A DNA stretch of 28,808 nucleotides, taken from IMG/VR virus record IMGVR_UViG_3300035162_000754, positions 1-28,808 of that record; one strand, given 5' to 3'. This DNA comes from a virus. The position numbers and the translations under genes were made by a program. Below, piece by piece: positions 1 to 28,808 of the stretch; position 1 is the first letter of the stretch, and each line of letters begins with the position of its first letter. The notes beneath the pieces are model-generated. The model was not told the origin of the DNA. It saw nothing but the letters and a program-made list of their open reading frames with translations, and did no database searches.

Positions 1-916
1 AGAGTCAATAGCCCAATTAGATGTAGCAATGGAAAATTTAAAAACAGCTACTGGTTCATTTGTAGAAGGTCCAGGTGTTGGTTTTGTAAACTTTTTATCA
101 GATGTAGTTTCAGGTACAGAAATTTCAATAGAAAAACTTGCTGGATTTATTACCGAAGTCAAAAAATTTCCTGATAAATTTCAAGAGGGTTTGGACTCTA
201 TTGGAAAAGAAGCTGGTCCACAAATTGCTACTTTTGATGAATTTGTAGGTCCATTAACAGAAGAAGGCATGAATGAAAAGAAACTAGATTTGCATCAACA
301 ATATCTAGATTCAATTTATGGACTTGAAGAAGAAGCATTAGAAGTTAGATTTAATTTAGGATTAGAATTTTTGGAAAAAGAAGATAGTGTAGAAAATTCT
401 AGATTAACTAAAAGAAAAACTAACCTTAAAGAATATTTTGCAGCAAAAAAAATACTTGAAAATGAAGCACATCAAGAAAAGATAAAAAACAACTTACAAT
501 CTGCTATTCTTCAAGGACAATCAGCTAAACAAGCAGGTATATCAGTAGTTAAAGCAGAAATAGCAGAATCACAAGCAGGATTAATTTCAAGTATTATGAA
601 ATCTGTTCCATTTCCACTTAATCTTGCATTAGCAGCAGGGGCAGGTAGTATGATAGGTAAAGTAACAGATCAATTATTATCATTCCCAACTGGTGGTAGC
701 TTTGTAACAAAAGGTAGAACAACTTTGCCAATAGGTAATGGAGTTACAGTAGGTGATAATGCGAGTGGTATGGAACGAATAGATGTAACACCACTACCAA
801 GTCCTACGAGTAGTGGTAGTAATATAACAATTAACATCAATGCACCAGTAGTTGATGAATATGTAGTAGACAGTATAATCCCTGCTATTAGACGAGCAGA
901 ACAACTTAATTTATAG
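1..916 (+). CDS. Tape measure protein, C-terminal part (gene continues from the right edge)
   Basis: This is the distal part of the tail tape measure protein, which sets tail length and is thought to help DNA cross the envelope. The open frame starts at base 2 (base 1 completes a codon begun at 28807-28808) and runs through nine codons before the first ATG at 29, so ATG 29 is not the true start. Residues after it include a helical, charged coiled-coil-like stretch, then an Ala/Gly-rich hydrophobic segment and a C-terminal sequence around VGDNASGMERIDVTPLPS, which resembles the conserved end of many siphovirus tape measures. Joined to 28141-28808 it makes 527 residues, short for the family. 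The stop at 914-916 is followed by a GTG-start gene. The family call is firm from the N-terminal half and the position after the assembly chaperones. Confidence 0.85.
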   Translation, partial: ESIAQLDVAMENLKTATGSFVEGPGVGFVNFLSDVVSGTEISIEKLAGFITEVKKFPDKFQEGLDSIGKEAGPQIATFDEFVGPLTEEGMNEKKLDLHQQYLDSIYGLEEEALEVRFNLGLEFLEKEDSVENSRLTKRKTNLKEYFAAKKILENEAHQEKIKNNLQSAILQGQSAKQAGISVVKAEIAESQAGLISSIMKSVPFPLNLALAAGAGSMIGKVTDQLLSFPTGGSFVTKGRTTLPIGNGVTVGDNASGMERIDVTPLPSPTSSGSNITININAPVVDEYVVDSIIPAIRRAEQLNL

Positions 917-927
917 GAGATAGAGAA

Positions 928-1197
928 GTGGAAGTCAACAAACAAACTAAACTAACATTAAGTCTTGAAACAATCATAAGTGGAGTAGTAACACTTGGAA
1001 TGATTATCGGTATGTGGTTTACATTACAAGCCGATATTGAAGAAGCAAAGAAGTTACCACCACCATCAGTAAGTAGAACTGAATATGATTTAAAAGACCA
1101 AATGATTAGAGATGCAGTATTAGATACACAGAAAGATGTAGCAGAAATGAAAGATGACATAAAGAGCATTGAAAACTATATCTTAAACAGTAAGTAG
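928..1197 (+). CDS. Small one-helix membrane protein with coiled-coil tail
   Basis: An 89-residue protein with a GTG start, supported by AGGAGA overlapping the tape measure stop codon about 8 bases upstream. Residues about 14-34 form one hydrophobic segment (IISGVVTLGMIIGMWF). A Pro-rich LPPP follows, then a charged helical region to the C-terminus that looks able to form a coiled coil. An N-terminal helix with a periplasmic coiled coil is the topology of inner-membrane spanins, and no spanin is evident beside the holin and endolysin, but many small phage proteins look like this and sequence support is weak. It begins a run of three membrane or exported proteins inside the tail operon. A tail-associated or membrane-anchoring role is equally possible. 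Function unknown. Confidence 0.7.
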   Translation: MEVNKQTKLTLSLETIISGVVTLGMIIGMWFTLQADIEEAKKLPPPSVSRTEYDLKDQMIRDAVLDTQKDVAEMKDDIKSIENYILNSK

Positions 1198-1203
1198 GAA
1201 TGT

Positions 1204-1611
1204 ATGATAAACAAATATATTATGTTACAATGGCTTTGGCTTGGATTAGTTTTATTGCCATCGTTATTGTACTCACAAGATAAGATAGAATCATTACAAC
1301 AAGTTCAGTTGCTTAGTCAAGATGAGTGTGTTGTAGTGCAAGTAAATGCAGATTGGAATATGTCTGCTAATATGGATTTAAGCAAACTAAAGAATTGTGC
1401 TATATTTAATGCAAGTATTGATGATCCTAATTATGGTGCTACAATAGCAGCCGAATGGAAAGTTAAGTCAGTACCAACGATTATTATGTTTGAATATGGT
1501 AAAGAGATTAAAAGATTTGAAGCAGGATTATCATTCAAATTAGATAAAGATACAATATTAAAACAAATCAATAATGAAATTGATGAAATACAACTAAGGA
1601 AGTTTCAATGA
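1204..1611 (+). CDS. Exported thioredoxin-fold protein lacking the CxxC
   Basis: A 135-residue protein with an N-terminal hydrophobic signal-like segment (residues about 6-23, LLPSLLYSQD) predicted to send it to the periplasm. The rest has thioredoxin landmarks: a VVVQVNADW strand, a variable helix, then KSVPTIIMFEYGK with the cis-proline (Pro91) and a final strand and helix. The redox centre is missing: the position of WCGPC reads W51-N-M-S-A55. Only Cys42 and Cys65 remain in the mature part and neither lies in a CxxC. It therefore looks like a binding or chaperone-like thioredoxin fold rather than an oxidoreductase. It overlaps the following exported barrel candidate by 4 bases, which suggests the two are made together. 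Fold assignment is by motif order; the specific role is unknown. Confidence 0.7.
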   Translation: MINKYIMLQWLWLGLVLLPSLLYSQDKIESLQQVQLLSQDECVVVQVNADWNMSANMDLSKLKNCAIFNASIDDPNYGATIAAEWKVKSVPTIIMFEYGKEIKRFEAGLSFKLDKDTILKQINNEIDEIQLRKFQ

Positions 1612-2675
1612 GAAAAATACTATGTAGTTTATTGTTAATAAGTGGGTTGGTAGCACAAGACTTTTTTAAGTTCAGTACCATCTATGGTGCTTATAGTTTT
1701 AGCAGTCCAGTAACTAAGGAACAACAATTCCAAGTTACAGGTGGACAATTACAAGAAATATTAGATGAAAGAGATAACCATAGTGTTATGACTTTCGGTA
1801 TTAGAAAGTTAGCACGATTTGGATATGAGAATAAGCCAGAAGTTTGGTACACAGGTAAAGAAGCACCAATCAACGAAAGTGTTGCTATTGGTAATATTAC
1901 TGGGTGGGAATATGTAGTAGAATATTCAGACCATAACGAGTTTGAAGAACAATTTACAAATCAAGAATATATGTTACGATACTTAGGTAAGAATTTTTTG
2001 ATAAAAGCAAACTACGATTATCGAGGTTTAGAGGACTTAGAGTTCGCAGGACTAGATATAAGGTACAAAAAGAATTTAGGTAGCTTAGCACTATCATTAG
2101 GGGTCGCAGGAAGAAGCCACCCAACATACTTAGACTTTCTACCAATAGATTTATGGTGGGACGAAAAAGGAATAGATACAACTAACTTTACACCATTTTG
2201 GGATTTTGCTTACTTCTATGGCTATACAGATGAGTTCGTAGAGCAGTTTACACAATTCGGCTATAGCTACTATGATTATAAATGGTATGATGCAGAAGGT
2301 AATCTTGTTGCTAACACAGACGAACAATTTTACAAGCAAGTCTATGGAGTAATTGTAAGGGATTATAATGAACAATGGGCAAAAGATAAAGGCTATCAAA
2401 ACGAACTAAGTTTATCAGTAGGTGCAGACTATTATAAATACAATCCTAAGAATTGGTTTCACTTTTGGGCAACTGCTTATCCTATTACTAAAGGATTGTC
2501 AGACTATTCATTTAATTACGAAGTAGCAAAGAATGGAATGGATTATGATCTAGGATTAGTATATGGTTGGAAGCTAACGAATAAGTTTGGAGTATTTTTA
2601 GAAGGTAGATATTTGAATATGTACGACATTGAAAGCTTTGAATCAAAAATTGGATTAAATATCTTAATATACTAA
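1608..2675 (+). CDS. Exported protein, probable outer-membrane beta-barrel
   Basis: 355 residues. The first 17 or so (MRKILCSLLLISGLVAQ) make a clear signal peptide. The mature protein is rich in Tyr, Trp and Phe in alternating patterns (YMLRYLGKNFLIKANYDYR, LDIRYKKNLGSLALSLGVAG, YDLGLVYGWKLTNKFGVFLEG) and ends in a strand closing with an aromatic residue (LNILIY), which is the usual signature of an outer-membrane barrel. It starts ATGA-style within the end of the thioredoxin-like gene and is followed by a tail-tip gene, so it belongs to the late operon. Phage-coded barrels can change the host surface, for example to block superinfection (Lom-type proteins are a known precedent). Incorporation into the tail tip is the alternative. 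I do not recognise a named family. Confidence 0.65.
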   Translation: MRKILCSLLLISGLVAQDFFKFSTIYGAYSFSSPVTKEQQFQVTGGQLQEILDERDNHSVMTFGIRKLARFGYENKPEVWYTGKEAPINESVAIGNITGWEYVVEYSDHNEFEEQFTNQEYMLRYLGKNFLIKANYDYRGLEDLEFAGLDIRYKKNLGSLALSLGVAGRSHPTYLDFLPIDLWWDEKGIDTTNFTPFWDFAYFYGYTDEFVEQFTQFGYSYYDYKWYDAEGNLVANTDEQFYKQVYGVIVRDYNEQWAKDKGYQNELSLSVGADYYKYNPKNWFHFWATAYPITKGLSDYSFNYEVAKNGMDYDLGLVYGWKLTNKFGVFLEGRYLNMYDIESFESKIGLNILIY

Positions 2676-2684
2676 GGGGAATAA

Positions 2685-5174
2685 ATGTTTATAAACTCTA
2701 ATTATTCAGCAAAACTATCTCCAACCATGACAGAAAATTGGTTGGTACAAATCTTTAAGAATACCAATGCAAGTGTTGCCTATACCGATACACCTGATTT
2801 GCGATTTAGTTTATCAGAAACAGTATATGATGGGGATAACTATTATCCTGCGATCCTTAATAAGCCAAGTGTTAGCTATTCACTTGATTTGAAAGGATTC
2901 ACTACAAAGACAGGAAGTGTAACATTAAATATTGCTAATATAGATTTAGATGGAACAACTTTATTAGAGTTGTTAGGAAATGAATATATTAATGCACAAG
3001 TTAATATCTTATCTCAAATTGACCATGATGGAACTGCTGCGAATGCTTTACAGATATTTAGTGGTAGGGTAAGTAGCTTTGGATATAGAGGAAATACAAT
3101 TGTATTAAGTGTTATATCAAATAGACCATTTCAGAATGTATCTATACCAAATACTAAAACATCAGGTTCAGCTAATGACCAATACAACAATAGATATATT
3201 CCATTAGTATATGGAAAATATGAAGCCAATACTGGATTCACAAATGGAACAGATGTATATGCTTGTCCATTCCTAAAGAATGATGGTAAGAACTTTATCT
3301 ATATGATACCTGAAGGAACAAATAGTGCAGACAAATTAGAATTTTATGATAAAGGTATGAAACGATTTATTGAATTGACTGATACCAATACTACATTATT
3401 AAATGAAGCATTAGATAGTTCTGAAACAGGTGTTGATGTAGATGATGGAACTAAATTTAAAATAAATGATGTTATTAAAATAGATAGTGAACAAATGCTT
3501 ATTACAAGTATTTCAACAAATACACTTACTGTTACAAGGGCTTATAATAGCACGAGTGCAACAACACATTTAGATAATGCAGGAATAACAGTAGTTGTAG
3601 ATAGTGCAGAAACAGTATCTGTGCCAAAGAATATGAAAAGAGTATTTAAAGTATTGCCTGATGATGTTACTTCCACATTAAGCACAGGTTGGTCTTTAAG
3701 TGCAGGAAATTTAGCAGATACATACAATGGAGATACTGATGATGGTGGAACTTTCTCATCAAGTAGTTTTTCAGGTGTAAGTAGAGGTGTAGTATTAAAA
3801 TTAGTTGTGCCACAGGTTACTGGTAAAATTACTGCAATTACTTTAGATATTTCAGGAACTTATTCACAAGTTATGGAAAATGTAGATAATGAAGAAGGTG
3901 CTTTCTTTAATTTGGCAAATGCTTTAAGTAGTGGATTTGGTTCTACTTCAGGGGATGTAAGATTAATAGGAACAGAAAGTATTGGGGATAAAGTAGATAG
4001 AACCAATGTAGCTTTACCAACATCTACAGATATATCAGGAATATTAGAAAATAATGCTTTGCCTGATGAATTATATTTAAGTTTTAAATTTAATGCAGAA
4101 AACGATGGCTCTTATGATAGTGCCAATATTATTCTAAATAATATATATGTAACAGTAACTGCAGAAAACGATTTAGCAAATGAACCGATTGCATCACAAG
4201 AATTTAATGCAGGAATTGATAAGGTATATTTGGGTAGAGATATTGTAGCTGAAGGCTTTACTGCATATTCATCAGTAGCAACATTAACTGACCTAGATAA
4301 TCCAGTAGCGATCCACAGACAATTATTACATAGCATATTAAATGTTGCCGATAGTAATTCAGATGCTAAGATTGAAAATTCAGGATATAAGGCAGTAGCA
4401 GAACTACGAGATAGTACCTTAACAAGCCCAACATCAACCCATTGGAAGACAAGGCTACAACTTGATGAGCCTGAAGCATTGGAAGGGATTATGAACAAAC
4501 TTCAATATGAAGGTTGTTTCTTCTTTGAATTTTCTGCTCAATCTGCACAAACTGCAATTAGTGGGGTTTCACCTTTACGATACTTTACAATTCCTGATAG
4601 TCCAGTAGCAGCTGCAGATTTAAGCCAAATAGATATCAGTCAGTATGAACTTGGAATTACAAATACACAATCACTTGAAACTAATATCGTCGTTAACTAC
4701 AAAAAGCATCCTGCTGAGAATCAATATTTAAAAGAAGCTACCTATGAATTAGAAGATGCAGGTGATTCATCTAGTGCTGGAAATCATGATGTTATTTTTA
4801 ACAATGCTTCACACCAAAAGCAAGAAATGAATTTAGATTTCTTATATGATGCAGTAGATGATGTAGTTGGATCAACAAATTCAAGTTGGATAAACTTCAG
4901 AAAGAGTTTATTTGGGGAATATAAAACAACAGTTAGTGCAACATTAGTTAATCCTGAAAAGTATGGTATGCTACAAGTCGGTGATTTCATAGACTTTGGT
5001 GAAGAAACCTTTGGTGAAATAGGTAGTCCCTTTGATGAAATATCAGATACCTTCGACGATTTCATAGCAATGCCAAGTAGATTATTCAAAGAAGCCTGGT
5101 CGGGAAAAAAGTTCATAATAACAAATTTAAAACGAACCTTAGGTAAGGTTACAATTCAAACGAGGGAAGTATAA
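2685..5174 (+). CDS. Tail-tip / baseplate-like structural protein
   Basis: 829 residues, preceded by AGGGGAAT. The N-terminal ~160 residues are beta-rich, with a PSVSYSLDLKGFTTKTGSVTLNIANI stretch like the strand pattern of phage distal-tail proteins. Residues about 256-305 hold the module KINDVIKIDSEQMLIT...NTLTVTRAYNSTSATTH, a short beta unit seen repeatedly in phage tail-tip and hub proteins. A Ser/Thr-rich middle follows. The last ~200 residues (from about LETNIVVNYKKHP) look like a hub or adhesin domain, with a closing strand KFIITNLKRTLGKVTIQTREV. It lies after the tape measure and the exported cassette and directly before another tail gene joined by TAATG, consistent with a tip complex contacting the host surface. 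General role likely; exact name uncertain. Confidence 0.7.
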   Translation: MFINSNYSAKLSPTMTENWLVQIFKNTNASVAYTDTPDLRFSLSETVYDGDNYYPAILNKPSVSYSLDLKGFTTKTGSVTLNIANIDLDGTTLLELLGNEYINAQVNILSQIDHDGTAANALQIFSGRVSSFGYRGNTIVLSVISNRPFQNVSIPNTKTSGSANDQYNNRYIPLVYGKYEANTGFTNGTDVYACPFLKNDGKNFIYMIPEGTNSADKLEFYDKGMKRFIELTDTNTTLLNEALDSSETGVDVDDGTKFKINDVIKIDSEQMLITSISTNTLTVTRAYNSTSATTHLDNAGITVVVDSAETVSVPKNMKRVFKVLPDDVTSTLSTGWSLSAGNLADTYNGDTDDGGTFSSSSFSGVSRGVVLKLVVPQVTGKITAITLDISGTYSQVMENVDNEEGAFFNLANALSSGFGSTSGDVRLIGTESIGDKVDRTNVALPTSTDISGILENNALPDELYLSFKFNAENDGSYDSANIILNNIYVTVTAENDLANEPIASQEFNAGIDKVYLGRDIVAEGFTAYSSVATLTDLDNPVAIHRQLLHSILNVADSNSDAKIENSGYKAVAELRDSTLTSPTSTHWKTRLQLDEPEALEGIMNKLQYEGCFFFEFSAQSAQTAISGVSPLRYFTIPDSPVAAADLSQIDISQYELGITNTQSLETNIVVNYKKHPAENQYLKEATYELEDAGDSSSAGNHDVIFNNASHQKQEMNLDFLYDAVDDVVGSTNSSWINFRKSLFGEYKTTVSATLVNPEKYGMLQVGDFIDFGEETFGEIGSPFDEISDTFDDFIAMPSRLFKEAWSGKKFIITNLKRTLGKVTIQTREV

Positions 5175-5935
5175 TGGGAAGTTATTTTATATACGATTCA
5201 ATTAATCAATACAGAAGTGATAATACAGTTAGTGAAGGAACATCTAATGGTACTGTTTTTTCACCAGGTTCTGCAATAACAGACCATGAACGAAGTAGCG
5301 ATCAGAATATTGGAACAATTTTAAGTGCAGTAGCAAATAATGATGGAATCCAATATGCAGTAGGATCTTCAGTAACAGCAAATGCTGCAGCAGTATATTT
5401 TACTGGAGATGATAATATATCAAGTGGAACAAGTGCTAACTTTCATATAAGCGATAATACAACAATCGGTGCAAGTAAAGGAACAATAACTGCAGTAAGT
5501 GCAGCAGGTTGGGCAACAACAGATTTAACAGAAACTGCAGGAACAAAATTTTATACAATATTTGCAGGTACAGTAACCAATGTATCAGAAGTTCTAATTG
5601 GTAGCAAACTATCATTTGAAGTAGAACCTGATGTCAATATCCAATCATCTATTGATTACGAGAACTCAATCCAGAAATCATTGGGTGGAGTTGAGTATGC
5701 CTTAAATATAAATCCAGGACAAGAAGTAACTACGATTGGATTTCAGAATATTAGTTCTACTTTTAAAGACAACTTAATTACGATGCAAGATGCAATTAAA
5801 GGTGAAGCAAAGAAATTCGTTTGGTTTGATGGAACAAATTATCATTGGGTAAGATTAGATAAATCAATGCAATTTACTGAAATCGCAGATGGAAGATGGT
5901 CAACACAAATCAAAATGAGGCAACAGATACAGTAA
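5174..5935 (+). CDS. Tail protein, last gene of the late operon
   Basis: 253 residues, with the ATG overlapping the stop of the preceding tail-tip gene (TAATG). The first ~130 residues are Ser/Thr/Asn/Ala-rich with a repetitive beta look (ATTDLTETAGTKFYTIFAGTVTNVSE). The C-terminal half, from EVEPDVNIQSSIDYE to WSTQIKMRQQIQ, is denser and includes KKFVWFDGTNYHWVRLDKSMQFTEIADGRW, which suggests a folded beta domain as in tail-tip attachment proteins. No signal peptide or membrane helix. It is followed by a bidirectional terminator, which marks the end of the structural operon. Tail assignment rests mainly on position and composition. Confidence 0.6.
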   Translation: MGSYFIYDSINQYRSDNTVSEGTSNGTVFSPGSAITDHERSSDQNIGTILSAVANNDGIQYAVGSSVTANAAAVYFTGDDNISSGTSANFHISDNTTIGASKGTITAVSAAGWATTDLTETAGTKFYTIFAGTVTNVSEVLIGSKLSFEVEPDVNIQSSIDYENSIQKSLGGVEYALNINPGQEVTTIGFQNISSTFKDNLITMQDAIKGEAKKFVWFDGTNYHWVRLDKSMQFTEIADGRWSTQIKMRQQIQ

Positions 5936-5983
5936 CTACAAGACTTTTATACTGAAAGGTATATAATCACCCCATAAACAAAA

Positions 5984-6003
5984 AAGCCCCTTAACTGGGG
6001 CTT
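5984..6003. terminator. Bidirectional rho-independent terminator
   Basis: AAGCCCC (5984-5990) pairs with GGGGCTT (5997-6003) around a 6-base loop. Read on the minus strand it is followed by a run of six T, and on the plus strand by the weaker TCTTTG. It lies between the end of the tail operon and the tail-to-tail minus-strand gene, so it can end both transcripts. Confidence 0.85.
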
Positions 6004-6026
6004 CTTTGTAGGTAGAGGTAAAACAA

Positions 6027-6311
6027 TTATAACATTTTTTTATAATCATAACCATATTGCAAATCTAAATCATAGTTTTCTGTAAAGTTATAAGTGTGCC
6101 CATTTTTTTCAGTATGCCTTGTGCCATTATATCTTTTAAATAACTCATCAGATTCAATAAGTTTTTGTATTGATTCTTTTTTATTCTTAGTTGATAATAA
6201 ATTAAAGTTTATACCAAATTCTTCAAGAGATATCCCATATAAATAACCTCTCCAATCAGCAATTAATTTGACATTTTTTCTAATCCAACCATTAAATTGT
6301 CTTTTGTTCAT
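6027..6311 (-). CDS. Hypothetical protein, the only minus-strand gene
   Basis: 94 residues, starting at the ATG that reads MNKRQFNGWIRKNVK. I chose this start because AAGGAG stands 6-7 bases before it on the minus strand; the frame stays open further upstream but without a ribosome site. The protein is soluble looking, basic at the N-terminus and ends in an aromatic stretch (ENYDLDLQYGYDYKKML). I recognise no family. It lies between the terminator at 5984-6003 and the candidate origin and points away from both the origin and the early operon. A lone divergent gene next to an origin and early promoter is where phages often keep a regulator, but no clear helix-turn-helix is visible, so that is only inference. 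Confidence 0.75.
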   Translation of the reverse strand: MNKRQFNGWIRKNVKLIADWRGYLYGISLEEFGINFNLLSTKNKKESIQKLIESDELFKRYNGTRHTEKNGHTYNFTENYDLDLQYGYDYKKML

Positions 6312-6343
6312 TTTATTCTCCTTTTGTTTAACTAACATATACA

Positions 6344-6372
6344 ATATTAATATACAAAAAGGAATAGTGCAA
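6344..6372 (-). promoter_or_regulatory. Candidate sigma70-type promoter for the minus-strand gene
   Basis: On the minus strand, TTGCAC (6372-6367), a 17-base spacer and TAATAT (6349-6344) precede the gene by about 33 bases. Spacing is ideal and each box differs from consensus at one or two positions. It fits the only gene on this strand. Confidence 0.5.
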
Positions 6373-6411
6373 GTCTTACCGAAAAAAAGATTAAGGGTTA
6401 TAATTATTAAC

Positions 6412-6449
6412 AAATTGTGGATAACTATGCTTTAAATTGTGGATAACTA
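6412..6449 (+). repeat. 16-bp direct repeat carrying DnaA boxes
   Basis: AAATTGTGGATAACTA occurs at 6412-6427 and 6434-6449, identical in all 16 bases and offset by 22 bp, close to two helical turns, so both DnaA boxes face the same side of the helix. Confidence 0.9.
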
Positions 6450-6476
6450 AGGGTTAGGTAAGGGTTAGGTAAGGGT
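6449..6476 (+). repeat. 11-bp tandem repeats AAGGGTTAGGT
   Basis: Two full units (6449-6459, 6460-6470) and a partial AAGGGT (6471-6476) follow the second DnaA box without a gap. The 11-bp period is half the 22-bp spacing of the DnaA repeat, which keeps the phase. Iteron-like. Confidence 0.85.
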
Positions 6477-6487
6477 GTAAGAAGAAA

Positions 6488-6523
6488 CATAAGTATAAAT
6501 ATAAGTTTAAGCATAAGTATAAG
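6488..6523 (+). repeat. Three 12-bp AT-rich repeats (CATAAGTATAAG type)
   Basis: Units at 6488-6499, 6500-6511 and 6512-6523 share ATAAGT at a strict 12-base period. The first and third are nearly identical (CATAAGTATAA in both). A candidate duplex-unwinding tract next to the DnaA boxes. Confidence 0.8.
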
Positions 6524-6540
6524 CAGAATTAAAAGAGGAC

Positions 6541-6569
6541 TTGCATTAAGCAAATAGATTTATTAATTT
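6541..6569 (+). promoter_or_regulatory. Possible early promoter
   Basis: TTGCAT (6541-6546), a 17-base spacer and TAATTT (6564-6569) precede the first early gene. Spacing is right but the -10 box is poor, and the region is so AT-rich that a chance match is possible. It would drive the replication operon away from the origin. Confidence 0.3.
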
Positions 6570-6578
6570 GATTTTGAT

Positions 6579-6731
6579 ATGTTAATTGAATTTGGAAATA
6601 AAATTTGGAAAGATTTCATGCGAGAGATCATGAATACTTGCTATACCTGTAATACGACTTATGACTTCACAGTATATAACAAGTGCCAACATTGCATGGA
6701 TATTGAACAAGAAAAAAGGAGAATGAAATGA
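6579..6731 (+). CDS. Tiny zinc-ribbon protein
   Basis: A 50-residue frame with two CxxC pairs, C21-Y-T-C24 and C36-Q-H-C39, separated by 11 residues: a compact four-cysteine zinc site. Its stop overlaps the next gene ATGA-style, which supports translation. The start is uncertain. ATG 6579 has no ribosome site, whereas ATG 6618 follows GGAAAG at a good distance and would give a 37-residue protein that keeps all four cysteines. It is the first gene of the early operon, a place for small host-takeover or regulatory proteins, but nothing in the sequence specifies a partner. Confidence 0.5.
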   Translation: MLIEFGNKIWKDFMREIMNTCYTCNTTYDFTVYNKCQHCMDIEQEKRRMK

Positions 6732-6922
6732 GTAAACTATCACAATTAGCTTTAGAAACACAAAGCCAAGACATAGCATATAACAATAGTCTATGTAAAG
6801 ATGAGCATCAAAACTTCCTAGATTACACCATAAGAGATGTACTATCTTTTATTGCACAAGTTATTGCAGGATTATTTGTAGTGCTTGTACTATGGCTATT
6901 AACTATATTGGTATTAATATGA
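6728..6922 (+). CDS. Small C-tail-anchored membrane protein
   Basis: 64 residues with AAGGAG 6-10 bases before the start. The N-terminal 36 residues are polar (QLALETQSQDIAYNN). The last ~24 form one strongly hydrophobic helix (VIAGLFVVLVLWLLTILVLI) ending at the C-terminus, so it should sit in the inner membrane with its N-terminus in the cytoplasm. The gene overlaps its neighbours on both sides. No family recognised; it is in the early operon, so a lysis role is less likely than a membrane-linked early function. Confidence 0.65.
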   Translation: MSKLSQLALETQSQDIAYNNSLCKDEHQNFLDYTIRDVLSFIAQVIAGLFVVLVLWLLTILVLI

Positions 6923-7146
6923 TTGGTATAAAATTTAGCCTATTTGAATTAGAACTTATGATTGAAGTGTTGGATAGAATGCCACATGATAATACTTTGG
7001 AGAATAGTTTAAGAGAAGATTTACGAGCAATTCGTAAAGATGTAGAAGATAAAAAGATAAAAGCAGAAAAAGATGCAGAAAGTAAGCCTGATGAATCCAT
7101 TAAGGTCTTTACTCCTAATCCAACTTCTGCAGAACATATAAAATAA
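6919..7146 (+). CDS. Hypothetical small charged protein
   Basis: 75 residues from ATG 6919, which overlaps the previous stop as ATGA. A longer in-frame version begins at ATG 6892 inside the upstream membrane helix and is less likely. The protein is helical and strongly charged (LREDLRAIRKDVEDKKIKAE), with a disordered Lys/Asp/Pro-rich tail. It lies just upstream of the SSB gene. I recognise no domain. Confidence 0.6.
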   Translation: MIGIKFSLFELELMIEVLDRMPHDNTLENSLREDLRAIRKDVEDKKIKAEKDAESKPDESIKVFTPNPTSAEHIK

Positions 7147-7156
7147 AGGAGAAAAT

Positions 7157-7798
7157 ATGTTTATTAATTTGAAGGACTTAAAAGCGAATATAGGTAGTAC
7201 AATAAAGCTAACCTTAAATTCTGATCCAGTATTTGTGGAAAAAGAATGGCAAGGTAGAACTTTTAATGTGTTTAACTATAGAGTGCTAATGAATGGAAAC
7301 GATTCCGAATTGAGTGCCACAGATGCTTTAAAAAGACGATTGGACGAGTTGAAAGTGGGAGATGATTTCTTACTATCTTGGGAAGAATTTACCAAAGATG
7401 GACAAATGAGAAATTATTGGAAGGTCGAGAAAACGAGTAATGAAACTCAATATGAAAACATCAAGCAACCAGTAAGTAATGGTGTTGCTAATGGTGTAAA
7501 TGAGTTTGAACAAAAGTTACAAGAAAGCAAAGCAGAACAAGCAGTTGTAAAGACAAATAAAGAATATGTTAGTCCTGCTAGAAATGGAATGATATTCAAT
7601 CAGACTATGGAACAGTTTAGATACTTTAAATGTGTTTGGACACAACAAGAATTTGTAGACAATTTTAATAGATTATCTGCTTATTTAGATGCTTGTGAAA
7701 CCCAACCTGAACAACCAGTTGCAAAAATAGTAGAACAACCAGTACAACCAAAGGTAGCACCATCTTCGACATATAGTCAAGATGACCTACCATTTTAA
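7157..7798 (+). CDS. ssb: Single-stranded DNA-binding protein
   Basis: 213 residues with AAAGGAG 6-7 bases upstream. It appears to be a phage SSB. The first ~95 residues have an OB-like strand order (GSTIKLTLNSDPVFVEKEW, FNVFNYRVLMNG, DFLLSWEEFTKDGQMRNYWKVEK), followed by a Gln/Glu/Pro-rich flexible middle and the C-terminal tip DDLPF at residues 209-213. An acidic-aromatic tip such as DDxPF is the SSB feature that contacts replication and repair partners. Residues about 125-170 form a separate aromatic segment. It coats ssDNA at the nearby candidate origin and would cooperate with the recombination nucleases downstream. The name follows from the tip and the module; overall identity to bacterial SSB looks low. 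Confidence 0.75.
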   Translation: MFINLKDLKANIGSTIKLTLNSDPVFVEKEWQGRTFNVFNYRVLMNGNDSELSATDALKRRLDELKVGDDFLLSWEEFTKDGQMRNYWKVEKTSNETQYENIKQPVSNGVANGVNEFEQKLQESKAEQAVVKTNKEYVSPARNGMIFNQTMEQFRYFKCVWTQQEFVDNFNRLSAYLDACETQPEQPVAKIVEQPVQPKVAPSSTYSQDDLPF

Positions 7799-7806
7799 TT
7801 GAGTTT

Positions 7807-7870
7807 TGGGGCAGTTACTTCTTATTCCTTTGTTTAATTAACATGATCAAATCGAATAGTAGCTGTCCCA
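7807..7870 (+). promoter_or_regulatory. 13-bp hairpin in the SSB-nuclease gap
   Basis: TGGGGCAGTTACT (7807-7819) pairs with AGTAGCTGTCCCA (7858-7870): 13 contiguous pairs, 11 Watson-Crick and 2 G-U, around a 38-base loop. It starts right after the SSB stop and there is no T-run after the right arm, so it is not a standard terminator. It could protect the SSB mRNA end, be processed, or control the next gene. Confidence 0.6.
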
Positions 7871-7873
7871 TTC

Positions 7874-7885
7874 TCCTAAAAAGGA
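7874..7885 (+). promoter_or_regulatory. Small hairpin masking a ribosome binding site
   Basis: TCCT (7874-7877) can pair with AGGA (7882-7885) across AAAA. AAGGA is the ribosome site of the nuclease gene at 7890, so this hairpin would partly hide it. Only four pairs, so the effect may be weak alone, but it abuts the larger hairpin. Confidence 0.35.
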
Positions 7886-7889
7886 TATT

Positions 7890-8297
7890 ATGATAAATTC
7901 ACAGAAAAAAGGCAAAAGAGCAGAACTAGCAGTAGCCAAAGACATTAATCTTTACTTAGGAACGAATGTAAGAAGAACTCCTCAATCAGGTGGAATGTCA
8001 ATTAAAGGCGATATTATAGACATTAATCCTGATTCACCAGTTTTTAAATATCACTTTGAAGTTAAGGATCAGAAAAAATTAATGATTCCTAAATGGTGGG
8101 AACAAATATATGATGATATACCATTAGGAAAAACACCAGTAAATGTATTTAAGATGAATGCAAAGTTTTATTCTACATTAGAATTTAAAGATTGGTTATG
8201 CCAATTAGCAGAAATGAAAGAATTGAAAGAAACTATTATTGGATTAGAAGAAGAATTAGAAGATTTAACACATAAAAATCAGGAGAATGAAAAATGA
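7890..8297 (+). CDS. PD-(D/E)xK nuclease, Holliday-junction-resolvase-like
   Basis: 135 residues. The layout matches small PD-(D/E)xK enzymes: KGKRAELAVAKDI with Glu12 in the first helix, RRTPQSGGMSIKGDI with Asp41, then YHFEVKD with the Glu57-Val-Lys59 pair. This order (helix E, GD, ExK) is that of archaeal Hjc-type and phage resolvase-like nucleases. The last ~30 residues are a charged coiled coil (LKETIIGLEEELEDL). It probably cleaves branched DNA formed in replication or before packaging. It starts after the hairpins that follow SSB, and its stop overlaps the next gene. Restriction-like activity is an alternative. Confidence 0.65.
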   Translation: MINSQKKGKRAELAVAKDINLYLGTNVRRTPQSGGMSIKGDIIDINPDSPVFKYHFEVKDQKKLMIPKWWEQIYDDIPLGKTPVNVFKMNAKFYSTLEFKDWLCQLAEMKELKETIIGLEEELEDLTHKNQENEK

Positions 8298-8548
8298 AAT
8301 TAAATAAACGAGAACAAGTATGGTATGATTTATATCATAAAAAAAGTGGAACGATTCAAGATAGAATAAAAAACTACAAAGCATTTAACCCTTATAGCAA
8401 AGAAGGACAATTACTACAAGAAGCCAATGCAAAGAAATATGGTAGAGGTTGGTATATATTTCAAGGCATGAACTTTAAATATAATAGAGTTAAAAAGACT
8501 TTTATAGAAGAATACTATGTTCAAAGCGATAGAGTAGAAAATAAATAG
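8294..8548 (+). CDS. Hypothetical protein
   Basis: 84 residues; the ATG overlaps the previous stop (ATGA) with AGGAG close upstream. The protein is rich in Lys, Tyr and aromatic residues (REQVWYDLYHKKSG, GRGWYIFQGMNFKYNRVKK) and looks like one small folded domain. No family recognised. It sits between two nuclease genes, so a role in recombination is possible by context only. Confidence 0.7.
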   Translation: MKLNKREQVWYDLYHKKSGTIQDRIKNYKAFNPYSKEGQLLQEANAKKYGRGWYIFQGMNFKYNRVKKTFIEEYYVQSDRVENK

Positions 8549-8559
8549 GAGAAAAAATA

Positions 8560-9264
8560 ATGGCACACACAATATATAAAAATAAATCAGGAAAACGACT
8601 TAAGAGTGTTACCACATTGATCAATGCACATTTAGGTTGGAGTAAAGGGGCTTTAATCGGCTGGACACGAAAGCATTGTCTAAAAGGCGAAGATAGTATG
8701 GGCATAATGAAAGAAGCAGGTAGAATAGGAACACTAGCCCATAAGATGATAGAGGAATTTATCAAAGGTGGATCAGTTCTCTTAGATGATTACACACCGA
8801 ATGAAATAAGCCAAGCCAAGACTGCATACTATGGATACTATAAATGGCAACAAGATAATCATGTTAAGTTTATAGAAACTGAAATGAAGTTAGTATCTGA
8901 AAAATATGGATTTGGTGGAACATTTGATGCAGTAGCAATAGTCAATGGAAAGCTAGTGATCTGTGATTGGAAAACCTCTAATGCAGTCCATGATGAGTTT
9001 TTAGTTCAGTTGGCAGCATATAGACAACTTTGGAATGAACATATAGACAAAAAATATACTGTTGAGAACACACCAGTAGCAAAATCTATACCAGGAGTGC
9101 TTGTATCAAGAAAAAAGATGTGGAAAATCAAAGGTGCAATCCTATTAAAATTGGATAAAGAAGAAAAAGGAGTATACGAAGAACACCATTACAAGATTAA
9201 AGACTTGAATTGGGGTTGGAGAATATTTAAACTTATACTAAAACTACAGGAGTTAAAAAAATGA
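8560..9264 (+). CDS. RecB/Cas4-like PD-(D/E)xK exonuclease
   Basis: 234 residues, with AGGAG about 12 bases before the ATG. It carries the RecB-nuclease set in order: RIGTLAHKMIEEF with His61, GFGGTFDAVAI with Asp123, VICDWKTS with Asp136 and Lys138, and QLAAYRQLW with Gln150 and Tyr154. These are the metal- and DNA-contacting motifs of the family (motif QxxxY included). Phages use such enzymes as processive 5'-3' exonucleases in recombination or as DNA-processing nucleases. No separate annealing protein is recognisable nearby, though the SSB might serve. It overlaps the next gene by 4 bases. Confidence 0.8.
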   Translation: MAHTIYKNKSGKRLKSVTTLINAHLGWSKGALIGWTRKHCLKGEDSMGIMKEAGRIGTLAHKMIEEFIKGGSVLLDDYTPNEISQAKTAYYGYYKWQQDNHVKFIETEMKLVSEKYGFGGTFDAVAIVNGKLVICDWKTSNAVHDEFLVQLAAYRQLWNEHIDKKYTVENTPVAKSIPGVLVSRKKMWKIKGAILLKLDKEEKGVYEEHHYKIKDLNWGWRIFKLILKLQELKK

Positions 9265-9620
9265 GAAAACGATTTTTAGATGCTGACATTAATTCAAAGG
9301 CTTTTTTTAGAAAGCTAACAGCACAAGAAAAAGTATTATGGTATTATATCACCACAAGCTGTTCATACGATGGATTCTTTGAACATGACGAGGAATCTAT
9401 TGCTTTTTATTGTAATGGTTACAATAAGCAAATCCCTGAAATGATTAAAGAGAAAATGGGTATGGTAAAAGTAGATGACACACAATATCTATTGGTTAAT
9501 TGGTTACGATTTCAATATAAAGAACTAAAAGAAAATGTTGCGACCCATAAACGAATCATAACTAGACTTCGTGAAAAAGGGCTAGACCAACATTTCCCTG
9601 AATTACAGGAGAACTTCTAA
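9261..9620 (+). CDS. Replisome-organiser-like winged-helix protein
   Basis: 119 residues. The start MRKRFLDADINSKAFFRKLTAQEKVLWYYITTSCSYDGFF resembles the N-terminal domain of phage replication-initiator or replisome-organiser proteins, whose consensus includes a 'W/F-F-R-x-L-x-x-x-x-K-x-x-W-x-Y-L' block and then 'C-D-x-x-G'. Only that domain is present: there is no C-terminal helicase-loader part. It may bind the origin or bridge to the host replisome. It overlaps both neighbours (ATGA upstream, TAATG downstream). The family link is by pattern memory, so moderate. Confidence 0.55.
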   Translation: MRKRFLDADINSKAFFRKLTAQEKVLWYYITTSCSYDGFFEHDEESIAFYCNGYNKQIPEMIKEKMGMVKVDDTQYLLVNWLRFQYKELKENVATHKRIITRLREKGLDQHFPELQENF

Positions 9621-9652
9621 TGGCTAATCATTTAAAGATAACACTACTATGA
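9620..9652 (+). CDS. 10-codon bridging ORF
   Basis: ATG 9620 overlaps the previous stop (TAATG) and reads MANHLKITLL, then TGA overlapping the next start (ATGA). The next gene has no ribosome site of its own, so this mini-frame could pass ribosomes on to it. It is too short to call a protein. Confidence 0.35.
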   Translation: MANHLKITLL

Positions 9653-9846
9653 CAATAGATGATCTAAACAAACTCTTGATATATCTAAAGGTAAAGAATA
9701 TCTTAAATATTCAATATTTATCACCAAGTAAAGAAGTATCAAACATAGTCGATGAAGGCATACGATTATATGACTTCAAGTATAGTAAGTTTATATCTAT
9801 TGACGAAATTAAACGATTAGCAAAAGAAGCAGGATACCCACAATGA
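9649..9846 (+). CDS. Hypothetical small protein
   Basis: 65 residues, helical, with a hydrophobic-charged alternation (IDDLNKLLIYLKVKNILNIQYL) and a C-terminal helix (IDEIKRLAKEAG). There is no Shine-Dalgarno before ATG 9649; translation probably depends on the bridging frame that stops over it. It overlaps the next small frame by 4 bases. Function unknown. Confidence 0.6.
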   Translation: MTIDDLNKLLIYLKVKNILNIQYLSPSKEVSNIVDEGIRLYDFKYSKFISIDEIKRLAKEAGYPQ

Positions 9847-9962
9847 TTACCCCTCACAACATTAAAGGAGATATAGTCTTTCTTTCTATCTCTTTAAATG
9901 GAGATGTTGCAAATACAGTTGGCACTACATGCAAACATAGAGGGGTAAAGAATTTAACCTAA
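9843..9962 (+). CDS. Hypothetical 39-residue protein
   Basis: The ATG overlaps the previous stop (ATGA). It reads MITPHNIKGDIVFLSISLNG...TCKHRGVKNLT. The short hydrophobic core is not a membrane helix. Support is the coupling and the fact that it fills the gap exactly up to the regulator gene 8 bases later; otherwise nothing marks it as real. Confidence 0.45.
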   Translation: MITPHNIKGDIVFLSISLNGDVANTVGTTCKHRGVKNLT

Positions 9963-9970
9963 AGGACACC

Positions 9971-10273
9971 ATGAAAAACAATATCGAGAATGAATCAAAA
10001 GGCTACCAGGACTTACTAGACGAAATAGAGAAAGACCAAATAAAGATTATAGAAGAATTAAAATATGTTTTAACTGGAGTAGTAGGGGGCAGACAGTTAT
10101 CAGATCAAGAATATCAATGCTTCATAGAACGAGCAGTTGATAAGAAGAAGTTTGATGATATAGCATTTAATCTAGGCATTACAGAATCATCTGCTAAGAC
10201 TTACTACCAAAGAGCCATAAAGAAGTTAGAAGCTGAAGCAAGGCGAGTAACATTGAGGTTGAAAAGAAAATGA
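9971..10273 (+). CDS. Sigma-region-4-like HTH regulator
   Basis: 100 residues, with AAAGGA 7-8 bases upstream. Residues about 43-90 read LSDQEYQCFIERAVDKKKFDDIAFNLGITESSAKTYYQRAIKKLE, the helix-turn-helix layout of sigma70 region 4: a first helix of the 'L-x-x-x-E-x-x-x-F' type, then 'IAxxLGIxExxxKxxxxRAxxKL'. The first ~40 residues are a charged helix. No region 2 is present, so it is not a full sigma factor. It probably binds DNA as a late-gene activator, as phage proteins of this form often do. It lies at the centre of the early operon, a suitable place for a switch to late transcription. Confidence 0.65.
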   Translation: MKNNIENESKGYQDLLDEIEKDQIKIIEELKYVLTGVVGGRQLSDQEYQCFIERAVDKKKFDDIAFNLGITESSAKTYYQRAIKKLEAEARRVTLRLKRK

Positions 10274-10329
10274 TTGAAATGACAATATTAGTTATAGTGA
10301 TATTTGTATTTCACTTAGCAATAAATTAA
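10270..10329 (+). CDS. 19-residue hydrophobic peptide
   Basis: ATG overlaps the previous stop (ATGA) and reads MIEMTILVIVIFVFHLAIN, essentially one short membrane-spanning helix. The next gene starts 13 bases later with its own AAAGGAG. It may be a real membrane micropeptide or just a coupling frame; its strongly hydrophobic make-up argues mildly for the former. Confidence 0.4.
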   Translation: MIEMTILVIVIFVFHLAIN

Positions 10330-10342
10330 AAGGAGTTTTAAA

Positions 10343-10945
10343 ATGAAAATATTAGTGGCTTGTGAGTATAGTGGAATTGTAAGAGATGAATTTTTAAAAT
10401 TAGGACACGATGCAATTAGTTGTGATATATTGCCAGGCGAAAGCGAATATTACACAAAAGAAGATAGACATTATCAGGGCGATATTATGGATATTCTTAA
10501 TGATGGTTGGGATATGATGATAGCACACCCACCATGCACTTATTTAAGTGTTGCTGGTATGAGGTGGCTTTATCCAGGTAAAAAACTAAATAAAGAAAGA
10601 TATAAAAAAGGATTAGAAGGAAAGAAATTTTTTATGGATTTATATGAAGCACCTATTGAAAAGATTTGTGTGGAAAATCCAATATCTGCAAAAATATATG
10701 AAATGCCAAAACACACACAAACAGTACAACCTTATGAATATGGACACCCATTTAGTAAAAATACAAGATTGTGGCTAAAGAATTTACCTGAATTGAAGCC
10801 AACAAAAATATTAGAAGAATATGAACCAACATACACAGCTAAATGGTTCAATAGTGGTCCAGGTTTTTCAGGTAATCATGGTAAAATAAGAAGTAGATTT
10901 TGGGAAGGAATTGCAAAAGCTATGGCAGACCAATGGGGAAGATAA
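10343..10945 (+). CDS. DNA cytosine methyltransferase-like protein
   Basis: 200 residues, with AAAAGGAG upstream. It begins MKILVACEYSGIVRDEF, an AdoMet-site motif I in place of the usual FxGxG; AISCDIL gives the acidic residue after strand 2; YQGDI motif III; AHPPCTYLS holds the Pro-Cys catalytic pair (Pro64, Cys65); CVENP (Glu111-Asn112-Pro113) is the ENV-like motif VI. At 200 residues it lacks the large target-recognition domain of ordinary C5 methyltransferases, as in the compact phage-borne versions. It would mark phage DNA against restriction or regulate genes. It sits 3 bases from a putative nuclease gene. A different target base cannot be excluded. Confidence 0.7.
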   Translation: MKILVACEYSGIVRDEFLKLGHDAISCDILPGESEYYTKEDRHYQGDIMDILNDGWDMMIAHPPCTYLSVAGMRWLYPGKKLNKERYKKGLEGKKFFMDLYEAPIEKICVENPISAKIYEMPKHTQTVQPYEYGHPFSKNTRLWLKNLPELKPTKILEEYEPTYTAKWFNSGPGFSGNHGKIRSRFWEGIAKAMADQWGR

Positions 10946-10948
10946 TTA

Positions 10949-11605
10949 ATGAATAAGCTAGATAAAGCATATAACCAACTTTTAGACTTATCTAACACAA
11001 CAAGCTACCATCACTATATGCACGATAAATACTTTGCATATAAACAACAACTAAAGACCATTGATAAGACATTAGGTAAAGAAATGGCACATATTCAGGA
11101 CAATAGAACCCCTGAACAACACTTTATGGACATCTGTAGAGGTTGGCTAGTAGAAGATGTATTTGCTTATCTATTCACATTGCCACCATATAAAGACTTA
11201 ACACTAACCTTTGATAACCATGATCAAGATAGAATCATCAGGGTAATGCGAAGGGAAATAACTGCAGCACCTGACTTTAAGATTACCTATAAGAACATCA
11301 CAGTAAAGGTAGAAGTCCAATCCTTATTTGCTAACATACCTTATTTCCACATCAAAGAACATAAAGCCAAAAAACTAACCAATAACAATAGCTACCTGAT
11401 CCAATTCAATATACCCCATAGACACATCGTAGTATTTGAGCCACATCAAGTAGCATTAGGCACATTAAAACTAATAGAGGACTTTAGCACCGACACCATA
11501 AAGAAGTATGGCTATAGGTATGATATAGACACTCTACCAGCAGATATGAAAGTGTATAATTTTGTAGATGATTTGCCTAAAAAAATAATTTCCTTATTTA
11601 CTTGA
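10949..11605 (+). CDS. Possible PD-(D/E)xK nuclease next to the methyltransferase
   Basis: 218 residues. The first 60 are helical and basic with many Tyr and His. From residue 66, GWLVEDVF (Glu69), AAPDFKITYKN (Pro108-Asp109) and VKVEVQSLF (Glu122-Val-Gln124) follow the helix-E, PD, ExK/Q spacing of restriction-type nuclease folds, with Gln in place of Lys. Some restriction enzymes and related proteins carry that change, but it can also mean loss of activity. It is separated from the methyltransferase by 3 bases, so the two are co-expressed. A restriction-modification-like pair is an inference, since the nuclease assignment rests only on motif order. The stop codon lies inside the -35 box of the next promoter. 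Confidence 0.55.
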   Translation: MNKLDKAYNQLLDLSNTTSYHHYMHDKYFAYKQQLKTIDKTLGKEMAHIQDNRTPEQHFMDICRGWLVEDVFAYLFTLPPYKDLTLTFDNHDQDRIIRVMRREITAAPDFKITYKNITVKVEVQSLFANIPYFHIKEHKAKKLTNNNSYLIQFNIPHRHIVVFEPHQVALGTLKLIEDFSTDTIKKYGYRYDIDTLPADMKVYNFVDDLPKKIISLFT

Positions 11606-11630
11606 CATTGGCAATAGAACCCCTTATACT
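11602..11630 (+). promoter_or_regulatory. Consensus sigma70-type promoter
   Basis: A perfect TTGACA (11602-11607), a 17-base spacer and TATACT (11625-11630, one mismatch to TATAAT). The -35 box includes the TGA stop of the upstream gene. Transcription would begin near 11637, about 24 bases before the ATG of the small gene. It is the best promoter match I find in the window. Confidence 0.85.
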
Positions 11631-11660
11631 ATAGTGTTAATTAAATTAAAGGAGATTAAA

Positions 11661-11813
11661 ATGAACGATAAAATAAAAAAAATAGATAGTGATATATATC
11701 AATGTAAAAATCTTATTTGGCATATCTCACAAAAAGATAATCAAACTGATCAAGATAAAAAAGATATAAAGATGTTAAAAAGAAGAATTAGTTCGTTAAA
11801 GAAACAATTGTAA
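11661..11813 (+). CDS. 50-residue protein with its own promoter and terminator
   Basis: ATG 11661 follows AAAGGAGAT at ideal spacing. The product, beginning MNDKIKKIDSDIYQCKNLIW and ending MLKRRISSLKKQL, is helical and basic at the C-terminus, with one Cys and no membrane segment. It stands between a near-consensus promoter (11602-11630) and a strong terminator (11844-11865), so it forms a one-gene transcript separate from the early and late operons. That arrangement suggests abundant, early or constitutive expression, for example as a regulator or host-takeover factor. No family recognised. It is shorter than usual gene-finding cutoffs, but the signals around it make it convincing. Confidence 0.75.
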   Translation: MNDKIKKIDSDIYQCKNLIWHISQKDNQTDQDKKDIKMLKRRISSLKKQL

Positions 11814-11843
11814 TACCTCTTAATATCAGTTAAGTGCAGAAAG

Positions 11844-11865
11844 CCCCTCAATCGAGGGGTTTTTT
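11844..11865 (+). terminator. Rho-independent terminator
   Basis: CCCCTC (11844-11849) pairs with GAGGGG (11854-11859) across AATC and is followed by six T (11860-11865). Upstream AAG can extend the stem against the T-run. It ends the 50-residue gene transcript and probably the early operon. Confidence 0.9.
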
Positions 11866-12027
11866 GTAGTCCTAAATAAATTAATTTCTTCAACAATATC
11901 AACAGATACACCAATCTAAAGCCTTAGAATAGGGTTTCTTGTAGTCTTTTTGCCCCTATAGGTAGAAGGGTAACACCTTCCATTTCGTTTATTAACGAAC
12001 ATAACCTTCAAATATGGGGTGATTAGT
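11866..12027 (+). other. Gene-free region before TerS, possible packaging site
   Basis: About 160 bases without a gene. It holds two adjacent hairpins: GAAGG/CCTTC (11965-11969 with 11976-11980) and TTCGTT/AACGAA (11984-11989 with 11994-11999). Phage cos or pac sites commonly lie just before or within terS, so these are candidate terminase binding sites. No convincing promoter is visible here, though the late operon probably starts in or near it. Confidence 0.4.
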
Positions 12028-12399
12028 TTGGCTGCAGCTAAAACAAAAAAGAAAAAGGTTGTAAAACAACCAAAGAACAACGATAAGAAACTCAAAGGTG
12101 GAGTAACTGGTAAAGGTTGGGTTAAGGGTACTTCAGGTAACCCTAATGGTAGACCTAAGAACGAGTTTGCACTTAATGAGCATATCAAGACATTAGCTAA
12201 TACTCCAGTAGGTAAATCAAAGAAGTCTATGCTTGAAGCAGTAGTTCATAGAGTTTATCAGGAAGCATTAGATGGTAACATGACTGCTGTTAATTTCTTA
12301 GCCGATAGAATCTTAGGCAAACCGAATCAATCCATAGGGATCAAGGATACAACAGATGAACCTATAAAGGTATTTAATTTTGATGAAGTGGAAGATTGA
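12028..12399 (+). CDS. terS: Terminase small subunit-like protein
   Basis: 123 residues from TTG 12028, chosen because GGGGTGATT, a good match to the 16S tail, stands 5-7 bases before it; a GTG at 12019 would lie inside that site. The first 25 residues are Lys-rich. Then KGTSGNPNGRPKNEF carries the GNPxGRP signature of a domain found beside terminases (DUF5681-like), followed by a helical part (LNEHIKTLAN...SMLEAVVHRVYQEALDGNMTAVNFLADRILGKPNQ). It should recognise the packaging site and hand DNA to the large subunit, whose gene overlaps its end by 17 bases. Confidence 0.75.
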   Translation: MAAAKTKKKKVVKQPKNNDKKLKGGVTGKGWVKGTSGNPNGRPKNEFALNEHIKTLANTPVGKSKKSMLEAVVHRVYQEALDGNMTAVNFLADRILGKPNQSIGIKDTTDEPIKVFNFDEVED

Positions 12400-13576
12400 T
12401 GACCAAAGAAAATCAATCCTTGATGACAAAGCCAGATTTCCAATCCTTGTATGTGGCAGAAGATGGGGTAAATCCTATTTCAGTCTTATGTGGTTACTTA
12501 AAAAACCTTTGGAAGCAAATGAGAGAAGATGGATTGTATTTCCAACATATAGACAAGCTAAGATGGTATCTTGGAGTCTACTTAAAGACATCTTTTCAGG
12601 CAAACAAGCAACTATCAATGAAACTGAACTATCTATTACACTTGATAATGGTGCAAAGATTGAACTTAAAGGGGCAGACAAACCCGACTCACTTAGAGGA
12701 GTCAGTACAACAATGGTAGTGATGGACGAATATTCTTATATGAAAGAGAATGTTTGGGGAGAGATTATACAACCGACTTTAGCAGAATCACAAGGAAGGG
12801 CTTTATTTGTAGGAACACCTACTGGAACACAAAATCACTTCTATGATCTATTCGTTAAAGGACAATCCAATGATAGTGATTTTAAGAGTTGGCAGTTTAC
12901 CACATTAGATGGTGGCTTTATTTCAGAACAAGAAGTAGAGAATGCTAAAAAGAATTTAGATAAGCGAACATTTGAGCAAGAGTATTTAGCATCATTCCTA
13001 ACTGCAGCGAATAGATGTGCTTATAACTTTAGTAGAGATATTCATTGTAGAGTAATGGAGAAGTCTAGCAGAATGTTTTGGGGAATTGACTTTGGGGTAG
13101 CAAGTTATATGACTGCTATTCTAATGTGTGAGAATACAGCAGGAGAAGTATATGTCTTTGATGAGATTGGATTGCAGAACTCTAACACCTTTGAATTGGC
13201 TAAGCTAATGCAATTAAAGGGACGAGGGTTGCCAGTATATCCTGACCCAGCAGGTAAGGCAAGGACAAGCAATAGTACAAAGTCGGACCATAAGATATTG
13301 GAAGAGGCAGGGTTCACAGTCATCGCTAAAAAAGCTAACCCTACTCAAAAGGACCGATTAAATGTTCTTAACAAGATGTTAGAAGATGCTACTGGAAAGC
13401 ATCGTTTATTTATCAATCCTAAGTGTACAAACACAATAAGAGATTTAGAACTATGTACATTGGAGAATGGGCAGATATTAAAGACTGAAACCTTATCGCA
13501 TTTCTTAGATGGAATTTGTTACCCATTACATTTTCGGTATAATTGGGGAAATAAAGGAAAGTCAATCCAATGGTAA
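12383..13576 (+). CDS. terL: Terminase large subunit
   Basis: 397 residues from ATG 12383. This is the packaging motor ATPase and nuclease. Visible motifs: Walker A-like CGRRWGKS (24-31), Walker B VVMDE (Asp115-Glu116), coupling motif FVGTPTGT (143-149), and the RNaseH-like nuclease acidic residues GIDFG (Asp236), VYPDPAG (Asp288) and HFLDGICYPL (Asp376). All are intact and the length is normal for small-genome phages. It pumps DNA into the prohead through the portal coded downstream. It overlaps TerS by 17 bases with no strong ribosome site, so it is probably coupled, and its end overlaps a small membrane-protein gene. Confidence 0.95.
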   Translation: MKWKIDDQRKSILDDKARFPILVCGRRWGKSYFSLMWLLKKPLEANERRWIVFPTYRQAKMVSWSLLKDIFSGKQATINETELSITLDNGAKIELKGADKPDSLRGVSTTMVVMDEYSYMKENVWGEIIQPTLAESQGRALFVGTPTGTQNHFYDLFVKGQSNDSDFKSWQFTTLDGGFISEQEVENAKKNLDKRTFEQEYLASFLTAANRCAYNFSRDIHCRVMEKSSRMFWGIDFGVASYMTAILMCENTAGEVYVFDEIGLQNSNTFELAKLMQLKGRGLPVYPDPAGKARTSNSTKSDHKILEEAGFTVIAKKANPTQKDRLNVLNKMLEDATGKHRLFINPKCTNTIRDLELCTLENGQILKTETLSHFLDGICYPLHFRYNWGNKGKSIQW

Positions 13577-13749
13577 TGTTTTTATTAGGATTATGTATAG
13601 GAATTATTTTAAGCATGACAAGTGCTATGGTGTGGGGACATCGATTAAGTATAAAAGAGGACGAATTAAACCAACAATTGATCAAGGACTTCCAGGATAA
13701 ACATATGGAAACCGAAGAACATAAATTTTATAAAAGGTACGAAACATGA
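13570..13749 (+). CDS. Small membrane protein between TerL and portal
   Basis: 59 residues from ATG 13570; ATG 13576 two codons later, overlapping the TerL stop (TAATG), is an equally good start. Residues 3-22 form one hydrophobic helix (MFLLGLCIGIILSMTSAMVW) and the rest is a charged tail (IKEDELNQQLIKDFQDKHMETEEHKF). The stop overlaps the portal ATG. The topology resembles small holin- or Rz-like proteins, but the place inside the packaging operon is unusual for lysis. No family recognised. Confidence 0.65.
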   Translation: MVMFLLGLCIGIILSMTSAMVWGHRLSIKEDELNQQLIKDFQDKHMETEEHKFYKRYET

Positions 13750-15077
13750 TAATTTATAATTTAACAGAACAGATGCTACATAAACTCCTGATGGAAACAA
13801 TCCAAGAAGGCTACGATAATCAGATGGAAGAACGAGAACGATTATTGGACTACTATGAAGGAACAAATCTTGAACATGATTTAAAGCAATACTTTAATAG
13901 TGAATCATTATCACAGATTCCACCAATGTATATCAACCTTGTAAGAAACATTATTAGTAGAAGGGCATTAGTCTACCAACAATCTCCAGTACGATACAAC
14001 GATAAGTATAATGAAGTCTTAGGGGACTTTGATTCGTTCATGAAACAATTTGAGCAACTTACTTATCTCTTAGGGACTGAAGGCTTATATACTTACTGGG
14101 ACGATGACCAACAAAAACTTAAATATAGACCTATCCATTTCTTTGTTCCATTCTTTAAACCGAATGAAGATGAACCATTTGCTGTGATGTGGCAAGTAGA
14201 ATCACAACTCCAAGCAAGATCAGAAGATGCACAGTATATGTTTTGGAGTAAAGGAACAGATGATATGGAAGGGAAACACTTTATGATTTCATCTAAGGGT
14301 AAGATAACTTCCTTAGTAGAAGGTGATAAGAATCCTTATGGAAACATTATTCCATTTACCATTGCACATCGACATGCTTACACTAGAGATTTCTTTAGAG
14401 AAGGTGCTAATGACTTAGTAGATGGTATGAGAAGTATTAACATTATGCTTACCGAACTTGCTTTACATGGAAGATTCCAATTAGGACAACCAGTATTTAC
14501 TGGATTAGATACCGAACAACGAATCACTATGGGACAAGATAAAGCTTTAGTGTTACCTGAAGGGGCTAACTTTAGTTATGCAACACCGAATGCCAATGTC
14601 CAAGCAATGATTGATTCTACGAAGTATATGGTGGACTCTATAGCACAAGCAAACAATGTAAGAATCAACTGGGCTAGTAATCAACAAGAATCAGGGCTAT
14701 CTAAGAAGATGAATGAGATTGACCTAATGGATTCCTTGCGATCTGATGTAGAACAAATCTATAGACCATTTGAGAAAGAACAATTTAGAATAGCACAACG
14801 AATCTGTGAAGTATCAGGTAATATTCAATTAGGAGATCAGTTTAGTGTAGACTTTGCTGAACGAGAAGTGCCAATGAGTAGCCAAGAAGAAATCGGTTAC
14901 TACACTTGGGCATTTGCAAACAATCTTGAAACACGAAAGAGTTATCTACGAAAGAAGAATCCTGACTTACAAGAGCAAGAGATTGATACGATTGTAGAAC
15001 AGATAGATTCTGAAGCACCTGAACAAGTAAATGAAACACAATCCATTCTTGATAAGATAGGAAAGCAAGTTGGCTAA
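13746..15077 (+). CDS. Portal protein
   Basis: 443 residues, coming right after terL and before the minor head protein. The helical N-terminus contains ERERLLDYYEGTN and QIPPMYINLVRNIISRRALVYQQSPVRY, a typical portal opening: a short helix, then 'N-x-x-x-x-I-V-x-x-x-x-Y-x-x-x-P'. The long C-terminal part contains the stem and clip-like helices (LTELALHGRFQLGQPVF) and an acidic Gln-rich tail (EQVNETQSILDKIGKQVG). As a dodecamer it forms the vertex for DNA entry and tail joining. The start is ATGA-coupled to the membrane-protein gene. Confidence 0.9.
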   Translation: MIIYNLTEQMLHKLLMETIQEGYDNQMEERERLLDYYEGTNLEHDLKQYFNSESLSQIPPMYINLVRNIISRRALVYQQSPVRYNDKYNEVLGDFDSFMKQFEQLTYLLGTEGLYTYWDDDQQKLKYRPIHFFVPFFKPNEDEPFAVMWQVESQLQARSEDAQYMFWSKGTDDMEGKHFMISSKGKITSLVEGDKNPYGNIIPFTIAHRHAYTRDFFREGANDLVDGMRSINIMLTELALHGRFQLGQPVFTGLDTEQRITMGQDKALVLPEGANFSYATPNANVQAMIDSTKYMVDSIAQANNVRINWASNQQESGLSKKMNEIDLMDSLRSDVEQIYRPFEKEQFRIAQRICEVSGNIQLGDQFSVDFAEREVPMSSQEEIGYYTWAFANNLETRKSYLRKKNPDLQEQEIDTIVEQIDSEAPEQVNETQSILDKIGKQVG

Positions 15078-15762
15078 TTTAGATTTCTATAATAAAGAGA
15101 TAGCTAATATACAAGGACAGTTACTTGATAAACTAGATAACCTGGTAGCAGGACTAGGTAATATAACTGATACCGAACTTATGCAGATTGCTAAACAAAT
15201 AGACTTCTTTGCTGAAATGGAAACATTGGGCTTTGGTAAGCTAATGAATAGAGTAGGCAAGACCTTTGATGACCAAATAGCAGTAGTGTTTGGAGAACTA
15301 TCTAAAAGAGAATTAGGTAAAGTATCTGCAGCAAGTATTGATACATTAAGAGAATTGAAGAACTTCGAGATGACTTACTTAACCAATGGTGTAAGACAAT
15401 ATGCAGATCAATTAAAGACTGCAATGTTAAGAGGAATTATTACTGGTGAAACGAATACACAGATTATGGCAGGATTACAAACTGGGTTTGGTGTAGGTAC
15501 TTTTATTAGTAGTAGTGAAGCATCGTTCTTAATCAATGATGTTTTTGCACGATTCAGTAATACATCAAGAGCCAAAGCATTTAAAGAGTTTCCTGATATT
15601 AAGTTTCAATACATTGGACCATCAGGGGGCAATATTAGACCTGCTTGTGTAAAGGCATTACAAGAACCACCATTGACAAGAGAAGAAATCAATAGCTTAG
15701 GGTATGTAGATTTCGGTGGTAGAGGTGGATATAATTGCAGACATGATTGGGTGAGAGTATGA
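15070..15762 (+). CDS. Minor head protein (Mu gpF / SPP1 gp7-like)
   Basis: 230 residues from TTG 15070. AGGAAAG stands about 7 bases before it and no usable ATG lies near, so the TTG start is well supported. It overlaps the portal gene by 8 bases. The C-terminus, FQYIGPSGGNIRPACVKALQ and GGRGGYNCRHDWVRV, carries the Cys ... YNCRHDW signature of head-morphogenesis proteins related to Mu gpF. It should bind the portal and help prohead assembly or early DNA ejection. The N-terminal 150 residues are helical, as in the family. Confidence 0.85.
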   Translation: MANLDFYNKEIANIQGQLLDKLDNLVAGLGNITDTELMQIAKQIDFFAEMETLGFGKLMNRVGKTFDDQIAVVFGELSKRELGKVSAASIDTLRELKNFEMTYLTNGVRQYADQLKTAMLRGIITGETNTQIMAGLQTGFGVGTFISSSEASFLINDVFARFSNTSRAKAFKEFPDIKFQYIGPSGGNIRPACVKALQEPPLTREEINSLGYVDFGGRGGYNCRHDWVRV

Positions 15763-16223
15763 GAATAGACCAGGTAGTTAAACCAAACTCTAAAGTAATG
15801 TCTAAGTTAGCACAAGATGCGATTGATAAGATTACACTTGATGCAAGTAAAGGCAAGTTCCAAAATGGTAAGAGTGGGTATGGATATAAAAACGATACTT
15901 ACAAGAAATATAAAGCCAATAGTATGCAAGGCAAAAATGGTAAGCTAAAAGCATTTAAAGGGCAATCTACAGACACAACTACATCATTTGTGAATATGAG
16001 GTTGACTGGGAGAACTCTACGAGGTATGAGAGGATCAGGAACAACTAATACTGCAATCATTACTTATGATAGAGGTGAGATAGTATTAGGTAATGAGAAA
16101 CGAGGATATGACATCTACGATTTGTCTAACAAGAATAAAGAATTTATAGCCGAGAGATTCGGCAAAGAACTTTTGGATAGAAACATTAAAAAGTATGTAT
16201 CCAAAACTACGATAATAAAATAA
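15759..16223 (+). CDS. Head-tail/virion morphogenesis protein candidate
   Basis: 154 residues from ATG 15759, which overlaps the previous stop (ATGA). The N-terminus is basic and Gly/Lys-rich (GKFQNGKSGYGYKNDTYKKYK). The later part, FVNMRLTGRTLRGMRGSGTTNTAIITYDRGEIVLGN...FIAERFGKELLDRNIKKYV, has the 'L-x-x-T/S-G-x-L' then strand then 'A-x-x-x-x-x-G' pattern of phage virion-morphogenesis or tail-completion proteins (gpG/HK97 gp10-like). It lies between minor head and scaffold genes. The role is inferred from that loose pattern and position. Confidence 0.5.
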   Translation: MRIDQVVKPNSKVMSKLAQDAIDKITLDASKGKFQNGKSGYGYKNDTYKKYKANSMQGKNGKLKAFKGQSTDTTTSFVNMRLTGRTLRGMRGSGTTNTAIITYDRGEIVLGNEKRGYDIYDLSNKNKEFIAERFGKELLDRNIKKYVSKTTIIK

Positions 16224-16232
16224 GGGGGCAGA

Positions 16233-16772
16233 ATGTCCGAAGAAACAGTAATAGTAGAAGAACAAGCAGTAGCAGAAACTCCTACACAGGAAAGTAATAA
16301 CGAAGTTGGAAACTTAATTGCAGAGAGCAAGAAGTACCGACAAAGAAGCCAAACAGCAGAAGCTGAGTTGAACGAACTCAAAGAAAACCTCAAACTTCAG
16401 GATACTAAAAGACTTGAAGAAAAAGAGGAGTTCAAATCTTTGTATGAAGGATTGAAAGTAGAAAACGAGAAGCTAAAGCCGATTGTTGAAACCTTTGAAA
16501 TCCAAGAGAAACAAAGACGAGAACATCTGTTGACTCAACTTTCAGATGAAGATCAAGAAATATACCAAGACCTCACAACAATTAAGTTGGAAAAGCACAT
16601 TGAAAGATTGGGTAAGAATAAAGTGCAAATATTAGATGCTAAAGAAGTTACATCTAGTGGCAAGTTTGCTACAAACACAAAGTTTGCAGACATGTCAGCA
16701 GAAGATAGGAAAGATATAAAAAAGAATCCTAAACTTTGGCAGAAGATAGTAGAGGGGTATACAACCAACTAA
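16233..16772 (+). CDS. Capsid scaffold protein
   Basis: 179 residues placed directly before the major capsid gene. It is strongly acidic at the N-terminus (MSEETVIVEEQAVAETPTQE), then a long coiled coil rich in Glu, Lys and Leu from about residue 27 to 110 (AEAELNELKENLKLQDTKRL, KVENEKLKPIVETF), and a C-terminal Lys-rich part, the charge distribution of phage scaffolds, where the basic end binds the coat. No protease motif is visible. Length, composition and position all fit. Confidence 0.85.
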   Translation: MSEETVIVEEQAVAETPTQESNNEVGNLIAESKKYRQRSQTAEAELNELKENLKLQDTKRLEEKEEFKSLYEGLKVENEKLKPIVETFEIQEKQRREHLLTQLSDEDQEIYQDLTTIKLEKHIERLGKNKVQILDAKEVTSSGKFATNTKFADMSAEDRKDIKKNPKLWQKIVEGYTTN

Positions 16773-16795
16773 AATCTTTAAAGGAGATTTAAATT

Positions 16796-17668
16796 ATGGC
16801 AGATGGAAATGTAACAAAAACAACAGCAGCTTCGTTTATTCCAGAACTCTGGAGAGAAGCAATTTTAGACTATGCAGAACGAAAATTCGTTCTTAGAAAT
16901 CAGGTAACTGATATGTCTTCAATGTTAGCAAGTGGTGGGGACACACTTCAAATCCCTAAAGTAGATGAAGAAACAGCAGTATCATTAGGTGCAGGTGCAG
17001 CAATTACTTACACCAACACTACTGATGCTAAAATAAGTCTAGTAGTAGACCAACACTTTTTATCAGCAAAACGAATTGATGATGTAGTAAAAGTTCAAGA
17101 GTCAGCAGGACTTTTCAATGCTTATGCACAATCAATGGGTTATGCTTTAGCTAAAAAAGTGGAAAACTACATTGCAGTATTAGTGCAAACAGCAACTGCA
17201 AATAATGTAGCACTAGCAACAGATGACACATTCACTACAACTTTAGTTCGTAGTGGATTAGAGAAACTGCTTGATGCAGGATTTGACTATGGAGATGGTA
17301 ATACTTATATGTATGCTTCTCCAAAATCATATATGTCTTTACTTGGCTTGGGCGATTTTACTGATGCACAAGTAAGAGGAGATGGAGAAAATCCTAATGC
17401 AACTGGTAGATTAATTTCAGCTTATGGTATGGAATTATTCCCAAGCACAGACTGGGCTGAAGGTGGAAATGCTTCTGTAGAAGCAGCTTCAATCTTTAGA
17501 CCTGAATCAGTTTATTTTGCACAACAGCAAGATATCCGAGTTCAAAGTTCTTACGATATTGATTATCTTGCAACTTCAGTAGTTGTAGATAGTTTATTCG
17601 GTGCAGCTTTATCACATGCTGTAGATGATGCCAACATAGGTATCGTCAATTTCACTAATGTTGCTTAA
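16796..17668 (+). CDS. Major capsid protein
   Basis: 290 residues with AAAGGAG well placed before the ATG, typical of a highly expressed late gene. The sequence FIPELWREAILDYAERKFVLRNQVTDMSSML, then GDTLQIPKVDEETAVSLGAG and HFLSAKRIDDVVKVQESAGLFNAYAQSMGYALAKKVENYI, matches the opening, E-loop-like strand and spine helix order of HK97-fold coat proteins of the short type. It follows the scaffold gene, and a strong hairpin lies just after it. Family subtype is not resolvable by eye. Confidence 0.9.
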   Translation: MADGNVTKTTAASFIPELWREAILDYAERKFVLRNQVTDMSSMLASGGDTLQIPKVDEETAVSLGAGAAITYTNTTDAKISLVVDQHFLSAKRIDDVVKVQESAGLFNAYAQSMGYALAKKVENYIAVLVQTATANNVALATDDTFTTTLVRSGLEKLLDAGFDYGDGNTYMYASPKSYMSLLGLGDFTDAQVRGDGENPNATGRLISAYGMELFPSTDWAEGGNASVEAASIFRPESVYFAQQQDIRVQSSYDIDYLATSVVVDSLFGAALSHAVDDANIGIVNFTNVA

Positions 17669-17691
17669 TAGCATTAATTGAAAATAGGTTA

Positions 17692-17723
17692 AATATAGGG
17701 TTAATTTCGGTTAGCCCTATATT
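17692..17723 (+). terminator. 14-bp UUCG-capped hairpin after the capsid gene
   Basis: AATATAGGGTTAAT (17692-17705) pairs with GTTAGCCCTATATT (17710-17723), including two G-U pairs, around the loop TTCG. The stem is long and stable, but only ACCATT follows, so there is no proper T-run. It may be a leaky terminator or a 3'-end protector that raises capsid mRNA over downstream genes. Confidence 0.7.
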
Positions 17724-17754
17724 ACCATTAAATATAAATTTGAAGGGGAATTAG

Positions 17755-17958
17755 ATGCCATTATACGAATATAAATGCGAGTGTGGAAAGACTTTTGATG
17801 CTATACAAGGTATCAATGAAGATAAGTTAACACTTTGCCGAAATCTATGCAAAGAACCTAAGCCAGTAAAAAGATTGATTAGTAAATCTACTTTCATTAT
17901 TAATGGTAGAGGAACAATGACAGATAAAAAATTATATAAAGAATTGGATATTGATTAA
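17755..17958 (+). CDS. FmdB-type zinc-ribbon protein
   Basis: 67 residues beginning MPLYEYKCECGKTFDAIQGI, the usual start of FmdB-like zinc ribbons (MPxYEYxCxxCGxxFE). The cysteines here are Cys8, Cys10, Cys28 and Cys32, so both pairs deviate from the standard CxxC spacing, and zinc binding could be altered. The tail KPVKRLISKSTFIINGRG matches the family's 'V-K-R-L-I-S' end. It lies between the capsid hairpin and the fibre gene, with AGGGGAATT upstream, and the stop overlaps the fibre start. Small zinc ribbons of this kind occur in many late phage operons; the role is unknown. Confidence 0.7.
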   Translation: MPLYEYKCECGKTFDAIQGINEDKLTLCRNLCKEPKPVKRLISKSTFIINGRGTMTDKKLYKELDID

Positions 17959-20900
17959 TGAGTAGTAATACTAATATAGGGAATACACCTGTAAATCAGG
18001 GCTATGTTCAATTGATCCACATGGGTGAAACTGGTGGGATTGATGGAACACTTCGTGCTTTATATGATGGAGATGGTACTGCTAGTGATCTATTGATTGC
18101 TAGTAATAAAGTAAAAATTGGCACCACTCTTTATATTGGGTCTGATACCTTAGCAGAATATATCCAAGATACAGTAGGTGCTATGTTTACTGGTAATACT
18201 GAAACCAACATTACTGTAACTTATCAAGATACAGATGGAACAATAGATTTAGTATCAAGTGGAGAAGTAACTCTAACAGGTTCGGAAACCTTAACAAACA
18301 AAACTTTAACAGCCCCAGTATTAACTGGTGTAACCCAAGGGGCAGATATTACACTATCAGGGGATTTAACAGTCAATGGTACTACAATTACTGTTGACCA
18401 AACTAATTTAGATGTATCAGATAATATTATAGGATTAAATCGTGGGGCAAGTTCCAATGCAAATGATTCAGGATTAATCATAGAACGAGGGAGTACAGGA
18501 GATAATGCAGCAATTATATGGGACGAATCTGCTAATAAATTTACATTGGGTACAACAACCTCAACTCCAAGTGCTACTGGTGATCTTACAATATCTACTG
18601 GAACACTTGTAGCAAACCTTGAAGGAAATGTAACAGGTAGTGCAAGTCTTAACTTATTAAAATCAAGCAATCTATCAGACTTGGCAAGTGCTTCAACTGC
18701 AAGAAGCAACTTAGGTTTAGTAATAGGAACTAATGTTCAAGCATATAACTCTACATTAGCAACAGTTGCAGGTGGAACATATACTGGTGATGACTCAATA
18801 ACAACTCTTGGAACAATTGGTACTGGAGTATGGAATGGAACTGCTATTGCAAGTGCATATTTAGATGCAGATACTGCTCATTTATCAGGAACACAAACCT
18901 TTAGTGGTGCTAAAACTTTTTCAAGCACTATTACAGGAAGCATTACTGGAAATGCAGGAACAGCTACAAAATGGGCTTCAGGTGTAGATATAAATTTAAC
19001 TGGACCTATTACTGGAACTACAAACCTTACATTAGATGGTTCAGCAGATAGAAATATTGCAACTACTATAGCAGATAATAGTATTACTTTAGGAACACAT
19101 ACAGTTGGTAATTATATGGCACAAGTATCGGCATCAACTGGTATTAGTGTATCTCACACACAAGGCGAAGGTTCTACTGCGACTATATCTACAAATGATA
19201 GTGCTATTGTACACGACAACTTATCAGGTTTTTTAGAAGCAGAACATGTTGATTGGGCAGGAGCTAGTGCTGGAACAATCCATGCAAGTAACTATGTAGA
19301 CAACAACACAAATCAATTAACTACATTTACTGCTACAGATGGAACGAATAGTGTAAGTATTGCACAAGGTAAATATTGGAAATTTGTAGATGGTCCAGGT
19401 GTAGATGTAGCATTTACTGACCATAATGGTGGTGGTTCAGGAGACCCTTTTGATTTAACATTTAAATTAGATTTATCAACTGTGGATCCACTAGTAGACA
19501 CATTAGAAAGTGGAGATAGTTTATTAGTCCATAATGCAGATGAAGGAACAGCTTTAGCACCAATATCAGAAATACAGTCTGCTTTGAGCATTCCAAGTAT
19601 AAGTGGTACAAATGATGGTGTAGTAACTAAAAACCCTAATAATACTTTAACTGCAGAATCTGCTCTTACTTTTGATGGAAGCACATTAGCATTAACTGGA
19701 GATTTAAATGTAGGTAGTGGAGATTTCTTTGTAGATGATAGCACAGGTAGAACAGGAATAGGAACTGCAAATCCTGGATACAAATTATCAGTAGAAAACG
19801 AATTAAATGTATTTTCAAGTGGTGATACTGCAAGTCCAAAAATAGAAGGACATTTATTACGAGTTACCGATACTACTAATGACAATGGTGATATAGAACA
19901 TTTCTTTGTAGAAAATCATGGCTTAGCTTATGGTATGAGATGGCTTTATGATGGTGGTGCTAATACATTTTCATTATACAGACATAACAATAGTTCATCA
20001 GGTAATGAAGTGTTAAGATTTAATAGAGCTGATAGTAATGTATATATTCCAGGTAATGTTGGTATAGGAACTACCTCACCTGCTTTTGGTCTGCAAATTG
20101 ATGGATCACAGTTTTCAGGAGATGCTTTTAAAATCACAAGAGGAACTTCTGCATTCACTATATTAAATGCAAATGATAGCTATGGTGTTTTAGGAATGGA
20201 GTCTAACCACGATTTACAAATTAGAACAAATGGCACTACAAGAATGACTATTGATAATGATGGTAATGTCGGTATAGGAACTGCGACTCCTGCAAGACAA
20301 CTTTCTTTATATGGAGAAGCTGTAATTAGATTAGATTCAACAGGCGACCCAGGATTAGATTTTAATACAGCAGGAACTTCAGATATGCAAATTAGGTATA
20401 GAGCTGCATCTGATAAATTACAAGTGTATTCTTATGGAACTTCAACGAATGTAATGACTATACAAAAGGCTGATGGTAATGTAGGTATAGGAACTGCATC
20501 GCCAGATGCAAAGCTTGAAGTTACTGGTGGCACTAATTCAGATTTATTCTCTCTTGAAGGTGCAGGAACTGCTATGAAACTTGTTGCAGAATCAGGAAAT
20601 GCAGCTTCTGCTAATGTAATGACTTATAGAATTGGTATGGAATATTTAGGAACTTATACCAATGGATTTATAGATTTTTATAGAGGTGGAGGTGGTACTG
20701 ATGGTTATTTAACATTTGGTACTTCAGGTACTGAAAAAATGAGAATTGATGGTTCAGGTAATGTCGGAATAGGAACTACATCACCAAGTATGAAGGTACA
20801 AATTACTCATAGTGACCAAGATGGGTTAAGACTTTCTACAGCAGATGGTGCTGAATCCTTTATAGACTTTGGAGATGTATCTGATAATGATATTGGTAGA

Positions 20901-21341
20901 ATCAGTTATGACCATGCTAATAATAGTATGTCATTGAGAACAAATAATGCAGAAAAAATGAGAATAGTATCAGGTGGAGATGTCCATTGTGACCAAGATG
21001 TTATTGCTTATTCATCAACACCATCTGATATAAGACTGAAAGAAAACTTTACAAAGATTGATAATGGATTAGATGTAGTAAGCAAATTAGAAGGACATAC
21101 TTTTAATTGGAAAAAGGGTGGAGATAGATTAAGTGCAGGATTTAAAGCACAAGAAGTAGAAAAGATTTTACCACATTTAGTTAATGAGAAGAAACTACCA
21201 TTACATTCAGATGATGATAAGGAATACAAGATTTTACGATATGAGGAAATGATACCTTATTTAGTAGAAGCAATTAAAGAACAACAGAAACAAATAGACG
21301 AACTTAGAAAAGGTAATTTCGTTATAGAAACAGGAGATTGA
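17958..21341 (+). CDS. Tail fibre with self-cleaving S74 chaperone domain
   Basis: 1127 residues. The N-terminal part is a long Ser/Thr/Asn-rich beta fibre, with GSETLTNKTLTAPVLTGVT and LNLLKSSNLSDLASASTARSNL motifs of fibre shafts. From about residue 699 it has repeated GNVGIGT units (codons 699, 769, 840, 934). The last 105 residues start SDIRLKENFTKIDNGLDVV at Ser1023, the hallmark of the intramolecular chaperone/endosialidase-type peptidase S74. The Ser-Asp pair is where the chaperone cuts itself off after trimer folding, leaving ~1022 residues. The end is a coiled coil (VEAIKEQQKQIDELRKG). It recognises host surface polysaccharide or protein. Its site between capsid and lysis genes, away from the tail-tip genes, is unusual. 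Confidence 0.9.
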   Translation: MSSNTNIGNTPVNQGYVQLIHMGETGGIDGTLRALYDGDGTASDLLIASNKVKIGTTLYIGSDTLAEYIQDTVGAMFTGNTETNITVTYQDTDGTIDLVSSGEVTLTGSETLTNKTLTAPVLTGVTQGADITLSGDLTVNGTTITVDQTNLDVSDNIIGLNRGASSNANDSGLIIERGSTGDNAAIIWDESANKFTLGTTTSTPSATGDLTISTGTLVANLEGNVTGSASLNLLKSSNLSDLASASTARSNLGLVIGTNVQAYNSTLATVAGGTYTGDDSITTLGTIGTGVWNGTAIASAYLDADTAHLSGTQTFSGAKTFSSTITGSITGNAGTATKWASGVDINLTGPITGTTNLTLDGSADRNIATTIADNSITLGTHTVGNYMAQVSASTGISVSHTQGEGSTATISTNDSAIVHDNLSGFLEAEHVDWAGASAGTIHASNYVDNNTNQLTTFTATDGTNSVSIAQGKYWKFVDGPGVDVAFTDHNGGGSGDPFDLTFKLDLSTVDPLVDTLESGDSLLVHNADEGTALAPISEIQSALSIPSISGTNDGVVTKNPNNTLTAESALTFDGSTLALTGDLNVGSGDFFVDDSTGRTGIGTANPGYKLSVENELNVFSSGDTASPKIEGHLLRVTDTTNDNGDIEHFFVENHGLAYGMRWLYDGGANTFSLYRHNNSSSGNEVLRFNRADSNVYIPGNVGIGTTSPAFGLQIDGSQFSGDAFKITRGTSAFTILNANDSYGVLGMESNHDLQIRTNGTTRMTIDNDGNVGIGTATPARQLSLYGEAVIRLDSTGDPGLDFNTAGTSDMQIRYRAASDKLQVYSYGTSTNVMTIQKADGNVGIGTASPDAKLEVTGGTNSDLFSLEGAGTAMKLVAESGNAASANVMTYRIGMEYLGTYTNGFIDFYRGGGGTDGYLTFGTSGTEKMRIDGSGNVGIGTTSPSMKVQITHSDQDGLRLSTADGAESFIDFGDVSDNDIGRISYDHANNSMSLRTNNAEKMRIVSGGDVHCDQDVIAYSSTPSDIRLKENFTKIDNGLDVVSKLEGHTFNWKKGGDRLSAGFKAQEVEKILPHLVNEKKLPLHSDDDKEYKILRYEEMIPYLVEAIKEQQKQIDELRKGNFVIETGD
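20052..20777 (+). repeat. GNVGIGT protein repeats in the fibre
   Basis: GNVGIGT is coded at 20052, 20262, 20475 and 20757, usually followed by an S/A-x-P-turn. A diverged unit (TGRTGIGT) lies near 19747. Spacing is 70, 71 and 94 residues. The units are the same in protein but use different codons (GTT, GTC, GTA, GTC for Val), so they are old repeats kept by selection rather than recent duplications. Confidence 0.85.
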
Positions 21342-21342
21342 A

Positions 21343-21588
21343 ATGGCTAAAGTAATAGCAGAAAAATCAGTAGAAGGTGTAGCATCACCTAAACAAGTTG
21401 AGATCAAACATACAAGAGTAATGAAAGATGCAGCAGGTAAAGATGTAACAGTAGTAGATTGGACTGAAGTAAAACAAGTAACAGAAGCTATATCACAATG
21501 TGAAGCACATAAAACTAATCTTGAAGCACAACTTACTGAGTGTGAAGCAGAATTAGTAGACTATATAGCAATAAGAGATGCTGAATAA
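21343..21588 (+). CDS. Hypothetical protein downstream of the fibre
   Basis: 81 residues, starting 1 base after the fibre stop. The first half is beta-like (KQVEIKHTRVMKDAAGKDVTVVDWTEVKQV). The second half is a coiled coil with three cysteines (ISQCEAHKTNLEAQLTECEAELVDYI counts two of them in heptad positions). It probably works with the fibre, as an assembly factor or attachment protein, but that is context only. The stop overlaps the next ATG (TAATG). Confidence 0.65.
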   Translation: MAKVIAEKSVEGVASPKQVEIKHTRVMKDAAGKDVTVVDWTEVKQVTEAISQCEAHKTNLEAQLTECEAELVDYIAIRDAE

Positions 21589-21878
21589 TGGCATTACCAG
21601 TAGTACCAAATACTAATGTAAAAATGTATACTCATTTAAGAGTATCAAGTGATTGTAACGAAACAAGTAATCTAAGTTTAGCAAGTTTGTTAAATGGTGG
21701 TGCTTATGCTTACGATAATTCATTCGGTGCAGCAGGTGGACCAATGAAAGATTGTGATCTAATAGGTGGTAGTAATAACCCATTGCAATCAACAGCAGGG
21801 TCAGTCAATCTGTACGATGATGATATAGGTACTGCACCATTTCACATGAGCCACACTATAGGTGGACAATATACTTAA
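21588..21878 (+). CDS. Hypothetical Gly/Ser/Asn-rich virion-type protein
   Basis: 96 residues, TAATG-coupled to the previous gene. It has no signal or membrane segment. Two cysteines (SSDCNETSN, MKDCDLIGG) and a Gly/Ser/Asn/Asp-rich composition with SLNGGAYAY-like loops suggest a small beta structural protein, perhaps part of the fibre or a capsid decoration. No family recognised. Confidence 0.6.
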   Translation: MALPVVPNTNVKMYTHLRVSSDCNETSNLSLASLLNGGAYAYDNSFGAAGGPMKDCDLIGGSNNPLQSTAGSVNLYDDDIGTAPFHMSHTIGGQYT

Positions 21879-21913
21879 AGAATTTATTAACAATAACATG
21901 AGGGTTATGAACA

Positions 21914-22162
21914 ATGAGTGAACAAAGAAAAGTAACAATAGATAAAACAGAATATAATTTTGATGAACTAAAACAAGAACAACAAATTCTTATTGAACAC
22001 ATTGAAAATTGTCGTAAAAACAAAGCACAATTAGCATTTAATCTGGATCGTGAAAATGTAGCAGAAGGTGCATTTGCTAAGATGCTTACTGAATCGTTTG
22101 AAGAAAAAGAAGAAGTGAAAGAAGAAAAAGAAAAGTTTAAAGGAAGTCCAAAAGATGCCTAA
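21914..22162 (+). CDS. Small protein with VTIDKTEYNFDEL start (DUF6447-like)
   Basis: 82 residues. The opening KVTIDKTEYNFDELKQEQQILIEHIENCRKNKAQLAFNLD resembles a family of small phage proteins with 'xTIDGxEYxxDxLSxEAxxxxxxxxxxxxxxxxLQAQxAxxxxAR', which I recall as DUF6447; this is from memory and not verified. The C-terminal third is a Glu/Lys tract (EEKEEVKEEKEKFKG). It overlaps the holin gene by 8 bases. Function unknown. Confidence 0.6.
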   Translation: MSEQRKVTIDKTEYNFDELKQEQQILIEHIENCRKNKAQLAFNLDRENVAEGAFAKMLTESFEEKEEVKEEKEKFKGSPKDA

Positions 22163-22526
22163 ATTAAATATGGTTGCAAATATCATTGACAAAGTAGCTG
22201 GTCATGTAGACAAGTTTACTTTGGACAAAGAGGAAAAAGCACAATTAATACAAGAGATAAACAAGGCACAGATAGAAGTCAACAAGATAGAAGCTGGTCA
22301 AACCAATATATTTGTAAGTGGTTGGCGACCTTTCGTAGGGTGGACTTGTGGAATTGCTTTATGTTATCACTTCGTATTGCAACCATTCTTAATGTTTGTA
22401 CTCTTATCTATTGGGAAACCTATGGACTTACCAGTATTCGATATGAGTACACTAACAACTGTGTTAATGGGAATGCTTGGACTTGGTGGTTTGAGGACTT
22501 ACGAGAAGGTAAAGAAGTCAGCATGA
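22155..22526 (+). CDS. Holin (3-TM, gene-transfer-agent-like)
   Basis: 123 residues. The N-terminal ~50 are amphipathic (DKVAGHVDKFTLDKEEKAQLIQEINKAQIEVNK). Then FVSGWRPFVGWTCGIALCYHFVLQPFL, LMFVLLSIG and STLTTVLMGMLGLGGLRTYEK make two to three membrane helices with the 'W-R-P-x-x-G-W' motif of the holin-of-3TMs family. The endolysin ATG overlaps its stop (ATGA), a typical lysis cassette. It would form the membrane lesion that lets the lysin out at the end of infection. Confidence 0.85.
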   Translation: MPKLNMVANIIDKVAGHVDKFTLDKEEKAQLIQEINKAQIEVNKIEAGQTNIFVSGWRPFVGWTCGIALCYHFVLQPFLMFVLLSIGKPMDLPVFDMSTLTTVLMGMLGLGGLRTYEKVKKSA

Positions 22527-22996
22527 CCTTTGAAGATATTATTAATAATGTCTTAGAGCATGAAGGGGGTTATGTAAATGATCCCCTTGATAAGGGTGGT
22601 GAAACAAACTTTGGTATTGCTAAGCGATGGTATCCTGAAACAGATATTAAAGCATTAACTAAAAATGATGCAGTTAATATTTACTATAACGATTATTGGA
22701 TACCAAGCAAAGCAGATCAACTTCCTAATGGATTGAAAGCTACTTACTTTGATATGTGTGTAAATATGGGACAAACACGAGCAGTTAAGATACTACAAGA
22801 AACTATTAATAGCACACAAAGCACGACAATAGCCCAAGATGGCATTATCGGAAGCATAACTATAAATAGTGCCAGTAAAGTATCTAAGAAGCGATTACAA
22901 GCCTATCGATGTTTGTTCTACTCAAAAATAGTAAACGAAGAACCTTCCCAAAAACGATTCTATTATGGGTGGTTCAAAAGGGCAACAACTACATGA
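22523..22996 (+). CDS. Endolysin, GH108-type muramidase
   Basis: 157 residues from the ATG that overlaps the holin stop. It begins MTFEDIINNVLEHEGGYVNDPLDKGGETNFGI, with the EGGY catalytic Glu14 of glycoside hydrolase 108 lysozymes, and the 'DxGGxTxFGI' match. The C-terminal part SKKRLQAYRCLFYSKI...PSQKRFYYGWFKRA matches the PG-binding-3 module that follows in that family. It has no signal peptide, so it depends on the holin. It cuts peptidoglycan at lysis. Its stop overlaps the metallophosphoesterase start (ATGA). Confidence 0.9.
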   Translation: MTFEDIINNVLEHEGGYVNDPLDKGGETNFGIAKRWYPETDIKALTKNDAVNIYYNDYWIPSKADQLPNGLKATYFDMCVNMGQTRAVKILQETINSTQSTTIAQDGIIGSITINSASKVSKKRLQAYRCLFYSKIVNEEPSQKRFYYGWFKRATTT

Positions 22997-23760
22997 AAAA
23001 AATTAAAAGCACAGCAGTAATATTTGGCGATATGCATTTTCCTTTGCATGACGAAGCAGCATTTAGCTGTGCATTAAAAGTCATAGAGAAAGTAAAGCCA
23101 GATGTCTTTATTAATCTAGGGGATTTTGCTGAAGGTGAAATGGTGTCCCATTGGAGATGGTCAAGAAGAAAAAGACCCCCTTTGGAGTACCAATTACCCA
23201 TGATAGATAAAGAAGCAGATGAAGTCAATTTCCACATGGATAGAATTGACAAAGCATTAGAGAAAGTAGGGTGTAAGAAGAAGTATTTGGCTATGGGAAA
23301 TCACGATGCCTGGTACAATCAGTTTGTAGAAGAAAACCCATACCTAGAACAATACTTACCTGAAAATCTATTTAAGATTGAAGAAAGAGGATACGATTGG
23401 TATCCTTATGGTGAGCTATTCAAGGTAGAAGGTTCTAAGCTATATGCTTATCATGGTGGACATTATAGTTCAGTTAGCCATAGCAGACAAACTGTAATGC
23501 ATCTTGGCTGTAATGTGATTTATGGTCATGTACACGATTGCCAACGAAGTGTAATGCAACACATTTCAGGTGTTCATATAGCACAAAGTATGGGCTGTTT
23601 GTGTAAGATCAAGAAAGATTTTTTAAAGGGTAGGAAAGTAAACTGGACACATAATGTAGGGATCGTAGATTTCTTTGATGATGGCTGGTTTAACTTAATT
23701 ACCTTAGACATACATAATGGAAGAACAACTTGGAACAATAAAATAATAGAGGGTGATTAA
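22993..23760 (+). CDS. Calcineurin-like metallophosphoesterase
   Basis: 255 residues from the ATG overlapping the endolysin stop. All five metal-binding blocks are intact: GDMH (Asp13, His15), GDFAEGE (Asp44), GNHD (Asn103, His104), YHGGH (His154) and GHVH (His179, His181). The enzyme hydrolyses phosphomonoesters or diesters; the substrate cannot be read from the sequence. There is no signal peptide, so it acts in the cytoplasm. Its tight coupling to holin and endolysin is odd, because such enzymes are usually in phage DNA or RNA metabolism modules. Possible roles include nucleotide signalling, tRNA/RNA end processing and DNA repair. The next gene overlaps its stop (TAATG). Confidence 0.85.
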   Translation: MKKIKSTAVIFGDMHFPLHDEAAFSCALKVIEKVKPDVFINLGDFAEGEMVSHWRWSRRKRPPLEYQLPMIDKEADEVNFHMDRIDKALEKVGCKKKYLAMGNHDAWYNQFVEENPYLEQYLPENLFKIEERGYDWYPYGELFKVEGSKLYAYHGGHYSSVSHSRQTVMHLGCNVIYGHVHDCQRSVMQHISGVHIAQSMGCLCKIKKDFLKGRKVNWTHNVGIVDFFDDGWFNLITLDIHNGRTTWNNKIIEGD

Positions 23761-23945
23761 TGGGCTTTGCAGAAACGATAACTAAGATAAAAGAATTAAG
23801 TATTATACTTCAATCAAAAAACATAGCAGATAGAGAAGTAATACATTATACATCAGAAATGCACAGACACATAGACAATTTAGAAGTTCCACAATTAATA
23901 GGACAAGAAGATGACAACATATCTAGAAACATATTGCACAATTAG
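23760..23945 (+). CDS. Hypothetical small protein
   Basis: 61 residues, ATG overlapping the previous stop. Helical, of the form MGFAETITKIKELSIILQ...EMHRHIDNLEVPQLIGQEDD, with no recognised motif. It overlaps the connector gene by 35 bases in another frame, so its last ~11 residues are double-coding. Sequence composition fits its neighbours. Function unknown. Confidence 0.6.
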   Translation: MGFAETITKIKELSIILQSKNIADREVIHYTSEMHRHIDNLEVPQLIGQEDDNISRNILHN

Positions 23946-24897
23946 TGACATACAATTAGTAGCCCCTTTTGTATTTGACTATGACAGGAAACGAACTATC
24001 TCAAACTGGGCAAGTTATAGTGGGAGTGGTAATAGTACAGTCTATCAAGCAGGAAGTGTTGGGAAGTTCTCTCAACTCTTTGCAAATGACATTGAACTGA
24101 CTTCAGTCGGAAGTATAGTTGCAATAGATGCTGATGGTAAGTATTATTTTGATGAAAATGCAGATGTGGTGTACTATAGACCCACATCAACCCATAACCC
24201 CAATTTTGATGAAGCTGTAACAGCTGGTAGGGATAACAAAACTCTCTTTGATGAGTTTATATCAAGAAGTTCTGACTTTGCTAGAACATATATCAATAAA
24301 CCGATATATAAGAACAAAGGAGTAGGAACTGGGGATAGTTTGGGAAGGGATTTTCCTGAAGTCATAGTGAGGGCTACAGCTTTATTAGCTGCAAGTATGG
24401 CAATTATGCCATACGATAATGAACGAGGACTTGAATTGCAGAACCAAGTCTATGACCCTTCTACCAATCTTGGACTACTAGATATGATAAGAACAGGTGT
24501 TATATCACTAGATCAAGATGAAGATGGTAGAGATAAGATAGTAAAAGAAGTATCAATCAATGGAAGCACAACAGGTGCGATTGTAGATACCTATGGACAA
24601 CCTACCACAGCATTCGATAGAATCAAGGTAATCATTACAACAGCAGGTACATTTGCAGCAGGGAGTACATCTACTGTTGCCTTTAGTTCTTATGTAGGTA
24701 GTGATAGGGGTTTAAAAACTAATCTTGTAGAAAATGGTAGAGTAATTGATGGTGGATTACAACCAGTAGCACATGGAGTTTATATACGATTCTCAACTGG
24801 TGTATATACAATCAATGATGAATGGGAAGTAGAAGTATCAGGATTAGATCATACTTCAGGTAGTGGGATTAACACAATACAATTAAAGAGAAGATAG
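23911..24897 (+). CDS. Head-tail connector (adaptor) protein candidate
   Basis: 328 residues; AGGACAAGA stands before the ATG. The N-terminal region MTTYLETYCTISDIQLVAPFVFDYDRKRTISNW and the helical FDEFISRSSDFARTYINKPIY ... DFPEVIVRATALLAASMAIMPYDNERGLELQNQVYD fit the helical bundle of gp6/gp15-like connector proteins, which join portal to neck. The C-terminal ~110 residues are beta-rich (IKVIITTAGTFAAGSTSTVAFSSYVGSDRG), an unusual addition for an adaptor. It is followed by small basic genes and a tail-terminator candidate. Assignment by position and helical pattern. Confidence 0.55.
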   Translation: MTTYLETYCTISDIQLVAPFVFDYDRKRTISNWASYSGSGNSTVYQAGSVGKFSQLFANDIELTSVGSIVAIDADGKYYFDENADVVYYRPTSTHNPNFDEAVTAGRDNKTLFDEFISRSSDFARTYINKPIYKNKGVGTGDSLGRDFPEVIVRATALLAASMAIMPYDNERGLELQNQVYDPSTNLGLLDMIRTGVISLDQDEDGRDKIVKEVSINGSTTGAIVDTYGQPTTAFDRIKVIITTAGTFAAGSTSTVAFSSYVGSDRGLKTNLVENGRVIDGGLQPVAHGVYIRFSTGVYTINDEWEVEVSGLDHTSGSGINTIQLKRR

Positions 24898-24899
24898 AT

Positions 24900-24944
24900 A
24901 TGCCATATCATAAAAAGAAAAAGAAAAAAGGTAAAAAGAAATAA
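24900..24944 (+). CDS. 14-residue polylysine micro-ORF
   Basis: ATG 24900, 3 bases after the connector stop, reads MPYHKKKKKKGKKK, with a weak AGAGAAG upstream. Its stop overlaps the next ATG (TAATG). Ten of 14 residues are lysine. It is too short to call alone, but its place at the head of a chain of basic proteins makes translation plausible. Confidence 0.4.
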   Translation: MPYHKKKKKKGKKK

Positions 24945-25123
24945 TGGCTAAGAACTTAAAAGGAATCACCTTAAAAGGACTTAATGCTACTCAAAAAAGG
25001 CAAATGAATACACATAAAGTGCATCATACAAAAGTGCATTTAAAAAAGATGGCAACTGAAATGAGAAAAGGAAAATCATTTTCACAATCTCACACTATTG
25101 CTATGAGAGCAGTTGGTAAGTAG
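24944..25123 (+). CDS. 59-residue basic protein
   Basis: ATG overlaps the micro-ORF stop, and its own stop overlaps the next GTG (TAGTG). It reads MAKNLKGITLKGLNATQKRQ then MNTHKVHHTKVHLKKMATEM and ends SFSQSHTIAMRAVGK, rich in Lys and His. No membrane or acidic segment. The KGKSFSQSHTIAMRAVGK end resembles short DNA- or RNA-contacting tails but no family is recognised. It belongs to the basic mini-protein chain. Confidence 0.6.
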   Translation: MAKNLKGITLKGLNATQKRQMNTHKVHHTKVHLKKMATEMRKGKSFSQSHTIAMRAVGK

Positions 25124-25449
25124 TGGCACACAATAAAAGACAACAATCATTGCTTAAACGATATGCTTTAAAAGGAGTAAATAAAGCTAAACTAACTCCT
25201 AAACATAAAACAAAGAAAGCAGTTGTATTGGCTAAGACTGGTGAACATAAGATAAAGCTAATTCGCTTTGGCGACCAAAAGTCAGGACATAATTTTAGTG
25301 CTGCAGCAAGACGAGCATTTAAAAGTCGACATGCAAAGAATATAGCTAAGGGTAAATCATCTGCTGCATATTGGGCAGATAAGTTTTTATGGAGTGCAGG
25401 GGGTAGAAAGAAAAACCCACCTAAATCACAAAAAAGAATTTTAAAATGA
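25123..25449 (+). CDS. Basic phage structural-type protein (RFGxx...RHA...YWADxxLW)
   Basis: 108 residues from GTG 25123, overlapping the previous stop. A Lys/Arg-rich start precedes KLIRFGDQKSGHNFSAAARRAFKSRHAKNIAKGKSSAAYWADKFLW, which keeps the pattern 'RFG ... R-x-x-F-x-x-RH ... K ... A-x-Y-W-A ... LW' that I have seen in small structural proteins next to capsid or neck genes of many phages, also in the T4-like group. I do not trust a specific DUF number. It is very basic, so binding nucleic acid or acidic scaffold parts is likely. Stop overlaps the next ATG (ATGA). Confidence 0.65.
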   Translation: MAHNKRQQSLLKRYALKGVNKAKLTPKHKTKKAVVLAKTGEHKIKLIRFGDQKSGHNFSAAARRAFKSRHAKNIAKGKSSAAYWADKFLWSAGGRKKNPPKSQKRILK

Positions 25450-25583
25450 GATTATACAAAGGTCCAAATGGAACTGGAAAGGGCGATGTGCCTAGACCAA
25501 TGACTATCCCTAAGAAAGAATACGATAAGAGATGGGAAAAGATATTTGGAAAGAAAAAAGATGGCAAAACAAAACATAAATAA
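25446..25583 (+). CDS. 45-residue basic protein
   Basis: ATGA-coupled to the previous gene. It begins MRLYKGPNGTGKGDVPRPMT and ends FGKKKDGKTKHK. Rich in Lys, Gly and Pro and probably unstructured alone. It overlaps the next gene by 23 bases in another frame. Shorter than usual cutoffs; the coupling and the compositional likeness to its neighbours support it. Confidence 0.5.
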   Translation: MRLYKGPNGTGKGDVPRPMTIPKKEYDKRWEKIFGKKKDGKTKHK

Positions 25584-25698
25584 TACTAGAAGAAGTAATG
25601 GTGCTAAAAAGACTAGACAAGGACAAAGCAAGAACACTAAGTATGGCAATAAGTTAAGTTTGAAGTATTATAAAAAAAAGACTAGGGGACAAGGATAA
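25561..25698 (+). CDS. 45-residue basic protein with TRQGxSxNTKY motif
   Basis: ATG 25561 has GGAAAG 7 bases upstream, inside the previous gene. It reads MAKQNINNTRRSNGAKKTRQ then GQSKNTKYGNKLSLKYYKKK and TRGQG. The pattern 'K-T-R-Q-G-x-S-x-N-T-K-Y ... Y-K-K-K-x-R-G-Q-G' recurs in tiny proteins of marine and other phages as I recall, which argues it is real and conserved. No function known. The next ATG overlaps its stop (TAATG). Confidence 0.6.
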   Translation: MAKQNINNTRRSNGAKKTRQGQSKNTKYGNKLSLKYYKKKTRGQG

Positions 25699-26138
25699 TG
25701 GCACACATAGAATTTGAAAATATTTATAAAGATAGAGTAATTGATACGATCCATAAGTTGTTAAAACAAAACTTAGCTTCTATTCCAGTAGTGTTTGATG
25801 AGCATAGAGGGCAAGAGAGTTTCTTAATTGTTCCTGAATCAGATACATTTATTGATTATGCAAGTAATGCACATATGAGAGAGTTCACAACAAGCATTAA
25901 TTATCAATTACGAAAAGGTGGAGAATACACCAAAGAGAATCAATTAAGCAGACTGACAACGATTGCAGAAGTTGTAAAAAGAATTTTATTCGATAATAGA
26001 AACTATGAAAGTGGTAATGTAACAAATTGGTATGGTGGACAAGTATCTAGTGTAGAATATACACGAGATGAAGAAGATGAAACTATATCCAATGTTATTA
26101 TCAGCTTTCAATGTAATGTAAATGAGGTAATATCATGA
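25698..26138 (+). CDS. Neck / tail-terminator-like protein
   Basis: 146 residues. The order helix, strand, hairpin (DRVIDTIHKLLKQNLASIPVVFDEH; SFLIVPESDTFIDYASNAHMREFTTSINYQLRKGG; LSRLTTIAEVVKRILFDN; WYGGQVSSVEYTRDEEDETISNVIISFQCNVNEV) matches small tail-terminator or tail-completion proteins, with the closing 'strand-turn-acidic-strand' typical of the gpU-like group. It stands after connector genes and before the tail tube. It would cap the tail and join it to the head. Its stop overlaps the next ATG. Confidence 0.6.
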   Translation: MAHIEFENIYKDRVIDTIHKLLKQNLASIPVVFDEHRGQESFLIVPESDTFIDYASNAHMREFTTSINYQLRKGGEYTKENQLSRLTTIAEVVKRILFDNRNYESGNVTNWYGGQVSSVEYTRDEEDETISNVIISFQCNVNEVIS

Positions 26139-26326
26139 AATATAAATTAGTAAGTGGACTTAAACTTCAATATGGCTACACACAAACACCGAATAGGGTT
26201 TGTAGAGAATTATTAAAAGGTCAAGAAGTAGAGTTAAAAAAAGAAGAATTGGCTGAATTTGAATCGCTAGGTGTTAAGGTAAAGCCAACACAAAAGAAAA
26301 AACCTAGCAAAAAAGAGGAGAAATAA
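26135..26326 (+). CDS. Hypothetical small protein before the tail tube
   Basis: 63 residues, ATGA-coupled. The N-terminal part MKYKLVSGLKLQYGYTQTPN and RVCRELLKGQEVELKKEELAEFESLGVKVKP look like a small beta-helix domain, followed by a Lys-rich tail (TQKKKPSKKEEK). The KGxEVELxKEELxxFESLGV stretch is typical of small phage neck accessory proteins. No name given. Confidence 0.6.
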   Translation: MKYKLVSGLKLQYGYTQTPNRVCRELLKGQEVELKKEELAEFESLGVKVKPTQKKKPSKKEEK

Positions 26327-26329
26327 CAC

Positions 26330-27457
26330 ATGGCAGTTAGTGGAAAAGTCTATTCTAAAAGCGATTTTAGTGTAGGTATAATAAACAAAGGTGCATCAGC
26401 ATTTAGCACAGTAGCAGCAGCAGGTGCTGCATATAAATTGCTTCCTGTAATTAATGTATCTTCCCCTGTTCTCAATCTTATTGAAAGTGGAGAGATACGA
26501 AGTAATAATGCAGGAATGATTGAAACAGATAAGGATCAATTCAGATCAGCAAAGGGTGGATTTGTAACATTTGATTTTGAAGTACCAGCAGAAAGAAACT
26601 TCATTGTAAGAATGTTAGCAAATGTATTACAAGATCATACAGAAGATGTAACTGGAACTTATGAACTACATACGATCCAAGCAACTTCAGGTGCATCTTT
26701 AGTAAGACCTGATTTTAATACAGATATTGGTTCGGGAATTCCTAGTCTATTTGACATAGGGCTATATTACCCTGGTTCAAGTGAAGATGTATTAATTTCT
26801 AGTGCAGTATTGCAAACATTGACAATGAACTTTGATATGTCAGATGGTAGATGTCTACTTAGTGGAACATTCTATTCAGGATTTGCTTCATCTGCAGGAT
26901 TTGTAACAGAAGCAAATATATCAACAGCAGTTGATGTCATTGCAGCAAGTGGTAGTCCAGTTGTACCAGTTGAATCATATTTCGATGTGAAACAACTTGA
27001 TGTAGATGGACAAACCTTATCAGATATGGTAGTAACAGCAGTATCATTTACATTTGAAAACAATGTAGCAAGAGTTGGTAGAGATTCTAATGGAGATGCA
27101 GAAGCATACTCTTTTGGTATCCCATCAGTAAACATTACTGGAGAAATCTCATTAATGTATGATGCAAACTTTAGCTTTGTAGCAACTAAAAACATCTTAC
27201 AAGACTTTTTAGATGGAAATACTGCAACATTGAAATTACAACAAGGTGATGGTACAATAGATGCAGCAGAAGCTGGTGAAATGAATATTGAATGTGAAAT
27301 ATATTCAACAGCAGTTAATCTTGATGCAAGTGGAGATACTGGTGCAGTAATCACAATACCATTTAAAGTAGTACAACCTACAGATGTAAATGGAGATGCT
27401 AGTGGTACAGCATTTAAGTTTGAGTACAATGATTCTTATGGATCATCAACTTGGTAA
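26330..27457 (+). CDS. Major tail (tube) protein
   Basis: 375 residues with AGAGGAG upstream. It begins SGKVYSKSDFSVGIINKGASAFSTV and has alternating beta strands with an alpha element (PAERNFIVRMLANVLQDHTEDV), then VLISSAVLQTLTMNFDMSDGRCLLSGTFYSGF, the strand pair common to tail tube proteins, and an additional C-terminal beta region (FENNVARVGRDSNGDAEAYSFGIPSVNITGEISLMYD). It precedes the chaperone frameshift genes and the tape measure, the standard place for the tube gene. It polymerises around the tape measure. Strongly supported. Confidence 0.85.
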   Translation: MAVSGKVYSKSDFSVGIINKGASAFSTVAAAGAAYKLLPVINVSSPVLNLIESGEIRSNNAGMIETDKDQFRSAKGGFVTFDFEVPAERNFIVRMLANVLQDHTEDVTGTYELHTIQATSGASLVRPDFNTDIGSGIPSLFDIGLYYPGSSEDVLISSAVLQTLTMNFDMSDGRCLLSGTFYSGFASSAGFVTEANISTAVDVIAASGSPVVPVESYFDVKQLDVDGQTLSDMVVTAVSFTFENNVARVGRDSNGDAEAYSFGIPSVNITGEISLMYDANFSFVATKNILQDFLDGNTATLKLQQGDGTIDAAEAGEMNIECEIYSTAVNLDASGDTGAVITIPFKVVQPTDVNGDASGTAFKFEYNDSYGSSTW

Positions 27458-27474
27458 ACAACGAGGAGTAAATA

Positions 27475-27747
27475 ATGAAGGTTAAAATGTTCAATAAAGA
27501 GTGGGAAGTGAAGAATCCTACTTACAAAGAAAAACGAGAGTTACAACGAGCAAGAATGGGTGCATTAGATGTATCAGGCAAAGTAGATACTGGAAAGTTC
27601 TATGATTGTCTTGAAATTGTAGAAAACATAAGTGGCTTATCAGAAAGCGATTATGTCGTAAAAGATAAGCCATTAACTATGGGTGAAATAGATAGTCTAT
27701 TGTCGAAACTTCTAACTGAATTTTTAGATGTTTCAAAAAAAGACTAA
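27475..27747 (+). CDS. Tail assembly chaperone, upstream frame
   Basis: 90 residues with GAGGAG upstream; it sits between the tail tube and the tape measure gene, the invariant place of the lambda gpG-like chaperone. The sequence MKVKMFNKEWEVKNPTYKEKRELQRARM ... LTMGEIDSLLSKLLTEFLDVSKKD is small and helical as in that family. Near its end is a slippery A7 (27735-27741) in the right phase for a -1 shift, with the stop at 27745-27747. Made as the short form by most ribosomes, it would bind the tape measure during tail assembly. Confidence 0.8.
   Translation: MKVKMFNKEWEVKNPTYKEKRELQRARMGALDVSGKVDTGKFYDCLEIVENISGLSESDYVVKDKPLTMGEIDSLLSKLLTEFLDVSKKD
27735..27741 (+). promoter_or_regulatory. Programmed -1 frameshift site (A AAA AAA)
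   Basis: Seven A in the phase X-XXY-YYZ of the upstream frame: the last base of TCA, then AAA AAA, then GAC TAA. A -1 slip reads AGA CTA and then enters the next frame exactly at its ATG 27747, giving an 89+2+134 = 225-residue fusion. The slip site, its position before the stop and the flanking genes match the conserved tail-chaperone frameshift. A 6-bp stem (27765-27770 with 27789-27794) lies too far downstream to be a sure stimulator. Confidence 0.8.
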
Positions 27748-28151
27748 TGGCTTTGTCTTGTTATGTGTGGTTTAGTCATTATGGCTATCCACACTTCGAC
27801 AAGCAGTATCCTTATAAAAGGCAAAGTCCAGTAACAAATAGAGTAAGGGCATATAAAGATGAAACAGATGTTCTACATGAAATTGATAGGGTTTATGATC
27901 AATACCAAGATTCTAAATTTTCTATGGGTAGAAACTTATATTTTATATTACCTCTATTTTGTGATCCTAAATGTTTGTATGATGAGTGGATAGGAGAAAC
28001 CATACGAGAATATCGTATGAGCAAGAATTTGAATATCCCCATCGCAAGAAGTTTAGATGAAGCCGATTCATTCATAGTAGATAATTTTTTAATTATAGAT
28101 AACGAATTAAACTCAATCAGGGAATATGAGGTAAGTAAGAATGGCAGTTGA
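27747..28151 (+). CDS. Tail assembly chaperone, downstream frame (gpT-like part)
   Basis: 134 codons in the -1 frame relative to the previous gene. The ATG at 27747 overlaps the stop but has no ribosome site, so this sequence may be made chiefly as the C-terminal part of the 225-residue frameshift product, like lambda gpGT. It reads MALSCYVWFSHYGYPHFDKQ, with FILPLFCDPKCLYDEWIGET and a helical end (IDNELNSIREYEVSKNGS). The C-terminus overlaps the tape measure start by 11 bases. TAATG re-initiation to make the separate protein cannot be excluded. Confidence 0.75.
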   Translation: MALSCYVWFSHYGYPHFDKQYPYKRQSPVTNRVRAYKDETDVLHEIDRVYDQYQDSKFSMGRNLYFILPLFCDPKCLYDEWIGETIREYRMSKNLNIPIARSLDEADSFIVDNFLIIDNELNSIREYEVSKNGS

Positions 28152-28808
28152 TAAGAAGATAAGATTATTAATAAGTGCAGAAGTAAACAAAGCTGTTAAG
28201 GCACTTAACAAGGTTGAAAAATCACAAAAAGATATACAGAAACAGAATAATAAATTAAAATCTAGTTTCAAAGCTATGGGTGGTGCTATTGTTAGTGCTT
28301 TTGCAATTAGAGCAATAGCAAATTTTGCAAAAGAAGCATTAATACTAAAAGGACAAACAGACCAATTAACTAAGGCATTTGGAAATCTTGGTGCATCAGT
28401 TGGCTTTAATAGTAAATCTTTAGATAAGTTTAGAAAAGCAACTAATGGAACAGTATCTGACATTGACTTAATGACACAAGCAAATAATGCTATGTTATTA
28501 GGTATTGTTCAAAGTGATGACCAGTTTGCTGACTTAATTGATAATGCACAACGACTAGCACAGGCAGTTGGAAAAGATGCAATATTTGGTATTGAAAGTT
28601 TAACAACTGGTATTGGTAGGCAGTCTAAACTTATGTTAGATAATTTGGGTATTATTGTAGATACTCAAAAAGCATACGATGTATATGCAGAATCTATAGG
28701 TAAAAGCACAAGTGCATTAGATGACAATGAAAAGAAACAAGCATTTATTCAAGCTACAATGGCATCTGTTAAAGAAAAAGTAGATCAATTAGGTGAAGAA
28801 ACATTGGG
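28141..28808 (+). CDS. Tape measure protein, N-terminal part (runs off the right edge)
   Basis: 222 codons plus two bases are visible. It starts at ATG 28141, inside the end of the chaperone frame. The N-terminus IRLLISAEVNKAVKALNKVEKSQKDIQKQN is a coiled coil. A hydrophobic helix (AMGGAIVSAFAIRAIANFAKEAL) follows, then VSDIDLMTQANNAMLLGIV and GIGRQSKLMLDNLGIIVDTQKAYDVYAESIGKS, the well-conserved block of phage tape measure proteins. The next codon is completed by base 1 of the window and translation continues to 916. Tail length from 527 residues at about 0.15 nm each would be near 80 nm. Confidence 0.9.
   Translation, partial: MAVDKKIRLLISAEVNKAVKALNKVEKSQKDIQKQNNKLKSSFKAMGGAIVSAFAIRAIANFAKEALILKGQTDQLTKAFGNLGASVGFNSKSLDKFRKATNGTVSDIDLMTQANNAMLLGIVQSDDQFADLIDNAQRLAQAVGKDAIFGIESLTTGIGRQSKLMLDNLGIIVDTQKAYDVYAESIGKSTSALDDNEKKQAFIQATMASVKEKVDQLGEETL

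Follow-up and report, generated by a model that had tools for sequence, protein, structure and literature searches.

Why would a phage carry genes for a membrane-anchored helix and two exported proteins between its tape-measure and tail-tip genes? The stretch of DNA analysed here (the window) is an IMG/VR record of 28,808 nucleotides, presented as positions 1 to 28,808. Its open reading frames bear out an earlier note that three consecutive genes lie on the same strand at this place: a helix-protein gene with a GTG start (928-1197, plus strand, 89 aa), a gene for an exported thioredoxin-fold protein (1204-1611, plus strand, 135 aa) and a gene for an exported β-barrel protein (1608-2675, plus strand, 355 aa). 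The note had described them as coupled by a 7-base gap and a 4-base overlap; the overlap of the thioredoxin-fold and barrel genes stands (ATGA), and the spacer between the helix and thioredoxin-fold genes is corrected to 6 bases. Upstream is the C-terminal part of a tape-measure gene (1-916, plus strand; open reading frame and family search), which starts at 28141. Downstream is the gene for an 829-aa tip-like tail protein (2685-5174, plus strand), for which no family match was found and whose tail-tip role is proposed from position only. This one tape-measure gene (28141-28808 plus 1-916) runs in frame across both ends of the record, so that the 28.8-kb genome is probably complete; no end repeat remains in the window, which looks like a circularly permuted or closed genome. 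Family searches placed a holin of the GTA_holin_3TM family (22155-22526) and a GH108 endolysin with a peptidoglycan-binding domain (22523-22996), both on the plus strand, far from the window's cassette. The endolysin gene is followed by a metallophosphoesterase gene (PF00149, 22987-23760) with ~80-90% identity across the phage family. Promoter and terminator scans did no better than shuffles. With the set kept in dozens to hundreds of relatives, the three cassette genes are, by this sequence comparison, real and far beyond chance. The median dN/dS between pairs of the close, type-A relatives was 0.09 for the barrel, 0.13 for the thioredoxin and 0.09 for the helix protein.

The AF2 model of the 1204-1611 product (mean pLDDT 73) matched thioredoxins in Foldseek at E 2e-5. 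Alone, the window protein scores 18.0 against PF00085, below the cutoff of 23.5, and its relatives L051 (27.3 bits) and L256 (26.7 bits) pass this gathering score; on these models and family matches the predicted thioredoxin fold is confirmed. A signal peptide of ~24 residues without a lipobox (...LLYS/Q; 1204-1275, plus strand) was assigned by a simple-rule heuristic and alignment. Alignment of relatives points to a dead active site, with W51-N52-M-S-A55 (1354-1368, plus strand) replacing WCxxC. The first Cys position of CXXC is Asn in 195 of 202 aligned relatives, neither CXXC position holds Cys in these 202, and the cis-Pro is kept in 202/202. CXXC is replaced by Asn-x-x-Asn/Ala in all lineages. 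The invariant cis-Pro together with Asn at the first Cys position suggests that the fold was kept while redox chemistry was lost, and the protein is thus predicted to be redox-dead in every lineage. Such an active site makes a role as adapter or assembly factor likelier than catalysis. Where the earlier note had proposed a thioredoxin-like chaperone, the Foldseek match sustains the thioredoxin part; a chaperone role is unproven.

The barrel protein begins with a putative signal peptide (MRKILCSLLLISGLVA/Q; 1608-1655, plus strand) that ends at a conserved AQ junction; signal peptides and transmembrane (TM) segments were judged by simple rules. The motif GIRKLARFGYENK (residues 64-76; 1797-1835, plus strand) is common to all three barrel types found below, from alignment and the type-C sequence. 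At least 10 strands and a large inserted domain are predicted. The inserted domain, of ~95 residues between predicted strands (2118-2402, plus strand), is the highest-confidence part of the AF2 model, with per-block pLDDT 84-90 near residues 200-240, and is probably surface-exposed, its sidedness being inferred. A C-terminal strand ending in Tyr (2640-2672, plus strand) resembles an OMP β-signal in sequence and in the model. The model as a whole is of low confidence (mean pLDDT 49), and at this confidence it aligned with 70 PDB chains at Z >= 8, the best of which were all outer-membrane barrels, among them OmpG (Z 11.3, 158 residues, rmsd 3.7) and NanC (Z 10.6); these ranked solved folds are not taken as family membership. 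Structure models, which the earlier note had named as a check, lean towards a barrel in their well-aligning matches, at a mean pLDDT of 49. Together with sequence conservation, the model and structure comparison indicate that the 1608-2675 product is likely an outer-membrane barrel. A barrel profile found no match among PDB sequences, none of 31 barrel-family members (0/31) matched any Pfam model at E 0.05, and none of the window's three proteins reached a Pfam, NCBIfam, PHROG or PADLOC cutoff. Foldseek matched the barrel to BFVD entry A0A516LKJ4 (25% identity) and the thioredoxin-fold protein to A0A516MHR8 (43% identity), both listed without name or function; these are probable members of the cassette families by structural match.

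The 89-aa helix protein has an N-terminal TM helix at about residues 9-28 (952-1011, plus strand; hydropathy scan), followed by ~55 residues of charged helix that is coiled-coil-like as judged from sequence alone. Its conserved motif is WFTLQADIxEAK..P.P...RTEYDLKD.MIR, and the positive-inside rule predicts an N-in, C-periplasmic orientation. The helix-protein gene (928-1197, plus strand) adjoins the thioredoxin gene in essentially every complete locus.

Searches of IMG/VR for the barrel returned 49 contigs with close, type-A barrels, at least 150 with type-B barrels and at least 541 matching contigs with type-C barrels; these contigs are environmental, some are near-duplicates and the three lists may overlap. 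A phage contig included in a Bacteroidetes MAG led to type B, and a T4-like contig included in a second genome from that order led to type C. Distinct versions of the cassette occur in several hundred IMG/VR contigs on at least four phage backbones, so that this is no one-off insert; the earlier note, too, had seen no obvious recent insert here. The note had also suggested searching related phages for the three-gene order: the set recurs and its order varies, type A being mostly helix-thioredoxin-barrel, type B mostly barrel-helix-thioredoxin and type C both. In 14 of the 80 type-C loci listed, roughly 2.5-6 kb separate the pair from the barrel. The helix and thioredoxin genes were paired in 70/70 of one barrel-less set, and across the sequences they always appear to travel together, with the barrel accompanying the pair in most contigs. 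One 245,646-base contig of jumbo-phage size (L345 and L347) carries two cassettes ~119 kb apart. Short Lys/Arg-rich proteins with a DUF6321 domain are repeatedly encoded next to the cassette and holin in both type A and type B (L018:7250-7549 and similar).

tblastn against 50,697 GenBank phage records gave no match to barrel types A, B and C, to the thioredoxin (type A and the barrel-less variant) or to the helix protein (types B, C and the barrel-less variant). The annotated neighbours of an M15 relative in cultured Flavobacterium phage MaF61 include no obvious cassette. Among ~790 genomes from the order and phylum of the two Bacteroidota MAGs, sought as a cellular origin, two matched, both via phage contigs; as the barrel was not found in cellular Bacteroidota outside these two phage contigs, there would be no recent host donor. 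On the T4-like contig, the gene before the cassette codes for a protein of 994 aa in which a sorting domain for type 9 secretion was recognised (PF18962, E 3e-13). This protein also has a signal peptide, and its gene (L256:16201-19185, minus strand; G148 contig C32) lies directly upstream of the cassette; it is apparently sent to the surface by the host T9SS. Evidence for Bacteroidota hosts comes from the PF18962 domain, the title of the MAG and signal peptides of the AQ type. The cassette-bearing marine virus contigs are thus probably from Bacteroidota viruses, and we infer a Bacteroidota host for the window's own phage.

Among distinct barrels with enough flanking sequence, 48/88 have a holin or endolysin gene at most 1 kb away, compared with 16/639 control positions (2.5%) in the same contigs. 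Only GTA-type holin, GH108, M15 or amidase genes were counted, with labels from sequence families. A 95-aa two-TM protein considered as a holin had no family support and was left out of the statistics. The endolysins adjacent to the cassette are of three unrelated types (GH108, M15_3, and PG_binding_1 with Amidase_2). Podovirus-like and T4-like contigs have the cassette genes beside a holin or endolysin gene, and in the T4-like contig an amidase gene directly follows the cassette. The remaining 40/88 barrels have no recognised lytic gene within 1 kb. The earlier note had offered superinfection exclusion, receptor change or envelope opening at lysis as functions; this context favours envelope opening at lysis over the other two. 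On balance we think it somewhat probable that the cassette is a phage-specific envelope-spanning module that opens the outer membrane at the last step of lysis, in the manner of a spanin.

The main rival is superinfection exclusion or receptor masking, in which the barrel and its surface domain would block or replace a receptor and the helix and thioredoxin-fold proteins would block the passage of DNA across the periplasm and inner membrane. Classic exclusion factors include outer-membrane barrels made by phages and small membrane proteins (lambda Lom, HK97 gp15), and lambda Lom likewise follows a tail-tip gene, directly after J. The window's cassette adjoins the tape measure and tail tip, the barrel is optional, and its inserted domain is large and probably exposed, all as exclusion would have it. 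Exclusion factors are usually variable, however, whereas the barrel is under purifying selection (dN/dS 0.09) and keeps 75-88% identity between contigs that have very different tail and fibre genes. The strong preference for lysis genes (48/88 versus 16/639) and the lack of any PADLOC match also argue against it. No integrase was noticed in the window on inspection by eye, so exclusion by a lysogen is not obvious. We consider exclusion unlikely overall. Beyond the phage-encoded, predicted outer-membrane barrel, the cassette differs from Ail/Lom proteins in that its barrel shows no sequence match to them, has at least 10 predicted strands and a large inserted domain, and occurs in phages that also carry the helix-thioredoxin pair.

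How the cassette came to lie beside tail genes in the window is addressed by its phage family, which comprises 57 contigs defined by their major tail protein. In nearly all of those that reach the region, helix and thioredoxin genes lie between the tape measure and the tip, and the barrel is missing from most. The pair, and not the distal tail and tail-tip proteins that the earlier note expected there, are the usual tenants of the slot in this family, and the barrel is optional. L242 and L243 are without the pair, and in its place L242 (4058-4279), and probably L243, has a 73-aa coiled-coil ORF with a C-terminal TM segment that is XhlA-like by eye. In many other phages the cassette directly precedes relatives of the window's holin, mostly 70-86% identical to it. 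A tree of the joined proteins shows seven changes between tail and lysis slots, six of them forced by supported branches, and the window's cassette falls in a supported set of seven of which five are lysis-slot copies. Third-position GC of the cassette genes (0.21-0.27) differs from that of the flanking tape-measure (0.10) and tip (0.17) genes, contrary to the similar make-up noted earlier, and resembles that of the window's holin (0.34) and lysozyme (0.25). The slot changes on the tree, the lysis-slot kin and the third-position GC indicate that the tail slot is a secondary home. Rather than being mainly an oddity of the slot between tape measure and tip, the cassette occurs more often as a module of the lysis neighbourhood, and it has moved repeatedly into the tail slot. 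The tail position in this family would also be expected if the products were virion proteins, the helix and thioredoxin-fold proteins being parts of the distal tail whose N-termini resemble signals by accident, and the barrel resembling a tail fibre. This seems very improbable: podovirus-like and T4-like contigs have these genes next to a holin or endolysin gene, the signal peptides have conserved AQ or SQ junctions, and the solved structures that align well with the barrel model are outer-membrane barrels.

Lysis of a diderm host requires opening of the outer membrane. Scanning the window in six frames for a lipobox turned up a single, spurious match inside the ORF at 10343, and no lipobox was found in the thioredoxin-fold or barrel protein. 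Besides the cassette, an export scan of sense-strand genes flagged small TM proteins at 6728 and 13570, an ORF at 22322 that overlaps the holin and lysozyme genes, and an internal start of ORF 8560. With no sense-strand lipobox ORF, the window offers no candidate for an o-spanin or u-spanin, and none of its proteins joins an N-terminal lipobox to a C-terminal TM segment, the mark of a unimolecular spanin. In ~20 type-B contigs a possible lipoprotein with an LSGC box and a Pro-rich tail follows the M15 endolysin (for example L168:10248-10676); from its sequence this protein (cluster 8) could be a conventional o-spanin. On the G148 contig there is a small TM protein with weak likeness to Rz. One published survey detected no spanin in ~13% of phages, Croceibacter and Bacteroides phages included, and considered that an outer-membrane protein could serve as o-spanin (PMC6139136). 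In a later survey, unimolecular spanins were the only type in Bacteroidetes phages (PMC12596118), and no spanin is listed for North Sea flavophages such as Molly and Gundel (PMC8776804). The predicted topology of the cassette and its address fit this missing outer-membrane-opening role.

The helix protein has the build of an i-spanin, one N-terminal TM helix (residues 9-28) and a charged remainder judged helical. With the two-component spanins lambda Rz/Rz1 and T4 PseT.3/PseT.2, the cassette shares an inner-membrane protein with one N-terminal TM segment and a coiled-coil-like periplasmic part, overlapping genes, a lysis-gene neighbourhood (in 48/88 relatives, not in the window) and a predicted span of the periplasm. 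It differs from them in having no lipoprotein, a predicted β-barrel as outer-membrane partner, an additional dead thioredoxin-fold protein and no sequence match. With unimolecular spanins such as T1 gp11 it has the presumed task and the host phylum in common, but it consists of three proteins rather than one and lacks both the lipobox and the C-terminal TM segment. The thioredoxin-fold protein shares with PF00085 the fold, the cis-Pro loop and, in relatives, above-gathering matches, and departs from it in the loss of CXXC, in being exported and in its barrel-linked C-terminal tail.

This tail, IDEIQLRKFQ in the window (1579-1608, plus strand), includes an aromatic residue that occurs only in thioredoxins with a barrel nearby. 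When a barrel lies within 7 kb, 172/173 thioredoxins have the C-terminal aromatic residue (169 Phe and 3 Tyr), compared with 0/17 and 0/61 in two overlapping sets of barrel-less thioredoxins. A search for barrels kept elsewhere by barrel-less relatives found none in 19/20 records, many of them fragments, and the sole match was the barrel-bearing control G020. In L063, a close relative of the window protein, a 44-aa basic ORF replaces the barrel (L063:1-520) and the thioredoxin tail reads LRKLK against LRKFQ, with Leu for Phe; by this comparison L063 appears to be a recent natural loss of the barrel in which the tail Phe was lost too. On the tree there are only 2-3 independent barrel losses and the correlation is therefore not significant (sign test p 0.5), so that the dependence of the aromatic tail on barrel presence is suggestive. 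The tail could also touch the barrel-assembly machinery if the cassette served host-envelope remodelling or nutrient uptake; the barrel would then be an auxiliary porin, the thioredoxin-fold protein would act in its assembly and the helix protein would be the anchor. The nearest barrel folds are indeed small porins and channels (OmpG, NanC). We regard this explanation as improbable, given the late-gene and lysis context, the persistence of the helix and thioredoxin genes without the barrel, and the restriction of barrel matches in the cellular Bacteroidota genomes searched to two phage contigs.

Under envelope opening at lysis, the preferred reading, the helix protein would be anchored in the inner membrane and extend its coiled coil into the periplasm. 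As an adapter, the exported dead thioredoxin would bind it, and the aromatic tail of the thioredoxin would dock on the phage's own barrel or on its insertion machinery. Once the endolysin has stripped the peptidoglycan, the linked complex would draw the two membranes towards each other or make the outer one unstable; barrel-less versions would use a host outer-membrane partner instead. This layout of inner-membrane helix, periplasmic thioredoxin and outer-membrane barrel is the one that the earlier note had imagined, and it is backed by the topology signals, fold searches, pairing and barrel linkage. Counting against a role in lysis, many relatives are without the barrel, and the lysis-gene neighbourhood also attracts unrelated accessory genes; the 40/88 barrels away from recognised lytic genes, the window's own distant cassette, the possible type-B lipoprotein and the Rz-like protein of the G148 contig weigh on the same side. 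The broader claim, that a bridge of helix, dead-thioredoxin adapter and barrel is a new outer-membrane-opening class that replaces lipoprotein spanins in a large share of marine Bacteroidota phages, is put forward tentatively, at a little below an even chance.

The cassette is unnamed in Pfam, PHROGs, NCBIfam and PADLOC. The way in which phages that lack recognisable spanins get through the outer membrane is an acknowledged gap in knowledge, for which the cassette is a concrete and widespread candidate. The module makes sharp predictions, namely helix-thioredoxin pairing, binding of the tail to the barrel and redox inertness, and offers hundreds of natural variants, some of them barrel-less, for testing them. 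Even if its role were exclusion or remodelling, the barrel would represent an apparently virus-only, unnamed family of outer-membrane proteins in several hundred environmental phage contigs.
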